In this document: positions 1-64,000 of the stretch, piece by piece
How positions within the stretch are numbered: position 1 is the first letter of the stretch
Layout: each line of letters starts with the position of its first letter
From: Actinomycetes bacterium
Lineage (GTDB): Bacteria; Actinomycetota; Acidimicrobiia; Acidimicrobiales; RAAP-2
NCBI GenBank assembly: GCA_021806045.1
Contig: JAJZDI010000003.1
Coordinates: 1 to 64,000, forward strand
Length of the DNA: 64,000 nt
Direction: 5' to 3'
Position numbers and translations under genes: made by a program
Notes under the pieces: model-generated
What the model was told of the DNA's origin: nothing
The model's database searches: none
Seen by the model: the letters and a program-made list of their open reading frames with translations, nothing else

Positions 1-2
1 CC

Positions 3-209
3 ACCGCCGAGGGTGTCGTGGTCTTCACCGCCCCCGACGGGCGCACCTTCAGCTCGATCGCTCCCCCGCTCTCCCCCCTCGTCCGCACCCGCCTCTTCGG
101 CCAACCACCACCCACACCGGGGACGGGTGACCCACCCGAGTCAGGCACACCACCACCCACACCGGGGACGGGCGACCCACCCGACCACGGACCACCCGAA
201 GCAGCCTGA
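3..209 (+). CDS. C-terminal fragment of a DUF222/HNH-endonuclease-like protein (partial)
   Basis: Open frame entering from the left edge and ending at a TGA at 207-209. The visible stretch reads GVVVFTAPDGRTF, which resembles the segment after the HNH motif in actinobacterial DUF222/HNH endonuclease-like proteins. It ends in a proline-rich tail holding two copies of PTPGTGDPP, encoded by a 45-bp tandem duplication at 104-184. The HNH motif itself would lie left of the window, so the family call rests only on this tail. The gene converges on the minus-strand gene ending at 352; nothing convincing is seen at 210-351. Confidence 0.4.
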   Translation, partial: TAEGVVVFTAPDGRTFSSIAPPLSPLVRTRLFGQPPPTPGTGDPPESGTPPPTPGTGDPPDHGPPEAA

Positions 210-351
210 GGGCCAGAGCACAGCGCCGACGAGCCCACCACCACCGTGTGGCGGGTCAGTCGGCGCGCCCGGTGCACGGGGACCGCTGATCGCAGTCTCC
301 ACGCGCACACATCCTCCACGCAGCCCCGACGGGCAGCGGCGCCGCCGTGTG

Positions 352-960
352 TCAGGTACCTACGAGGCGCCCCACGTCGTCCCATTCGAAGACCGCTCCC
401 TTCGAGAGGACGACCACTTGCGGCTGTTCGACGACATCCGGTTCACCTGATCGCACTCGAGACCGGCCATGGCTGGACGCCCCTCCGGCCTTGATCGCAT
501 CCGATCCTCGGAGCGGCACATCCTCACCATCAGGCCCGCCCTCCTGACCATCCCCCTCGATCACACTTCCGACGACGACGGCACCCGGGTAGCCGAGCAC
601 CTGGTAGCTCTCCCACGCGTCGTCGGACAGGACCACGGGGACGACCCCATCGTCGGGAACGAGCGTTCTGATCCGATCGACAGCGACCTTCTCGGGTCCT
701 TTGGTCACGATCACCGGCCGGACGTCAGCGGGCAGGCCCCGATCGCCGGGCGACCGCCACGATCCAAGCTCGTCCCAGAACGGTTGGCATCCGATGCAGT
801 CATCCGACAGGAAGATGAACAGCCATCGGCCCCCCGCCTCGCCCACCCGGATAGCCAGCGGCCGGCCGTCGGGCCCGACACCTTCGATGTCGCTTGCCAC
901 GGGCAATGGCCTCGAGGGCCCACCGTCGAGCGTGTCCGGGATGGCCCGGAGCTGGCTCAT
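352..960 (-). CDS. Thioredoxin-fold protein with CxxC motif
   Basis: A 202-residue protein with a predicted thioredoxin-like domain. Residues about 46-58 read WLFIFLSDDCIGC, a beta-strand followed by a CxxC redox site (Cys55, Cys58), as in TlpA/MauD-type thioredoxins. A later GYPGAVVV segment resembles the cis-Pro region. The frame is open upstream to 1203, but that part is Gly/Asp-rich and overlaps the next gene. The ATG at 960 follows a GGGGGG run about 6 bases upstream and is preferred. No membrane segment or signal peptide remains with this start, so the location is uncertain. The substrate is unknown. Confidence 0.6.
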   Translation of the reverse strand: MSQLRAIPDTLDGGPSRPLPVASDIEGVGPDGRPLAIRVGEAGGRWLFIFLSDDCIGCQPFWDELGSWRSPGDRGLPADVRPVIVTKGPEKVAVDRIRTLVPDDGVVPVVLSDDAWESYQVLGYPGAVVVGSVIEGDGQEGGPDGEDVPLRGSDAIKAGGASSHGRSRVRSGEPDVVEQPQVVVLSKGAVFEWDDVGRLVGT

Positions 961-1139
961 GTCGATCCCCCCGGCCGACCGGGAGGGATGGACATCATCG
1001 GACGCACCGGCGGCGCCGGAGATGGACCCCTCCACACCCCCGCCGCTGCCCGGGTGACCCTGAGAGGCGCCGTCCCTGCCTACACCGGCGTCCGAGGCCC
1101 CCGGGCCCACGACCTCCGGATCGACGACCGCCGAATCGT

Positions 1140-1388
1140 TCAGGCCTCGGCCGGGACCTCGCCCGGTGCCAGGACCTCGATCGCGTTTCCGTGGCCACAC
1201 CACCGGCAGGTCACCTCCTCCACCTGCTCGTCGAGCACTTCGACGTCCTCCACCTCGAGGTCTCCCCCGACCGTGTAGTGGTGGAACGACTTGGTCCGGC
1301 GGTTGGTGACGACATCGAACCTGGTGAGGTTTCCACAGGCAGTGCAGCGGTATCGGACAGCGTCGTTCTGGGTTTCCACGGCGTTCAC
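1140..1388 (-). CDS. Small zinc-ribbon protein
   Basis: An 82-residue acidic protein with two CxxC knuckles, CTAC near the N terminus and CRWC near the C terminus, about 45 residues apart, which should bind one zinc ion. A TNRRTKSFHHYTVGGD segment lies between them. Conserved hypothetical proteins of this shape occur in actinobacteria; I know no function. I chose the GTG at 1388 because the longer frame (to 1424) runs into the promoter region shared with the divergent exonuclease gene at 1445. The wide spacing of the knuckles fits a rubredoxin-like ribbon. Confidence 0.6.
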   Translation of the reverse strand: MNAVETQNDAVRYRCTACGNLTRFDVVTNRRTKSFHHYTVGGDLEVEDVEVLDEQVEEVTCRWCGHGNAIEVLAPGEVPAEA

Positions 1389-1444
1389 GCTACCCGCTCG
1401 CCGCACGACCCCATGATCGAACACCTGTTCGCTACCATGCCCGT

Positions 1445-3103
1445 GTGACCTTCGCCGTCCAGCGGACGTTCGACGACCTGGGGACCCCCCTGGCCGACGT
1501 GACCTTCGTCGTCGTCGACGTGGAGACGACCGGAGGTGCTCCGTCCGGCTCCCGCCTGACCGAGGTCGCCGCCGCCCGCTACCGGGGCGGCGAGCTGCTC
1601 GGCACCTTCCAGACCCTGGTCCGTCCCGATGAGCGGATCCCGCCGAACATCACGGCGCTGACCGGCATCTCCGATGCGATGGTGGCCGACGCCCCGCCCG
1701 CCGGAGCCATCCTCCCCGCCCTGCTCGAGTTCGTCGGGGACGGCGTCATCGTCGGGCACAACATCCGCTTCGACCTGTCCTTCCTCGACCATGCGTTGCG
1801 CTCGACCGACCGCCAGCCGCTCTCCGGTTCCCATGTGAGCGTCGACACCCTCGCCCTCGCCCGCAGGCTCGTGCGCGACGAGGTGGCCGACTGCAAGCTC
1901 GGGACCCTCGCCCACCAGCTCCGCCTCCCCCACCGGCCGTCCCACCGGGCGCTCGCCGACGTGCTCGCCACCGGGGACCTCCTCCACCTCCTGCTGGAGC
2001 GGGCGGGAACGTACGGGATCACCGGCCTGGCCGAGCTCCTCGACCTCCCCCGGCTGGTCGGCCATCCCCAGGCGGCGAAGCTCCGGCTCACCACCCGCCT
2101 CCCCCACCGGCCCGGCGTCTACTGGTTCACCGATGCCGCCGGGAACGTCCTCTACGTGGGGAAGGCGACCGACCTGCAGGCACGGGTGCGCTCCTACTTC
2201 AGCAGCGACGACCGGCGGAAGATCGGCCGCCTCCTCCGCCAGCTCCATGCCGTCCACCACCGGACGTGCCCCGGGACCTTCACGGCCGAGGTGCTCGAGG
2301 GTCGCCTGATCCGGGCGTGGGACCCGCCCTTCAACCGGCAGGGCAAGGTCCGCCGGTCGTCCCGGAACGGCATGGCACCGGCCATGGCACCGGCCATGGC
2401 ACCGGCCATGACGCCGGCCATGACCCCAGCGTCGGCTCCGGCTCCCACGCCGTGGCGGAGCGCCAGGAGACGGCGCGGTGCCCGGGCCGACTCGGTCGAC
2501 GCGTTGGAGACACTGCTGACCACGATGGCCGAGCTGGCCCGGTCGCAGCAGTACGAAGAAGCAGCCACCTGTCGAGACGAGGCGATCCGCATGCGCGGGC
2601 GCATGGTGGCCGCTCGCCGCACCGACGCGTGGCGATCATCGGGTCAGGTGACCGTCACCATCGCGGACGAGGCCGAGGTCGTCCTCGACGGGGGCATGGT
2701 CGCGGGCATCGCGCTCGATGCGGGTGCCGGCGTCCACTGGACCGGCGTGGGTCCCGATGCCCCGTCTGAGCGGATCGGCGCAGGGCCTGTCCGGCTGCCG
2801 ACGCCGCGACCGGCAGGGGCACCAGGCCCGGACGGAGCACCGGAACGGAGCAGACCGTCCGGTTCGATGGGACCGGCAGGACCCGTCATGCCACTCGACG
2901 TGCCGGTGGACGAGCGAGAGGAGGGTCGGGAGGCCGAACGGGTGATCGTCGCCCGGTGGCTGGAGGTCCATGCCGACAGGGTCCAGATCGTGGCGCTTGG
3001 TGACGGTGCCGCCGGTCCGGCAACACCGGTCGTGCGGCTGCCCGAGGTGCGGGGGTCCATGGGCTCGTCAGACCTGCCCGGACCTTCGGCACCAGCGGCC
3101 TGA
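1445..3103 (+). CDS. DEDD exonuclease / GIY-YIG nuclease / UVR fusion (DnaQ-UvrC-like)
   Basis: A 552-residue DNA-repair-type nuclease. Residues 20-180 form a DnaQ-like 3'-5' exonuclease: VVVDVETTG (ExoI Asp/Glu), VGHNIRFD (ExoII) and SHRALADVLAT (ExoIII His/Asp). Residues about 220-300 form a GIY-YIG domain (RPGVYWFTDAAGNVLYVGKA) as in UvrC and Cho. Residues about 360-385 form a UVR motif (EEAATCRDEAIRMR). The architecture matches actinobacterial DEDD exonuclease proteins such as mycobacterial Rv2191 (recalled). An Ala-Pro-Met repeat encoded at 2370-2429 separates the nuclease and UVR parts. The C-terminal third is low complexity and unassigned. Start is GTG; divergent from the zinc-ribbon gene. 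Confidence 0.85.
   Translation: MTFAVQRTFDDLGTPLADVTFVVVDVETTGGAPSGSRLTEVAAARYRGGELLGTFQTLVRPDERIPPNITALTGISDAMVADAPPAGAILPALLEFVGDGVIVGHNIRFDLSFLDHALRSTDRQPLSGSHVSVDTLALARRLVRDEVADCKLGTLAHQLRLPHRPSHRALADVLATGDLLHLLLERAGTYGITGLAELLDLPRLVGHPQAAKLRLTTRLPHRPGVYWFTDAAGNVLYVGKATDLQARVRSYFSSDDRRKIGRLLRQLHAVHHRTCPGTFTAEVLEGRLIRAWDPPFNRQGKVRRSSRNGMAPAMAPAMAPAMTPAMTPASAPAPTPWRSARRRRGARADSVDALETLLTTMAELARSQQYEEAATCRDEAIRMRGRMVAARRTDAWRSSGQVTVTIADEAEVVLDGGMVAGIALDAGAGVHWTGVGPDAPSERIGAGPVRLPTPRPAGAPGPDGAPERSRPSGSMGPAGPVMPLDVPVDEREEGREAERVIVARWLEVHADRVQIVALGDGAAGPATPVVRLPEVRGSMGSSDLPGPSAPAA
2370..2429 (+). repeat. 12-bp tandem repeat inside the DEDD/GIY-YIG gene
   Basis: The unit ATGGCACCGGCC occurs three times, then two variants ATGACGCCGGCC/ATGACCCCAGCG, encoding (M-A/T-P-A)5. 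The period is a multiple of three, so copy-number change would keep the frame. It forms a flexible linker between nuclease and UVR parts. Confidence 0.9.
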
Positions 3104-3219
3104 ACCCCTGGGTGGCGATGAAGGTCAGCGAGCCAGAGCAGGAACAGGGCTTCCCGCCAGCCTCCGGCCGCCGACCTCCGGCCTCCACTCTCCAGCCACC
3201 GCCCTCCGGCCTCGACAGC

Positions 3220-4368
3220 TCAGCGCGCCTGCTCGGCCTGCTCGATGGCAGCGGCGTCCTGTGAGACCCGGATGAGCGAGTCGAGTGCCTCGGCGGCGAG
3301 TCCCTGGTCGATGACCGACGAGGCCAGCTCGACCCCGGCGGGAAGGTCCGCGGCACGGCCGATCACCACCAGCGACGCCGCCGCGTTGAGCACGGCGATG
3401 TCCCGGTGGGGGTTGGCTTCACCCCCCACCACCCGGCGGATGGCGTCCGCGTTCACCGACGCGTCCCCTCCCCGGAGCTCATCGAGCGTCGCCCGGCGGA
3501 AGCCCAGGTCGGCCGGATCGAGACGCCACACCTTCGTCTCGAAGCCACCCTCGCCGTCGGCCACCATCTCGTGGACGGTCGACGGACCGGTGGTCGAGAG
3601 CTCGTCGAGCCCGTCGTCCCCGTAGACGACCATGGCCCGCTTGGCGCCGTTGGCGCCGAGGACGCCGATCATCTTGTCGGCAGCGGACGGGTCGCTCACT
3701 CCCACCACCTGGAAGCGGGCCCGTCCCGGATTGGCCAGCGGGCCCAGGTAGTTGAAGACGGTGGGAATGCCCAGCTCCTTGCGCACCGGCGCGGCGAACC
3801 GCATGGCCGGGTGGAAGCGGGGGGCGAAGCAGAACCCCATGCCCACCTCATCGATGCACCGGGCCACGCCGACCGGGCCCAGGTCGGCGACCACGCCGAG
3901 GGCCTCGAGCACGTCCGCCGCGCCGACGGCGGAGGACGATGCCCGCCCGCCGTGCTTGCACACCTTGGAACCGGTGGCCGCCACCACCAGGGCGGCGATG
4001 GTCGAGACGTTGATGCTCCGGAGTCGGTCGCCCCCGGTCCCACACGTGTCCACCAGGTCGGTCCCCGGCGGGACCGGCAGCGGCACCGCGTGATGGAGCA
4101 TGGCCCGCACGAACCCGAGCATCTCGTCGATCGTCTCGCCCTTGGCCCGGAGCGCGACGGCGAGTGCTGCGATCTGGGCGGGGGTGGCCTCGCCCAGGAG
4201 CACCTCCCCCATCGCCACCGTCGCCTCCTCGGCGGTCAACGACTCGCCGGCGAGCAGGCGGGTGATGACGGCCGGCCAGCGACCGATCTCGTCGAAGGTG
4301 GGCAGCACCGCCGAGCCGGCGCCTGAGCCGGCACCCGAGCCGGCACCAGTACCGGCAGCGGCGCTCAT
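3220..4368 (-). CDS. trpD: Anthranilate phosphoribosyltransferase
   Basis: A 382-residue enzyme of tryptophan synthesis that transfers phosphoribosyl from PRPP to anthranilate. The diagnostic glycine loop DTCGTGGD, the SINVSTIAALV helix, KHGGRASSS and the GAADVLEALGV segment are all present, as are FNYLGPLANP and VYGDDGLDELS in the C-terminal half. The first about 20 residues are a Gly/Ala/Ser repeat outside the catalytic fold. ATG 4368 lies one base downstream of the stop of the acyl-CoA dehydrogenase gene, so the two are probably translationally coupled. No other trp gene is in the window. It converges on the exonuclease gene across 116 bp of GCCTCCGGCC-rich DNA. Confidence 0.95.
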   Translation of the reverse strand: MSAAAGTGAGSGAGSGAGSAVLPTFDEIGRWPAVITRLLAGESLTAEEATVAMGEVLLGEATPAQIAALAVALRAKGETIDEMLGFVRAMLHHAVPLPVPPGTDLVDTCGTGGDRLRSINVSTIAALVVAATGSKVCKHGGRASSSAVGAADVLEALGVVADLGPVGVARCIDEVGMGFCFAPRFHPAMRFAAPVRKELGIPTVFNYLGPLANPGRARFQVVGVSDPSAADKMIGVLGANGAKRAMVVYGDDGLDELSTTGPSTVHEMVADGEGGFETKVWRLDPADLGFRRATLDELRGGDASVNADAIRRVVGGEANPHRDIAVLNAAASLVVIGRAADLPAGVELASSVIDQGLAAEALDSLIRVSQDAAAIEQAEQAR

Positions 4369-4369
4369 C

Positions 4370-5545
4370 TCAGTCCCACCACAGGTCGTGGGCGAGGACG
4401 CCCCGCCCGATCAGCCCAAGCTGGACCTGGGACGTGCCCTCGACGATGGTCAGCTGCTTGGCGTCCCGGTACCACATCTCGGTCGGGTGGTCCTCCATGT
4501 AGCCGGCAGCGCCGAGGAGCTGCACCGCGAGCCCGGAGACCCGAACGGCCAGCTCGGTGGCGTAGTACTTGGCCATGGACAGGAAGGGCACGTACTCCTT
4601 CGTGAACTTCCCCTGGTCGGCCAGCGACGCAGCCCGGTAGGTGAGAAGCCGGGCCGCCTCGATGTCCACGGCCGCCTTGGCGATCTCCCACTGGATCCCC
4701 TGGAAGTCGGCGATCGTCTTGCCGAAGGCCGCCCGCTCCTTCACGTACTCGGTTGCGTACATGAGGGCGCCCTCGGCCAGGCCGATGCCCCGGGCCGCCA
4801 CGATCGGCCGCATGGCGTTCAGGCCCAGCATGGCCAGCCGGAAGCCGCCCACCTCGCCGATCACGTTCTCGGCGGGGACCCGGACCCCGTCGAGGATCAG
4901 CTCGCCGGTGTCGATGCCCCGGACACCCATCTTGTGGTCGGTGCGCCCCACCGACACGCCCTCCCATGCCCGCTCGACGATGAAGGCGGTGATCGAGTCG
5001 TGCGCCCGGCTGGCCGGATCACCCGTCTTGGCGAAGACCGTGTACCAGTCGGCCTCCACCACGCCCGACATCCAGCACTTGGTCCCGGTCAGGATCCATC
5101 CGCCGGGATTGTCGGGGTCCTCGACCGCACGGGTGCGCATGCCTGCGACGTCGCTCCCGGCCTGGGGCTCGGACAGCCCGAAACCGCACCGCAGCTCACC
5201 GGTGGCGATCCCCGGCAGGTACCGCTGGCGCTGGTCCTCGTTGCCGGCGATCATCACCGGGCCGGTGGGCAACCTGGTCAGCAGCAGCATCAGCGCCACC
5301 GTGTTGGAGTACTTGGCCACCTCCTCGATGGCGATGGTCAGGCCCAGGATCCCCGCACCCGATCCTCCGTACTGCTCGGGCAGGCACAGCCCGAGGAGGT
5401 CCGCGTCGCGGAATGCCTCGAAAATGTCGGTCGGGTACTCGCCGGTGCTGTCGATCTCGCGCGCCCGGGGCTTCACCTTGTCCACGGCGAGGCGACGGAC
5501 GGTCTGCTGGAGCTGGGCGAGCTCAGGGGTCAGGTCGAAGTCCAC
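4370..5545 (-). CDS. Acyl-CoA dehydrogenase
   Basis: A 391-residue flavoprotein catalysing alpha,beta-dehydrogenation of an acyl-CoA thioester. It begins DFDLTPELAQLQQTVRRLA, typical of the family N terminus. It has GLSEPQAGSDVAGM and WMSGVVEADWY in the middle FAD/substrate domain, and GAAGYMEDHP...RDAKQLTIVEGTSQVQ at the C terminus. In that last motif the Glu before Gly-Thr is the usual catalytic base. Start is GTG 5545; the frame is open far upstream, but that part is a shadow of the GGDEF gene. No clear Shine-Dalgarno. Chain length of the substrate cannot be read from the sequence. trpD follows with a one-base gap. Confidence 0.92.
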   Translation of the reverse strand: MDFDLTPELAQLQQTVRRLAVDKVKPRAREIDSTGEYPTDIFEAFRDADLLGLCLPEQYGGSGAGILGLTIAIEEVAKYSNTVALMLLLTRLPTGPVMIAGNEDQRQRYLPGIATGELRCGFGLSEPQAGSDVAGMRTRAVEDPDNPGGWILTGTKCWMSGVVEADWYTVFAKTGDPASRAHDSITAFIVERAWEGVSVGRTDHKMGVRGIDTGELILDGVRVPAENVIGEVGGFRLAMLGLNAMRPIVAARGIGLAEGALMYATEYVKERAAFGKTIADFQGIQWEIAKAAVDIEAARLLTYRAASLADQGKFTKEYVPFLSMAKYYATELAVRVSGLAVQLLGAAGYMEDHPTEMWYRDAKQLTIVEGTSQVQLGLIGRGVLAHDLWWD

Positions 5546-5569
5546 GCCGGAGGAGGCTACTCGGCAGCC

Positions 5570-5676
5570 TCGGCTCCACGGGAGGCGATGTCGGGAGCCG
5601 ATGTCGGGAGCCGGTGCCCGGTGCCGGGAGCCGGTGCCGGGAGCCGGTGCCCGGTGCCCGGTGCCCGGTGCCGGAG
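5570..5676. repeat. Degenerate GCCCGGTG / GGGAGCCG tandem repeats
   Basis: Intergenic run made of alternating GATGTCGGGAGCC, GGTGCCGGGAGCC and GGTGCCC units, between the divergent acyl-CoA dehydrogenase and GGDEF-EAL genes. Such a run is prone to slippage and to secondary structure. Confidence 0.8.
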
Positions 5677-5717
5677 GTTGGCCGTTCGAGCTGGTCTGGA
5701 AGTTGGCCGTTCGAGCT
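5677..5717. promoter_or_regulatory. Two 16-bp direct repeats in a divergent intergenic region (possible operator)
   Basis: GTTGGCCGTTCGAGCT occurs at 5677-5692 and again, perfectly, at 5702-5717. The start-to-start distance is 25 bp. The pair lies between the starts of the acyl-CoA dehydrogenase (5545, minus) and the c-di-GMP protein (5765, plus). Exact repetition, spacing of about 2.5 helix turns and position suggest a binding site, but no regulator is identified; they could also be leftovers of the adjacent satellite. Confidence 0.4.
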
Positions 5718-5764
5718 AGGCCCCAGCCAGCCGCCGGTGCCCTCCCGGACACAGGACAGGCCTC

Positions 5765-8596
5765 ATGGCACTGCCGCGATGTGCCGATACTTCCGTTGTG
5801 GGGCTGCTCCGTCACGGCAAGGGACCGGATGCCACCGGTCCTGGGATCGACCGCCACCACCCCCCTGGAGTTCGCGAGCACAACGGCCCCCCAATCCCGG
5901 CACTGGATGGCGCCACCTGGGCGCCCAACGGCCACGGTCAAGGGCATGCCGGTGATGCCGGCGCCGCCGCTACCGCCGCTGGCACAGCCAGCACCGCAGC
6001 CAGCACCACAGCCAGCACCGCAGCCAGCACCACAGCCAGCACCACAGGCAGCCACGACCGCGAGCAGCGCGCCGGAGGGCGGCCGGATGGGGACGGCCAC
6101 CGGCCACGTCGGCAGAGGTCCACCCGTCGGCGCTTCGCCCAGACGAGCTCCGTCCTCTTCGTGACCCTCCTCGTCGTCGGCCTGGTCGCATCGGTGACGG
6201 CCGGCCTCTCGTGGCGGCGATCGGTCGCCGCCTCCCAACGACAGGCGTTCGACCAGAGCGCCCAGGGGATCGCGGCCACCCTCCGCATGTCCCTCCAGCG
6301 CGACGCCGACGTGATGGCCACCGTCCGGACGATGATCGCCACCGACCCCTCCATGACCAACGCGCAGTTCGCCCAGTGGTTCACGTCGCTCGGGTCCGCC
6401 GAGCGCTACCCGGGCACCTTCGCATTCGCCTTCGTCCAGGCGGTGACGCCCGCGCAGCTCCCGTCGTTCGCCGCCACCGTGACGGCGGACCCTCCCCTCG
6501 GCCTGCCTCTGACCCACCCCTTCCAGCTGTCGCCGGCCGGCAACCGCCCCACCTACTGCCTGATGCGGCTCATCGCCCTGCAGATTGCGCCGGCGACGTT
6601 GAACGTCGCCCTCAAGCTGGTCAAGGGAGGTGCCGGGCTCACGTCGTTCATCGACCCGGGAACCGACGAGTGCGCCGGCAGCCAGACGTCGCTGCTCAGT
6701 ACCTCGGCACGATCCGGGCAGCTGGCCGTGGGCTCCTTCGCTCCCGAGCTCGAGCAGTACGTGGCAGGCACGCCAGGTGCCCAGAAGGACGTGAAGCAAC
6801 TGTTCGGCAACCTGTCACCCATCGAGCTCGTCCTGCCCGTCATGTCCACCCCTGCGAGCGGCTCGCCCACCCACCTGATCGGGTGGGTGGGCGGCCTGCT
6901 CGATTCCCATGCCCTGCTCGGCTCCGTGAAGGGGACCAACCCGGGCACTGCCTTCGTCCTGTCATCCCCGGGTCCCGACGGGCGCGAGGAGGTCCTGAGC
7001 CAGACGGGCCACATAGCCTCGGAACAGTTCCGCACGACGGTCAGCCTGTCCGCCGAGACCGCCTGGAGCCTCCAGATCGGCGAGAACCCCGCCGACCCGA
7101 ACAGCCCCCTCTACCAGGGTCTCATCGTGTTCGGAGGGTGCCTCCTCGTCACCATTCTGCTCGCCTCGCTCTTCCGCACCCTGACCCAGGCGCGCTCCAG
7201 CGCGCTGGCTCTCGTCGAGGAGAAGACGGCCGAGCTCACCTTCCAGGCCCTCCACGACTCGCTGACCGGGCTCCCCAACCGGACGTTGATCCTCCGGCGG
7301 GCGGAGGCGGCCCTCGAGCGGGCCCGGTCGAGCGGTGAGCGGGTAGCCCTCTTCTTCGTCGACCTGGACGGGTTCAAGGACATCAACGACACGAACGGCC
7401 ACGGCGTGGGCGACCAGGTCCTCCGGGAGGTGGCCGCCCGCTTCACCGCCGCGCTGGGCACGGCGGACACCGTCGGGCGCCTGGGCGGGGACGAGTTCAT
7501 CGTGCTGGCCGAAGGCGAGGCGGCCCTCCACCCCGATGTGCTGGCCGAGCGCCTGCTGGCTGCGTGCGACCTTCCCTTCGAGGTCCCGGCCCTGCCCGGG
7601 TCGGCGCTGCCCGTCACGGCCAGCATCGGCATCGCCACGGGCGAGCGGGACAACGCGGCCGACCTCCTGCGCGATGCGGACATCGCCCTCTACCGGGCCA
7701 AGGAGTCGGGCAAGCGGGGCGCCGTCATCTTCACCTCGGACATGCACGCCGCCGTCCAGCACCGGGTGATCCTGGAGAGCGAACTGCGCGCCGCACTGGC
7801 CGATGGCCGGTTCTTCCTCCAGTACCAGCCGATCCACCTGATCGACTCGCTCGACGTCCAGTCGGTCGAAGCGCTCGTCCGGTGGGACCATCCCGAGCGG
7901 GGGACGGTCCCCCCCGGAGAGTTCATCCCCGTCCTCGAGTCCTCGGGCCTCATCCTCGACGTGGGGGTGGTGGTGCTGGAACTGGCCTGCCGCCAGGCGG
8001 TGGCCTGGCACGACCGGGGTATCGACCTGGCCATGTCGGTGAACCTCTCTGCTCGCCAACTCGAGGCCGACGCGTTCGTGAGCTCCGTCGAGGACGTGCT
8101 CGAACGCACGGGGGTCGACCCCCGCATGCTGGTGCTCGAGATCACCGAGACGGCCCTCATGGCGGACCCGGACACGGTGGCGCGCCGTCTCGCCCGCCTG
8201 CGGGCCCGCGGGGTACGGATCGCCATCGACGACTTCGGCACCGGGTACTCGTCGCTCGCCTACCTGCGGACCTTCCCGGCCGACATCCTGAAGATCGACC
8301 GCACCTTCGTCTCGGCCACCACCACCACGCCCGAGGGCAAAGCCCTCGTCCACGCCATGATCCAAGTGGGGAAGGCGCTCGGCCTCACGACGCTCGCCGA
8401 GGGCATCGAGGAGGAGGCGCAGCTCGCCTGGCTGCGGGCAGAAGGTTGTGAGGCGGCCCAGGGGTTCCTGTTCTCGCCGCCGCTGTCCGCCGGCCACCTG
8501 GAGCGCTATCTGATCGCCCACCCGGTCTCCACCGTGGCCGGCGCCGCGGCCGGCACCGTGGCCGGCACGGGGGTCGGGTTCCAACTCGAACGCTGA
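5765..8596 (+). CDS. Membrane CHASE-GGDEF-EAL cyclic-di-GMP turnover protein
   Basis: A 943-residue sensor. An Ala/Thr/Ser-rich repeat (about 68-95) precedes a basic stretch, TM1 (about 128-150), an extracytoplasmic CHASE-like domain (about 160-440; AFAFVQAVTPAQLPSF) and TM2 (about 449-472). A GGDEF domain follows (motif near residue 573 intact, RLGGDEF), then an EAL domain with VEALVRW, NLSARQ, LEITET, DDFGTGYSS, LKIDRTF and QGFLF. Both active sites look complete. The RxxD inhibitory site is absent: the equivalent residues are GTAD. ATG 5765 is the only ATG ahead of TM1; the true start could be later in the low-complexity region. The extracellular ligand is unknown. Confidence 0.88.
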   Translation: MALPRCADTSVVGLLRHGKGPDATGPGIDRHHPPGVREHNGPPIPALDGATWAPNGHGQGHAGDAGAAATAAGTASTAASTTASTAASTTASTTGSHDREQRAGGRPDGDGHRPRRQRSTRRRFAQTSSVLFVTLLVVGLVASVTAGLSWRRSVAASQRQAFDQSAQGIAATLRMSLQRDADVMATVRTMIATDPSMTNAQFAQWFTSLGSAERYPGTFAFAFVQAVTPAQLPSFAATVTADPPLGLPLTHPFQLSPAGNRPTYCLMRLIALQIAPATLNVALKLVKGGAGLTSFIDPGTDECAGSQTSLLSTSARSGQLAVGSFAPELEQYVAGTPGAQKDVKQLFGNLSPIELVLPVMSTPASGSPTHLIGWVGGLLDSHALLGSVKGTNPGTAFVLSSPGPDGREEVLSQTGHIASEQFRTTVSLSAETAWSLQIGENPADPNSPLYQGLIVFGGCLLVTILLASLFRTLTQARSSALALVEEKTAELTFQALHDSLTGLPNRTLILRRAEAALERARSSGERVALFFVDLDGFKDINDTNGHGVGDQVLREVAARFTAALGTADTVGRLGGDEFIVLAEGEAALHPDVLAERLLAACDLPFEVPALPGSALPVTASIGIATGERDNAADLLRDADIALYRAKESGKRGAVIFTSDMHAAVQHRVILESELRAALADGRFFLQYQPIHLIDSLDVQSVEALVRWDHPERGTVPPGEFIPVLESSGLILDVGVVVLELACRQAVAWHDRGIDLAMSVNLSARQLEADAFVSSVEDVLERTGVDPRMLVLEITETALMADPDTVARRLARLRARGVRIAIDDFGTGYSSLAYLRTFPADILKIDRTFVSATTTTPEGKALVHAMIQVGKALGLTTLAEGIEEEAQLAWLRAEGCEAAQGFLFSPPLSAGHLERYLIAHPVSTVAGAAAGTVAGTGVGFQLER

Positions 8597-8619
8597 CGAG
8601 CGGCCGTAGGCTGCCAGCG

Positions 8620-9567
8620 ATGACTCCCCCCGGCCTCGATCCCCCGCCCCCGCCCGGTGCGTCGGCCCTGCCCGCCGGGACGTTCGCCGGGCAGGTGGTG
8701 GTGGTGACCGGGGGCGGCACGGGCCTGGGCAAGGCGATCGCCACCGAGTTCGGTCGCCTGGGCGCGTCCGTCGCCGTGGTCAGCCGGGACGCGGACCACC
8801 GTGCTGCCGGCGTGGCGTCCGTGCTGGCTGCCGGGGGATCGGCCGGGGGGACCGCGCTCGGCGTGGCCTGCGACATCCGCGATGCCGACAGCGTCGCCGC
8901 CGCCTTCTCCGAGGTGGAGGACGCGCTGGGGCCGATCGGGGTCCTCGTCAACAATGCTGCGGGGAACTTCCCGTCGCCGGCGGAGGACCTCAGCCCCAAC
9001 GCCTGGCGCACGGTGGTCGACATCGTCCTGAACGGCACGTTCCTGTGCTGCCGGGAGCTGGCCCGCCGGGCGATGGCGGCTGGCAGGTCGGCCGCCATCC
9101 TCAACATCGGGGCGTCGTATGCGTGGACGGGCGGTCCGGGCTTCGCCCACTCGGCGGCGGCCAAGGCCGGCGTGAAGAACCTGACCGAGACCCTGGCCGT
9201 CGAGTGGGCGCCCGCGGGTATCCGGGTCAACGGCCTGGTGCCCGGCCTCTTCCCCCACGAGGACGAGGTGGCGGCCATCGCCGGCGTTCCCGGCCGGGAC
9301 GCCGGCGTCGACGACCGGGTCCCCGCCCTCCGGGTCGGCGCGCCGCGGGAGCTCGGCTGGGCCGCCACGTTCCTGTGCTCGCCCTACGCGTCCTATGTGA
9401 GCGGGCACACCATGGTCGTCGACGGTGCCAACTGGCAGCGGCGGAACGCGCTGCAGGCGCCGTTCGTCCCCATCCGGGAGCAGTTGGAACGGGGCCCGTT
9501 CGATCCGGACGGTCCCGACCACGTCCGCCGCCCACGTCCGCCGACCACACCGGTCGAGCCGGACTGA
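8620..9567 (+). CDS. SDR-family oxidoreductase, 2,4-dienoyl-CoA reductase-like
   Basis: A 315-residue short-chain dehydrogenase. The NAD(P)-binding motif VTGGGTGLGKAIA is at about 30-42, NNAAGNFPSPAEDLS in the middle, and AKAGVKNLTETLAVEW with the active Lys later. The usual YxxxK tyrosine position is replaced (FAHSAAAK). That, together with NAAGNF, is typical of peroxisomal-type 2,4-dienoyl-CoA reductases, where Asp and Lys do catalysis. This fits the crotonase 36 bp downstream and suggests oxidation of unsaturated acyl-CoAs. Substrate is inferred, not shown. It starts 23 bp after the GGDEF-EAL gene, probably in the same transcript. Confidence 0.8.
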   Translation: MTPPGLDPPPPPGASALPAGTFAGQVVVVTGGGTGLGKAIATEFGRLGASVAVVSRDADHRAAGVASVLAAGGSAGGTALGVACDIRDADSVAAAFSEVEDALGPIGVLVNNAAGNFPSPAEDLSPNAWRTVVDIVLNGTFLCCRELARRAMAAGRSAAILNIGASYAWTGGPGFAHSAAAKAGVKNLTETLAVEWAPAGIRVNGLVPGLFPHEDEVAAIAGVPGRDAGVDDRVPALRVGAPRELGWAATFLCSPYASYVSGHTMVVDGANWQRRNALQAPFVPIREQLERGPFDPDGPDHVRRPRPPTTPVEPD

Positions 9568-9603
9568 CGCCCGGCACGGGCCACGAGACCAGGGGGAGCA
9601 CCG

Positions 9604-10446
9604 ATGCACGACGACGACGCGACCACCACGCCCGGCGGCGAGGTGGCGACCACGTCCGCAGAGGACGACCGCAGCCTGGTGCTCCTCGACATCGACGGTC
9701 CCATCGCCACCATCACCAACAACCGCCCGTCCAAGCACAACGCCATGAGCGACGCCATGGACAGCCGGCTGTGGGAGGTGCTGGCCGAGTGCCACGAACG
9801 CACGGACCTGCGCGCCATCATCTGGCGGGGGGCGGGGCCGTCGTTCTCCTCCGGCCGTGACACCACACAGATCGGGGTGCGCACCGAGGACATCTCGGAC
9901 CTGGAGTTCATCGAGCGCGGCCACCGGGCCACCCAGATGTTCCTGACCATGCCGTGTCCCATCGTCGTCGCCCTCCACGGCTGGGTCGTGGGCGGGGCGT
10001 TCGAACGGGCCCTCCTGTGTGACCTCCGCATCGCCGCCGAGAGCGCCCGCATGATGCTCCCGGAGGTCGTCCACGGCGTGATCCCCGACTCGGGCGGCGT
10101 GGCCCGGCTCTTCCAGATGGCGGGGCACGGGGTGGCCGCCGACCTGGCCCTCACCGGACGGGTGATGGGAGCGGACGAGGCCCGCATGCACGGTGTGGTC
10201 AGCCGGGTCGTCCCCGACGGCGACCTGGCGACCGTGGTGCAGGAGGTGGCGGAGAAGATCGCGTCGGCGCCTGCCTTCACCGTGAAGATGGCCCGGCGCA
10301 CCCTCGCCCACCTGGCCACGTCCGAGGTGCAGCGCTCCATCGCCGAGGAGGCGCTGGCCCAGTCGATGGTGTTCGCCTCGTCGGACTACGCGGAGATGAA
10401 GGCGGCGCGCACCGAGGGTCGGGAACCGAGGTTCCGCGGGAGGTGA
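9604..10446 (+). CDS. Enoyl-CoA hydratase/isomerase family protein
   Basis: A 280-residue crotonase-fold protein. The oxyanion-hole segments [11 protein letters not shown] and [22 protein letters not shown] are present. [14 protein letters not shown] supplies the first catalytic Glu. The second crotonase acid (in AMEMVLTG of rat crotonase) aligns with AADLALTG, so it is Asp here; hydratase activity may be altered. The start ATG 9604 follows AGGGGGAGCACCG, a strong ribosome binding site. It lies between the dienoyl-CoA reductase-like and aldo/keto reductase genes, fitting acyl-CoA breakdown. Confidence 0.85.
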
Positions 10447-10597
10447 CCGGCCACCCACCTCCACGCATCCCGAGGGCGCGTCGGTGCCGGCCGAGCCGAC
10501 CGGCCGGGACCCGCCGCGTACGGCACGGCGACGATTCCCGGTACACCGGGTCCTGCACGGAGTTGCACGACCAGATCCGAGGAGAGGAACACCGGAC

Positions 10598-11473
10598 ATG
10601 ACGCCGACCACCCCATCCGAGCGGCCGATCGAAGCGTCGGGGACCTTCGAGGTCGCCGGCCGAACCGTCCACCGGCTCGGCTTCGGAGCGATGCAGATCA
10701 CCGGCGCCGGTGTCTGGGGCCCGCCGGCCGACCCGGACACCGCCATCGCCGTCCTCCGACGCGCCGTCGACCTCGGCGTCGACTTCATCGACACCGCCGA
10801 CTCCTACGGTCCGGCCGTGAGCGAGGACCTCATCCGCGAGGCCCTCCACCCCTACCCCGAGGACCTGGTGATCGCCACCAAGGCGGGCCTGGTGCGCACG
10901 GGGCCCGGACAGTGGTTCCCGGTGGGCCGCCCCGAGTACCTGCGCCAGGAGTGCGAGATGAGCATGCGGCGCCTCGGGGTCGAGCGCATCGACCTGTTCC
11001 AGCTCCACCGAGTCGATCCCGCCGTGCCGGCCGACGAGCAGTTCGGCCTCCTGGCCGAGCTGGTGGCCGAGGGGAAGGTGGCGGCCGTCGGCCTGTCCGA
11101 AGTGCCCGTCGAGACGATCGAGGCGGCCCGCAAGGTCGTGCCCGTCGCCACCGTGCAGAACCTCTACAACCTGGCCAACCGGCAGTCGGAGGACGTCCTC
11201 GACCACTGCGAGGCCGAGGGGATCGGCTTCATCCCGTGGTTCCCGATCGCGTCGGGCAACCTGGCCGCCCCGGGCGGACCGCTGGCCGAGGTGGCCGGCC
11301 AGGTGGGCGCCACCCCCGCCCAGGTGGCGCTGGCCTGGCTCCTGGCACGCTCGCCGGTGATGCTGCCCATCCCGGGTACGTCCTCGGTCGCCCACGTGGA
11401 GGAGAACTGCGCAGCCGCCGGGATCGAGCTGACCGGGGCGCAGGTGGCGTTGCTCGACTCGGTGGCGTCGTAG
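10598..11473 (+). CDS. Aldo/keto reductase
   Basis: A 291-residue NAD(P)H-dependent oxidoreductase with the complete tetrad: Asp and Tyr in DTADSYG, Lys in VIATKAG, His in LFQLHRV. The N-terminal [15 protein letters not shown] and C-terminal [14 protein letters not shown] are typical of the group containing E. coli PdxI/YdbC (pyridoxal reductase) and related AKRs. The start ATG 10598 follows GGAGAGGA with good spacing. About 150 bp separate it from the crotonase gene. Substrate unknown. Confidence 0.88.
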
Positions 11474-11566
11474 CCGGACGGGCGTGCGACGGCCGGACGG
11501 GCGTGCGACGGCCGGACGGGCGTGCGGCCGGGCGTGCGGCCGGGCGTGCGACGGCCGGACGGGCGC
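11473..11566. repeat. 19-bp intergenic tandem repeat
   Basis: GCCGGACGGGCGTGCGACG starts at 11473, 11492 and 11511, followed by two 12-bp truncated units (GCCGGGCGTGCG) and another partial copy. It fills the gap between the convergent aldo/keto reductase and cytochrome P450 genes. Confidence 0.9.
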
Positions 11567-11590
11567 TCAGTCGGGTGCTCAGTCGTGCGC

Positions 11591-13042
11591 TCAGGCCGCC
11601 TGGAACCGGAGCGGTGCCCGCCTGATCCCGGCGATGACCGGTGAGGGCGTGCGCTCGACCGGCCCGGCCAGCTCGATCGAAGCGAAGCGGCCGGCCAGCT
11701 CCTCCAGCAGGATCCGGCCCTCCAGGCGTGCCAGGACGGCCCCGATGCAGAAGTGGGGACCGAAGCCGAACGCGATGTGGGGGTTGGGCTCCCGCGCCGC
11801 GTCGAACGAGCCTGCGGTCGGCCCGAACACCTCCTCGTCCCGGTTGGCCGAGGCATAGAGCATGAGGACGGGTTGACCAGCGGTGATGAGCCTTCCGGCG
11901 AGGACGGTGTCCTCGACGGCCGTGCGCATGAAGGAGACGACGGGCGTGGTGTAGCGGAGCATCTCCTCCACGGCGATGGCAGCCGCCCGCGACATGGGCG
12001 TGGCGGGGCCGTAGGGGGACGGCGGCATGTGGGGGCGGGGTGCCAGGCGCCGGGCCGCCACCGGCGACCGGTCACCCGGGCCGCCGGCTGCGCCGCCCGC
12101 ACTCCCCCGGGCGCCGGCTGCGTTGCCCGCACTCCCCCGGAGGCCGGCCGCCGGGACGTCGCACCGTTCCCGGAACCGCTGCCACTGGTCCGGGTCCGAG
12201 GCGAAGGCAACCAGTCCCCCCGACATCATGTTCCTGGTCGTCTCGTTGCCGGCCACCAGCAACTGGACGAGGAACATGGCCAGCTCGGCATCGGTGAGGC
12301 CCGGCGCCTCACCCGGCGCGCTCCGCTCCGCGTCCGGGGGTGCCACCAGCTCGCTGATGATGTCCGTGCCGGGCGCCACCCGGCGCCTGGCCGCGGTCTC
12401 GAGGAGGTACCCGACCATCTCCGTGCGCAGGGCGTTCCGCTCCCCGTCGGGCATGTCGACGGCGCCGGGGATCACCGCGTCGGACCACCGGTGGAAGCGG
12501 GGCCACTCCTCCTCCGGGATCCCCAGCAGGTCGCTGATCACCTGGAGGGCGAGCGGAACGGCCAGTGAGCCGGCCACATCGACCTCACCGCCCGGATCGA
12601 GGGCATCGAGCAGGTCGCAGGTCCGGCGACGGACCATCGGCTCGAGCGAGCGCACGAACGACGGCCGGAACCCCGGTGCGACCATGGCCCGGTAGCGGGT
12701 GTGGTCGGGGGGGTCGGTGTGCATCATCGTCGGCGGCGTGTCGTAGGACTGGCCGATCTCGTAGAGCATGATGCCCCGGGACGACGAGAACCGCTTCGGG
12801 TCGCGGGAGACCTCGACCACCTCGGCGTGACGGCTGGCGATCCAGCATCCCACGGCGTCGTTCCAGGCCAGCGGGGCCTGGGTCCGCAATGCCGCGTAGT
12901 GGGGGAACGGGTCGCCCGCATAGAACGACGGGTCCAGCAGCGGGGCGGTCAGCTCCTCCTCGAGCGCGAAGTCAGGGGCGCCGTGGGTCCGCAGGCCGTC
13001 CTCGTCCCCCACCTGGCCGATGCCGCTCGCCGGGCCGGTCAT
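11591..13042 (-). CDS. Cytochrome P450
   Basis: A 483-residue soluble bacterial P450 monooxygenase. The I-helix AGNETTRN, the K-helix ExxR (EEMLR) and the heme loop FGFGPHFCIG (Cys ligand) are intact. The I-helix resembles that of mycobacterial sterol/fatty-acid P450s such as CYP125/CYP142 (recalled). Between the J region (DPDQWQRFRERC) and the K helix there is an extra Gly/Ala/Arg/Pro-rich insertion of about 55 residues not usual in the family. The start ATG 13042 overlaps the cupin stop (ATGA), so the two are co-translated. Redox partners are not in the window. Confidence 0.92.
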   Translation of the reverse strand: MTGPASGIGQVGDEDGLRTHGAPDFALEEELTAPLLDPSFYAGDPFPHYAALRTQAPLAWNDAVGCWIASRHAEVVEVSRDPKRFSSSRGIMLYEIGQSYDTPPTMMHTDPPDHTRYRAMVAPGFRPSFVRSLEPMVRRRTCDLLDALDPGGEVDVAGSLAVPLALQVISDLLGIPEEEWPRFHRWSDAVIPGAVDMPDGERNALRTEMVGYLLETAARRRVAPGTDIISELVAPPDAERSAPGEAPGLTDAELAMFLVQLLVAGNETTRNMMSGGLVAFASDPDQWQRFRERCDVPAAGLRGSAGNAAGARGSAGGAAGGPGDRSPVAARRLAPRPHMPPSPYGPATPMSRAAAIAVEEMLRYTTPVVSFMRTAVEDTVLAGRLITAGQPVLMLYASANRDEEVFGPTAGSFDAAREPNPHIAFGFGPHFCIGAVLARLEGRILLEELAGRFASIELAGPVERTPSPVIAGIRRAPLRFQAA

Positions 13043-13503
13043 GCACCCAGGACGGCCGGGGGCGGGTAGCCCTGGGCCGCGCACAACGCCTGGTAGGCGG
13101 CGAGCGTCCCCGGGCCGTCGGTGACGCTCTCGACCGATCCGTCCGGAGCGAGGTTGAGGTTGACACCCTCGATCACGAAGAGGACGTCGGTCAGCTCGTC
13201 GCTGTCCTCGGGAACATCGAGGGTGTGCACGGAACCGGCCGGTTCCCTGATGTAGGAGCCGGGAGTCGAGAAGAAGTCGTACTCCAGGTAGTGCCAGCGC
13301 CCGGCGATCGTGAACCCGTCGACCGGACCGGTGTGCCGGTGGGGCTGGAGGCGCACCCCCGGCTCGAACCGGTTCCGCACCACCCACACCCCGGCCGCAC
13401 GGTCGACGCGCAGCACCTGCAACCAGACTCCGCCGGTCGCGTCCACCCAGGGCAGATCGGCCTCGCCGACGTGCCGGACGACATCCTCGAGCGCCACTGC
13501 CAT
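13039..13503 (-). CDS. Cupin protein, 2,4'-dihydroxyacetophenone dioxygenase-like
   Basis: A 154-residue single-domain cupin. It opens DLPWVDATGGVWLQVLRVD and has metal-ligand motifs LQPHRHTGPVDGF (His, His) and EPAGSVHTLDVP (Glu, His). This pattern is that of the 2,4'-dihydroxyacetophenone/acetylacetone dioxygenase-like family of Fe(II) C-C cleaving enzymes. ATG 13503 follows GGAGGGGGAG, a strong ribosome binding site. The stop overlaps the P450 start by four bases. A role in opening a P450-oxidised ketone or diketone is inference only. Confidence 0.75.
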   Translation of the reverse strand: MAVALEDVVRHVGEADLPWVDATGGVWLQVLRVDRAAGVWVVRNRFEPGVRLQPHRHTGPVDGFTIAGRWHYLEYDFFSTPGSYIREPAGSVHTLDVPEDSDELTDVLFVIEGVNLNLAPDGSVESVTDGPGTLAAYQALCAAQGYPPPAVLGA

Positions 13504-13556
13504 GGTGTGCTCCCCCTCCTGCTCCCGTTCCGGCGCTCCCCGGACGCCCCGGATGC

Positions 13557-14315
13557 TCAGTCCCGGCCGGTCGCCGGGTCCGGCCCTCCCGGACCTCCGG
13601 GGTAGGGGCCGATCCGTTGATCCTCGCTCGTGTCGACCTGCGGGTGTCCGCCGGTGGACACATAGGGCGTCCACATGGAGCCCTCCCACCAACGGTACTC
13701 AAAGTTCCCACCCGGATCCGGGTACCAGCCCGGCGGTGGGAAGGCCGGCGCCGACGGACCGGCGGGTGGCGCCGTGGGCGCCGGTGGTGTGGGCGTGCCC
13801 GGTGGCGTGGGCGTGCCGGTGGGGATCGCCGGTGGCGTGGGCGAAGGCGTAGGCGTGCCGGTGGGGATCACCGGTGGCGTGGGCGTGCCGGTGGGGACGG
13901 GCCGATCGGGTGGCTCCTCGACGTCCCGTGCCTCGGAGCGCGGCGGTGCCGGCACCGGTGCACCGGATGTGTGGGTGTCGGCATCCCCGTAGGGACCGCC
14001 CCCGTAGGGACCGCCCCCGTAGGGACCGCCCCCGTAGGGACCGCCCCCGTAGGGACCGCCCCCACCCGAGGGCGGCGGCACGTGGGAGGCAGCCGCCCGT
14101 TGCCGGCGCACGAGCTCGATGCGGCGTGCGATGACGAAGAGGACGAGGCCGAGCGCGAAGAAGAGGAACCACAGGACGCCCCAGGCGATCGATGGCCAGC
14201 CCCACGGCGAGCGGCCGTACCTGTGCCGGTCGCGTTCGGACAGCTCGTATCCGACGATGCCGAGCACGGCGGCGAGCACGGTGGCGATCGCCGTCTGGGC
14301 CGCTGTCAGCTGCAC
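13557..14315 (-). CDS. DUF2510 membrane protein with proline/glycine repeat linker
   Basis: A 252-residue protein. It has two predicted transmembrane segments near the N terminus (about 3-22 and 36-60; the second contains WGVLWFLFFALGLVLF), a basic turn (RRIELVRRQR), a long linker with five or six PYGGG units and IPTGTPTP repeats, and a C-terminal DUF2510 motif (PPGWYPDPGG...YRWWEGSMWT) that in actinobacteria marks surface or membrane-associated proteins. GTG 14315 is chosen because GGAG lies 6 bases upstream; the open frame extends to 14927 but runs through the vapBC relic. Function unknown; 53 bp upstream of the cupin gene on the same strand. Confidence 0.7.
   Translation of the reverse strand: MQLTAAQTAIATVLAAVLGIVGYELSERDRHRYGRSPWGWPSIAWGVLWFLFFALGLVLFVIARRIELVRRQRAAASHVPPPSGGGGPYGGGPYGGGPYGGGPYGGGPYGDADTHTSGAPVPAPPRSEARDVEEPPDRPVPTGTPTPPVIPTGTPTPSPTPPAIPTGTPTPPGTPTPPAPTAPPAGPSAPAFPPPGWYPDPGGNFEYRWWEGSMWTPYVSTGGHPQVDTSEDQRIGPYPGGPGGPDPATGRD
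13986..14063. repeat. 15-bp tandem repeat encoding PYGGG
   Basis: Five near-perfect copies of GGGACCGCCCCCGTA inside the DUF2510 gene. The unit is a multiple of three, so copy number can change without frameshift. Confidence 0.95.
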
Positions 14316-14542
14316 CTGTCGCTCCGGGACCGGGTGGTCCACTTCCGGCGCCTCGTCACCGGCAGGACCATCGCCTCGCGCCCGTCCAGCGAAGCACTGC
14401 CGACCGCCGGCCGGGCGCACGGTCGTGGTCCAGAGCATCCGGAGCGGCAGTGAGGTGGGTGTGATTTGCGGCCATGGGTTACCAGTAGACCGCGGTTCCC
14501 CATCGCATTTCCAACGGCACCCCCGGTGACCAGCCATGGGGT

Positions 14543-14695
14543 GTGCCGCTCGCTGAGCGCACCAGCAGGCACCTCCATCCGCACGGGATGGCAGATGGCG
14601 ATCCCGTCGGCCGGCAGTTCGTCGACCGGGAGGCACGTAGGACTGCCGGCATCGCGCAGGAATTCCGCCAACGCCGACGCATCGACGAGGATCAT
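14543..14695 (-). pseudogene. Decayed VapC (PIN-domain toxin) relic
   Basis: ATG 14695 starts MILVDASALAEFLRDAGSP, the characteristic PIN-toxin N terminus with the first catalytic Asp. VDELPADGIAICHPVRMEV continues the VapC pattern (usual form about VRELL...VVVMEVLAGAR). After about 51 residues (SERH) the similarity stops. The remaining open frame (to 14306) is Arg/Ser/His-rich and overlaps the start of the DUF2510 gene. The later acidic residues of the PIN active site are therefore missing. The start overlaps the antitoxin-relic stop as TGATG, the arrangement of an intact vapBC pair. Confidence 0.6.
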
Positions 14696-14745
14696 CAGGC
14701 GCAGCTCGTGCGGAGCTCGTCGAGGTCGATGCCCGTGCGTCCCAT
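14695..14745 (-). pseudogene. Truncated VapB antitoxin relic (16 codons)
   Basis: MGRTGIDLDELRTSCA, then TGA overlapping the VapC-like ATG. The beginning resembles the N terminus of ribbon-helix-helix VapB antitoxins (MRTNIDIDDEL-type). The rest of a VapB (about 60 residues) is absent. Either an internal deletion removed it or this is a chance ORF; the TGATG junction with the VapC-like start supports a relic. Confidence 0.45.
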
Positions 14746-14932
14746 ACACCAATGATGCACCACCTCCCCGCCGGTTCCGCTGGCGGTGTCGACGCAGTTG
14801 CGAGCCGTCCGTCTCGGTGAGCGCCGGCCCCCCGGCTCCGACGCCGCCTCCCCCGGTCCACCGCCCCGGCGTGGACCGCGGCCGGGAACGGGCCCCCACC
14901 CGGCCTTCGCATGTCGGTCCGTCGCATGCTCG

Positions 14933-15006
14933 TGGGGACGGAGGGAGTCGAACCCTCACTGGGGGCGGTTTAAGCGCCCTGCCTCTGCCGATTGGGCTAC
15001 GTCCCC
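14933..15006 (-). tRNA. tRNA with anticodon UAA (Leu-type) but class I body
   Basis: On the minus strand the sequence folds as a full cloverleaf: acceptor GGGGACG/CGTCCCC (7 bp), D arm 14981-14997 with three pairs plus a C-A mismatch and a GG in the loop, anticodon stem GGGCG/CGCCC (5 bp) with loop CTTAAAC, a 5-nt variable loop CCAGT, and T arm GAGGG-TTCGACT-CCCTC. Discriminator A; CCA is not encoded. Anticodon UAA reads UUA (and UUG), i.e. Leu, yet bacterial tRNA-Leu has a long variable arm. Position between the vapBC relic and the first WS/DGAT gene. Confidence 0.85.
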
Positions 15007-15105
15007 GCTCGACGGCGGCTCGGGAAGCGGCCCACCGCCGTACCCGAGGACCCTACCGCGACGCGGTCGACGCACCCCGGCCGCCGCAGGTGACGGCCCG
15101 AGCGC

Positions 15106-16653
15106 TCAGCGCACCTCGACGAGCTCGTCGAGATACGAGTGGATGCCGGACACGAAGATGTCGAGGTCGGGAACCGCCTCCGGGTCGGCGATGATCCCGA
15201 GGTTGAGCTCGTCCACGTAGGAGAGCACGGCCACGCCGAGGGGCAGGTTCCCAGCCAGCGGCATCAGTGGGACAAGCTCGGAGAGCTTCGATCCCAACAG
15301 GTAGAGGGGGACGGGTGGACCCGGCATGTTGGTGACGACGAGGTCCACGAACGGTTGGTGATGGATCACCGCGGCAACGGCCGGTCCGCCCCAGGGCATG
15401 AGCGGTCCGAGCGCGCTCAGCAACGCATCCACGCCATCCGTCTGATGGGCACGCCGTGCCGCATCGACGGCATCGACAACCTGATCGAGCCGCTCCAGGG
15501 GGTCGAGGGGGCCGAGGGGCAGGGCGACACGGAGGGCGGCCACGTTGTTGCCCAGCTCGTGCTCGCTCTCGTGCCCGTAGCCGACGGGAACGAGCGTGAA
15601 CGCCCGACGGCCGGCGACGTCGAGGCCCCGGGCACCGGCCACGTCGCCGATACCCACCGAGACAGCGGCCAGCACCGCGCCGTTCACGGTGGCACCGTGC
15701 ATCCGGGCCACCTTGTGCACCTGTTCCAGCGGTCGGGAGACGAGGGACACCCGGCGCTTGCCGCTGTTGCGTGTCCGGAAGACACCGGATCCCGTGGGCT
15801 TCGGTGCCAGGAGGCCGGCCAACCCGATGGCGTCGTTCATCCCTCGCCGGACGAGAGCCGGGACGTCGTTCGCCAGGACCTCCTCGGCCCGCGCCATCGC
15901 CATCTGCGGGTGGAGGGCCACCTCGACCGCGCCCCGTGCGTCACGGCTCACCGCCCGGAGCCGCCCGATCGCCGCGTCGACCAGGGGCACGGCCGTGGCG
16001 GCGGCGGTGGCCACACGGGTCCCGACGGTGACGACCATCCCGCGACGATGCTGGGGTCCGATGCCGCTCCGGCCCCCGTCTGCTCCCCCGGTACCCTCCG
16101 TGCCGCCGACGACGTCGGCGTCCGCGCCCGTACCCGCGTCGACGCCGGCCGCCGCCGGGTCCACGTCCAGCAGCACTGCTGCCGTTCCCACGCCGGCGAG
16201 ACCGTCGGCAAGCGCGTGGTGGAGCTTCTCGAGGATGCCGATGCGCCCGTCGGCCAGTCCGTCCAGCACCCAGAGCTCCCACAACGGGCGCTCCACATCG
16301 AGGGGGCGTTCCATCAGCGTGCCGACGGCCTCGTAGAAGGCGTCCAGATCGCCGGGGGGCGGGACGGTGACCAGCCCCACGTGGCGTTCGACGTCGAAGG
16401 CCCGATCCACCACCCATCTCGGGCGGACGAACGGGAGCGACCCGCTCGCCACCCGACGGTGCATCTTCGGGATGCCGGCGAACCGCTCGTTCACGTGCCG
16501 CCGGATCAGGTCCAGGTCGACGAGGCCGTCATCCCCTCGCAGGATCCCGGGCTCGATCAGGCCCACCGCACCCAGGTGCATGGGCGTGCTGGCCCGTTCG
16601 AGGGCGAGGAAGAGGGCGTCGAAGGGTGCAAGGGGGCCGAAGAGCTCGTCCAC
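15106..16653 (-). CDS. Wax ester synthase / diacylglycerol acyltransferase (WS/DGAT)
   Basis: A 515-residue acyl-CoA-dependent acyltransferase that makes wax esters or triacylglycerol. The N terminus LAPFDALFLALERASTPMHLGAV is the family signature. The catalytic HHxxxDG motif is HHALADG at residues 145-151, and PLW is at 123-125. The C-terminal NMPGPPVPLYLLG and PLMPLAGNLPLGVAVLSY segments also match. GTG start, three bases after the stop of the second WS/DGAT gene, so the two are one transcription unit. Whether wax esters or TAG are made cannot be told from sequence. Confidence 0.93.
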   Translation of the reverse strand: MDELFGPLAPFDALFLALERASTPMHLGAVGLIEPGILRGDDGLVDLDLIRRHVNERFAGIPKMHRRVASGSLPFVRPRWVVDRAFDVERHVGLVTVPPPGDLDAFYEAVGTLMERPLDVERPLWELWVLDGLADGRIGILEKLHHALADGLAGVGTAAVLLDVDPAAAGVDAGTGADADVVGGTEGTGGADGGRSGIGPQHRRGMVVTVGTRVATAAATAVPLVDAAIGRLRAVSRDARGAVEVALHPQMAMARAEEVLANDVPALVRRGMNDAIGLAGLLAPKPTGSGVFRTRNSGKRRVSLVSRPLEQVHKVARMHGATVNGAVLAAVSVGIGDVAGARGLDVAGRRAFTLVPVGYGHESEHELGNNVAALRVALPLGPLDPLERLDQVVDAVDAARRAHQTDGVDALLSALGPLMPWGGPAVAAVIHHQPFVDLVVTNMPGPPVPLYLLGSKLSELVPLMPLAGNLPLGVAVLSYVDELNLGIIADPEAVPDLDIFVSGIHSYLDELVEVR

Positions 16654-16656
16654 CGG

Positions 16657-18189
16657 TCAGCCCGCCGCCGCCCTCGGGCCGGGATCGATCCGGACCACTG
16701 ACCGGAGCCGTTCGACACCGCCGGCCGACGTCACGGAGCCGGCGGGGTGGGCCCGTTCCCCGCCGCCCGACGCCGCCAGAACCTCGGCGATGCCGTCCTC
16801 CAGGCACGAGAGCAGGACCTCCCCGTCGGGGATCGACGCGCTGTCGATGTTCACGCCGAAGCAGGCGGCCTGGTCGAAGGTGGTGAGGGCGATGTTGGCT
16901 GCCGCCCCCGACGTCGGGGCGAACGCGTAGAAGTGCTCGACCTCGGCTCCGGCGATCCACGTGGTGAAACGAGGGCCCGGGACGTTGGTGGCCACGACGT
17001 CGACCCCCAGGAGCATCGAACCGAACGTGGCCGTGGTGACCGCCGCCGGGAGCCTGGTCAGCACGCCGGCCAGGACGTCGGAGAGGCTGAGTGCCGGGTC
17101 GCGCTTCCAGGACCCGGTGAGCTCCCGGACGCGGCGCAACCGATGCCGCGGGTCGACGATCTCGAGCGGGAGCACGATCCGGGCGGGGACGAACCGGTTG
17201 CCGGTGAGGCCGTCGTCCTCGTCGCGGATGCTGATCGGCATCAACGTGCGCAGATGGTCGACCCGGACGCCGTGGGCCTCGTGGTAGGTGCGCATGCCCC
17301 CGAGGATCCCGGTGACGAAGATGTCGTTGATGGAGCAGTCGTTGGCCAGCGCGGCATCGTGGAGGTCGCTGAAGGAGACCTCGAACACCCCGAGCTGGCG
17401 ATGCAGGCCACGGGCACCCAGAAGGGGGGAGACGGGCGTGGGGGCGGGGGCCACCAGGCGGACCGCGCTCGACGCCGTCGACGCCAGAGAGCGCAACGTG
17501 GTCAGCGGGTACGCGGCCAGGGTGGTGACTGCCCGCTCGGCGGGAACGGCCACCCGGGCCAGCCCGTTGGTCACAGCCCGGACGATCCGCTCCAGGCCAC
17601 CGGAGTTGGCTGATGCCGGCGATGCCGGCACGGCGCCGGGACCGGCAGGTTCCTCTCCGGGAAGACCAGGCGAGCCTCCGGTGGCGTCTGGCCCGCCAGA
17701 GCCTTTCCGGCCGGGATCCACCCCGGAAGGATCAGGCCCGATGTCGAGAAGCCGTCCGAACAGGCCGATCCCGCCGACGCCGTCGATCACCGCATGGTGG
17801 ACCTTCACGACGATGGCGGCGCCCGAGCCCTCGACACCCTCGACGATCGTGGCCTCCCACAGAGGGAACTCGACGTCGAAGTCCACCATCGACATGCGCG
17901 ACGCGATGTCGAGGACCGTGTCGAACGTCCCTGGCGCCGGTGCCGCCACCCGGGTCAGGTGGTTCCCGAGGTCGAAGGCGGGATCCTCCACCCATCGCGG
18001 GTTCCTCGACAACAGCCCGGCCCCGGCCACCTTGGAGCGGAGCCGGGGTTCGTCGTGGGTCAGGCCTTCCAGCCGGTCGACCAGTCGTTCCATGTCGGGC
18101 ATCGACGCCAGGCGGATCACGGCGGTGATCGGCGAGCGGAGCCTCGGGTCCCGCCTGATGGTCCACAGGAGTGTGTCGGCGTCGCTCAT
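16657..18189 (-). CDS. Second WS/DGAT acyltransferase
   Basis: A 510-residue paralog-type protein of the wax ester synthase/DGAT family. The catalytic motif HHAVIDG is at residues 131-137 and FPLW at about 108-111. NVPGPRFTTWIAGAEV and YAFAPTSGAAANIALTTF are in the C-terminal domain. A Gly/Pro-rich insert (about 155-190) separates the two half-domains. ATG 18189 gives the normal family start (MSDADTLLW); an in-frame ATG at 18327 would add 46 unlike residues. First gene of a two-gene unit. The two proteins differ widely in sequence, which suggests different acyl or alcohol preference rather than a recent duplication. Confidence 0.9.
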   Translation of the reverse strand: MSDADTLLWTIRRDPRLRSPITAVIRLASMPDMERLVDRLEGLTHDEPRLRSKVAGAGLLSRNPRWVEDPAFDLGNHLTRVAAPAPGTFDTVLDIASRMSMVDFDVEFPLWEATIVEGVEGSGAAIVVKVHHAVIDGVGGIGLFGRLLDIGPDPSGVDPGRKGSGGPDATGGSPGLPGEEPAGPGAVPASPASANSGGLERIVRAVTNGLARVAVPAERAVTTLAAYPLTTLRSLASTASSAVRLVAPAPTPVSPLLGARGLHRQLGVFEVSFSDLHDAALANDCSINDIFVTGILGGMRTYHEAHGVRVDHLRTLMPISIRDEDDGLTGNRFVPARIVLPLEIVDPRHRLRRVRELTGSWKRDPALSLSDVLAGVLTRLPAAVTTATFGSMLLGVDVVATNVPGPRFTTWIAGAEVEHFYAFAPTSGAAANIALTTFDQAACFGVNIDSASIPDGEVLLSCLEDGIAEVLAASGGGERAHPAGSVTSAGGVERLRSVVRIDPGPRAAAG

Positions 18190-18434
18190 CGACCCGTGCC
18201 CGATCGACCCTCCGTCGTCGAGCCCGGGCGGGCGGCGCCCCGATCCGCCGGACTCGGCCTGCGTGTACTGACTCACCGCGGTATGCACCCTTCCGCGAGC
18301 CCTGAACCCCATCGACCGCTCGCTCAACCATGGTGCCCAGCGCGGCGTCCGACCAGGTAGGGCCGAATGTCATCGGGGACGCTCCCGGCGGCGCCGACGG
18401 GATCCGCCAGCAGGCGCCGGCAGACAGCCTGCGA

Positions 18435-20057
18435 TCAGGCGCCGGCAGGGCCGAGGGCGGCAGCCAGAATTGCGAGCTCCTCGTCACGCGGACCGGCGAC
18501 CACCCGGGCGAGCCCGCCGGTTCCCTCCTCCCCACCGGGCCACCCACCGGGCCCACCGGGCCACGGGCCGAAGACCATCGTCGGCCGGGACAGCGGGTCC
18601 CACGCCGCCCAGTGCCCCCCTGGCGTCCCCTCCCGGGCGAATGCCGTCCAATCGGTGCGCATCCGGGCCGACAGGGCGTGTGCGTCCTCGCCCCCACCGG
18701 AGAACATCTGCACCTCCGGACGCACCACGGATCCGAACACGAAGGGGATGTCCAGCGCGTGGCACGAGCCGAGGAGGCCGCCGAACGCCGGCGACTCCCA
18801 CGTGAACAGGTAGGAGTGGGTCCCGGTCCCCGCCTCCCCGGCCCAGGCGCGGCTGTGCGCGTCGGCCAGGCGGACGGACGGGAGCCGGAACACGGCATCG
18901 GTGGAGATGGCCACCCACAGGTGGCGGGGCTCGATCGGCTCCCCCCGGGCCGAGCGGGCGGCGCGGTAGGCATCGATCAGACCCGCCGGGTCGTCGCAGG
19001 CCGGGAGGGAGCGTCGCACCCACACGGCGAGGCGCTCCTCGTCCAGGTGGGGGAACGCCGGTGCCGACATGGCGAAGAACGACGCTTCGTCCCTGGTGAC
19101 CCCGACCACCAGGGGGACGCTCGACACCGATCCGAGTCCGACGGCACGGCGCGGTTCTTCGGGAAGGATGCCGTCACCCACCACGGGTAGGAACGGCAGG
19201 GGCAGTCCGGCCCCGCCCCGGGCGGCCTCGGCCACGGCATCGGTGGCGGCCACCAGTGCGTCGGCCGGCACCTGCGCCAGGGCGCGGCGCTCCAGGGGGA
19301 CGCCGAGCTCGGAGGCCAGCCGCTCCGCCGCTGCGGCCGCCTGGTCGGGCGTGTGCCAGTAGGGCGGTCCGCTCTGGACCACCGCCCGGTGGAACAGGCC
19401 GCGGGCCTGTGGCGACCCCAGGAGCGCGCTGACGCTCATGCCTCCGGCGGACTCCCCGAAGACGGTGACGTTCCCCGGGTCCCCCCCGAAGCCGGCGATG
19501 TTCCGCCGCACCCAGTCGAGCAGCGCGATCTGGTCGGACAGTCCCCAGTTGCCGAACCGTGCCCCGGATCCGGCACCCATGTCGCCGGCAGCATCTCCCC
19601 CGTCGATCGCCAGTGCCGGGTGGGCCAGCCAGCCCAGGGCACCCAACCGATAGTTGAAGGTGACGACGACGACGTCGTGCTCGCGGGCGAGCATCCCACC
19701 CCGGTAGAGGACCCCCGAGCCGGACCCCGAGGTGAACCCGCCGCCGTGGATCCAGACGAGCACCGGCCGGCGTCCCTCGAGCGAGGGCGTCCACACGTTG
19801 GCCGTGAGGCAGTCCTCGTCGTGCTCGTCGGGCTCGCCGCCGATCGACATCCCGATGCCGGGCGGGGGCTGCGGTGCCAGCGGACCGAAGTGATCGGCGG
19901 AACGGACACCGCTCCAGGGAGCCACCGGTCCCGCCGGCCGCCAGCGGCCCGGGCCCGACACCGGGCCCGCGTACGGGATACCACTGAAGGCAACCACCCC
20001 CGAGCGGATCGCGCCGCCCACCCTGCCTGCATCGAGCTCGACGACGTGCTCGGCCAC
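18435..20057 (-). CDS. Carboxylesterase type B
   Basis: A 540-residue alpha/beta-hydrolase. It has EDCLTANVWTP, the oxyanion motif HGGGFTSGSG and the nucleophile elbow FGESAGGMS. The acid lies in GVTRDEASFF and the His in CHALDIPFVFG, so the Ser-Glu-His triad is complete. GTG 20057 is preceded by AAGGGGG. No signal peptide, so cytoplasmic. The substrate is an ester of unknown type; its position upstream of the WS/DGAT pair makes lipid esters possible, but 245 bp separate them and a shared transcript is not certain. Confidence 0.9.
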   Translation of the reverse strand: MAEHVVELDAGRVGGAIRSGVVAFSGIPYAGPVSGPGRWRPAGPVAPWSGVRSADHFGPLAPQPPPGIGMSIGGEPDEHDEDCLTANVWTPSLEGRRPVLVWIHGGGFTSGSGSGVLYRGGMLAREHDVVVVTFNYRLGALGWLAHPALAIDGGDAAGDMGAGSGARFGNWGLSDQIALLDWVRRNIAGFGGDPGNVTVFGESAGGMSVSALLGSPQARGLFHRAVVQSGPPYWHTPDQAAAAAERLASELGVPLERRALAQVPADALVAATDAVAEAARGGAGLPLPFLPVVGDGILPEEPRRAVGLGSVSSVPLVVGVTRDEASFFAMSAPAFPHLDEERLAVWVRRSLPACDDPAGLIDAYRAARSARGEPIEPRHLWVAISTDAVFRLPSVRLADAHSRAWAGEAGTGTHSYLFTWESPAFGGLLGSCHALDIPFVFGSVVRPEVQMFSGGGEDAHALSARMRTDWTAFAREGTPGGHWAAWDPLSRPTMVFGPWPGGPGGWPGGEEGTGGLARVVAGPRDEELAILAAALGPAGA

Positions 20058-20147
20058 GGTTCCCCCTTCACATCCGGGGCGATCGGCACGGACACCCCGT
20101 GAAAAGAGGCTATTGGTTTCGCGACCCACGGCCGATATCCTTCGTTC

Positions 20148-21506
20148 GTGGCTGATGTGAGTGTCGGACGCTCGGCCCGCAGGGGGGCAGCGCGTGATCG
20201 CATTTCCGGGAAGACCGGACGTCCACGGTCGCGCCCCTCGCGCCATGCGTTGCTGCCGTTGGCGACTGCGGTTCTCACACTGGTGCTGACCGGCGTCGTC
20301 GCTCCCGCACAGGTGGCGGTCGCCGCGCCAGCGAGCTCGGGCACGGCCGCCTCGGGCGCCAGCACCTCCAACATCGGCGCCGACAAGGCCCAGGTGGCCG
20401 CGCTCGAGCAACAGATCGCCACCGAGAACCAGCAACTCGCCGCCACCGACGAGCTCTACAACCAGAGCGTCGTCCGCCTCCACCAGGACCAGGCATCGCT
20501 GGCGTCGACCAACGCCGCGCTGGCCAAAGCCGCGTCCGACCTGGCCGCCGGCCATGCAAAGCTTCGGGCCGATGCGCTCCGCTACTACATGCTGGGCAGC
20601 GCCAGCTCGACGGTTCCCAACCTGTTCGATCCGCCGTCGAACCGGTCTGACGCCGCCGCCACCTACACGGGCATCGCAGTGGGGAACGTGAACCACGACC
20701 TGGCCGTCGTGCGCAACGAGTCCCGGACCCTCGAGACCACCAAGACCCGCCTCCTGTCCGACGAGCAGGCGGTGAACACCGCCGTCGTCCACGAGGCGGC
20801 TTCGCGCCAGGCGGTGGCCGATGCGGTGACCAGATCCGACGCCACCTTGACCTCCGTGAAGGGCCAGCTGGCCCAGGAGGTCGCGCTCCAGGCCGCCCGA
20901 CAGGCCGAGCAGGCGGCAGCAGAGGCCGCGGCGGCACGCGCCGCCCAGTCTCGTGCCGCTGCCCAGGCGGCCGCTGCTCAGGCGGCCGCTGCCGCCCAGG
21001 TCGCCGCCTCACTCGGCTCCGGCACGGCCGCCACGACCGCCACCAATGCCGCCAACCAGGCAGCGGGGTCGGCGGGCACCGCACCCGTGTCCACCGTGGG
21101 ATCGGGCGGATCGAGCACGGCCGCCGGGTTGATCGCTGTGAACGCGGCCATGCAATACCTGGGGGTCCCCTACGTCTGGGGCGGGGCGAGCAGCGCCGGC
21201 GTGGACTGCTCCGGGCTGACCATGGAGGCCTGGGCCAAGGCCGGGGTCTCGCTCCTCCACTCGGCGGCCCTGCAGTACGCGGACTCGCCCCACGTCAGCC
21301 TGTCCGACCTCGAGCCCGGCGACCTCCTCTTCTACGACCTGGACGGGACCGGGATCGACCACGTCGTCATGTACGTCGGGCCCACCATCGACGGGAAGGC
21401 CACCCCCTACGGCGTCGGTACCATCATCCAGGCGGCGACGACCGGGACGGTCGTGTCGTTCGACCCGCTCTGGTACTACGGGCTCGTCGGCGCCGCCCGC
21501 CCCTGA
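20148..21506 (+). CDS. Secreted NlpC/P60 peptidoglycan endopeptidase with coiled coil
   Basis: A 452-residue wall hydrolase. The N terminus is basic, followed by a hydrophobic signal segment (about 34-58, LPLATAVLTLVLTGVV). A long Ala/Gln-rich coiled-coil region (about 75-300) and an Ala/Gly/Thr linker precede a C-terminal NlpC/P60 domain (about 330-452): YLGVPYVWGGAS, catalytic Cys in DCSGLT (about 354) and His in GIDHVVMYVG (about 404). The layout is that of RipA/CwlO-type hydrolases cutting stem peptides during division. GTG start; divergent from the esterase, 90 bp apart. Confidence 0.92.
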   Translation: MADVSVGRSARRGAARDRISGKTGRPRSRPSRHALLPLATAVLTLVLTGVVAPAQVAVAAPASSGTAASGASTSNIGADKAQVAALEQQIATENQQLAATDELYNQSVVRLHQDQASLASTNAALAKAASDLAAGHAKLRADALRYYMLGSASSTVPNLFDPPSNRSDAAATYTGIAVGNVNHDLAVVRNESRTLETTKTRLLSDEQAVNTAVVHEAASRQAVADAVTRSDATLTSVKGQLAQEVALQAARQAEQAAAEAAAARAAQSRAAAQAAAAQAAAAAQVAASLGSGTAATTATNAANQAAGSAGTAPVSTVGSGGSSTAAGLIAVNAAMQYLGVPYVWGGASSAGVDCSGLTMEAWAKAGVSLLHSAALQYADSPHVSLSDLEPGDLLFYDLDGTGIDHVVMYVGPTIDGKATPYGVGTIIQAATTGTVVSFDPLWYYGLVGAARP

Positions 21507-21510
21507 CCCG

Positions 21511-22623
21511 GTGCCGGCGGACAACCCTGGTCCGAGGAACGACCCTGGTCCGAGGGACGCGGCTGGCGGCGGCGGGGCGCACCTCGACCTGACCATCGTC
21601 ATCCCCGCGTTCAACGAGGAGGCCCGGCTGGCCGAGGGGCTGGAGCGCCTCCACGGCGCCGTCCGCGCCGGCGCGATCGATCCGGAGCGGACCGAGGTGA
21701 TCCTCGTCGACGACGGCAGTACCGACGGGACAGCCCAGGTCGCGGACGAGCTCCTGGCCGGCTACCCGCACCACCTCGTCCACCGCGTGGCCACGAACCG
21801 GGGAAAGGGGGCCGCCGTGCGAACGGGCATCTCGCTGGCACGCAGCACCCTGTGCGCCCACATGGACGCGGACATGGCCATCGATCCGATCTCCGTGTCC
21901 GACCTTCGCCTCGAGCTCCGGGCCCACGAGGTGGCCATCGGTTCGCGTGCCCTCCCGGGGTCGATGGTCGACGGGCGCTACGTGGTCCGCTCCCTCATGG
22001 GGAGGCTCTTCAACCGCATGGTGACGGCCGGGACCCGTCTCCGGTTCGCCGACACCCAGTGCGGGTTCAAGGGGTTCCGCACCCCGGTGGCCCGCCTCCT
22101 GTTCCACCTGGTGGAGATCGACCGGTTCGCGTTCGACGTGGAGGTGCTCGCCCGGGCGGCCGAGCTCGGGCTCGGCATCGCCGAGATCCCCGTCCACTGG
22201 AAGAACGTCCCCGGGAGCAGCATCCACCCCCTCCACGACGCCGTCACGATGGTGGCAGACGTCGCACGGGTCCGCCTCGACCCCGGGCGCCGGCCGACCG
22301 TGACGTCCCTCTGGCTCCCCGGCACGACCGGCACGACCGGCACGACCGGCCGGGGCGAGAACATCGACGACACCCTGGCCGCCCTGGCGGAGATCGTCAC
22401 CTCCCGTACAGGACGGGCTCCCCTCCCTGTGGTCCGCACACCATCCGGGGGGGCCGGGGTCCTACTGGCGCTGGTCGATCCGGTGGTGGCGGCGGCCGTC
22501 ACCGCCGACGCCCGCCGGCACCTGGGTTCCGCCGGCCTCCAGGTCCGCCGGGTGCGGGCGGCCGACCTGGCCCGTTCCGGCCCGCTCTCAGGGCGCATCG
22601 ACGCCATCACCGACATCGCCTGA
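21511..22623 (+). CDS. Family 2 glycosyltransferase, polyprenyl/dolichyl-phosphate sugar synthase-like
   Basis: A 370-residue protein. The GT2 domain covers about 28-260: TIVIPAFNEEARL, VILVDDGSTDGT, RGKGAAVRTG, the DxD metal site in AHMDADMA, and DTQCGFKGFR. These match Alg5/DPM-type enzymes that load a sugar onto a polyprenyl phosphate. The last about 110 residues form an extra domain (TGRAPLPVV...DAITDIA) not recognised, joined by a TGT repeat linker. No membrane segment is evident. It starts four bases after the NlpC/P60 stop, so the two are co-transcribed. Confidence 0.82.
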   Translation: MPADNPGPRNDPGPRDAAGGGGAHLDLTIVIPAFNEEARLAEGLERLHGAVRAGAIDPERTEVILVDDGSTDGTAQVADELLAGYPHHLVHRVATNRGKGAAVRTGISLARSTLCAHMDADMAIDPISVSDLRLELRAHEVAIGSRALPGSMVDGRYVVRSLMGRLFNRMVTAGTRLRFADTQCGFKGFRTPVARLLFHLVEIDRFAFDVEVLARAAELGLGIAEIPVHWKNVPGSSIHPLHDAVTMVADVARVRLDPGRRPTVTSLWLPGTTGTTGTTGRGENIDDTLAALAEIVTSRTGRAPLPVVRTPSGGAGVLLALVDPVVAAAVTADARRHLGSAGLQVRRVRAADLARSGPLSGRIDAITDIA

Positions 22624-22711
22624 GGGAGGCGCGACACACTTCCCCTGCGGGGCCTCCGGAGACCCCACGGACCCGTGCTCGGGCGGCGGCGATCGCGCGT
22701 ACCATGCAGGC

Positions 22712-23761
22712 ATGGCCCGAGAGAGGACCGACCCGACCGCGACGGGGACGCCGGCCGACACGATCGAGGTGTCCGGACGGACCACGTCGGTCGAGCAGTC
22801 ACGGCCGCCGGCACGCCGGCCGGCAGCCAGGCCGGCAGCCAGGCCGGCAGGAGCCCCGGTGGAAACACGCACCGCCTCCCCCATCCCGGCCGATGCCGCA
22901 CCGGCGCACCTCCGGCCCATCCGGTCCGGCGACCAGGCCGGCGCCGAGGGTGCCCAGCACGTCCTCCGTGACCCCCGCCGTTCCGACGTCGACGAGTGGG
23001 GGCGCTCCGAGCACATGCGGTCGATCGCCCGGCGCATCTACGACCCCCTCTACCGGCACTGGTTCCGCGCCGAGTGGGAGGGGCTGGAGAAGATCCCGGC
23101 GACCGGAGGCGCCCTGCTGGTGGCCAACCACGCCGGTGCCATCCCCTCGGACGCTCCCGTGATCATGCACGGCATCGAGGAGGAGCTGGGCCGCCCCGTC
23201 TACGGCATGGCCGACTACTTCTTCCGGACCGTACCGGTGGTGGGAACCCTGTGGTCCCGCACGGGCGGGGTGCCCGCCCATCCGGACAACGCCTACCGCA
23301 TCCTCCACGACCAGCAGCAGTTGGCCCTCGTCTTCCCCGAAGGGGCCAAGGGCCCGTCGAAGACGTACTCCGACCGCTACCGGCTCCGGCGGTTCGGCCG
23401 CGGCGGCTTCGTCGAGATCGCCATGCGCTCCGGGGTGCCGGTGGTGCCGCTCGCCGTGGTCGGGGCGGAGGAGTCGATGCCCGTGCTGTTCCGCCTTCCC
23501 TCGGTGGCCAAGGCGCTGGGGGTGCCCTACTTCCCGGTGACGGCGAACCTGCTGATGTTCGGGCCGCTGGTCGGCCCGGTTGCGTACTTCCCGGCGAAGT
23601 TCAAGATCCGCGTCCTCGACCCCGTGCGCTTCGACGTGCTGGACAGCCAGGAGCGCTACTCGAAGAGCCGGGTGATGGACGAGGCCGAACGGATCCGTTC
23701 GCGCATCCAGGACGCGCTCCACGACATGCTGCGGGAGCGCAGGAGCGTGTGGTTCGGATGA
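22712..23761 (+). CDS. PlsC-like glycerophospholipid acyltransferase
   Basis: A 349-residue membrane-associated acyltransferase. The NHxxxxD block is NHAGAIPSD (about 138-146) and the glycerol-phosphate motif is VFPEGAKGPSK; VPLAVVGAEESMPV follows. The first about 90 residues are disordered, with a PAARPAARP repeat. Together with the epimerase-like gene 77 bp downstream it matches the mycobacterial Rv0502-Rv0501 neighbours (recalled). The lipid acceptor is unknown. Confidence 0.83.
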   Translation: MARERTDPTATGTPADTIEVSGRTTSVEQSRPPARRPAARPAARPAGAPVETRTASPIPADAAPAHLRPIRSGDQAGAEGAQHVLRDPRRSDVDEWGRSEHMRSIARRIYDPLYRHWFRAEWEGLEKIPATGGALLVANHAGAIPSDAPVIMHGIEEELGRPVYGMADYFFRTVPVVGTLWSRTGGVPAHPDNAYRILHDQQQLALVFPEGAKGPSKTYSDRYRLRRFGRGGFVEIAMRSGVPVVPLAVVGAEESMPVLFRLPSVAKALGVPYFPVTANLLMFGPLVGPVAYFPAKFKIRVLDPVRFDVLDSQERYSKSRVMDEAERIRSRIQDALHDMLRERRSVWFG

Positions 23762-23838
23762 CGCCCCGGACGATCACCTCGCCGGCCCGTCCAGCTGCCC
23801 GTCCGGCTGCCCGTCCGGCGAGCCGGTAGGGGGCGTCG

Positions 23839-24885
23839 ATGGGGCGGCGCGTGCTGGTGACCGGGCTCGACACCTTCTGGGGCGGCCGGATGGCCCAGGC
23901 CCTCGAGATGGACCCCGGCGTCGACATGGTGCTCGGCATGGGCACCCGGGAGCCGAAGGTCCCCCTGGAGCGCACCGAGTTCGTGCGGGCCGACCAGACC
24001 TACTCGATCCTCAACCGGATCGTGCGGGCCACCCAGGTCGACACCATCGTCCACACCTTCCTCGTGACCAACTCCGAGGAGGTGCCCGGCCGCACCCTCC
24101 ACGAGATCAACGTCATCGGGACGATGAACCTGCTCGCCGCAGCCGGCTCCCCCGGAACCCCGGTGGAGCAGGTGGTGGTCAAGTCGTCCACCCACGTCTA
24201 CGGCTCCTCCCACAAGGACCCCGCCTGGTTCCGGGAGGAAACGCCCCGCGTCGCGCCCGTCCGGACCCGCCTGGAGCGCTCCCTCATCGAGGTCGAGTCG
24301 CTCGTGCGGGACTTCGCCGAGGACAACCCGAAGCTGCTCGTCACCCTCCTGCGCTTCGCCCACGTCCTGGGCAGCGACATCGTCACGCCCATCACCAGTA
24401 ACCTCCGCCGGCGGGTGCTCCCGGCCGTCTTCGGGTTCGACCCCCTCCTCCAGTTCGTCGAGGAGGACGACGTGGTCCGCTCCCTCGAGTACGTGACGCG
24501 CCACCGGATCGGGGGCACCTACAACGTGGCCGGAGCCGGCAAGCTGCCTTGGAGCGAAGTGGCGGCCATCAGCGGCGCCCACCTGCTCCCGTTCTCGCCG
24601 GTCAGCCCGCGCACCTTCGCGGCGCCGCTCGTCCGCCTCGGGCTCGTCCAGTTCCCGCCGGAGATGGAGGCGGTGGCCCGGTTCGGCCGTGGCGTCGACA
24701 CCACCCGGCTGTGCGAGGCCGGCTTCGAGTACCGCTACACCAGCGCGGGAGCGGTGGAGAGCTTCGCCCGGGCCAACAACCTGAGGCGATCGACCGGCGG
24801 CGCGTCGAGTGCCTACCAGTATCAACAGGACGTGGAGATGTTCTTCCGCCATTCGCCGGCGGTGGTCCGGGGCTTCGACGCCTGA
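23839..24885 (+). CDS. NAD-dependent epimerase/dehydratase family protein
   Basis: A 348-residue extended SDR. The N-terminal VLVTGLDTFWGGRMA is a modified Gly-rich nucleotide loop. VVVKSSTHVYGSSHKDPAWF resembles the epimerase Ser/Tyr region, but the YxxxK pair is not clear (RTRLERSL follows), so true epimerase activity is doubtful. GGTYNVAGAG is a typical later motif. Resembles mycobacterial GalE2-like proteins paired with a PlsC-type acyltransferase. ATG 23839 is preceded by TAGGGGG. It may act in lipid or envelope biosynthesis; inference from context. Confidence 0.75.
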   Translation: MGRRVLVTGLDTFWGGRMAQALEMDPGVDMVLGMGTREPKVPLERTEFVRADQTYSILNRIVRATQVDTIVHTFLVTNSEEVPGRTLHEINVIGTMNLLAAAGSPGTPVEQVVVKSSTHVYGSSHKDPAWFREETPRVAPVRTRLERSLIEVESLVRDFAEDNPKLLVTLLRFAHVLGSDIVTPITSNLRRRVLPAVFGFDPLLQFVEEDDVVRSLEYVTRHRIGGTYNVAGAGKLPWSEVAAISGAHLLPFSPVSPRTFAAPLVRLGLVQFPPEMEAVARFGRGVDTTRLCEAGFEYRYTSAGAVESFARANNLRRSTGGASSAYQYQQDVEMFFRHSPAVVRGFDA

Positions 24886-24902
24886 TCGCCAGGCGCCCGG
24901 GC

Positions 24903-25529
24903 TCAGAGCGGGGCCAGCCAGGCGCGGATGAGCTCGCCCCGCCGCTCGGCCCACTCCTCGGCCGTGATGGCGAAGCGCATGTGGTCCTCCCACCGCTCGT
25001 TGATCTCGAGGAACCGCTCGGCCACCCCCTCTGATCGGAGCCCGAGCTTCTCCACCACCCGCCGTGACGCGTGGTTCCGCGGGATGATCGAGATCTCGAT
25101 CCGGTGCAAGGCCAGGGTGTCGAAGGCGAAGCGCAGCACGGCGACGACCGCTTCGGGGACGATGCCCTGGCCGGCGTAGTCCCGGTCCACCCAGTAGCCG
25201 ACGAAGCCGTTCTGGAACGGGCCACGCTGGATCGACGACAGGGTCACCTCGCCGAGGAAGTGACCCCCGGCGAAGATCCCGAACCCGTAACCGGTCCCCA
25301 TCTGCCGTTCGCGCTCCCGCATGGCGCAGCGGGTCGAGAACGACGCTGCGTCCTCCGGCGCCGGGGGGGCACCCTGGGGCCGGGGCTCCCACGGCACCAG
25401 CCAGTCGTGGCACCGCCGCCGCACCTCCACCCAGGCCGCGTAGTCATAGTCGGCCAGGGTGCGCAGTTTGATCCGCCGGCCCGACAGCTCCAGCGGGGGG
25501 ACCTGGGTCGACCGCATCGCCGCGCTCAC
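24903..25529 (-). CDS. GNAT-family N-acetyltransferase (RimJ/RimL type)
   Basis: A 208-residue protein. It has LSGRRIKLRTLADYDYAAWVEVR at the start, FVGYWVDRDYAGQGIVPEAV (acetyl-CoA pyrophosphate loop QGIVPEA) and LHRIEISIIPRNHASRRVVEKLG, the hallmark of ribosomal-protein or small-molecule acetyltransferases. The ATG start overlaps the stop of the aminotransferase gene (25526-25529). Target unknown. It faces the epimerase gene tail-to-tail across 17 bp. Confidence 0.88.
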   Translation of the reverse strand: MSAAMRSTQVPPLELSGRRIKLRTLADYDYAAWVEVRRRCHDWLVPWEPRPQGAPPAPEDAASFSTRCAMRERERQMGTGYGFGIFAGGHFLGEVTLSSIQRGPFQNGFVGYWVDRDYAGQGIVPEAVVAVLRFAFDTLALHRIEISIIPRNHASRRVVEKLGLRSEGVAERFLEINERWEDHMRFAITAEEWAERRGELIRAWLAPL

Positions 25530-26656
25530 CGCCCCATCACCTCCGCAAGGGCGCTGAGGAGCAGGGTGACGTTCTCAAGGCGGGCTCCGTGGCCCATGCA
25601 CCCGATCCGCCACACGCGCCCGGCGAGCGGTCCCACCCCGCCACCGATCTCGATCCCGAAACGGTCCAAGAGCGTCCGCCGCACACCGGCCTCGTCCATG
25701 CCCGCTGGCAGGTCGTCGGGGACGACCACGGTCGTCAGCTCCGGGAGCCTGGCACCCTCGGCGGCGAACAGCTCCAGCCCGAGGCCCTCGAGCCCGTCCT
25801 GGAGGGCGGTGCCGCATGCCAGATGGCGTTCGATCGCCCGGTCGAGCCCTTCGTCGAGGATGGCACCGAGCCCGGCGTGCAGGCACGTGACCATGGTCAC
25901 CGGGGCGGTGTGGTGGTAGGTGCGGCCCCCGCCCGTGCCGGCCGCGCCGCCCGTGCCGGCTGTCCCCGCCCCCACGTAGCCCGAGATGAGCCCGAGGTCC
26001 AGGTACCACGAGCTCGGGCGGTCGACCAGGCGCTCCCGGGCCCGGTCCGACACCGTGATCGGCGCCAGCCCCGGTGGCACCCCCAGGCACTTCTGGGTGC
26101 CGGCGTAGGCGACGTCGACGCCCCATCCGTCCACGTCGGTGACGATGCCGCCGAGCGAGGTGACCATGTCGGCGATGACCAGGGTGTCCTCCGGCAGGAG
26201 GGGACGGAGGCCGGCCACGTCGTTGCGGACGCCGGTGGAGGTCTCCGCGTGCACCACGGCCACGATGGTCGGCGCCGGATGGGCGTCCGCCACGACGTCG
26301 GGGTCGATCGGCTGTCCCCACGGGGCGTCGACCCGGTGGACGTCGGCGCCGGCACGGGCCGCCACCTCGCACATCCGCTCGCCGAACAACCCGTTCACGC
26401 CGACCACCACCGGATCACCCGGCCGCACCAGGTTGACGAAGGCCGCCTCCATGCCCGCTGACCCTGTCCCGCTGACCGGGAAGGTGAGGGCGTTGGAGGT
26501 GCGGAAGACGGTGCGGAGCCGTTCCATCGTCTCGTCCAGGCGGGCGAGGAACTCCGGATCGAGGTGCCCGAGGACGGGGTAGACGGCCGCGCTCACCACC
26601 TCGGGGTAGAGGTTGGAGGGACCCGGGCCCATCAGGAGTCGGTCAAACAGGGGCAC
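25526..26656 (-). CDS. Class V aminotransferase, alanine-glyoxylate / serine-pyruvate type
   Basis: A 376-residue PLP enzyme. It has LLMGPGPSNLYPEV, GTGSAGMEAAFVNL, GVNGLFGERM, HAETSTGVRND and DMVTSLGG. The Schiff-base Lys is in GTQKCLGVPPGLAPI. C-terminal RIGCMGHGARLENV is typical of AGXT. It likely moves the amino group between alanine or serine and glyoxylate. GTG 26656 is taken as start; an upstream alternative at 26728 adds 24 residues. A Gly/Thr/Ala insert (GAGTAGTGGAAGTGG) is unusual. Translationally coupled to the acetyltransferase gene. Confidence 0.9.
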   Translation of the reverse strand: MPLFDRLLMGPGPSNLYPEVVSAAVYPVLGHLDPEFLARLDETMERLRTVFRTSNALTFPVSGTGSAGMEAAFVNLVRPGDPVVVGVNGLFGERMCEVAARAGADVHRVDAPWGQPIDPDVVADAHPAPTIVAVVHAETSTGVRNDVAGLRPLLPEDTLVIADMVTSLGGIVTDVDGWGVDVAYAGTQKCLGVPPGLAPITVSDRARERLVDRPSSWYLDLGLISGYVGAGTAGTGGAAGTGGGRTYHHTAPVTMVTCLHAGLGAILDEGLDRAIERHLACGTALQDGLEGLGLELFAAEGARLPELTTVVVPDDLPAGMDEAGVRRTLLDRFGIEIGGGVGPLAGRVWRIGCMGHGARLENVTLLLSALAEVMGR

Positions 26657-26817
26657 CCGCGCATCGTAGGCGTCCGGACCCCAGTGGCGGGCAATCGACG
26701 GATCTCGCCCCCGATCTACCTCGAACACGTGGGGATACGGCCACGATGGGCGCGAGGCGCACGCTGCCGGCCGGTGCGTTCACTCCCGGCTGCCGGGCAC
26801 CCACGTGATTGCCGTGG

Positions 26818-29574
26818 TCATTCGCCGCCGGTGCGCTCCCGCCGCCGGCCGAAGCGCCGTCCACCGGCCTCCCCATGGCCGGCCTCCCCATGGCCGGCCT
26901 CCCCATGGCCGGCCTCCCTGCGGCGGACCGCGCTGCCGGCAGCGGGGCCGCCACCACGCAGGACCTGGATGGCGGCCATCCGCTCCCGGACGAACGCGGC
27001 ACGGGCAGCCGGCCCGTGGTCCTCCAACACCGATGCCCGGGCCCGCTCGCCCGTTGCCAGCGCCTCGTCGGGGTGGTCGACCACCCACCGCATCATGCGG
27101 GCCGCCGCGTCCAGGTCGGGGTCGGCCCACGTGGCGGTGGGTGGGTAGGGGTCGTTCCCCGGGCCCACCTGTACCGGCGTCCACGGGACGAGGTAAGCGG
27201 TGGTGTCGTCCATGAAGTCGAGGTTGCCCGAGTAGGCGGTGGCGATGACCGGCTTGCCCAGTGCCATCGACTCGGCCATGGTGAGCCCGAACCCCTCGCT
27301 CCGGTGGAGCGACACATAGCAGTCGGCCGCGTCCATCAGCCCGATGACGTGGCCCCGGTCCATGTAGCCCTCGAGGAGGAGGACGTCGGGGTCCTCCGCC
27401 GCCAGGCGCAGGCGCTCCAGGCCCACGATCTCGCGCTCGGCGTTGATGACCTTGATCACCAGCAGGGGGGCGGGGCCCGTGCCCTTCCACTCCCCCGGGT
27501 CGCCGAACGCCCTGCGGAAGGCCTCGATCACACCGATCGGGTTCTTGCGCTCGATCACGCTGAGCAGGTCGAAGCAGAACAGGAAGATGTAGCGGTCCTC
27601 GGGAAGACCGAACGACGCCCGGTCGATCCCGTCGGGGACCTCGGGCGCCACCACCGGATGGGGGACGGCGAAGACGGGCACGTCCGCACGCGCGACGATG
27701 GCCCGGCGGGTGAACTCCGAGACCGCCCAGATCTCGCTGAAGGGGGCTGTGGCCGTCGCCCACCGTTCCGGGAACTCCTCCAGCTCCCACGACCACTGGG
27801 CGATGTTGTAGCGACCGTCGAAGAAATCGGGGCCGACCAGCCCCACGAATTCCCCCACCCGGTCGGCGTTGACACACACGAGGTTGACGTCGTAGTCGTA
27901 CTCGTCACGCTGGTCCCCCTGGAACGGGTGCCGCTGCCGGCTGGCCAACCGGGTGATGGCGTACGTCGCCACCGGGACCTCGGCCGCTTCGATCGTCCTC
28001 ACGGCCAGGCGCGCCGCTTCGCCCATGCCCAGCTCCGCCTGGAGGTAGCCGGCCACCGTGATCCCTGGCCGGAGACGGTCACGCGACACCCACGCGCCTC
28101 CGGGCTTCTGCATGGCGCCATCCCCGGGGGCGTCGAGCTCGGGCTCCTCCGGACCGTCGCCAGACCGGAGCGCCGGCTGCGGGGGCCGCCGATCGTCCTC
28201 GGGAACCAGTTCGGGGACCAGCCGGCCGGCGGCCGCTTCGGCGCGCGCCCACGCCAGGAAGGCGGTCCGGTCGGTGCCCTGGGGATCGAAGAACCGCAGG
28301 CGCAGGGCGTGGACGTCCTTGCCGAAGACGGTGGCCAGGTAGACGGACAGGTTCCCCGGGTCGCCCGCCACCCGGGGAGCGGCGCGCAGCCACTCGCACA
28401 GGCCGTCGGCGCCGGCGGCTGTCCACGGGACGGGCGGGTACTCCTCCCGACCGAAGTCGGCCTGGCGGACGGCATCGCGCACCACCAGACGGACGACGTC
28501 GTCGATGCGGACGCCATTGGCCATGGTGGCGAACGCGTACGGCGGGTCAGAACCCCGCACGTACCCGGCGTCGAGGAGCAGGCCGCGGTACTCGTCGCAG
28601 ATCCGCCGCACCACCGGGCGCTCGGACAGGAGGACCCGCGGCCTGTGCCCCTGGTGCTTGGAGAGGATCTGGGGCCGGTCGGGGCTGAACCCGCTGAAGT
28701 GGAAGAAGGTCAGCGGCTCGCCGTCCACCAGGTAGCCGGTACCGTCCCACGACAGGTCACGGCGGTCCAGGTTCCAGTAGGCCACGTTGCAGGAAGGATC
28801 ACGGACGATGGCGGCGTCGTAGATCCCGGGGACGAAGTCGATCCACCGCTGGTCGACGAAGAGCATCGCCTCGACGTCGCTCACGCACTCGCGCACCAGG
28901 CGGAGCTTCCAGTACTCGAGGAACGGTTCGATGGACGCGTCGCCCATGCCCGGGCCGGCAGCCTCCTCGTCGGCGCGGCCGACGGGGACGGCGATGTGGT
29001 CGACCTCGTCGTCCCGCCACGCCGAGTAGGCCGTCCCCGTGGCGATGGCGTCGGCGATGGGACGGGGGGCGTCGGACAGCACGGAGCGGCCCACGCCGAT
29101 GAAGCCCAGGTTGTAGACGCCCGAGGCCAGGATGGACGGCTCGGTGACCATGCGCCCGTCGCGCGTCATGGGCCGGGTCACGTGCGGCGTCAGGACGATC
29201 CCCCGCTCCTCGGCCAGTTCGGCCAGGTGGTCGAGGGGCCGGGCCACCAGGATGTCCGGGTCGATGTAGAGGACCGATGGCGCGCCACGGCGGAGCAGCG
29301 CCTCGAGAAACCACGGCTTGAGGGCCGTGGCCAGCTCGGTCACGTCGTACATCGACGCCATACGGTAGAGGTCGTCGACGTCAGGACCCAGGTCGTCGAT
29401 GTGGAAGACCTCGAACGTCTCGCCACCCGGGCCTCCGACCACGGTGCCGTCGAGATCGTCGATGACGAGCACGCTGAAACGGCCGTCGGGATGGTGGGCG
29501 GCGAACGACCCGGCAACCACCCGTGCGAACGGGAGGTAGTTGCGGGCGATGATCGTGCAGGCGTGCACCGTCAT
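26818..29574 (-). CDS. Two-domain glycosyltransferase (GT-A-like plus GT4)
   Basis: A 918-residue protein with two transferase modules. Residues 1-330 look like a GT-A/GT8-type domain (TIIARNYLPFARVVAGSF; DxD-like VLYIDPDILVARPL; FFHFSGF). Residues about 500-900 form a GT-B domain of family 4 (GVTVAGYLQAELGMGEAAR; E-x7-E as EGFGLTMAESMALGKPVIAT). The C terminus ends in a GHGEA repeat followed by basic residues. No signal peptide or clear membrane segment. A processive or bifunctional polysaccharide enzyme is likely. It follows ppx by 30 bp on the same strand. Sugar donors unknown. Confidence 0.82.
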   Translation of the reverse strand: MTVHACTIIARNYLPFARVVAGSFAAHHPDGRFSVLVIDDLDGTVVGGPGGETFEVFHIDDLGPDVDDLYRMASMYDVTELATALKPWFLEALLRRGAPSVLYIDPDILVARPLDHLAELAEERGIVLTPHVTRPMTRDGRMVTEPSILASGVYNLGFIGVGRSVLSDAPRPIADAIATGTAYSAWRDDEVDHIAVPVGRADEEAAGPGMGDASIEPFLEYWKLRLVRECVSDVEAMLFVDQRWIDFVPGIYDAAIVRDPSCNVAYWNLDRRDLSWDGTGYLVDGEPLTFFHFSGFSPDRPQILSKHQGHRPRVLLSERPVVRRICDEYRGLLLDAGYVRGSDPPYAFATMANGVRIDDVVRLVVRDAVRQADFGREEYPPVPWTAAGADGLCEWLRAAPRVAGDPGNLSVYLATVFGKDVHALRLRFFDPQGTDRTAFLAWARAEAAAGRLVPELVPEDDRRPPQPALRSGDGPEEPELDAPGDGAMQKPGGAWVSRDRLRPGITVAGYLQAELGMGEAARLAVRTIEAAEVPVATYAITRLASRQRHPFQGDQRDEYDYDVNLVCVNADRVGEFVGLVGPDFFDGRYNIAQWSWELEEFPERWATATAPFSEIWAVSEFTRRAIVARADVPVFAVPHPVVAPEVPDGIDRASFGLPEDRYIFLFCFDLLSVIERKNPIGVIEAFRRAFGDPGEWKGTGPAPLLVIKVINAEREIVGLERLRLAAEDPDVLLLEGYMDRGHVIGLMDAADCYVSLHRSEGFGLTMAESMALGKPVIATAYSGNLDFMDDTTAYLVPWTPVQVGPGNDPYPPTATWADPDLDAAARMMRWVVDHPDEALATGERARASVLEDHGPAARAAFVRERMAAIQVLRGGGPAAGSAVRRREAGHGEAGHGEAGHGEAGGRRFGRRRERTGGE
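26862..26921. repeat. 15-bp tandem repeat in the glycosyltransferase C terminus
   Basis: CCTCCCCATGGCCGG occurs about four times, encoding the GHGEA units on the minus strand. Unit length keeps the reading frame. Confidence 0.9.
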
Positions 29575-29604
29575 GGTCGGACCACCGTCATGGGCGAACC
29601 ACCG

Positions 29605-30537
29605 TCACGCCCGCAGGGATCCGACGAGCCCGTCGAGGATGTCGGCCTCGGAGACGAGGCACTCGTCGAAGCCGAACCGTCCCATCACCGAGGCGAGAAT
29701 GAGGGCACCTCCGACGATCACGTCCTGGCGGCCGGCGACCATCCCCGGGCGGGTCAGCCGGGCGGCGGCCGGCTCGGCGGCGAGCGTCCGGTACCAGTCG
29801 AACACCGACGACGCCGTCAGGGTGGCGTGGTGGATGCGGTCCCGGTCGTACTCGGCCAGGCCGGCGTCGAGCGACGCCAGGGTGGACACCGTACCGGCCA
29901 GCCCGACCAGCCGGTGGGCGCTCAGGAACTGCGGCTCGTCTTCGATCACCGCATCGAGCTGGGCAGCCACCTCCGCCTCGGCCGCGCTCAGCTGCGCCGG
30001 GGTCGGCGGGTCGTCGGTCAGGAACCGCTCGGTCAAGCGGACGCAACCGAGCTGCATCGAGGCGACGCTCAGGCCGGGGTCGGCGGCGTCCCGTCCCACG
30101 ACCAGCTCCGTCGAACCCCCGCCGATGTCCAGCACCAGGTACGGTCCCGGTTCCGACAGCTCGCTCAGCGCACCGGCCAGCGACAGGCGCCCCTCGTCCG
30201 CTCCTGCCAGCAGTTCGGCCTCGACCCCGGTCGTCAGCCTGGCCTCGGCCAGGAACTCGTCGCCGTTGCCGGCGTCGCGCACGGCCGAGGTGGCCACCAG
30301 CCGGGCACGCCCGACGCCGGCCTGGTCCATCAGCTCACGGAACTCGCGCAGGACGGCGACGGTGCGGGCGATGGCATCGGGCGACAGGACGCCGGTCGCG
30401 TCGACCCCCTCACCCAGGCGGGTGATCCGCATGAGGCGGATGAGGGGCCTGCCCGCCTCGTCGACGACCAGCAGCCGGGTGGAATTCGTCCCGCAGTCGA
30501 TGGCCGCCAGGGCGTCGGCTGTCACACCGGCTGTCAT
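29605..30537 (-). CDS. ppx: Exopolyphosphatase / guanosine pentaphosphatase (Ppx/GppA)
   Basis: A 310-residue ASKHA-fold phosphatase. The phosphate-1 loop is AIDCGTNSTRLLVV, the catalytic-Glu region SAVRDAGNGDEFL, and the phosphate-2 loop LDIGGGSTELVVG. Length fits the short actinobacterial Ppx form without the HD domain. ATG 30537 has GGGAG 7-8 bases upstream. It follows the DUF501 gene as in other actinobacteria, where eno, ftsB-like, DUF501 and ppx are neighbours. Degrades polyphosphate and/or pppGpp. Confidence 0.92.
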   Translation of the reverse strand: MTAGVTADALAAIDCGTNSTRLLVVDEAGRPLIRLMRITRLGEGVDATGVLSPDAIARTVAVLREFRELMDQAGVGRARLVATSAVRDAGNGDEFLAEARLTTGVEAELLAGADEGRLSLAGALSELSEPGPYLVLDIGGGSTELVVGRDAADPGLSVASMQLGCVRLTERFLTDDPPTPAQLSAAEAEVAAQLDAVIEDEPQFLSAHRLVGLAGTVSTLASLDAGLAEYDRDRIHHATLTASSVFDWYRTLAAEPAAARLTRPGMVAGRQDVIVGGALILASVMGRFGFDECLVSEADILDGLVGSLRA

Positions 30538-30589
30538 AGCACACTCCCACCGGGGCCCATTCCGGGCCCGGACCACGTTCCGGCCGGTG

Positions 30590-31051
30590 TCACCGCTCCG
30601 CCAACCCGATCCGGCGGGCCGTCCACGCCCCCACCGGATCGGGGCCGCCGACCAGCCACCACGCCAGGTGGGCATGCAGGCACTTGACGCCCGTCCGGGT
30701 GCCGCCGACCCCGCCCGAGGGTCGCGGGCCCTCGTGGTCGGGCGGCACCAGCGCGTCGCGCTCCGCCGCGTACTGCCGGTGGGCGGCGGCCACCGCCTCG
30801 GGGTCGATCTCCGCCTCCGCCTGCTGGACGCCACCGGCGGACTCCAGCCTGCTGACCGCGGTGACCAGGGTGGGGTCCACCAACCAGTACCGGGTGGGCA
30901 TGGGCGTGCCGTCGTCGAGGAAGGGGTCGTTGGCGATCACGGCCGGGGTGCCGCCCTCACCCCGCACCACCACATCGAAGGCGCCCGCCGGCTCCCGTCC
31001 GAGCAGCCGGGCGACCTCGGCCCGGTCAGCCTCCGGCGCCCGCCGGATCAA
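30590..31051 (-). CDS. DUF501 family protein
   Basis: A 153-residue conserved actinobacterial protein: LLGREPAGAFDVVVRGEGGTPAVIANDPFLDDGTPMPT at the start, GVGGTRTGVKCLHAHLAWWLVGG at the end (written here in parts of the whole). The conserved Cys-x-His-x-His in KCLHAHLA could bind metal. No function is established. ATG overlaps the FtsB-like stop (ATGA), so translation is coupled. Usually found between the septum protein and ppx, as here. Confidence 0.88.
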   Translation of the reverse strand: MIRRAPEADRAEVARLLGREPAGAFDVVVRGEGGTPAVIANDPFLDDGTPMPTRYWLVDPTLVTAVSRLESAGGVQQAEAEIDPEAVAAAHRQYAAERDALVPPDHEGPRPSGGVGGTRTGVKCLHAHLAWWLVGGPDPVGAWTARRIGLAER

Positions 31052-31803
31052 CGCCAGAACTCGAGCGTGTCGGCCACCCGCCGCCAGAAGCTCGGAGGGC
31101 GGCTCGACGATGTGGTCCCAGGTGCCCCCGGAGCCGAGCTGCCGGCCGTCCCGCCCGCCGAGCCTGTCGCGCCCGGAGCGGAACCGGACAGGCCGGGATC
31201 GGGCTGCATGCCCGGTGCGGCCGACGGGGCCACCGGCGGGCTGGCGCCGGGATCGCCCGCCGTCCCCGACGCGGGGGTGCCGTCCGGCTTGGACCCGGCC
31301 AGCGGGAGGACGTCATAGAGGTGCTGGCCGGGCCGCACCATCTGGTACTCCTTGCGCGCCAGGCGGGCCAGCTCGGTGTTCGACGCCAATTGCGTCTGCT
31401 CCAGCGTCAGCTGCCGGTTCTCCTGGCGAACCTGGCTCAGCGACGACGACGCAGCGGACAGGGCGTGGTGATCGGCCAGGAAGGAGCGGACGGGGAGCCC
31501 GACGGCGAGGATCCCGGCCGACACCACGGCCGCCCCGAGGACGAGGAAGCGGTCACGACGGACGCGCTGGCTGGCCGACGAGTGACGAGGCGCCCTGCCC
31601 GCCTGACGCGTTGCCGGCCGGCTGCCTGCCCCGACCGGGCGCTTCCGGGTCGACCTCGCCGCCGGGGAGGCCGCCTTGCGGCCGGGCGTGGCGGCCGCCT
31701 TCGAGCGCGCCGGCCGGCGCGAGCGCGCACGGGTGCCTGCGGATGCTGCCGCGGCGGGACGCTGCCGTGCGGCTCCACCGGACGGCCGGCGGCCCTTCGA
31801 CAT
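31048..31803 (-). CDS. FtsB/DivIC-family septum formation initiator
   Basis: A 251-residue bitopic membrane protein. A long basic Ala/Arg/Ser/Lys cytoplasmic tail (about 1-83) precedes one transmembrane helix (about 86-106, FLVLGAAVVSAGILAVGLP). A leucine/glutamine coiled coil (about 115-140; QVRQENRQLTLEQTQL) and the family motif LARKEYQMVRPGQHLY follow. A Pro/Gly/Ala tail of about 90 residues is outside the domain. It should join the FtsL/FtsQ-type divisome complex. It lies 29 bp after eno and overlaps DUF501. Confidence 0.85.
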   Translation of the reverse strand: MSKGRRPSGGAARQRPAAAASAGTRARSRRPARSKAAATPGRKAASPAARSTRKRPVGAGSRPATRQAGRAPRHSSASQRVRRDRFLVLGAAVVSAGILAVGLPVRSFLADHHALSAASSSLSQVRQENRQLTLEQTQLASNTELARLARKEYQMVRPGQHLYDVLPLAGSKPDGTPASGTAGDPGASPPVAPSAAPGMQPDPGLSGSAPGATGSAGGTAGSSAPGAPGTTSSSRPPSFWRRVADTLEFWR

Positions 31804-31832
31804 CGGCCGCACGTGGACCCGTCCGGCCACGG

Positions 31833-33194
<1,362 letters not shown>

Positions 33195-33267
33195 CTAGCA
33201 TCGGCACTCCCCCCCACCTGGGCATCCTCCCCGTCCGAACCCCGCGGCACCGGGGTGTCCGGATGGG

Positions 33268-34800
33268 TCAGGCGCCCGACTCGGCGGCCATGATGGCGGC
33301 CCGGAAAGCAACCGCCTTCGTCCGGAGCGCCTGCTCCGGATCGATCCCGAGGCCCCTCGCCAGTTCGACGGCGTCGAAGAGCAGATCGGCAACCACCGCG
33401 GCCGCCGCATCGCTCCCGGGTGGGGGGCTGCCCGGCGGGGGACTCCCGGGTGATCGGACCGGCATCTCGTCGCCGGCCAGCCCGGGCGTACCGGCCAGTT
33501 CGTGCACGTCGAGCCCGATGGCGGCGGCCTTCCGCTGCAGCTTCGCCACCGTGGCCAGTGCCGGAAGTGCGGCGGGGATCCCGTCGGTGACCGACGCCCG
33601 TCCCTTCTCCTCGAGCTTGGCCACCTCCCAGTTGGCCATGACGTCCGACGAGGTGGCCGCCACCACGTCCCCGAAGACGTGGGGATGGCGGGCGACCAAC
33701 TTCTCGCGCACCCCGCGGGCCACGTCCGCCAGGGTGAAGCGACCGGCCTCGGCGGCCAGCGTGGCGTGGAAGTACACCTGGAACAGGACATCGCCCAGCT
33801 CCTCCTCCAGGTGGGCGACGGCGTCGTCGCCGGCTGCGTCGAGCTCCCAGACCTGGGCACCTGTGTCCGGCGCCGCCCCCGGACCGGCGCCGCCGGCGTC
33901 GACCGCAGCCACGGCGTCGATCGCCTCCAGCAGCTCGTAGGACTCCTCCAGGAGGTGGCGGGCGAGCGAGGCATGGGTCTGCTCACGGTCCCACGGGCAC
34001 TCGGCGCGCAGCGTCCGGACGAGCTCGTCGAGGCGGGCCAGCTCGGCCCCGACGGGTGGCGCCATGGCGGGGATCCACACCGATGTCAGGTGATCGGGCT
34101 CGACCGTGCGGTCCATCTCCTCCCACGGAACCTCAGCGACCACCTCGTCGTCCAGGCCCAGGTGGTGGAGGATCGTCACCGTCGCTCCCGGTTCCGGTTC
34201 GCCCAGGACCTTCATGGCGGAGAGGACGGGGCGCGACCAGCACTGGCCCACGAGCAGCGGACCCCGCTCGCCAGCCGCCTCGGTGGCGAACCGCTCGCCG
34301 TCGACCAGCCGGACACCGGCGTCGAGGGGGTCGACCCCGAGGCGGGCGAAGGCCAGGTCGGCGAACGAGAGGGCGGGGTGGACGGTCACGCCGATCTCGC
34401 CGGCCCGCACCGCCGGGTGGTCGAGGAGGAGGGTCACCGTCCGCTCGGCCACCGTCGGCGCCCCCGGAACGGCGTAGACGACCTCGGTGCGCGGCGCCGA
34501 ACGGGCCAGCGCGATCAGGTCGGCGACGATCGAGGCGTAGACCTCGTCGAACGTCGCCGCTGATTCGTAGGTGGCGTCGCAGGTGGGAACGTCCGGGAAC
34601 GCCGACGCCGCCGGGTGACGACCGGTCCGGAAGCGCACGAAGCGCGCCACCGGCCCGCGCTCAGCCAGCGCGCCCTCGATGGCGGCCCGGGCCCCGGCGG
34701 TGATGAGGTCGGACCCGGCCGGCCCGAGGCCCACGACGTCGATCCGCCGATCGGGTCCGGGGCTGGCCGGCGGCACCGGGGTGACCTCTGGGGCCGCCAC
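33268..34800 (-). CDS. mazG: MazG nucleoside triphosphate pyrophosphohydrolase with methylase-like domain
   Basis: A 510-residue two-domain protein. Residues about 20-240 form a tetrapyrrole-methylase-like domain (IDVVGLGPAGSDLITAG; EVVYAVPGAPTVAERTV). Residues about 285-end form MazG with ECPWDREQTHASLARHLLEESYELLEAI and a second acidic EEELGDVLFQVYFHA, the Mg-binding ExxE motifs, and ARHPHVFGD. It cleaves NTPs, including damaged ones. GTG 34800 lies four bases after the foldase stop, with GAGGG inside the foldase tail. Same neighbour order as in mycobacteria (mfd, mazG, eno). Confidence 0.92.
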   Translation of the reverse strand: MAAPEVTPVPPASPGPDRRIDVVGLGPAGSDLITAGARAAIEGALAERGPVARFVRFRTGRHPAASAFPDVPTCDATYESAATFDEVYASIVADLIALARSAPRTEVVYAVPGAPTVAERTVTLLLDHPAVRAGEIGVTVHPALSFADLAFARLGVDPLDAGVRLVDGERFATEAAGERGPLLVGQCWSRPVLSAMKVLGEPEPGATVTILHHLGLDDEVVAEVPWEEMDRTVEPDHLTSVWIPAMAPPVGAELARLDELVRTLRAECPWDREQTHASLARHLLEESYELLEAIDAVAAVDAGGAGPGAAPDTGAQVWELDAAGDDAVAHLEEELGDVLFQVYFHATLAAEAGRFTLADVARGVREKLVARHPHVFGDVVAATSSDVMANWEVAKLEEKGRASVTDGIPAALPALATVAKLQRKAAAIGLDVHELAGTPGLAGDEMPVRSPGSPPPGSPPPGSDAAAAVVADLLFDAVELARGLGIDPEQALRTKAVAFRAAIMAAESGA

Positions 34801-34804
34801 GCCC

Positions 34805-35977
34805 TCAGCCGGCGCCGAGCGGTCCGATGGCTGGCGCCGTGGCGCCGGTGGGTGACGGCTGGGTGCCGCCCACGGCACCCAGCAGGGTCGACGGCGGCGG
34901 GGTCCGCGGCGCGACGATCTGGGAGACGTTCCACGTGCCGAACCGGGGGTCGACGCTGATCGCCGACCGGCCGGCGAACGCCAGGACCTCGGCCGCCACC
35001 CGGCTCTGGTTCGTCGAGGAGCTGAGCAGGTCGTTGCGGATCTGGGACTCGACCTGGGCCAGCGGCTGCGGCTGCTCGGAGGTGACCTCGTAGACGAGGT
35101 AGGCGCTCGCACCCGTCGAGGACGAGACCGGTCCGAAGGGACCGAGCGGCTGACCGACGGTCACGCTGGTGAGCTGCAGTTGCTGGGAGATGTAGGCGAC
35201 CGTCTGGTTGCAGCCGATCTGACCCTTGGCCGCCTGCTCCTGGGGGTCGATGGAGTCGGAGGCGACCACCGAAGCGAACGATGCGCCCGCCTTGAGCTTG
35301 GCGATGGCCGCGCTGGCAGCGGCCTGGGTGCCGACGGTGAGCTGGCTGACGCACGCGTTGGTGAACTGGTCCTTGTTCGCCGCGTAGTAGGAGGCGATGG
35401 CCTGTTGCGACAGGTCGGCCCCTTCGGCCAGCAGCAGGTTCTGCGCCTCGTTGTAGCGGACCAGCTCGGCGCTGAACGCGGCAGGCAGTGCGTCGAGCAC
35501 CTGCGCGCCGGTGAGCGGCTGCGGGTTCTTCCCCGTGCTGATGCACGCCGAGGCCGTGGGGATCGCCTGCCCCGGCTGGACGAGGTTCCCGATCTGGGTC
35601 GTGAGGCTCGCCGCCAGGCTCTGGCGGGCCTGGGCCTGGGCCGCCGCCGTGATCCGGAGGTGACGCACCGCCGCCAGCTGCGGGTAGAGGCGATCGATCA
35701 CCATCTGGTCGACGACCTCATCGGCGAAGGTGGTGTCGTAGGTGCCGGAGCCGCCGGCGCCGACCACGTTCGGGACCTGGCCCTGGGCACCGACGGTGAG
35801 GAAGCAGACCCCCGCCTGGGTGGCCGTCAGCGAGTGGAGCACCGAATTCACCATCGACATGGGGACGGTCTCGCCGTTCACCCGTGCCGCCGGGGGGCTG
35901 ACGGTGCAGGCGGTCAGGGACGAGCCGACGACGAGGGCGCCGCAGAGCGCGGCGGCAGTACGGAGGAGTCGCTTCAC
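34805..35977 (-). CDS. SurA/PpiC-type foldase lipoprotein
   Basis: A 390-residue exported protein. The signal peptide ends in the lipobox LTAC with lipid Cys24. A SurA-N-like helical part with NGETVPMSMVNSVL covers about 35-190. A PpiC-like region (about 195-310; QLTVGTQAAASAAIAKLKAGASF and GPFGPV) follows, then a C-terminal helix. Several extra Cys suggest disulfides outside the membrane. The parvulin catalytic residues are not obvious, so it may be a chaperone rather than an isomerase. It sits between mfd (10 bp) and mazG (4 bp), where mycobacteria have other lipoproteins nearby. Confidence 0.75.
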   Translation of the reverse strand: MKRLLRTAAALCGALVVGSSLTACTVSPPAARVNGETVPMSMVNSVLHSLTATQAGVCFLTVGAQGQVPNVVGAGGSGTYDTTFADEVVDQMVIDRLYPQLAAVRHLRITAAAQAQARQSLAASLTTQIGNLVQPGQAIPTASACISTGKNPQPLTGAQVLDALPAAFSAELVRYNEAQNLLLAEGADLSQQAIASYYAANKDQFTNACVSQLTVGTQAAASAAIAKLKAGASFASVVASDSIDPQEQAAKGQIGCNQTVAYISQQLQLTSVTVGQPLGPFGPVSSSTGASAYLVYEVTSEQPQPLAQVESQIRNDLLSSSTNQSRVAAEVLAFAGRSAISVDPRFGTWNVSQIVAPRTPPPSTLLGAVGGTQPSPTGATAPAIGPLGAG

Positions 35978-35987
35978 AGCGGGGATG

Positions 35988-38900
35988 CTACCCGTCCCCT
36001 TCCGGCACCTTGGGCGGCAGCAGTTCCCTCAGCAGCTCGACCAGGGCCGAAGCCGTACCGTCGGCCACGGGCAGCGGTGCCAGCAGGCGATGCAGGTCGG
36101 CGTGGTAGGTGGCGCCGGGGGCCAGGCGGCGCAGCCGGACCTCGGCCGAGGCGGGGAGGGTGACGGGCGACAGCTTGACGGTGGCGGCAGCGCCGGCGGC
36201 CCCGGCCGGGCCCGTCCGGCCCTGAGCGCGCCCCATGCCCCGGGCCACGGTGACGGCCACGTCGGTGATCCCGAGGCGCACGCACTCGGCCCGCAGGCGG
36301 GCCACCGCCACCAGCGCCTCGGCCGGCGGCGGCAGGGGACCGAAGCGGTCCTCCCACTCGGCCCGGACGTCGTCGACCTCGTCGTCGGTCCGCACCGAGG
36401 TGAGGCGGCGGTAGGCCTCGAGGCGGACGTCCTCGGCCGGCACGTAGTCGGCCGGCAGGTGGGCGTCGTCGGGCAGGTCGAGGGAGAGCTCCACCGGTTC
36501 GGGGCGGGCCTCCCCCTTCAGCTCGGCCACCGCCTCGCTGACCATCTGGACGTAGAGGTCGTAGCCCACGGCGGCCACGTGGCCGGACTGGTCCCGGCCC
36601 AGCAGGTTGCCCGCACCGCGGATCTGCAGGTCGCGGAGGGCGATCTTGAACCCGGAGCCGAGCTCGGTGTGGTCGCCGATGGTCCGCAGGCGCTCGGTCG
36701 CCGTCTCGGAGAGGACCTGGTCGGAAGGGTGGAAGAGGTACGCGTAGGCCCGCTGCCCGGCCCGGCCCACCCGGCCCCGCAACTGGTGGAGCTGGCCGAG
36801 GCCGAGCCGGTCGGCCCGGTCGACGACGAGGGTGTTGACGGTGGGCATGTCGATGCCCGACTCGACGATGGTGGTGCACACGAGCACGTCCGCCGCTCCC
36901 TCCCAGAAGTCCATGACCACCTGCTCCAGGGAGCCCTCGTCCATCTGGCCGTGGGCCACCGCGACGCGCGCCTCGGGCACCAGGCGCCGTAGCCGTTCAG
37001 CCACCGCGTCGATGTCCTGGACGCGGTTGTGGACGAAGAACACCTGGCCCTCGCGCAGCAGCTCCCGCCGGATGGCCTCGGACACGGCGGCCTCGTCGTA
37101 GTCGCCGACGTAGGTGAGGATGGGCCGGCGGGCGGCCGGCGGCGTGTTGACCATCGACAGGTCGCGGATCCCGGTCAGGGCCATCTCCAGGGTGCGGGGG
37201 ATGGGGCTGGCTGTCAGGGTGAGGACGTCCACCCCGTCGGTCATGGCCTTGATGGCCTCCTTGTGGGCCACCCCGAAGCGCTGCTCCTCGTCGACGACCA
37301 GCAGCCCGAGGCGGCGGAAGCGCACGTCGGACCCGAGGAGCCGGTGGGTGCCGACGACCACGTCGACCGATCCGTCGGCCAGGCCGGCCAGGACCTGCGC
37401 GGCCTGGGCGTCGGTGAGGAAGCGGCTGAGGAGCTCGACGCGCACCGGGAACGGCGCGTACCGCTCGGAGAACGTCTGGTAGTGCTGGCTGGCGAGCAGG
37501 GTGGTGGGCACCAGGACGGCCGCCTGGCGCCCGTCCTGGACGGCCTTGAACGCGGCACGGATGGCCACCTCCGTCTTGCCGAAGCCGACGTCGCCGCAGA
37601 CGAGCCGGTCCATGGGGACGGGCCGCTCCATGTCCGCCTTCACGTCGGCGATGGCCTGGAGCTGGTCGGCCGTCTCGACGAAGGGGAACGACGCCTCCAG
37701 CTCGGCCTGCCACGGCGTGTCGGGGCCGAAGGCGTGGCCGGGCACCTCCAGGCGCCGGCGGTACAGGGCGACGAGGTCCTCGGCGATCTCGTGGACGGCG
37801 GCCCGGGCCTTCGAGCGGGCCCGCTGCCACTCGGAGCCTCCCAGGCGGTGGACGGTGGGCGAGTCGCCCCCGGCGTAGGGGGTGAGGAGCTCGATCTGGT
37901 CGGTGGGCAGGTAGAGCTTGTCGTCGCCCCGGTACTCGAGGAGCAGGTAGTCGCGGGTGACCCCGCCCATGGTGCGCGTCACCATGCCCCGGTAGACGGC
38001 GACGCCGTGCTGGCGGTGGACCACATAGCCGCCCGGTGCCAGGTCGTCGAAGAAGCCGTCGGTGGGTCGGGCCCGGGTGCGGGCCCGCCGGTGGGGACGG
38101 CGCCGGCCGGTGAGGTCCGACTCGCCCAGCACGGCCAGGCGGGAGGTGGGCAGGACGAAGCCCCGCTCCAGGCCGGCCACCACCACGCGCACGCCGGGCG
38201 TGGCCAGGGTGGGATCGTCGGTCCCGACGACGGGGGCGTCCATGCCCTCCTCGGCCAGGATGGCGGCGATGCGCTGGGCGCCGATGGGCGTCTCCGCCGA
38301 GAGGACGACCACGTACCCGCTGTCGACCAGCGTGCGGCACTGCGAGGCCAGCCGGGTGCCGTCACCGAGGATCGGCTCCCACCCCCGGCTCTCGATGGCA
38401 GCCACCGCGCCCGTGCCCTCGCTGGCCACCGTGTCCGTGCCGCCGGCGGCGCCCGTGCCCCCGGCCGTGACGACGTCGGTCGGCGGCACCACCGACACCA
38501 CCGCTGCCCCCGTGCGGGCCAGCATCCGCTCGTAGGGGAGGTGCAGGCGGGGGGGGCGCTCACCCAGGTCCGCCCCCCAGGTGGCGGCCAGGGAGTCGGC
38601 CAGGGCCGCCTCCTCCTCCAGGAGCTCGGTGGCCCGATCCCGCACCCGCCGGGGCTCGACGATCACCACCACGGCGCCGTCGGGAAGGAGGTCGGTGACC
38701 AGCTCCTCCGTGCCCGTCACCCACGGGAGCCATGACTCCATCCCGTCGAAGGTGGTGCCGTCGGCCAGCTGCTCCCACTGGTGGCGTCCCCAGGGGGCGG
38801 CGCCGACCAGCGCGGCGGCACGGGCCCGCACCTCCTCGCCGGCCACCAGCTCACGGCAGCCGAAGACGGTGGCCGCGCCGATTGACTCGGTCGAGCGCTG

Positions 38901-39563
38901 GGAGCCGATGTCGAACGTCGTCACCCGGTCGACCTCGTCACCCCACAGGTCGATGCGCACCGGCTCGTCGTCGGTGGAGGGGAAGACGTCGACGATCCCG
39001 CCCCGCACGGCCAGCTCACCCCGGTGCTCCACCTGTGCCTCGCGGCGGTAGCCGGCCTCGACCAGGGTCCGCACCAGGTCGTCCAGCGCCACCCGGTCCC
39101 CCACCGAGACCGTCACCGGCCGGGCGGCCGACTGCCACGGGCCGAGGCGCTGGAGCACCGCCTTGACCGGCGCCACCAGGATGGGCCCACCCCCCTCCGG
39201 GCCGTCGCCGCCGCCGGCGTGTCCGGCGTGTCTGGCACCCCCGGACAGCCGCCAGAGGGCCCGCAGCCGCTGGCCCATCGTCCCCACATCGGGGCTGATG
39301 CGTTCGAACGGCAGGGTCTCCCACGCGGGGAAGACGTCCACCGGCTCGGCCAGGAACGTCCCCAGGTCCCGGGCCAGGTGCTCGGCCGCCGTTCCGGTGG
39401 GGACGACGACCAGGACCGGACGGCGGCTCCCGAGCCGGAGCATGGCCGCCAGTGTCACCGCCTGGGCCTGGGTGCCCACCGACAGGGTGACGGGGCCGCC
39501 GCCCATCAGGCGCACCATGGCCGGCTCGGCGCGCAGCAGTGCGGGCAGGTCGCGCAGGCTCAC
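35988..39563 (-). CDS. mfd: Transcription-repair coupling factor
   Basis: A 1191-residue helicase-translocase that removes stalled RNA polymerase and recruits UvrA. The N-terminal UvrB-like module (DVFPAWETLPFERISPD) and the RNA-polymerase-interacting CarD-like domain (GGYVVHRQHGVAVYRG) are present. The superfamily 2 motor has Walker A CGDVGFGKTEVAIR, Walker B VVDEEQRFGV, TASPIPRTLEM and QLRGRVGRAGQRAYAYL. The C-terminal TRCF domain has ELSLDLPDDAHLP. Full length. Starts 45 bp downstream of pth and heads the mfd-foldase-mazG run. Confidence 0.97.
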   Translation of the reverse strand: MSLRDLPALLRAEPAMVRLMGGGPVTLSVGTQAQAVTLAAMLRLGSRRPVLVVVPTGTAAEHLARDLGTFLAEPVDVFPAWETLPFERISPDVGTMGQRLRALWRLSGGARHAGHAGGGDGPEGGGPILVAPVKAVLQRLGPWQSAARPVTVSVGDRVALDDLVRTLVEAGYRREAQVEHRGELAVRGGIVDVFPSTDDEPVRIDLWGDEVDRVTTFDIGSQRSTESIGAATVFGCRELVAGEEVRARAAALVGAAPWGRHQWEQLADGTTFDGMESWLPWVTGTEELVTDLLPDGAVVVIVEPRRVRDRATELLEEEAALADSLAATWGADLGERPPRLHLPYERMLARTGAAVVSVVPPTDVVTAGGTGAAGGTDTVASEGTGAVAAIESRGWEPILGDGTRLASQCRTLVDSGYVVVLSAETPIGAQRIAAILAEEGMDAPVVGTDDPTLATPGVRVVVAGLERGFVLPTSRLAVLGESDLTGRRRPHRRARTRARPTDGFFDDLAPGGYVVHRQHGVAVYRGMVTRTMGGVTRDYLLLEYRGDDKLYLPTDQIELLTPYAGGDSPTVHRLGGSEWQRARSKARAAVHEIAEDLVALYRRRLEVPGHAFGPDTPWQAELEASFPFVETADQLQAIADVKADMERPVPMDRLVCGDVGFGKTEVAIRAAFKAVQDGRQAAVLVPTTLLASQHYQTFSERYAPFPVRVELLSRFLTDAQAAQVLAGLADGSVDVVVGTHRLLGSDVRFRRLGLLVVDEEQRFGVAHKEAIKAMTDGVDVLTLTASPIPRTLEMALTGIRDLSMVNTPPAARRPILTYVGDYDEAAVSEAIRRELLREGQVFFVHNRVQDIDAVAERLRRLVPEARVAVAHGQMDEGSLEQVVMDFWEGAADVLVCTTIVESGIDMPTVNTLVVDRADRLGLGQLHQLRGRVGRAGQRAYAYLFHPSDQVLSETATERLRTIGDHTELGSGFKIALRDLQIRGAGNLLGRDQSGHVAAVGYDLYVQMVSEAVAELKGEARPEPVELSLDLPDDAHLPADYVPAEDVRLEAYRRLTSVRTDDEVDDVRAEWEDRFGPLPPPAEALVAVARLRAECVRLGITDVAVTVARGMGRAQGRTGPAGAAGAAATVKLSPVTLPASAEVRLRRLAPGATYHADLHRLLAPLPVADGTASALVELLRELLPPKVPEGDG

Positions 39564-39608
39564 CGTCTCAGGGTACCGGCGCCCGGTACGGTCCTGGCCC
39601 GGCCACCC

Positions 39609-40220
39609 CTACTCGGTTGGCGCGGTGTTGAAGCGCTGCATGGCGGCGTCGACGCCCTCGGAGACGAGCACCTCGACGGCGTCGGCCGCCTGCTCGAGGG
39701 TGACGGCCAGGAGCTCCCGCTCCCGGGCCCCCGGGCGCGACAGCACGTAGTCGGCACCGTGCAGGCGCCCGGGCGGCTTGCCGATGCCGATCCGCACCCG
39801 GGTGTAGTCCCGCGTCCGCAGCGCACGGTCGATCGACCGCAGCCCGTTGTGCCCGGCGTTGCCACCGCCGACCTTGACCTTGAGGCGGCCGGCGGGGAGG
39901 TCGAGCTCGTCGTGGACCACGACCAGCGGTGCGCCGCCTCCCCGGCGCACCAGGGGCGCCGCCGCCGCACCCGACTCGTTCATGAAGGTGGTGGGCACGG
40001 CCAGGAGGACCCGGCTGCCGGCCAGCTGCACCGTGGCGGCCCGGGCGTGGAGCCCCCGCTCGGCGCGCAGGCGCCCACCGGCCCGGGCGGCCAACAGGTC
40101 GACGACGTCCGCCCCGACGTTGTGGCGGGTGCCATCGAACTCGGCGCCAGGATTGCCCAGGCCGATGACGACCAGGTCGACCGGGGTGCCGGTCCGGTCG
40201 CGCTCGGGCCGGAGGGGCAG
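39609..40220 (-). CDS. pth: Peptidyl-tRNA hydrolase, apparent CTG start
   Basis: A 203-residue enzyme that releases peptides from dropped-off peptidyl-tRNA. IGLGNPGAEFDGTRHNVG carries the catalytic His. TFMNESG, VVHDELDLPAG and GGNAGHNGLRSI complete the active site, so the enzyme looks intact. No in-frame ATG, GTG or TTG precedes IGLGNPG after the in-frame TAG at 40224-40226, which is also the rplY stop. CTG 40220 lies 6 bases after GAGGG in the rplY tail and is the best start. The first usable canonical codon downstream (40094) would cut away the catalytic His. Confidence 0.9.
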   Translation of the reverse strand: MPLRPERDRTGTPVDLVVIGLGNPGAEFDGTRHNVGADVVDLLAARAGGRLRAERGLHARAATVQLAGSRVLLAVPTTFMNESGAAAAPLVRRGGGAPLVVVHDELDLPAGRLKVKVGGGNAGHNGLRSIDRALRTRDYTRVRIGIGKPPGRLHGADYVLSRPGARERELLAVTLEQAADAVEVLVSEGVDAAMQRFNTAPTE

Positions 40221-40223
40221 GGC

Positions 40224-40871
40224 CTAGCCCTCGCTCGATCCCTCGCCGGAGGTGGCCGCCTGGCCACCCTCGGCCTCGCCCTCGCCCTCGCCGCCCTCAC
40301 CGGCGGCCGCCTGGACCCGAGGCGGCAGCCCGAGGACGACGACCGTCTCGGCATCGGTGTCCGACTCGACGCCGCGGGGCAGGGAGATGTCGGCCACCTT
40401 GATCGACGACCCGATCTCGAGGCCGGAGATGTCCAGATCGATGACGGTGGGGATGTCGGCCGGCTTGGCCTTCACGGCCAGAGTGAAGAGCTGCTGGTCG
40501 ACGATGCCGTCCCCGTGGTTCACCTCGATGGGGTCACCCACCAGGTTCACCGGCACGTCGGCGGCGATGACCTCGTCACGCCGGACGATGAGGAAGTCGA
40601 TGTGGGTGACGACGCCGCGCACCGGGTGGCGCTGGACGTCACGGGCCAGGGTGAGGTGGCGTGCGCCGTCGATCTCGAGGTCGAGCAGCGTGTTGAGACC
40701 GGCGTCGCCCGAGACGGCCTGGCGGAACTCCCGGGCGACCACCGACACGGGGATGGGGTCGGTGCCATGTCCGTAGACGACCCCGGGGATCCGCCCCGAC
40801 GCCCGCAGGCGGCGCGACGAACTCGACCCTGGTTCGCGGCCGGACTCGGCGACGAGCGTGATCTCGGGCAT
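40224..40871 (-). CDS. rplY: 50S ribosomal protein L25 / general stress protein Ctc
   Basis: A 215-residue long-form bL25 that binds 5S rRNA. LVAESGREPGSSSSRRLRASGRIPGVVYGHG and HLTLARDVQRHPVRG (quoted in part) match the 5S-binding N domain, and IPTVIDLDISGLEIGSSIKVADI the C-terminal beta domain of Ctc. The C terminus is an acidic Gly/Glu tail. The pth gene follows within four bases, as in most actinobacteria. The upstream 346 bp (40872-41217) hold no ORF I can support. Confidence 0.94.
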   Translation of the reverse strand: MPEITLVAESGREPGSSSSRRLRASGRIPGVVYGHGTDPIPVSVVAREFRQAVSGDAGLNTLLDLEIDGARHLTLARDVQRHPVRGVVTHIDFLIVRRDEVIAADVPVNLVGDPIEVNHGDGIVDQQLFTLAVKAKPADIPTVIDLDISGLEIGSSIKVADISLPRGVESDTDAETVVVLGLPPRVQAAAGEGGEGEGEAEGGQAATSGEGSSEG

Positions 40872-41217
40872 GGCGTGCTCCTCGGGCAGTGTCGGCGGTC
40901 ACGGGTGCCGGATGGCCTCCGGTCCCGCTGGTGGGACGTGTGCAACGGGACGTGAGCGCAGGACGTGCGGGCGGACGCCGGGCGTGCGTGGTGCAGGACC
41001 GGAGCCCGACCGGGGAATCCTGGCCGAACGTCCCGATCGGTACGGGCAGCCGACGCTGGCGCGCGACCACCTGAACCTTCAGGCCGGAAGAGTCTAGACG
41101 AGCGGGCGGGGGACCGGCCAACGCCTGGGAGTGGACGCCCATGAACGGGTCACCGGGCCCACCGGAGTATCAGGACTAGGGTTCCGCCCCGACGGACCGA
41201 AGCCCCCGAGGAGAGTC
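40872..41217. other. Divergent intergenic region between rplY and the collagen-like gene
   Basis: 346 bp without a supported gene. It must hold both promoters. Seen: a CTGAA-cc-TTCAG inverted repeat at 41071-41082 and the 8-bp palindrome GTCTAGAC at 41092-41099. A GGAGAG ribosome binding site lies just before ATG 41218. No tRNA, riboswitch core or terminator recognised. Confidence 0.5.
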
Positions 41218-42435
41218 ATGACCACACGCTTCCGTCGCGGTGCCGCCGCGGCCATCGTCGCACTGCTCCTGATGGGCGCCGGTGTGACCATCGGGCAGAG
41301 CTCGGTCCCCCGCAGCCCCACGGTCCGCCTCTCGGCCCAGTTGGACTCGGCCACCCGCGTTGCCGCCACCACGACCGGAACGGGGTACTGGCTCGTCACC
41401 TCGGACGGCAACGTCTTCACCTTCGGCACCGCCCAGAACTACGGGTCGATGGCCGGCAAGCCGCTCAACGCGCCGATCACCGGAATCGTCCCCACGGCAG
41501 ACGACCATGGCTACTGGCTCGTCGCCAGGGACGGTGGCGTGTTCGCCTTCGGCGACGCCGTCTTCCACGGCTCTCTGGGCGGAAGGTCGCCCAACGCCCC
41601 CATCGTCGGCATGGCCTCAGCCGTCCCGGCCGCCGTCGCCACGAGGCAGCTCGACAGCGGCGCCGGCCAGCCCACTTCGACCGTCGGCAACGACGGTGAC
41701 TTCTACCTCGACACCACCTCCACCGTGCTCTACGGCCCCAAGGCCAACGGCACCTGGCCGAGTTCGGGTACTGACCTGATCGGCGCCACGGGACCAGCGG
41801 GACCAGCGGGTGCGACGGGTGGGACCGGCCCACAGGGACCAGCGGGACCAGCGGGTGCGACAGGTGGGACCGGCCCACAGGGACCAGCGGGCCCAGCGGG
41901 ACCAGCGGGACCAGCGGGCACCGCACTGACCTACGAATCGAGCAGCACGATCTCGGTCTCGACAGCATCCGGGGGACTCCCCTCGAACGGCGCGCTTCTC
42001 CCCCTGGACGGTTCGCTCAACAGCGACGCCGTCCAGGTTCCGTTCGGACCGACGATCGACGTGACGTCGACCGGCGGCTACATACCCCAGAGCGTCCCGC
42101 AGAACGAGACGATCACGTCGATGACCGCCTACTTCTCCACCACCACGCCCCTGGCCCTCGTCGGGACCACGGTCACACTCACGGCTCAGCTGTACGAAAG
42201 CCCCGCCTTTAGCAACACCTTCGACCCGGTACCGGGTGCGGTCGTGGTCCTCGTGCCGCCGCTGACCGGCATCGTCTCCCCCGGCACCGTTTCCAACGGC
42301 ATCGTCACGGGCCTCAGCATCCCCGTACCGGCCGGAACCAAGTTGATGACGGTGATCACCGCGTCGGCCTCCGGAACAGCGCTGATCGACATCATCAACG
42401 GGTTCGGCTCCGTCGGGATCTCGGCGTCGGCGTGA
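41218..42435 (+). CDS. Secreted collagen-like protein with BclB-type C-terminal domain
   Basis: A 405-residue exported protein. Signal peptide about 1-28 (RFRRGAAAAIVALLLMGAG). Two GYWLVxxDGxVFxFG repeats (about 56-125) match a repeat family seen in actinobacterial surface proteins. A spacer, then 16 uninterrupted Gly-X-Y triplets (about 191-238; GPAGPAGAT, GGTGPQ). The last about 165 residues (TITSMTAYFSTTTPLALVG, VTLTAQLYES, VPGAVVVLVPPLTGI) closely resemble the C-terminal domain of Bacillus exosporium BclB-type glycoproteins, a trimerising domain. Start ATG 41218 after GAGGAGAG. Likely a surface or extracellular trimer. It sits between prs and rplY, on the opposite strand. Confidence 0.82.
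   Translation: MTTRFRRGAAAAIVALLLMGAGVTIGQSSVPRSPTVRLSAQLDSATRVAATTTGTGYWLVTSDGNVFTFGTAQNYGSMAGKPLNAPITGIVPTADDHGYWLVARDGGVFAFGDAVFHGSLGGRSPNAPIVGMASAVPAAVATRQLDSGAGQPTSTVGNDGDFYLDTTSTVLYGPKANGTWPSSGTDLIGATGPAGPAGATGGTGPQGPAGPAGATGGTGPQGPAGPAGPAGPAGTALTYESSSTISVSTASGGLPSNGALLPLDGSLNSDAVQVPFGPTIDVTSTGGYIPQSVPQNETITSMTAYFSTTTPLALVGTTVTLTAQLYESPAFSNTFDPVPGAVVVLVPPLTGIVSPGTVSNGIVTGLSIPVPAGTKLMTVITASASGTALIDIINGFGSVGISASA
41794..41928 (+). repeat. 45-bp repeat of the collagen-like segment
   Basis: The block encoding GPAGPAGATGGTGPQ is present twice in near-identical form, followed by four GGACCAGCG-type 9-bp units. The near-identity at DNA level shows recent expansion by slippage. Confidence 0.85.
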
Positions 42436-42486
42436 ACGACCCCTCCAGGGTCAACCGGTCCACCCGTGGGCCGTGCGGGCCCTGGT

Positions 42487-42507
42487 CCGGGGCACCGACC
42501 GCCCCGG
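42487..42507. terminator. GC hairpin between convergent collagen-like gene and prs
   Basis: CCGGGGC-accgacc-GCCCCGG: a perfect 7-bp stem with a 7-nt loop, 51 bp after the collagen-like stop and 43 bp after the prs stop. No T tract follows on either strand, as is common for high-GC actinobacteria; it could serve both genes. Confidence 0.5.
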
Positions 42508-42550
42508 GATAGAGCACGCGCACGGTGGCAGGGAACCTCCGCACGTCCGC

Positions 42551-43522
42551 TCAGGCCAGGTTCTCGCCCCCGAAGATCTCCGACACCGACGTGTCCTCGA
42601 ACACGGCGTCGATGGCATCGGAGATGAGCTCGGCCACCGAGAGGATCTCCAGCTTGTCGAAGTGGCGCTCGGGAGGGATGGGCAGCGTGTTGGTCACCAC
42701 CACCTTGGTCAGCGCCGAGTTCTTCAGGCGGTCGACGGCCGGGTCGGACAGGACGGCGTGGGTGGCCATGCACCACACCTCCGCCGCGCCCCGGTCGGCC
42801 AGCAGCTCGGCCGCAGCCACGATGGTGCCGGCCGTGTCGATCATGTCGTCGATGAGGACGCACGTGCGCCCCTCGACGTCACCCACCACCTCGCGGGCCT
42901 CGACGGCGTTGACCTTGCCCCGCGGCCTCGTCTTGTGCACGAGGGCCAGGTCGGCCGACAGGTGCTGGCTGAAGCGCTCGGCCACCTTGACGCGCCCGGC
43001 GTCAGGCGCCACCACCACCAGGTCGGGCACGTCCTGCCTGCGGAGATAGTCGACCAGCACGGGGGCGGCCGTGAGGTGGTCGAACGGCACGTCGAAGAAC
43101 CCCTGGATCTGGCCCGAATGCAGGTCGACGCTCACCACCCGGTCGGCCCCGGCGACCGAGAGCATGTCGGCCACCAGCTTGGCCGTGATGGGCTCACGGC
43201 CGGTGGCCTTGCGGTCCTGGCGGGAGTAGCCGTAGTAGGGGCAGACCGCCGTGATCCGCTTGGCCGAGGCCCGCTTGGCAGCGTCGATCATGATGAGGTG
43301 CTCCATCAGCGAGTCGTTCACCGGTCCGCAGTGGGTCTGGACGATGAAGACGTCGCTGCCGCGGATGGAGCTCCCGTAGCGGCAGTGGATCTCGCCGTTG
43401 GCGAACTCCCGGAGGTTCGCCTCACCCAGCTCGACGCCGAGCTTGTCGGCGATCTCCCTGGCCAGTTCGGGGTGCGACCGCCCGGAGACGAGCGCAAGGC
43501 GACGGCGGGGAGTGAATTCCAT
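42551..43522 (-). CDS. prs: Ribose-phosphate pyrophosphokinase
   Basis: A 323-residue PRPP synthetase using ribose 5-phosphate and ATP. RRLALVSGRSHPELAREIA, FANGEIHCRYGSSIRG, CPYYGYSRQDRKATGREPI, the signature DLHSGQIQGFFD, and the PRPP loop VLIDDMIDTAGTI are all present. ATG 43522 gives the usual N terminus; a GTG 9 codons earlier is less likely. It follows glmU by 109 bp in the same direction, the usual actinobacterial glmU-prs pair. It supplies PRPP for nucleotides and for TrpD. Confidence 0.96.
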   Translation of the reverse strand: MEFTPRRRLALVSGRSHPELAREIADKLGVELGEANLREFANGEIHCRYGSSIRGSDVFIVQTHCGPVNDSLMEHLIMIDAAKRASAKRITAVCPYYGYSRQDRKATGREPITAKLVADMLSVAGADRVVSVDLHSGQIQGFFDVPFDHLTAAPVLVDYLRRQDVPDLVVVAPDAGRVKVAERFSQHLSADLALVHKTRPRGKVNAVEAREVVGDVEGRTCVLIDDMIDTAGTIVAAAELLADRGAAEVWCMATHAVLSDPAVDRLKNSALTKVVVTNTLPIPPERHFDKLEILSVAELISDAIDAVFEDTSVSEIFGGENLA

Positions 43523-43631
43523 GCCGGCAACGCTACCGCGGCGACGCACCGGCGTCCGTGGCCACAGGGCCGGCCACAGGGCCGGCTGCGGACAGGCGAC
43601 AGGACCGACAGGGCCGGCAGAGCCCGGACCG

Positions 43632-44729
43632 TCAGCCTCCGGACGAGAACCCTGATCCCGGCGGCACGACCACCCCCGCCATGACGGTCGAGCCCTCCTC
43701 CAGCACCGCGAACGGCCCGACCCGCGCCTCCGCTCCGATCTCGGCGTGGCGGGCGACGGTGTGCGAGAGGCGGGCTCCCTCGCCCACCGTGGTGTCGACG
43801 AGGTGGCAGTCGGGTCCGATCTCGGCGTGTGCGGCGACCGTGCAACGGCCCTGGAGGATCACCCCGGGGAGGAGGACCACGTCGGCCTCCAGCTCCACCT
43901 CGGCGTCGATGTAGGTCCGCTCCGGGTCCCACATGGTCACGCCCCGGCGCATCCACCGCTCGTTGATGCGGTCCCGCAGCTCCGCCTCGGCCACGGCCAG
44001 CTGGGCGCGGTCGTTGACGCCGGCCACCTCCATGGTGTCGTCGACCACCAGCGACACGACCCGGTGCCCGGCCTGGTAGAGGACCCCGATGGCATCGGTC
44101 AGGTAGTACTCGCCCTGGGCGTTCGCCGGGCTGATGCGCCGCAGCGCCGGTGCCACGACGCTGCGGCGGAAGCAGTAGATCGACGTGTTCACCTCGTGCA
44201 CGTCGCGTTCCTCGTCGGTGGCGTCCCCGTGCTCCACCACCCGGGCCACGGCGTCGTCCCGGCCGCGCACCACCCGCCCGTACCCGGTGGGATCGTCGAG
44301 CACGGCGGTGAGGAGGGTGGCGGCCGCGTCCGAGGAGCGGTGGCGGCGCACCAGCGCGGCGAGGGTGGCCGGACGGAGGAGCGGGGTGTCCCCCGGCAGC
44401 ACCACCACGTCGCCGTCACCGTCGCCGTCATCCTCGGGCAGGCCGGTGAGCGCCACCGCCATGGCGTCCCCCGTGCCCCGCTGCTCCGGCTGCTCGACGA
44501 ACTCGATGGCCAGGCCGGCGGGGGCGTGCTCCACGAGCGTCTTCGTCACCCAGTCGGCCCGGTGGCCGACGACGACCACGACCCTCGAGACGGGCAGGCC
44601 GGCGAGCGCGTCGAGCACGTGGAGGATCATGGGGCGGCCGCACAGCCGATGCAGCGGCTTGGGGCGGGCCGAGCGCATCCGCGTCCCCTCCCCGGCGGCA
44701 AGGACCACGGCGGTCAGATCTCGCGTCAT
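43632..44729 (-). CDS. glmU: GlmU-type UDP-GlcNAc pyrophosphorylase, lacking the acetyltransferase part
   Basis: A 365-residue protein. The N-terminal uridyltransferase is complete: VLAAGEGTRMRSARPKPLH, GDAMAVALTGL, VLPGDTPLL, NTSIYCFRR and GVNDRAQLA. A left-handed beta-helix starts (YIDAEVELEADVVLLPG, AEIGPDCHL, AEIGAEARVGPF). It stops after about 100 residues. The usual GlmU (about 450-480 residues) continues with the acetyltransferase active site, which is absent. Only 109 bp separate the stop from prs, too little for the missing part, so a simple frameshift is not the reason. It should make UDP-GlcNAc from GlcNAc-1-P; another enzyme must acetylate glucosamine-1-P. Confidence 0.88.
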   Translation of the reverse strand: MTRDLTAVVLAAGEGTRMRSARPKPLHRLCGRPMILHVLDALAGLPVSRVVVVVGHRADWVTKTLVEHAPAGLAIEFVEQPEQRGTGDAMAVALTGLPEDDGDGDGDVVVLPGDTPLLRPATLAALVRRHRSSDAAATLLTAVLDDPTGYGRVVRGRDDAVARVVEHGDATDEERDVHEVNTSIYCFRRSVVAPALRRISPANAQGEYYLTDAIGVLYQAGHRVVSLVVDDTMEVAGVNDRAQLAVAEAELRDRINERWMRRGVTMWDPERTYIDAEVELEADVVLLPGVILQGRCTVAAHAEIGPDCHLVDTTVGEGARLSHTVARHAEIGAEARVGPFAVLEEGSTVMAGVVVPPGSGFSSGG

Positions 44730-44851
44730 GGGGCCCATTCTTCCCACATGGACGGCGCCCGTGCCGGGATCCGGGGCCGGCACCACTCCCTGCAGCGACC
44801 GCGGACGGCACCGGCCAATTCGCCGACTACCCCTACACGGGGAATCACCTA

Positions 44852-44880
44852 TTGGCCACGCACAGTGATGGGCGTACCCT
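44852..44880 (+). promoter_or_regulatory. Candidate promoter of the prepilin operon
   Basis: TTGGCC at 44852-44857 and TACCCT at 44875-44880, separated by 17 bases, resemble -35 and -10 boxes. They lie about 57 bp ahead of the preferred GTG start at 44937. Judged by eye only. Confidence 0.35.
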
Positions 44881-44936
44881 GACGCCGAACCATGCGTACC
44901 ACCAGAAGGTCGACCGTCATACCGGGAGGGGGATCC

Positions 44937-47732
44937 GTGCGTCGAGGGCGCTGTTCGAGCTCAGGTCGCGCACGCCGTCCCTCGTACCACGAGCTCCGCT
45001 GCCTGGCATGCCAGCGCGAGGCCCGCAGGGCCCGGGGCGACGAGGGCATCTCGCTCATGGAGGTCATGGTCGCCCTCACCATCCTGTTGATCGTCATCCT
45101 GCCCATCGGCTACCTGCTCGACGCGACGGTGGGTCAGGCGACCCAGGCGCGCCAGCGGCTGGCGGCATTGCAGCTGGCGGAGCAATGGGTGGAGATCCTC
45201 TCGAATTCGACACCGCCTGTGATCGGGAACAGCGTGGTCACGGCCACACCCGAAACACCGGTGGATCCCGCCGGTCAGGCGTCGGCGCACCCCACCATCG
45301 CCGGAACCACCTTCACGGTGACCTCGACCTACACCGAGCAGTCGGTCAACAACGGCACGGGCCAGTCCGACCTCTGCTCGGCAGGTGAGCCGCCGTCGCC
45401 CAACCACCCTTCCGTCATCGTCCTGCAGGTACAGGTGTCCTGGGACCGGGGGCGCTTCGCAGTGAACGACACGACCAACCTCGAGTACCCCCAGCCGGGC
45501 GTCCAGGTCGACGGGTTCATCGCCATCCAGATCGTGAACAGCACCCAGGCCGACGTCTCGGGGAACTCGTCCTCGGCCCGCGTCGAGTCGATCCCGGTCA
45601 GGGTGACCAATACGAGCACGAAAGCCAAGACGGTGCTCTACCCGGACTCCAACGGATGTGCCTTCGACCAGGTGCCTCCGGGCACGTACACGGTGGGCAT
45701 CGCGCAGCCGACCGCGGGAACGCCGAAGACGTTCACCAACTACTCGGGCACACCACCGTTCGTCACCCCTGGGTTCCCGAGCACCGGGGGCGTCAGGAGC
45801 TACACCAGCACGCCGTACACGATCACCGTGACCCAGGAGCAGCCCGTCCAGCTGACGTTCGACGAAGGTACCGATGCGAACCTGACCTATGCGTCCTCCA
45901 CCGCCGTCGGGGACGGCGTCACCTGCACGGGTGCGGGCGGCACGACGTGCGTGACCACCGGTTCGACGAACTCGGGAGCGGCCATCTCGTGGGGAGGCAG
46001 CTCGTCGGCGTGGTCGACCACGACGACGTCCAAGGCGACGCGGATCCAGACGGTCGCCTGCACCACGAACGGATCCGTCTGCCTGGGCGGCGGCTACGGG
46101 CCGGGGAACGCGGGGGTGATCCTCTCGACCGGGAGCGGGGGGTCGCCCTCGTCGGCGGGCACCGACACGCTGCCCCCCGGGGTGGCCGACATCACCCAGA
46201 TCGTGTGCCCGAAGTCCGACGGGTGCTACGCGATCGGAACGGACGCCAGCGGCAACCCCGTGCTCCTGGCCGGCGCAATTTCTTCGACGTCGGGTGACAC
46301 GTGGATCACGGTCACCGCCCCCAACATCACCTTCACCCAGTTGACCTCGATCGCGTGTCCCGCATCGGACATCTGCGAGCTCGCCGGTCAGGGCATCGTC
46401 GGCACCAACCCCTCCTCCCCGGGGATCCTCCGCATGTCAGGTGATCCCGGGAACGTCGCCGGTAACCCGACGTGGGCGCCCACGTTCACCGCCGACGACA
46501 TCCCGCCGGGACTGGTCTCGCTGGGGCAGGTGACCTGCCCGTCGTCCTCGGAGTGCATCGCCCTCGGGGCGGGCGACACGAACAGCGCAGCCGACGCCGT
46601 GGTGCTGTCGGCGTCCATCGCCGACTCTGGGGCAAGCGGGTGGTCCAACGACCCCCTCCCGGCCACGGCCGTCAGCGGCTCCGCCGTGGTCACGAGCATC
46701 TCGTGCTCGGGGTCCTACTGCGTGACCGTCGGTACCAACGGCGGGACACCATGGGTCATGGAGGGCCAGGTGGCATCGGGCGGGGACACGTGGTCCGATG
46801 CCACCCTCTCGGGGATCGCGTCGGTGACGTCGGTGGCGTGCGGACAACCGTCGGGATCCGACCTGGCCGACTGCGCCCTGGGGGCCACGTCGTCCGCCGC
46901 CATCTCCGACCCGGGCGAGGTGCTCCTCGGCTCCCTGACGAGCGGTGGCTGGTCGTGGAATGCTGCCGTCTCCGCCACCAGCTCGAACCAGCTCGAGTAC
47001 GTCTACGGCGTGTCGTGTGAGCCGTCGGGTATCGGTGGGACCTGTGCGGCGGTCGGCGCCACGCCCCAAGGGCCGGTGGTGATGGCGGCGTCCGGCGGTG
47101 CCGGCGGGAGCTGGAACGTCGAGACCCCGAGTGGCCTCGACGGCAACTACGTGAACAACGTTCCCGTGGAGGTCGCCCAGACGGCCACCACGACGTGGTC
47201 GACCCAGGTGAGCTACGCGACGGCCTCGGCCAACGGCAACGCCACGTCGCTCCCCAATACGCTCTACCCGTACACGAACGGCTACGCCGTGGCCGCTGGC
47301 GACTGCGCAGGCGAGGGAGGTGCGGGGCCCAGCGGCTCCGACGTGGCAGCACCGGGCGGTACGGCGTCGACCGTCGTGCCCCTCGGCGATCTCCCCATCG
47401 AGGTCGCCACCCAGAACGCCAACGGGATCTTCGTACCGGTCGCCGCCGCCACCGTCTCTCTCACCGCGGCCTCGAAGACGTACGTGCCGCCGGTGAACTC
47501 GACGTCATCCGGCAGCTGGCAGAACTGCCCGGCCGACACCTACTCGCTGCCGGCCACAGGACCTGACGGGCTGAGCAGGTCGGCGGTTCCGTTCGGCGTC
47601 TACACCCTCACCGTGACCAACGGGTCGACGTCGCAGTCGCAGACGATCATGGTCGGCACCAACCCCGGCAGCGTCACCAGCACAACGATCGTTCCCGAGT
47701 CGCCGACACAGCCGTTGGTGGTGGTGATGTGA
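44937..47732 (+). CDS. Giant prepilin-like protein with seven Cys-pair (propeller-type) repeats
   Basis: A 931-residue protein. GTG 44937 is chosen because GGGAGGGGG lies 5 bases upstream; the ATG at 44892 has no ribosome binding site. A 37-residue basic leader ends at Gly, followed by ISLMEVMVALTILLIV, a type IV prepilin cleavage site with Glu5. After a pilin helix come a carboxypeptidase-regulatory-like Ig fold (about 180-280) and seven repeats of pattern hhhxC-x4-9-CxxxG with first Cys near 375, 424, 474, 534, 590, 635 and 694. The spacing of 45-60 residues fits a seven-bladed beta propeller. A further Ig-like segment closes the protein. First gene of a three-gene operon. Confidence 0.8.
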   Translation: MRRGRCSSSGRARRPSYHELRCLACQREARRARGDEGISLMEVMVALTILLIVILPIGYLLDATVGQATQARQRLAALQLAEQWVEILSNSTPPVIGNSVVTATPETPVDPAGQASAHPTIAGTTFTVTSTYTEQSVNNGTGQSDLCSAGEPPSPNHPSVIVLQVQVSWDRGRFAVNDTTNLEYPQPGVQVDGFIAIQIVNSTQADVSGNSSSARVESIPVRVTNTSTKAKTVLYPDSNGCAFDQVPPGTYTVGIAQPTAGTPKTFTNYSGTPPFVTPGFPSTGGVRSYTSTPYTITVTQEQPVQLTFDEGTDANLTYASSTAVGDGVTCTGAGGTTCVTTGSTNSGAAISWGGSSSAWSTTTTSKATRIQTVACTTNGSVCLGGGYGPGNAGVILSTGSGGSPSSAGTDTLPPGVADITQIVCPKSDGCYAIGTDASGNPVLLAGAISSTSGDTWITVTAPNITFTQLTSIACPASDICELAGQGIVGTNPSSPGILRMSGDPGNVAGNPTWAPTFTADDIPPGLVSLGQVTCPSSSECIALGAGDTNSAADAVVLSASIADSGASGWSNDPLPATAVSGSAVVTSISCSGSYCVTVGTNGGTPWVMEGQVASGGDTWSDATLSGIASVTSVACGQPSGSDLADCALGATSSAAISDPGEVLLGSLTSGGWSWNAAVSATSSNQLEYVYGVSCEPSGIGGTCAAVGATPQGPVVMAASGGAGGSWNVETPSGLDGNYVNNVPVEVAQTATTTWSTQVSYATASANGNATSLPNTLYPYTNGYAVAAGDCAGEGGAGPSGSDVAAPGGTASTVVPLGDLPIEVATQNANGIFVPVAAATVSLTAASKTYVPPVNSTSSGSWQNCPADTYSLPATGPDGLSRSAVPFGVYTLTVTNGSTSQSQTIMVGTNPGSVTSTTIVPESPTQPLVVVM

Positions 47733-48784
47733 CGACCCTTCGCTCTCTCCCCAGGTGGCGCCAGGCCCGGGCCCGGTTCGAACAGCGGGGCGACGGCGGC
47801 CTGTCGCTGATCGAGGTGCTGCTCGCCTCGAGCCTCATGATCGTGGTGATGACGCTGACCTTCCTCAGCCTGAACAGCTTCATCTCGATCGGCAACACGG
47901 TCAACGCGCAGTACAAGGAGTACGACCAGTTGGTTCCGTCGGTCGCCGTCCTCCAGCAGCTGGTGCGGACGGAGATCGAGCCGGGTCCGGCCGACGCGAG
48001 CGGTGCCGTGATCCCGGGGTTCGGCGTCAGCTCCACCACCGACCCCACCGCGTGCCCGACCGTCTCCGGCCAGCCCGACCAGATCTGCGGTGTCGGGAAC
48101 TTCAACCTGACCTTCTACGCGAACGTCGGCTACGCCTACGGTCCGGCCATGATCGTCGCCGGCGAGACCACGGCATCGGGTACCCCGACCACGACGTGCT
48201 CGACGACCTCCCCGTGCAACTTCCAGGTGAAGGAGTACCTCCCGAAGGCGCGGACCTGCCCGTTCTCCCTGACCAGCACGTCCCACTGCACCTACACGAG
48301 CAGCTACAAGCTCATCGAGAACGTGCTCGGGGTGGTGAACGACCCCAGCCAGACCACTCCCTTCACCGTCTACAACAACACCGTCCAGGCCCCGACGCAG
48401 CCGATCTTCGCCTACACGCTGTTCGATCCCGGCAACGACATCACGACCGGGATCTCGGCGGCCGACGTGCAGGCCAACGAGCTCCCGCTGGCCGCCACGC
48501 CCTACTCACCCACCTACGCCGGCTCCACTCCGGCAGAGACGAATCCGACGACCACGGCGGCCGTAGCCCACCTGAACTCGTGCACGGCGACGTCGGCTAC
48601 GTATCCCTACCTGGCGCTCAGCTGCCCGGCCGACGCCATCCAGCGGGTCACCATCGACCTCAAGGTCCTCCAGAAGGGCTCGGGGACGAACGGCGAGGCC
48701 GAGGTCCTGACCACCGTCTACCGGAACCAGGGGAATTCGCAGTCTCCCCAGCTCCCCTTCCAGTACTCGACCAGCGTGGGGTGA
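47729..48784 (+). CDS. Prepilin-like protein (PilW-type)
   Basis: A 351-residue protein. A 23-24-residue basic leader ends in GG before LSLIEVLLASSLMIVV, a prepilin cleavage/methylation motif with Glu5. The rest (about 60-351) is a secreted beta-rich domain with paired Cys (TTCSTTSPCNF; RTCPFSLTSTSHC). The ending PFQYSTSVG has no anchor signal. GTG start overlaps the preceding stop (GTGA), so it is translated with the first gene. A minor pilin or pseudopilin is expected; no assembly ATPase, platform protein or prepilin peptidase is in the window. Confidence 0.8.
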   Translation: MTTLRSLPRWRQARARFEQRGDGGLSLIEVLLASSLMIVVMTLTFLSLNSFISIGNTVNAQYKEYDQLVPSVAVLQQLVRTEIEPGPADASGAVIPGFGVSSTTDPTACPTVSGQPDQICGVGNFNLTFYANVGYAYGPAMIVAGETTASGTPTTTCSTTSPCNFQVKEYLPKARTCPFSLTSTSHCTYTSSYKLIENVLGVVNDPSQTTPFTVYNNTVQAPTQPIFAYTLFDPGNDITTGISAADVQANELPLAATPYSPTYAGSTPAETNPTTTAAVAHLNSCTATSATYPYLALSCPADAIQRVTIDLKVLQKGSGTNGEAEVLTTVYRNQGNSQSPQLPFQYSTSVG

Positions 48785-51249
48785 ACACGATGGATGCCAT
48801 GACATCGATCCTGACCGGGCGCACCGTGACCAGGCGGCGCGCCGCCCGGCGCTCCGGGCGGGCGCGGGGACCGTTCCGCGCGTACCGGCAGAGGGGGGAC
48901 AGCGGGCAATCCGCGCTCATCCTCGTCCTCGTCGTCTCGATCGTGCTGACGACGACGGGCGCGGTGCTCGTCGGTACCGCCATCAGCAACGATCCGCTCC
49001 TCCAGACCCAGTCCGTCCAGCAGTACGCCTACCGGGCGCTCGAAGCGGGCATCAACTCGTACCTGACGGCGATCAACACCAACCCAGGCCTGGCCCAGTG
49101 CAGCAGTGCCACCAACGGGACGGGGACATGCAGCGGGCTCAACTACGACAGCTGGAACCTCGTCTCCGGCTCCAACCAGAACACCAACGGGGGCACGAAC
49201 GCCAGCGAGTACTACGCATTCGGCAACCCCCAGCCCGTGTTCAACACGTCGAACGGAGCCCTCGACCACATCACGGTCGACGTCGCCGGTGCCGCCTACG
49301 ACCCCAACGCCGCCCACCACTACGCGTTCGAGTCCCAGACCATCTCCGTGACGCCCTCCAACGGGTTCCTCGACCACGTGTGGTGGTCGAACTTCGAGTC
49401 CTACAACGCGAACGGGAACTACACCGGCTGCATGTACAACTGGAAGGCCAACTACAACATCGACAATAGCAACATGCCCTGCACACCCGTCTACTTCGGA
49501 GGTGCGGACTACCTGAACGGCCCGGTGTACACGAACGACTCCGTCTTCGTCTACCCGACACCCTCGTTCGGCTCGTCCAGCGCACCGACCTCGGTGCAGA
49601 CAGCCGACCCGAACTGCCTGTTCGTGGCGGACGTCAACCCGTCCGTCACCCAGTACGTCAACGATGGCATGACCGGGGGTACCGGGAACTGCAGCCAGGT
49701 GGCGAACACGTCCAACGGGTGGGTCGGCGCGTACGACGCCAGCACCAGCTCGTACGGCCACGCCATCGAGCAGCCGCCGAAAGACGACAGCCAGCTCGCC
49801 ACCATCGCCGCCCAGAACGGCTGCCTCTACACCGGGCCCACCCAGATCACCCTGGGCGTGGACGCCAGCGGGCACGGCACCATGACCGTCTCCAGCCCCG
49901 AGACCACCGAGAAGTCGGTGACGTCGGGCAGCAACACCTACACGTGGGACACGGCCAACATCTCGACCAACCTGAACCAGTGCCCGAACGACGGCACCGC
50001 TCCGCTGCCCTCCAACGGTGTCGTCTTCGTCCAGAACGCGACGTCGTCGCAGTCGGTCGCGTGGGCCAATCCCTTCGACGCCCCGTACTCGACCACGTAC
50101 ACGAACGTGACCCAGTCTCCGTCGCCGTACACAACCAGCGCGTCGATGACGCTGACAGCCACCGAGTACCCGGGTGACGGCGGCGGCACCATGAAGTTCA
50201 CGGAGACCCAGATGGTCCAGACGTGCTACTACAAATGGATAAGGGGACGAGGCCGGGTGTGGACCTGCACGCTGACCCCCCAGACGTCGACCATCAGCGG
50301 CTGCTCGGCCCAGTCCCTGACCCAGGCTCCGAACGTGAACGGCTACGCCGCCTATCAGGCGACCTGCACCTTCACCGCCCCGTCGACCACTGGTGCCACG
50401 TTCAGCGCCATCTACAGCGGCGACTCCAACTATGGAAAGTCCACCGGCAAGGTCGGCACCACCAAGCTGGGCACGCCCACCAAGACCTACGGGCCCGACT
50501 CGCAGGTCGCTGCCGGTGGTTGCTCGGGCTGCTACTACGGCGAGACGGCCACGCCCGACACCGAGGGTGACGCCTTCGTCCACGGGAACCTGTCGGGTCA
50601 GCTGACGATCGGCACGGCCAACAACCTCATCATCGACGGCAACGTGACCTACAACGACTGCACGTGGACCACCGGGTACGGCTCCACCACCGCAGGGACG
50701 GCGTCGGAGAGCTACTGCGGCTACAACAAGAACGGCACGAACGACGCCCTCGGGCTGATCGCCAACAACTACGCGGAGGTCAACCATCCGGTCGACCACT
50801 CGGGCAACCCCCTGGGCCACTGCACGACACCCGGACCCCTGTGCGACCCGTCCGACAGCTCGGGCAACCTGACCATCGACGCCGCCGTCCTCGCCCTGAA
50901 CCAGTCCTTCGTGGTCAACAACTACACCCAAGGCAGCCAGGAGGGGCACCTGATCGTCTACGGCTCGATCCAGCAGTACGCCCGAGGCCCGGTCGGCCTG
51001 ATCGGCGCCAGTGGGTACACCAAGCACTACACGTGGGACCCGCTGCTCGACTACGTGTCCCCTCCGAGCTACCTGGTGCCATCGATGCCGTCGTGGCAGC
51101 TGGGGTCGTCGGCGGCGGCCACCGTCGAACCGAACACGGGGGGCTGCCCGTCCATGCCGGCGCCATACGGCAGCACGTCGGGCGCGTCCACCTCGTACTG
51201 CGCGACGGCGGTCAACAGCCCGGCGTCGGCGCTGCCGAACTACGGCTGA
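48781..51249 (+). CDS. Large PilX-like surface protein with Ig-like domain
   Basis: An 822-residue protein. The N terminus is basic, then RGDSGQSALILVLVVSIVL, a membrane helix like PilX-type minor pilins (no strict Gly-x4-Glu site seen). The ectodomain is rich in Asn, Thr, Tyr and Ser. Residues about 450-570 contain an Ig-like domain (MTLTATEYPG; CTFTAPSTTGATFSAIYSGDSNYGKS). A parallel-beta-type segment follows (LIIDGNVTYNDCTW; LTIDAAVLALNQSFVV). GTG 48781 overlaps the previous stop (GTGA) in the same way as the second gene; ATG 48790 is the alternative. Probably the third subunit of the same surface structure. Confidence 0.72.
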   Translation: MNTMDAMTSILTGRTVTRRRAARRSGRARGPFRAYRQRGDSGQSALILVLVVSIVLTTTGAVLVGTAISNDPLLQTQSVQQYAYRALEAGINSYLTAINTNPGLAQCSSATNGTGTCSGLNYDSWNLVSGSNQNTNGGTNASEYYAFGNPQPVFNTSNGALDHITVDVAGAAYDPNAAHHYAFESQTISVTPSNGFLDHVWWSNFESYNANGNYTGCMYNWKANYNIDNSNMPCTPVYFGGADYLNGPVYTNDSVFVYPTPSFGSSSAPTSVQTADPNCLFVADVNPSVTQYVNDGMTGGTGNCSQVANTSNGWVGAYDASTSSYGHAIEQPPKDDSQLATIAAQNGCLYTGPTQITLGVDASGHGTMTVSSPETTEKSVTSGSNTYTWDTANISTNLNQCPNDGTAPLPSNGVVFVQNATSSQSVAWANPFDAPYSTTYTNVTQSPSPYTTSASMTLTATEYPGDGGGTMKFTETQMVQTCYYKWIRGRGRVWTCTLTPQTSTISGCSAQSLTQAPNVNGYAAYQATCTFTAPSTTGATFSAIYSGDSNYGKSTGKVGTTKLGTPTKTYGPDSQVAAGGCSGCYYGETATPDTEGDAFVHGNLSGQLTIGTANNLIIDGNVTYNDCTWTTGYGSTTAGTASESYCGYNKNGTNDALGLIANNYAEVNHPVDHSGNPLGHCTTPGPLCDPSDSSGNLTIDAAVLALNQSFVVNNYTQGSQEGHLIVYGSIQQYARGPVGLIGASGYTKHYTWDPLLDYVSPPSYLVPSMPSWQLGSSAAATVEPNTGGCPSMPAPYGSTSGASTSYCATAVNSPASALPNYG

Positions 51250-51257
51250 CCGCGGTC

Positions 51258-51286
51258 GCGCCAGGGCTCGAGCCTCCGTCTGGCGC
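51258..51286 (+). terminator. Hairpin after the prepilin operon
   Basis: GCGCCAG at 51258-51264 pairs with CTGGCGC at 51280-51286; the loop contains GGCTCGAGCC, itself palindromic. It lies 9 bp after the third gene and before typA. No T run. Confidence 0.5.
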
Positions 51287-51343
51287 AGGGGCCATGGCCA
51301 CTTCGCCGGCGGCGAGCGCCGACCCCGATAAGGTGGCCACCCC

Positions 51344-53176
51344 ATGGCAACCCGCGACGACATCCGAAACGTGGCCATCGTCGCCCACGTCGACCACGGC
51401 AAGACGACCCTGGTCGACGCCATGCTGTGGCAGTCGGGCGCGTTCCGGGCCAATGAGACCGTGGCCGAACGGGTCCTCGACTCCGGCGACCTGGAGCGTG
51501 AGAAGGGCATCACCATCCTGGCCAAGAACACGGCGGTGGTCCACGGCGGGGTGAAGCTCAACATCGTCGACACCCCGGGCCACGCCGACTTCGGCGGGGA
51601 GGTGGAGCGGGGCCTCACCATGGTGGACGGCGTCCTCCTCCTGGTCGACGCGTCCGAGGGCCCACTCCCCCAGACCCGGTTCGTCCTGCGCAAGGCCCTC
51701 CGGGCCCGCCTTCCCGTGGTCCTGGTCGTGAACAAGGTCGACCGGCCCGACGCCCGGATCGCGGAGGTGGTCTCCGAGGTGGAGGAGCTGTTCCTCGACC
51801 TCGACGCGGACGAGCACCAGATCGACTTCCCCATCCTCTACGCCAACGCCCGTGCCGGCTGGGCGGCGACCGAACCGGGGGTGGAGGGGACCGACCTGGA
51901 GCCGCTGTTCTCGGCCATCCTCGCCCACATCCCGCCCCCCACCTTCGACCCCGACGCCCCCCTCCAGGCGCTGGTGGCCAACCTGGACGCCTCGCCCTAT
52001 GTCGGCAGGCTGGCCATCTGCCGGGTCCACCAGGGCACTTTGCGCAAGGGGTCGACGGTGGCCTGGTGCCAGCTGGACGGCACGGTGGAGCGGACCAAGA
52101 TCACCGAGCTCTACGTCACCGACGCCCTCGACCGGGTGGAGGCGGACGAGGCCGGCCCGGGCGAGATCGCCGCTGTGGCGGGCATGTCCGACATCACCAT
52201 CGGCGAGACCCTCGCCGATCCCGACGACCCCCGGCCCCTGCCCGCCATCACCGTCGACGAGCCGTCCCTCGCCATGACCATCGGCATCAACACCTCGCCC
52301 CTGGCCGGCCAGGACGGCTCCAAGCTCACCGCCCGCCAGGTCCTGGCCCGCCTCGAGTCCGAGCTGGTCGGGAACGTCTCGCTGCGGGTCCAGCCCACGG
52401 ACCGGCCCGACGCCTGGGAGGTCCAGGGGCGGGGCGAGCTCCAGCTGGCCGTGCTGGTGGAGACCATGCGGCGTGAGGGGTTCGAGCTCACGGTGGGCAA
52501 GCCCCAGGTGGTCACGCGGGAGATCGACGGCCGCCTCCACGAGCCGATGGAGCGGGTGGCCATCGACGTGCCCGACGAGTACCTGGGCGTCGTCACCCAG
52601 CTGATGGCCCTGCGCAAGGGGTCGCTGGTGGAGATGGTCAACCACGGCACCGGCTGGGTGCGGATGGACTACCGGGTTCCCGCCCGCGGCCTGGTCGGGT
52701 TCCGCACCGAGTTCATGACCGAGACACGCGGCACCGGCATGCTCCACCACGTCTTCGACGGCTGGGAGCCCTGGCACGGGGAGCTGAAGACCCGCCGCAA
52801 CGGCTCGATGGTCGCCGACCGCCGGGGGGTGACGACCACCTACTCCCTGATGAGCCTCCAGGAGCGGGGCATGCTGCTGGTCGGCCCGGGGACCGACGTC
52901 TACGAAGGCATGGTGGTGGGCGAGAACGCCCGCGCCGACGAGATGGACGTCAATCCCACCAAGGAGAAGAAGCTCACCAACATTCGCTCGTCTACCGCCG
53001 AGGAGCTGGAGCGCCTCACCCCGCCGACGGTGCTCTCCCTGGAGCAGGCCCTCGAGTTCATCGCCGAGGACGAGTGCGTCGAGGTGACGCCGTCGGCCGT
53101 CCGGCTCCGCAAGGTCGTCCTCGACCAGGCCATTCGGGGCCGGATGCGCAGCCGGGCACGGTACGCCGATCGCTGA
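51344..53176 (+). CDS. typA: Ribosome-binding GTPase TypA/BipA
   Basis: A 610-residue translational GTPase. G1 [14 protein letters not shown], switch [18 protein letters not shown]3 [14 protein letters not shown], and G4 NKVDRPDAR are present, followed by the EF-G-like domains and the TypA C-terminal domain ([34 protein letters not shown]). It acts on the 70S ribosome in stress and subunit assembly. ATG preceded by AAGGTGG. The upstream prepilin operon is separate; the two share strand only. Confidence 0.96.
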
Positions 53177-53273
53177 GTCGCCACCGATCCCGTGCCATCC
53201 GGTGCCGGGCCAACCCAGCCGGCGCCACGTGGCAGCATGGGACGGTGCCCCACGTGACCGGAGGAAGCCGGTG

Positions 53274-53348
53274 ATGGCAGGCGCCCATGCCGGGGCCCGT
53301 GCGGAAGGCGGGACCGCAACGCCGACAGCCCGGCCGGCGTGCCCATGA
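53274..53348 (+). CDS. 24-codon leader ORF coupled to the following membrane protein
   Basis: ATG 53274 has a strong ribosome binding site GGAGGA 8 bases upstream. The ORF encodes 24 residues beginning MAGAHAGARAEGG, and its TGA (53346-53348) overlaps ATG 53345 of the membrane protein. The latter has no Shine-Dalgarno of its own. This suggests translational coupling through a short peptide. Whether the peptide matters is unknown; a chance ORF is possible. Confidence 0.4.
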   Translation: MAGAHAGARAEGGTATPTARPACP

Positions 53349-54895
53349 CGGGACCGGGGACATGGGACGCCCGCCCACAACGCCACCAGGGTGTCGAGTC
53401 GGCGCTGCCCCCCTACCCGTGGCTCCGCACCCACCGGGTCTTCGCCGCAGTACTGGCCATCGCCGTCATCGCCCGGGTGGTGACGTGGTTCGCCTACGGC
53501 TCGAGCCTCCTCTACCCGGACTCCATCAACTACCTGCAACAGTCCCGGGTCCTGCACCCGGAGGCCTGGCACCCGCTCGGCTACCCGTTCTTCGTCGCCG
53601 CTTTCGGCTGGGTCCACAACATCGGCATCTACGCGGTCCTCAACCACCTGCTCGGCCTGGGGACCGGGATCCTCCTCTACGCCACGCTGCTTCGCCTGGG
53701 GGTCCGGCCGTGGCTGGCCGCGATCGGGACGGCCCCCGCGCTCCTCGACTCGTACATCATCATGACCGAGCAGTACATCCTGTCCGATCCCCTCTCGAAC
53801 GCGCTCCTCGTCGCCGCCTTCTCCGTCCTGGTGTGGCGTGGGCCCGACCGGGCAGCACGCCCGCCGTCGGCGTGGCGATGTGCGGCGGCGGCACTACTGC
53901 TCGCCGCCGGCGCCACCACCCGGTTCGACACCGCGCTCCTGGTGGTCCCCGCCGCCGCGTTCCTGGCGGCGCGGCGTGTCCTGCTGCGCCGGATCGCCAC
54001 GATGATCGCCATCGTCTGCATCTCCGTGGTCAGCTATGCCAGCTGGTACGACGTCGTGAACGGCCACTTCACCACCAGTACCTTCGCCGGCCTCTATCTC
54101 TACGCCCGGGAATCGTCGTTCGCCACCTGCCAGGGGATCACCGTCCCCCCCGACGAGCGTTCGCTGTGCATCCACACACCACCCTCCCGGCGACCGGACC
54201 CCAACTGGTACCTGTCCAGCCCGAAGTCGCCGGCCAAGGAGCTGATGACGGCCCACCCCGCTGCCGCCCCCGCCATCCTCGAGTCGTTCGACCTGCGCAT
54301 CCTCGAGCACCAGCCTCTGGACTACGCGGCGACCGAGGTCGCCCACCTCTCGTATGCCCTCAACCCCACCCGGTCGGACATCGGGGGCGCCGGCACCCAG
54401 CCATGGCGCTTCAGCGACACCCTCACCCAGACCTCCTATGGCCTGCCGGTGGCCTCGACGGTGGCCAGGTTCGGCGGTGCGGCGGCGCACCCCGATCACA
54501 CGTTGGTGGCCGTCATGGAGGCGTACCAGGTCGTGTTCTGGGTGCCCGGCCCCGTGTACGGCCTGGCACTGGTGATGATCGTCGCCGCCCTGTGGCAGCG
54601 CCGGTCGCGGGCCTCGGGGACAGCCGGCGAACTGGTCCTCCTCTCGCTGTTCGGGATCTCCGTGATCTTCTTCGCCGTCTCCACCGCCCTGTTCGAGTGG
54701 CGCTACACCCTCCCCCTCATCGTGACCCTGCCGGCGGCCGCCGCACTGGCGGCCGAGATGCTGGTGTCCGCCAGGCGGGCAGATCGAACGACCGGGGCAG
54801 GCCGGCATCGGGCTGGCCGTGCAGCGCCGTCCCCAACCCAGCCGGACGGCAGTGGTTGGCCGCTGGACGCCGCTGCCGGTAGGCCCAGGGGATGA
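53345..54895 (+). CDS. Polytopic membrane protein, possibly a GT39/GT-C-like transferase
   Basis: A 516-residue protein with about 9-11 predicted transmembrane segments (for example residues 34-52 VFAAVLAIAVIARVVTWF, and 430-460 near the end). After the first helix comes LLYPDSINYLQQSRVL, an acidic loop of the GT-C type (Asp in the first extracytoplasmic loop), and HPLGYPFFVAAF. A large outside loop lies between residues about 240 and 390. A role in transferring sugars from polyprenyl carriers is plausible but unproven. GTG 53339 is an alternative start. Basic C-terminal tail. The next gene is tRNA-Gln on the other strand. Confidence 0.68.
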   Translation: MTGPGTWDARPQRHQGVESALPPYPWLRTHRVFAAVLAIAVIARVVTWFAYGSSLLYPDSINYLQQSRVLHPEAWHPLGYPFFVAAFGWVHNIGIYAVLNHLLGLGTGILLYATLLRLGVRPWLAAIGTAPALLDSYIIMTEQYILSDPLSNALLVAAFSVLVWRGPDRAARPPSAWRCAAAALLLAAGATTRFDTALLVVPAAAFLAARRVLLRRIATMIAIVCISVVSYASWYDVVNGHFTTSTFAGLYLYARESSFATCQGITVPPDERSLCIHTPPSRRPDPNWYLSSPKSPAKELMTAHPAAAPAILESFDLRILEHQPLDYAATEVAHLSYALNPTRSDIGGAGTQPWRFSDTLTQTSYGLPVASTVARFGGAAAHPDHTLVAVMEAYQVVFWVPGPVYGLALVMIVAALWQRRSRASGTAGELVLLSLFGISVIFFAVSTALFEWRYTLPLIVTLPAAAALAAEMLVSARRADRTTGAGRHRAGRAAPSPTQPDGSGWPLDAAAGRPRG

Positions 54896-54920
54896 GGAAC
54901 GGGCAGCGCATGCCGGCGAG

Positions 54921-54993
54921 CTCCGGGGGGAGGGCTCGAACCTCCAACATCCGGCTCCAAAGGCCGGCGTTCTGCCAATTGAACTACCCCGGA
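54921..54993 (-). tRNA. tRNA-Gln (anticodon UUG)
   Basis: Minus strand: acceptor TCCGGGG/CCCCGGA, D arm GTTC-AATTGGCA-GAAC, anticodon stem CCGGC/GCCGG with loop CTTTGGA (anticodon TTG), variable loop ATGTT, T arm GGAGG-TTCGAGC-CCTCC, discriminator G. CCA is not encoded. All arms pair perfectly. It sits between the membrane-protein gene and the response regulator. Confidence 0.95.
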
Positions 54994-55111
54994 AGGGATC
55001 GCGGCACCCGCCGAGGGTCCGGACGATCCGAGAGCCCCACCTGTCGCGTCCGCACCAGGCTAGACGCCTAGGCTTCGCCCCGATGGCACCGGCTCCCTGC
55101 CCGGAGGCAGC

Positions 55112-55783
55112 ATGAACGTCCTGGTGGTCGACGACGACCCGGCCGTGAGCGCGTCGCTCAGCCGGGCCCTGCGGCTCGAGGGCTACACCGTCGCCGTGGT
55201 GGCGGACGGTCCGCCCGCACTCCAGGTGGTGACGTCCGACAGGCCCGACGCGGTCATCCTCGACCTCCAGCTGCCGACGCTGGACGGCATCGAGGTGTGC
55301 CGGCGGCTGCGGTCGGCCGGTGACGACACGCCCATCCTCATGCTGACCGCCCGCGACGCCGTCGGCGACCGTGTCGAAGGGCTCGACGCTGGCGCAGACG
55401 ACTACCTGGTCAAGCCGTTCGCCCTGGCCGAGCTGCTAGCCCGGTTGCGGGCCCTGCTGCGGCGGCGCCCGGACGACGCTCCCGGTCGGTTGTCGTTCGC
55501 CGACCTCGAGCTCGACCCCGCCACCCGGGAGGGCCACCGTGGCGAACGGTCGTTCCCCCTCACCCGGATCGAATTCGACCTGCTCGAGCTCCTGCTCCGC
55601 CACCCCCGCCAGGTCCTCACCCGCGAGACGATCCTCGATCGCGTCTGGGGCTACACGTTCGACTCGGGAACCAACTCCCTGGCCGTCTACATCGGCTACC
55701 TCCGACGCAAGACCGAGGCAGAGGGGGAACCTCGGTTGATCCACACGGCCCGGGGCGTCGGGTACGTGCTGCGCGAGCCGTGA
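55112..55783 (+). CDS. OmpR-family response regulator
   Basis: A 223-residue regulator. The receiver domain (1-115) has the acidic DDD pocket at 7-9, phospho-acceptor Asp51 (ILDLQLP), Thr in MLTARD and Lys in LVKPF. The winged-helix DNA-binding domain follows ([39 protein letters not shown]), with a short linker. Start preceded by GGAGG. The sensor kinase gene starts 34 bp downstream. Resembles MprA/PrrA-like actinobacterial regulators; the signal and target genes are unknown. Confidence 0.95.
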
Positions 55784-55817
55784 CGGCGACCGCCTGCCAC
55801 GCCGCCGGCTCGCGACC

Positions 55818-57254
55818 ATGACCTTCCGGGTCCGGATCGTCCTGGCCGCCGCCACCGCGGTGGTGGTGGCCGTCGTCCTGGCGTCGCTGGCCGCCTACGT
55901 GGTCGCCCGCGACTCCCTCATCGGCTCCATCGACGACGCGCTGGCCCAGGACGCCCAGGTCCTGACCAGCCGCCAGACCGTCCCGGCCATCCCCGAGGGC
56001 TGCGGCCCCACCATCTGCGTCGTCGTCGTCGACGCCAGCGGCACCCCGTCCTACCCGGGCCTCGTCCCCATCTCCCCCGCCACCAAGGCCGTGGCCGGCG
56101 GGGCGGGTTCGGTGCCGGGGTTCTCCGCCGACATCACCGTCTCCGGCGTCGACGCACGCGAGCTGGTCACGCCGCTACCCACCGGGTTCGAGTACCGCGT
56201 GGGCGACACCATCCTCGCGTTGCCGGCCGGTGGCGCCCTCGTCCTCACCTCCCCGCTCACCGCGGTCGACCACGAGCTCCGCAACCTCCTCGTCGACCTG
56301 GGCCTGATCGCCGCCGCCGGGATCGCGCTGGCCGTCGTCCTCGGCCTGCTGGTGGGGCGCACGGCGTTCGTGCCCCTCAATGCCCTGACCGGGTCGATCG
56401 AGGAGCTGGCAGAGACGATCGATGTGTCCCAGCGACTGGATCCCGGCGGGCGTGACGAGCTCGGACGCCTGCGGCGAGCGTTCAACCGGCTGCTCGAGGC
56501 GGTCGACCGGTCCCGCGAAGCGCAACGCCAACTGGTGGTGGACGCCGGCCACGAGTTGCGCACCCCGCTCACCAGCCTGCGCACCAACATGGAGGTGGCC
56601 CGGCGCCTGGACGAGCTCGAACCAGAGGAGCGCCAGGTGCTCATCGGCGACGTCCTCACCCAGCTCGACGAGCTGACCACCCTGGTGGCCGACCTGGTCG
56701 AGCTGGCCCGGGGTGAGCGGCCCGACCGTGCCCTCGGCTCGGTCCGCCTCGACTGGGTGGTGACCGAGGCGGTCACGACGGCCACCACCCACGGCCGCAG
56801 CCGGGGGGTCGAATTCCGATCCCTCGTCGAGCCGACGTGGGTGACCGGCGACCGGGTCCGCATCGGGCGGGCCATCGGGAACCTCCTGGACAACGCCCTC
56901 AAGTGGAGCCCCGACGGTGGGGTGGTCGACGTGACGTGCCGGGCCGGGGTGGTCGAGGTCCGGGATCACGGGCCGGGGATCGATCCCTCGGACCTCCCCC
57001 ACCTCTTCGACCGCTTCTACCGCTCCCCGGCTGCGAGAGGGAAGCCCGGATCGGGTCTCGGGCTCGCCATCGTGGCCCAGGTCGCCGAGGACGAAGGGGC
57101 GACGGTCACCGCCGGGAACGCCGAGGGCGGTGGCGCCGTGTTCCGCTTGCGGTTCCCGCCGCCCGATGCCGATGCGACCCGGAAGGGCACGGGTCGCTCC
57201 GGTGGGCGGGCGGCCGACCAGCACGCCGAGGTCGATCCCGAAGACCGGGGCTGA
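55818..57254 (+). CDS. Membrane sensor histidine kinase
   Basis: A 478-residue kinase, partner of the upstream regulator. TM1 is about 6-29, an extracytoplasmic sensor with TCxC-like CGPTICVVVVDASG about 30-158, TM2 about 159-180. HAMP follows (AFVPLNALTGSIEELAETID). The HisKA domain has phospho-His245 in AGHELRTPLTSLR. The ATPase domain has N-box GNLLDNALKWSP, G1 DHGPGIDP, F-box LFDRFYR and G2 GSGLGLAIV. All boxes are intact. MprB-like layout. The acidic/basic tail ends 96 bp before the bS22-like gene. Confidence 0.94.
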   Translation: MTFRVRIVLAAATAVVVAVVLASLAAYVVARDSLIGSIDDALAQDAQVLTSRQTVPAIPEGCGPTICVVVVDASGTPSYPGLVPISPATKAVAGGAGSVPGFSADITVSGVDARELVTPLPTGFEYRVGDTILALPAGGALVLTSPLTAVDHELRNLLVDLGLIAAAGIALAVVLGLLVGRTAFVPLNALTGSIEELAETIDVSQRLDPGGRDELGRLRRAFNRLLEAVDRSREAQRQLVVDAGHELRTPLTSLRTNMEVARRLDELEPEERQVLIGDVLTQLDELTTLVADLVELARGERPDRALGSVRLDWVVTEAVTTATTHGRSRGVEFRSLVEPTWVTGDRVRIGRAIGNLLDNALKWSPDGGVVDVTCRAGVVEVRDHGPGIDPSDLPHLFDRFYRSPAARGKPGSGLGLAIVAQVAEDEGATVTAGNAEGGGAVFRLRFPPPDADATRKGTGRSGGRAADQHAEVDPEDRG

Positions 57255-57349
57255 ACGGGCCCGAGGCAGGGACGCACCCCGACGACACGACCGGCCCGGC
57301 CTCCCCGCATGGCGTCGGACCGCCCCTGTCGGCTAGCCTGCCCTCCGCC

Positions 57350-57448
57350 ATGGGATCCCTCATCAAGAAGCGCCGCAAGCGCATGCGGAAGAAGAAGCAC
57401 AAGAAGATGCTGAAGGCCACGCGCTGGCAGCGCAGGGCGGGCAAGTAG
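57350..57448 (+). CDS. bS22-like micro-protein (AURKAIP1/COX24 domain)
   Basis: A 32-residue, extremely basic protein: MGSLIKKRRKRMRKKKHKKM and 12 further residues ending RAGK. The pattern GS.IKKRRKRM.KKKH.K is that of the tiny ribosomal protein bS22 found in the small subunit of mycobacteria, related to mitochondrial AURKAIP1 (mS38). ATG 57350 and TAG 57446-57448 are clear. It probably binds 16S rRNA near the decoding site. Its own promoter is not visible by eye. It converges on ispE. Confidence 0.85.
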   Translation: MGSLIKKRRKRMRKKKHKKMLKATRWQRRAGK

Positions 57449-57575
57449 CCGGACCGGCTCCGCCCGGAGGCACCATGTGCCACCGGGGTCACACCCCCAC
57501 CCACGTCCGTCCTGGTTCGTCGCGGGCACACGCGGCGGGCCCGGCACGCCTCTTCCGCCAGCGACGGTCAGGCCG

Positions 57576-58427
57576 TCACGCCCGGTCGGTCGTGGCCGGC
57601 ACCATCGAGCTGGTCACCGGCTGCGGCGGGATGGTCGACACCTCGACCAGTGCCGCTCGCTGGCGTCCGAGCGCCAGCACGGTACGGCCGGACAGCCCGA
57701 CCTCGTCCAGGCGGCCGTCGACGAACCATGTCGATCCGCTGCCGGCGAGGCGCGGGCGGCGGCCGGTCACCTCGCCGAGAACGTCGCGCCAACTGGCCAA
57801 CCGGGGCTCCACCGCCAGCGCCGCGTGCGTGAGGTCGTTCCCGTCCGCCGGGTCCGGACGGTCCCCCCGCAGGCGGAGGTGATCCCACGCCCGGTAGACG
57901 GCGGCCGTGTCGACGCCGAACGGTGGAAGGCACAGCACGAACGAGCGCGGCTCGAACGGGAGGGGGTGCAGCACCTCACCGATGCCGGTGACCCGGGCGC
58001 GCCCGCCCCGCAGGCAGAAGGGCACGTCCGCGCCGAGCCGTGCAGCCACGCCCAGGTCGTCGGAACCCGCCCATCTGAGGATCGCCGCCGCATCTGACGA
58101 GCCGCCCCCCAGGCCGGCGCCCGCCGGGATGCGCTTGACCAGGCGCACCGACGCGCGGCGATCGACCGCCGCCAGTGCCTGTGCCACCAGGTTGTCCGGT
58201 CCGGCCGAGATCCGGACCGGTGCCGGGTTGGCATCGCCAGGTGTCGCCAGGTCCGCCTCGATGACCAGGCCGTCGCCCGGACCCACGTAGATGCGGTCGG
58301 CCAGGTCGAGCGAGACCATCTCCGCCTCCAGCTCGTGGTAGCCGTCAGGGCGGGCCCCCGTGATCCGGAGCTCCAGGGTGAGCTTCGCCGGTGCCACCAG
58401 CTCCTCGACCGTGCCGATCCGTTCCAT
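57576..58427 (-). CDS. ispE: 4-diphosphocytidyl-2-C-methyl-D-erythritol kinase
   Basis: A 283-residue GHMP kinase of the MEP isoprenoid pathway. AKLTLELRITGARPDGYHELEAE (quoted in part), the ATP loop PAGAGLGGGSSDAAAIL and the C-terminal GSGSTWFVDG are the three GHMP motifs. ATG 58427 overlaps the rsmA stop (TGATG). The end FVD... is followed by a 40-residue tail. Neighbour order rsmA-ispE is standard in actinobacteria. Confidence 0.95.
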   Translation of the reverse strand: MERIGTVEELVAPAKLTLELRITGARPDGYHELEAEMVSLDLADRIYVGPGDGLVIEADLATPGDANPAPVRISAGPDNLVAQALAAVDRRASVRLVKRIPAGAGLGGGSSDAAAILRWAGSDDLGVAARLGADVPFCLRGGRARVTGIGEVLHPLPFEPRSFVLCLPPFGVDTAAVYRAWDHLRLRGDRPDPADGNDLTHAALAVEPRLASWRDVLGEVTGRRPRLAGSGSTWFVDGRLDEVGLSGRTVLALGRQRAALVEVSTIPPQPVTSSMVPATTDRA

Positions 58428-59314
58428 CAGCCCGGCCGCCCCCGTGTCGCACCGGTCGGCTCCCACAGGGCGATGGCCAACCACCGGTCGAGGTCGAGCT
58501 GCTCCGCCCGGTCCGTCGGGGCGACGCCGGCAGCTTCGAAGGCCGCGGGGTCGACCACCCCGGCGAGGGACCGGCGGAGCATCTTGCGGCGCTGGGCGAA
58601 CCCCGCCCGGACCACCGTGAACACCCGCCGGTACTGTTCGGCGTCGAGGGGCCACCCGGGCACGCCCGCCGACTTCCCGCCCACGTCACCCTGGGCGCGC
58701 CGTTCGATCCGGACGAGCACGGACTCGACGTTGGGGCGGGGCACGAACACGGATGCAGGGACGCGCCCGGCAAGCGTGGCGCGCCCCCAGTAGCGGACCT
58801 TCACCGAGACAGCACCGTAGCCGGGGTCGCCCGCCGAGGCGACGAGGCGCTCCCCCACCTCACGCTGGACCATGACCAGCAGCGACGTCACCGATGGCGC
58901 CTCCTCGAGCACCCGGACAACGATCGGAACGGCCACGTTGTAGGGGAGGTTGGCCACCAGCGTCCAGGGCCGATCCTGCTGCCCGTCGCCGAGGAGGTCG
59001 GTCCAGTCGAGCGTGGTGGCGTCGGCCGGCACCACGCGCACGCCCGCCGGTTCGCACACGGCACCGAGTATCGGCACCAGGTGCCGGTCCACTTCGACCG
59101 CAGTCACCTCAGCACCGGTCTCGGCCAGCGCCAGCGTGAGCGAGCCGAGGCCAGCGCCGATCTCCACCACGCGATCGCCGGGGCCGACGCCGGCCAGCCG
59201 GGCGATCCTGCGGACCGTGTTGGCGTCGGCGACGAAATTCTGCCCGAGAGCCCGACTCGGTCGGACCTCGCCCGATCGCAACAGGTCGAGTACCTGCACG
59301 CGGGAGTACGTCAC
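58427..59314 (-). CDS. rsmA: 16S rRNA dimethyladenosine transferase
   Basis: A 295-residue SAM-dependent methyltransferase (KsgA) dimethylating two adenines near the 3' end of 16S rRNA. RALGQNFVAD, the SAM loop VEIGAGLGSLT, EVDRHLVPIL, the catalytic NLPYNVA and FVPRPNVESVLVRI are present. GTG 59314 gives the usual start (VTYSRVQVLDLL); the upstream extension to 59383 lacks family residues. It lies 97 bp after the RlpA-like gene and overlaps ispE by one base. Confidence 0.94.
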   Translation of the reverse strand: MTYSRVQVLDLLRSGEVRPSRALGQNFVADANTVRRIARLAGVGPGDRVVEIGAGLGSLTLALAETGAEVTAVEVDRHLVPILGAVCEPAGVRVVPADATTLDWTDLLGDGQQDRPWTLVANLPYNVAVPIVVRVLEEAPSVTSLLVMVQREVGERLVASAGDPGYGAVSVKVRYWGRATLAGRVPASVFVPRPNVESVLVRIERRAQGDVGGKSAGVPGWPLDAEQYRRVFTVVRAGFAQRRKMLRRSLAGVVDPAAFEAAGVAPTDRAEQLDLDRWLAIALWEPTGATRGRPG

Positions 59315-59411
59315 CCTGCCAGTGTTGCACCCAGCCGGTGGCGAACGCGCCACCTCCGGGTTCGGGTCCACCCGGACGGCCATCGGGTCCGCCGCCCGTC
59401 GGCGGCCCGCC

Positions 59412-60047
59412 TCACCAGGTCAGGGTGACGGTGATCACGCCCTCCGACAGGGGGGCGATCTGCGCGAACGTGGCCGGCGCGAGGTCGATCACCCGGCTGG
59501 TGTCGGCCTCACGGTCGTCGACCACGCAGGTCGTCGATGCACCGTTGGCTTCGTTGGTGACGGTGAGCCGGGTGCCGAACGGTAGGTACGGGCTGGCGCA
59601 CGTCCCTGCGCTGGCGCCGTACCAGGTCGCCTGGCCGACGACCTGGTGGGTGGTCTGCACGACCGGCTCCGCGGGCGCCGGGGGCGGGGGTGCCACCGTC
59701 GTCGGTGGTGCTGCCTCGGTGGTCGGCGTGGGGGCTTCAGTGGCGGGTGGCGCCGCCTCGGTGGTCGTCGGGGCGGGCTCGGTGGTCGCCGGAGGCGCAG
59801 GCTCGGTCGTCGCCGGTGCCGCCGGAGTCGTCGTCGACGTGGCCGACTCCGTGGCGTCGGTGAGCGCCCACGAGGGTGCCGAGCCCGCAGCACCGCCGTG
59901 GCGGTGCCCGTGTCCGTTCCCTGTTGCCGGAGCCGCCACACCTGCGACGGCACCGCTGTCCAACCCGAGGAGCGGCGCTGCGAGCAACGCTCCGCAGAGA
60001 AGCGCTGCGGCGACATACCGCGCGCTCCCATGTTCTGGGGTCCTCAG
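59412..60047 (-). CDS. Secreted RlpA-like (double-psi beta-barrel) protein, apparent CTG start
   Basis: About 211 residues. A hydrophobic signal segment (YVAAALLCGALLAAPLLGL) leads into a His/Gly patch, a long Ala/Thr/Pro/Glu linker and a C-terminal barrel: GQATWYGASAGTCASPYLPFG, VDDREADTSRVIDLAP (the Asp of the RlpA catalytic pocket), EGVITVTLTW. RlpA-type barrels cleave or bind bare glycan strands. No ATG or GTG precedes the signal segment after the in-frame stop at 60108-60110. CTG 60047 has AAAGGG about 8 bases upstream; TTG 59987 would cut the signal. It occupies the place of rpfB between tatD and rsmA. Confidence 0.7.
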   Translation of the reverse strand: MRTPEHGSARYVAAALLCGALLAAPLLGLDSGAVAGVAAPATGNGHGHRHGGAAGSAPSWALTDATESATSTTTPAAPATTEPAPPATTEPAPTTTEAAPPATEAPTPTTEAAPPTTVAPPPPAPAEPVVQTTHQVVGQATWYGASAGTCASPYLPFGTRLTVTNEANGASTTCVVDDREADTSRVIDLAPATFAQIAPLSEGVITVTLTW

Positions 60048-60410
60048 TTCTCCAACCCTTTCCCTGGGGACACTGTCTACGTCGCCTCCTCCAAGGCGAC
60101 GGCCTCGTCACGATGAACCCGGTGACGAATGCAAAACGACCGCAGTAACACTCCGGCCGGTGACCTCACGCTAGGCAGGTTCCCCGGGGGGCCGCAAACC
60201 CTGTGGCCAGCCCCCGGGTTACTCGGCGTAACACCTTGTGCTTCTGATCACGTGGTGGCCGGACCTGCGCTTCGCCGGAATACGACCTGGTCAGTCCCCC
60301 TTTCGCGCCCACCTGGACCCGTGGTCAGCGCCCCCGTCGAGGCCCGCCGGCCTCCGGGCGAGGCCCTGCCGCGCCCCCCTGCGCCCCTGGTCAGCGCCCC
60401 GACGCGCCCC
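60048..60410. other. Gene-free leader region upstream of the RlpA-like gene
   Basis: 363 bp with no supported ORF. It contains three copies of a CTGGTCAG(C/T) core at about 60287, 60322 and 60388, a GTTAC-tcggc-GTAAC hairpin at 60218-60232, and the large GC hairpin listed separately. Probably the promoter/leader of the RlpA-like gene and the trailer of tatD. Confidence 0.5.
60182..60218 (-). terminator. GC-rich hairpin between tatD and the RlpA-like gene
   Basis: CCCCGGGGGGCC at 60182-60193 pairs, with a 2-nt bulge, with GGCCAGCCCCCGGG at 60205-60218. It may end tatD transcripts or act in the RlpA-like leader. No T run. Confidence 0.4.
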
Positions 60411-61277
60411 TCAGATGCGGAACGCGGCCGCCGCGTTGGCCGTCGTGGCGGCAGCGACGTCGGCGACGGGGAGCCCCTTGGCCACCGCCACCGCCGCCCC
60501 GACCAGCGGCACGAACGACGGCTCGTTCGGCGCGCCACGGTGGGGCACGGGGGTGAGGAACGGCGCGTCCGTTTCCACCAGGATGCGGTCCAGCGGGCAC
60601 AGCTGGGCCGCCTGGCGGACGTCGTCGGCGTTCTTGAACGTCACGATGCCGCTGAAGGACACGTACGCGCCGATGTCGAGTGCGCGCCGCGCCTCGGCCG
60701 GCCCCCCCGTGAAGCAGTGGAACACCGTACGACCGGGCACGCCCACCTCGGCCAGGATGGCGAACGTGTCGTCCCATGCCTCACGGGTGTGGATGACGAG
60801 GGCGAGGTCCCGGCCTGCGGCCAGTTCGACCTGGGCGGCGAACGCCTGGCGCTGCGCGTCGCGTGGTGCGTGGTCGTAGTGGTAGTCGAGCCCGCACTCG
60901 CCGACGGCGACGACCAGGTCGCCGGCGCCGGCACCGGCACCGGTGCCACCCGCCCCGGCCGTGGCCCGGTCGAGGACGGCCACCACCCCGTCGACCCCTG
61001 CGCTGGCCTCGTGCGGGTGCAGCCCCACCGTGGCCCGCACGGTGATCCCGTCGACGGCCGCCGGTGATCCCGGCTCGCCCAGGGCGCGTGCCAGCGAGAC
61101 CGCCTCCTCGGACGTACGGGCGTCGGTCCCCACGCACACCATGGTGGTCACACCGGCCTCACCGGCCCGGGCCAGCACACCGTCGAGCTCCCCCGTCTGC
61201 TCCCCGTACTCGCCCTGCAGGTGGCAGTGGGAGTCGACCCAGGCGACGACGGCGTCGACGTCACCCCGCTCCCTCAT
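60411..61277 (-). CDS. tatD: TatD-family metal-dependent DNase
   Basis: A 288-residue TIM-barrel hydrolase. Metal ligands: VDSHCHL, VGECGLDYHYD, IHTREAWDD, FHCFTGG and VETDAPFL. GLHPHEA is also typical. A Gly/Ala insert (GAGGTGAGAGAG) is a lineage oddity. ATG 61277 overlaps the metG stop by four bases (ATGA), giving translational coupling. The order metG-tatD is conserved in actinobacteria. Acts in DNA or peptide quality control; exact substrate not shown by sequence. Confidence 0.95.
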   Translation of the reverse strand: MRERGDVDAVVAWVDSHCHLQGEYGEQTGELDGVLARAGEAGVTTMVCVGTDARTSEEAVSLARALGEPGSPAAVDGITVRATVGLHPHEASAGVDGVVAVLDRATAGAGGTGAGAGAGDLVVAVGECGLDYHYDHAPRDAQRQAFAAQVELAAGRDLALVIHTREAWDDTFAILAEVGVPGRTVFHCFTGGPAEARRALDIGAYVSFSGIVTFKNADDVRQAAQLCPLDRILVETDAPFLTPVPHRGAPNEPSFVPLVGAAVAVAKGLPVADVAAATTANAAAAFRI

Positions 61278-62785
61278 GGCGTCGACAACCGGGGGAACAA
61301 CGGTGCACCCTTCTCCACCGGCAGGCCGCCGGGGTACCCGCCCCAGGCGACGCCAGCGGGGACCGGTGTCGCGGCCGGATCGCCGTCCATGCCGATGCGG
61401 CGGTGGATCTCGCGGGCGGTCGACGGCATGGCCGGCGACGCCAGCACGGCCACGATGCGCAGGGCCTCGAGGGCGCTGCCGAGCACCGCGTCCACCGCCG
61501 GTCCCGGGTCGGCCTTCCACGGCTCGGCCGCCTCGAGCTCGGCGTTGGTCTCGCGGATGAGGCGCCAGGTGGCCTCGAGGCCGAGGTGGGGCTGGAACCT
61601 GCCCCAGGCGGCCACCGTCTCCTCCACCACCTCGGCGGCCACCCCGGCCAGCCGGCTGGCCGGATCGGGGGCCGGGCCGACGCCACCGCACTTCGACGTG
61701 ACCACCGCCGCCACCCGGGCTGCCAGGTTCCCCAGGTTGTTGGCCAGGTCGGCGTTGTAGCGGGCGGTGATGCCCTCGGCAGAGAAGTCGCCGTCGGTGC
61801 CGAGCGGCGTGTCGCGCAGCAGGTGGTAGCGGAGCGGGTCGACCCCGTACTCGGCGATCAGGTCGTCCGGCGCGATCTTGTTCAGGCTGGACTTCGACAT
61901 CTTCTCACCGCCGACCAGGAGCCACCCGTGCACCTGCACGTGGCCGGGAGGATCGATCCCCGCCGCCATGCACATGGCTGGCCACCACACGCAGTGGAAC
62001 CTGATGATCTCCTTGCCGATCAGGTGGTGGACGGCCGGCCACCAGGTGGCGAACCGCTCGTCGTCCTCCCCGTAGCCGATGGCGGTCAGGTAGTTGATCA
62101 GCGCGTCGTACCAGACGTAGAAGACGTGTCCCGGGTCCCAGGGGACGGGGACGCCCCAGTCGATCGACGTCCGGGTGATGGAGATGTCCCGCAGTCCGCC
62201 CTTGATGAAGCTCAACGCCTCGTTGCGCTTGGACTCGGGAGCCACCGCGTCGGGCGCCGACTCGTACCACTCGACCAGCCGGTCCTGGAAGGCGCTCAGC
62301 CGGAAGAAGTAGTTCTCCTCCTCGAGCAGCTCGACCGGGCGCCGGTGCACGGGGCACAGGGTGCCTCCCTCCAGCTCGTCCTCGCCGTAGTACTGCTCGC
62401 AGGACACGCAGTAGAGGCCCCGGTAGACGTCCTTCGTGATGTAGCCGTTGTCATGGATGACCTGGAGGAACCGCTGGACCGCCCGGTAGTGGCGGGGCTC
62501 GGTGGTCCGGATGAAGTCGTCGTTCGAGATGTCGAGCCCGGCCCAGGCGTCGGCGAAGTGGACCGAGAGCCGGTCGGTCCACTCCTGGGGGCTCAGCCCG
62601 TTCTCCTCGGCCGCCCGGGCCACCTTCTGGCCGTGCTCGTCCGTGCCGGTGAGGAAGAACACCTCGTCCCCCACCAGGCGGTGCCACCGGGCCATGGCAT
62701 CGGCGTTCACGGTGGCGTAGGCGTGCCCCACGTGGGGCGCGTCGTTCACGTAGTAGATCGGCGTGGTGATGTAGAAGCGGGACAC
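61274..62785 (-). CDS. metG: Methionyl-tRNA synthetase
   Basis: A 503-residue class I synthetase. The HIGH-type motif is in NDAPHVGHAYATV, and the KMSKS loop in GEKMSKSSLNK. A single zinc knuckle CVSCEQYYGEDELEGGTLCPVH (quoted in part) uses Cys, Cys, Cys and probably His. The anticodon-binding helices are present; the C-terminal tRNA-binding appendix of the E. coli enzyme is absent, as in other short forms. GTG 62785 gives the normal VSRFYITTPIYYVND start; no strong ribosome binding site. Confidence 0.95.
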   Translation of the reverse strand: MSRFYITTPIYYVNDAPHVGHAYATVNADAMARWHRLVGDEVFFLTGTDEHGQKVARAAEENGLSPQEWTDRLSVHFADAWAGLDISNDDFIRTTEPRHYRAVQRFLQVIHDNGYITKDVYRGLYCVSCEQYYGEDELEGGTLCPVHRRPVELLEEENYFFRLSAFQDRLVEWYESAPDAVAPESKRNEALSFIKGGLRDISITRTSIDWGVPVPWDPGHVFYVWYDALINYLTAIGYGEDDERFATWWPAVHHLIGKEIIRFHCVWWPAMCMAAGIDPPGHVQVHGWLLVGGEKMSKSSLNKIAPDDLIAEYGVDPLRYHLLRDTPLGTDGDFSAEGITARYNADLANNLGNLAARVAAVVTSKCGGVGPAPDPASRLAGVAAEVVEETVAAWGRFQPHLGLEATWRLIRETNAELEAAEPWKADPGPAVDAVLGSALEALRIVAVLASPAMPSTAREIHRRIGMDGDPAATPVPAGVAWGGYPGGLPVEKGAPLFPRLSTP

Positions 62786-62861
62786 TGCCGGTAGCGTACC
62801 CACCGCTCGCCGCCCCTCCGGACCTGGCCCACCGGCCGGCAGCCGCACCCCCTGGCCCCCT

Positions 62862-62916
62862 GCCTCACCTCCCGGCGGACGCCTCACCTCCCGGCGGACG
62901 CCTCACCTCCGGTCGG
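62862..62916. repeat. 19-bp tandem repeat upstream of metG
   Basis: GCCTCACCTCCCGGCGGAC starts at 62862 and 62881, with a third, diverged partial copy at 62900. It lies between msrA and metG. Confidence 0.9.
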
Positions 62917-62934
62917 GCCCTCCCACTGCCGACC

Positions 62935-63489
62935 TCACCAGTTGGCCACGTGGCACGCACCCCGGCCGGTCCTGGCCGTGAACCCCTGGTGGTAGGCCTC
63001 GGCCGGCCAGAAGGTCGTGGCCGGGACCACCTCGGTGACGATCGGTCGGCGGAAGCGCGCCCCGTACGACTCGAGGGCCTCACGGGCCTGGCGCTCCTGC
63101 TCCGGACCATGGGTGAAGATCGCCGACCGGTACTGGGTCCCCACGTCGGGCCCCTGGCGGTTGGGCGTGGTCGGATCGTGATGGCGGAAGAACGCCTCGA
63201 GTAGGTCGGCGTAGCCGATCACGGCCGGGTCGAACGTGACGAGCGCCGTCTCGGCGTGCCCCGTCGATCCCGTGCACACCGCTTCGTAGGTGGGATCCGG
63301 CGTCGACCCGCCCTCGTAGCCCACGACGACGTCGACCACGCCCGGCAGCTCGCGGAAGAAGTCCTCCACCCCCCAGAAGCATCCGGCGGCGAACGAGGCC
63401 CGCTCCATGCCGCCAGGAACGTCTCCGGGCTCGATGGCGGGCGCCCGGCTGTCGTCGACCACGGTGGTGCTGCGGTGTCCGAAGATCAT
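62935..63489 (-). CDS. msrA: Peptide methionine sulfoxide reductase A
   Basis: A 184-residue repair enzyme. The catalytic motif AAGCFWGVED, VGYEGGSTPDPTYEAV, GHAETALVTFDP and GTQYRSAIFTH are complete. The resolving Cys is in the C-terminal GRGACHVANW. ATG 63489 is preferred over GTG 63495 because AGGGAAG then lies 8 bases upstream. Minus strand, between rsmI and metG; reduces Met-S-oxide in proteins. Confidence 0.95.
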   Translation of the reverse strand: MIFGHRSTTVVDDSRAPAIEPGDVPGGMERASFAAGCFWGVEDFFRELPGVVDVVVGYEGGSTPDPTYEAVCTGSTGHAETALVTFDPAVIGYADLLEAFFRHHDPTTPNRQGPDVGTQYRSAIFTHGPEQERQAREALESYGARFRRPIVTEVVPATTFWPAEAYHQGFTARTGRGACHVANW

Positions 63490-63620
63490 CGTCACTTCCC
63501 TCTCTCGGCAGGTGCTCCGGTGGTGCTGTCCTAGGGAACACCCTGTCCCCCCGGTTCGTTCCCGAGCCCCCGCTGGCTGCCGATCCCTACGGACCTCCGG
63601 GCGCCGCCGGCCCCTGCCCC

Positions 63621-64000
63621 CTACGGAGCCGCCGGCCCCACCGGACCCCCGGGTGTCACGGCCGGTCCCACCGCCAGTTGGTACACGCGCCGGCGGGGCA
63701 CGCCGAGCTCGGCGGCGACGGCGTCGACCGCGCCCCGGGTGCGCTCCCCCGCCCCCAGGCGGCGCTCGAGGGCCTCCCGGATCTCCCCGTCCGCCACCGC
63801 GGCCCGGGTCCGGCTGGCCGGCCCCACGACCAGGACGATCTCACCCCGTGGCTCGGCTGCGCCCGCCCACGTCACGGCGTCGGCCAGCGTGCCCCGCCAC
63901 ACCTCCTCGTGCACCTTGGTCAGCTCGCGGGCCACCGCCACCTGGCGCTCGGGCCCGCATGCGCCCGCAAGGTCGGCGAGCGTGCCCGCCACCCGGCCGG
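63621..64000 (-). CDS. rsmI: 16S rRNA (cytidine-2'-O)-methyltransferase RsmI, C-terminal part
   Basis: Runs off the right edge. The visible about 126 residues include RQVAVARELTKVHEEVWRGTL, the C-terminal signature of RsmI, followed by GEIVLVVGP and a C-terminal helix-turn-helix-like ending (ELGVPRRRVYQLA). The SAM-binding N-terminal domain lies outside the window. Its place beside metG and tatD matches mycobacteria (rsmI, metG, tatD). Confidence 0.88.
   Translation of the reverse strand, partial: GRVAGTLADLAGACGPERQVAVARELTKVHEEVWRGTLADAVTWAGAAEPRGEIVLVVGPASRTRAAVADGEIREALERRLGAGERTRGAVDAVAAELGVPRRRVYQLAVGPAVTPGGPVGPAAP

Follow-up and report, generated by a model that had tools for sequence, protein, structure and literature searches.

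Results

The collagen-like gene between prs and rplY

The window, by which we mean the whole 64,000-nucleotide stretch of DNA analysed, contains a gene for a collagen-like protein that sits between prs and rplY, on the strand opposite to both (Table 1). A ggagag sequence is found upstream of its ATG, at positions 41210-41215. All of the parts that the original prediction had described (a signal-like start, two GYWLV units, 16 Gly-X-Y triplets and a C-terminal domain) are present in the open reading frame, and the strings TITSMTAYFS and PPLTGI can be read directly in the C-terminal part. The protein scored 29 bits against Pfam Collagen (PF01391; gathering cut-off 27.2) and, over its whole length, 110.3 bits against TIGR03721, "exosporium glycoprotein BclB-related protein" (cut-off 93.15). 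A profile search with the C-terminal part had been set as the test of its kinship with BclB; the last 172 residues alone matched TIGR03721 with 113.5 bits (E 1.1e-32, model positions 6-167 of 169), again above the cut-off, which identifies a BclB-type domain. In Pfam, the C-terminal domain had no match at E ≤ 1 and the whole protein matched Collagen only. The adaptor that precedes the stalk follows the pattern GxxGDFYLDTxxxxLYGPKxxGxW, with GDFYLDT at residue 160, and no LPXTG end was seen in the 405-residue sequence.

Table 1. Coordinates of the features discussed (window positions unless a locus is named)
Feature	Position	Strand	Basis
rplY (ribosomal protein L25/TL5), flanking gene	40224..40871	-	Pfam
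Stretch absent from the same-genus genome G001 (~56 bases instead)	41101..42550	.	blastn, prs-rplY interval against L048
Collagen-like protein with BclB-type head, 405 residues	41218..42435	+	Open reading frame, ATG 41218 to stop ending 42435; ggagag upstream; Collagen and TIGR03721 over cut-offs
Signal peptide or signal anchor, residues 1-27	41218..41298	+	Basic n-region, then hydrophobic stretch; judged by eye
GYWLV unit 1, residues 56-97, predicted propeller blade	41383..41508	+	Unit HMM, 71 bits
GYWLV unit 2, from residue 98, predicted propeller blade	41509..41628	+	Unit HMM, 73 bits
Adaptor before stalk (GDFYLDT...LYGPK...GTW), ~residues 148-188	41659..41781	+	Common to contig 9 protein and G051; pairwise alignments
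Collagen-like stalk, 16 Gly-X-Y triplets, residues 189-236	41782..41925	+	Pfam Collagen, 29 bits
BclB-type C-terminal domain, predicted TNF-like jelly roll	41917..42432	+	TIGR03721, 113.5 bits; model and structure comparison
prs (ribose-phosphate pyrophosphokinase), flanking gene	42551..43549	-	Pfam
Second collagen protein with two GYWLV units	L123 2458-5097	-	Own genome, contig 9

G001, a genome of the same genus, has the site without the gene: its prs, 94.8% identical, lies ~240 bases from rplY. Around rplY, with ~1.5 kb covered to either side, none of 29 relatives gave a match to the protein; prs was visible at 20 of these loci, and in 16 it stood within ~320 bases of rplY. The simplest reading of these comparisons is that the gene was gained in the lineage of the window's genome. 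Another actinobacterial genome, G051, has its rplY match on contig 21 and a BclB-type gene on contig 35, so that the two actinobacterial genes occupy different sites. A recent import from a low-G+C source was considered and rejected: at third positions the head has a G+C of 0.877, close to the 0.92-0.96 of four neighbouring genes, and the odd value is limited to the Gly-X-Y stretch (0.522).

Elsewhere in the window, the large protein encoded at 44892-47732 (+) has a prepilin-type N-terminal methylation motif at 19.7 bits, just below the Pfam cut-off of 21.2; the adjoining open reading frame at 47729-48784 (+) has a start that looks alike by eye, and the two are possibly pseudopilin genes.

Predicted fold of the head

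An AlphaFold2 model of the head, built from five aligned sequences, was all-beta (pLDDT 79.5, pTM 0.81). When compared by VIA-align it matched a PaL entry (Z 8.9), 4-1BBL (8.8), RANKL (8.1), F-BclA (7.3), TNF (7.2) and BxpB/ExsFA (7.1); such values, between 7 and 9, are moderate, the tool itself warning that Z < 8 may mean a common arrangement only, and absence of a family from the matches listed was not taken as its exclusion. The comparison thus lends supportive but moderate evidence to a TNF-like jelly roll. By sequence, no convincing match to the head was found among solved structures. In passages of PMC13188886, the heads of C. difficile BclA and BclB are described as similar predicted homotrimers.

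Distribution of the BclB-type head

The occurrence of the head was surveyed with TIGR03721, the query genome being counted among the matches. It was found in two of 61 relatives and, at the level of the class, in two of the 395 genomes sampled, each pair including the window's own; in two of 396 genomes of the phylum, these being the window's own and a spurious one (G521); in one of 119 genomes around G051, which was G051 itself; and, in the phylum to which a Paenibacillus genome belongs, in 21 of 398 genomes, of which 20 passed the cut-off. The G051 protein consists of a signal, the adaptor, collagen and a head, lacks GYWLV units, and scores 75.5 bits, below the cut-off of 93.15. G521 was rejected as a third actinobacterial copy, as it gave only 21.6 bits and its DNA has two internal stops.

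In a tree of 27 heads, from which two fragments (L038 and L042), one weak match (L039, 26.7 bits) and L044 were kept out, the window and G051 heads grouped together (97/93) against 25 Bacillota rows, under a midpoint root only. The best identity of the window head among the rows of the tree was 47%. The domain transfer proposed from the letters agrees with the sporadic distribution in the class and in the Paenibacillus phylum and with the gene-free prs-rplY site; Bacillus as the donor does not follow from the tree, which, with the two actinobacterial heads split from the Bacillota rows and the root placed at the midpoint, names neither donor nor direction.

The sporadic distribution of the head suggests transfer, and, together with a likeness in giant viruses, makes the head look mobile. 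The viral entries closest to the head by predicted fold, among the matches listed, are giant-virus proteins; A0A3G4ZRS9 and A0A1V0S973 (BFVD; Terrestrivirus and Catovirus) have a predicted fold like that of the head, and one entry, named for a BclB C-terminal domain, is 32% identical with a TM of 0.87. With the window head as query, no match was obtained among viral contigs, where a Bacillota profile gave three, and none on plasmids at E ≤ 0.01. A head match does lie on a plasmid filed under Stenotrophomonas (L044, CP031730.1); the gene layout around it resembles that of the Lysinibacillus plasmid L045 (NZ_CP130332.1), and the record may be mislabelled.

GYWLV units in the genome

The idea that GYWLV is a repeat type of this lineage's own is supported by its abundance: 161 matches were found in the window's genome, which comprises 3,104,608 bases on 43 contigs and is 97.46% complete, and the repeat recurs every 42 residues. 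No Pfam or NCBIfam model covers the unit, only scattered partial matches being obtained, among them the propeller repeat RCC1_2. By sequence, the best PDB match of the units was a surface-layer protein, 1l0q (E 1.7e-7), which we take to be a YVTN propeller. A related viral array of six units (L156) was folded with a pLDDT of 85.7 and a pTM of 0.86, and its 18 strands form six sets of three. The best matches of this model were NHL domains (Z 19.3-19.8), which are six-bladed propellers, followed by WD40 propellers (15-17). A six-unit GYWLV array is thus predicted to fold as a closed, NHL-like propeller of six blades. The chain of the window protein itself has two units, not six.

Array loci were taken from the listed part of the 161 matches and their units counted by HMM. 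Nine of 48 arrays were dropped, four because they stood at contig ends and five because they were split between two frames, which left 39 intact ones among the matches listed. The five split arrays (on contigs 9, 17, 24 twice, and 33) reflect either frameshifts or assembly errors. Six units were counted in 31 of the 39, twelve in one and exactly two in two; the remainder comprised two four-unit arrays, two five-unit arrays (one of 4.5 units being counted as five by eye) and one weak single unit. A comparison of repeats speaks neither for nor against assembly collapse as the origin of the four- and five-unit arrays, the repeats being about as alike in the six six-unit arrays compared.

The two two-unit arrays of this set belong to the window gene and to contig 9:101846-102088, and these two proteins were also, among the matches listed, the only array proteins with Gly-X-Y runs, defined as at least 7 triplets with at least 4 prolines. 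With two of the 39 carrying collagen and two carrying two units, the chance of such a coincidence is 1 in 741, which is not an independent test, as the adaptor that both proteins have suggests shared ancestry. In the contig 9 protein, a signal and two units are accompanied by 11 triplets and two adaptor copies, and repeats of the YVTN/NHL type form the C-terminus where the window protein has its BclB-type head; against Collagen it reaches 25.8 bits, short of the cut-off of 27.2. Judging by the adaptor, the two proteins may stem from one ancestor and hence not be independent. Other collagen-like frames were seen on contig 36 (L015 2334-3287 and 4366-5370, +), where both end in Gly-X-Y with no C-terminal domain.

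Within the two two-unit proteins the DNA identity between the units is 0.68 and 0.59, and the closest units in six six-unit arrays share 0.93-0.98. Since the two units have diverged, they do not represent a collapsed or freshly copied array. As read from these identities, the count of six persists although units are copied, and the two-unit state is old.

GYWLV units in viruses

A profile scan of contigs from uncultivated viruses, of which 80 of 90 relatives were kept (L158-L237) besides L110 and L156, yielded 85 arrays; two were set aside as duplicates from contigs already represented and four because they continue past a contig end. Among the 79 closed arrays there were 41 with two units, 30 with three, five with six, two with twelve and one with four, so that 78 have 2, 3, 6 or 12 units. 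The single four-unit exception, L182, reads by eye as three units plus a leading strand, and L110, a relative of L156, has twelve. When the proteins were sorted by the part preceding the array (35% identity), five of the 19 groups mixed counts: two and three units in three groups, two, three and six in one, and six and twelve in one. Counts that divide six or are multiples of it thus appear repeatedly among related viral enzymes, and four and five are scarcely seen.

The GYWLV units form the C-terminal part of the viral proteins, which are mostly endolysin-like where scanned (n = 11): endolysin-type domains were found in 9 of the 11, in one of them only below the cut-off. Gly-X-Y was seen in none of the viral arrays; as 41 of them have two units, two units do not need collagen. 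If two-unit viral chains do arrive at six blades, they would have to do so in some other way.

Discussion

A proposed propeller completed by three chains

The new part of this finding is a base with two predicted blades, and the number of GYWLV units is the most interesting feature of the protein. From computed results, namely the parts of the protein, the family of its head, the predicted folds, the unit counts, the coincidence of two units with collagen and the gene-free site in G001, we arrive at a tentative proposal, held at just short of even confidence: the gene would encode a secreted protein of an actinobacterial cell envelope, built as a homotrimeric stalk and head, in which the blades of the three chains close a single six-bladed propeller at the base. 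Each chain would contribute two GYWLV blades near its N-terminus, a short adaptor, a collagen stalk of 16 triplets and a TNF-like head of the BclB type. Three chains would wind into a collagen helix, ~14 nm long by the rise per residue of collagen, with the heads trimerising at the far end; at the near end, three pairs of blades would close into one ring. The closed propeller would attach the protein to the cell envelope, stalk and head projecting from the surface and the head contacting something outside the cell.

The reasoning behind the shared ring is one of counts and predicted fold. Collagen implies three chains, and the two units counted in each would give six, which is the common number of the GYWLV family. 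That the ring probably binds the envelope is suggested by the endolysins, which use the same unit as their C-terminal part. Relevant precedents exist for oligomeric closure: oligomers of NHL-derived fragments restore the six-bladed form of their parent (Voet et al., as described in PMC6805158). The same source describes WD40 fragments whose closed forms have eight or nine blades where the parent has seven, and by this analogy closure at six would not be assured.

A more general rule of six, which we would put forward just as tentatively and a little below an even chance of being right, is that GYWLV chains carry 12, 6, 3 or 2 units, the short ones assembling into oligomers to complete the ring: trimers of collagen chains with two blades, dimers of endolysins with three units and trimers of endolysins with two. 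Collagen stalks would then be capped by a propeller at one end and bear an exchangeable head at the other, of the BclB type in the window protein and of YVTN/NHL-type repeats in that of contig 9. Against the shared ring stand the four-, five- and single-unit arrays among the 39 (matches listed) and the two-unit viral arrays that have no collagen; the latter, together with the contig 9 Collagen score below cut-off, tell against a tight link and slightly lowered our confidence.

Alternative explanations

A serious contender, only slightly less likely than the shared ring, accepts the same trimeric stalk and head and takes the two GYWLV units as a short, open wall-binding module, like that of two-unit viral endolysins, with no closure across chains. 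It would account for two units being the commonest class in viruses (41 of 79), where they occur without Gly-X-Y, and for the existence of four- and five-unit arrays in the window's own genome. An open module nevertheless gives no reason why six should be the common count, as in 31 of the 39 genomic arrays (matches listed), and it leaves unexplained that 2, 3, 6 and 12 make up 78 of the 79 viral arrays and are mixed within related groups.

It is improbable that the gene encodes a phage-derived, tail-fibre-like protein or a relic of one carried in the chromosome. The collagen and the part adjoining it do match PHROG tail-fibre families (best E 2.9e-12), and many viral contigs contain GYWLV units; the head by itself, however, matched neither PHROG nor, at E ≤ 0.01, any of 50,697 phage records, Gly-X-Y is absent from every viral array examined, and the protein has an export-type start and is encoded between prs and rplY.

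Although the curated profile places the C-terminal domain in the BclB family, a true exosporium-type spore protein like that of Bacillus is a very remote prospect, since Spo0A_C was not found in the 97.46% complete genome (the one regulator searched, with a positive B. subtilis control), and the Bacillota proteins inspected, several of them cut by contig ends, start by eye with no signal comparable to that of the window protein, whose N-terminus reads, also by eye, as an export signal. By this search the host does not appear to be an endospore former, and a spore role is thus unlikely. Three WhiB genes were found in the genome; among 14 controls Corynebacterium glutamicum was the only match, which marks the genome as actinobacterial, and it probably belongs to the Acidimicrobiia. 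According to passages of PMC4942563, BclB of C. sporogenes also lacks the Bacillus targeting motif.

Relation to known systems

The proposed trimer with a shared propeller resembles several known systems in part. As in the window protein, a collagen stalk followed by the same C-terminal family is found in BclB of B. anthracis and C. sporogenes and in other TIGR03721 proteins; the window protein differs in having an export-type start and GYWLV units in place of the spore-targeting N-terminus. Weak matches over the adaptor and stalk were obtained to the Lcl adhesin and Scl proteins (23-33 bits, against cut-offs of 325-500 bits). The NHL propellers that best match the GYWLV array model (Brat, TRIM2, TRIM3) have their six blades in one chain and are 10-13% identical over the aligned part. 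In RSL, two blades per chain give a six-bladed propeller from three chains. BambL likewise forms one from three protomers (PMC5478714), the arrangement that we propose here; the likeness would be one of arrangement, and in the window protein collagen and a TNF-like head would in addition tie the chains together.

A precedent for a BclB-like head away from spores is ClpD of B. amyloliquefaciens FZB42, a collagen-like protein with a BclB-like C-terminal part that is reported to be needed for biofilm (PMC4319854); the passages on it describe no GYWLV units. The receptor-binding protein of S. aureus phage 80alpha is a trimer with propellers on a stem, but there every chain carries a five-bladed propeller of its own and a coiled coil forms the stem; the passages on this protein (PMC7048315) describe none that several chains build together. 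Open-licence PMC literature holds no mention of "TIGR03721" or of "GYWLV", and what it has on Acidimicrobiia together with "collagen-like" concerns sponge matrix.

Implications

The BclB-type head, best known from Bacillus spores, also occurs in bacteria that form none, so that its presence alone does not indicate spores. If the proposal of a shared ring is true, the window protein would offer a natural example of a propeller completed between the chains of a collagen trimer, in which the blades per chain predict the number of chains, and the same counting rule, applied to many uncharacterised viral endolysins, would predict how these oligomerise. It would also provide a trimerising base for designed collagens and, for a little-cultured lineage, an envelope-binding domain.
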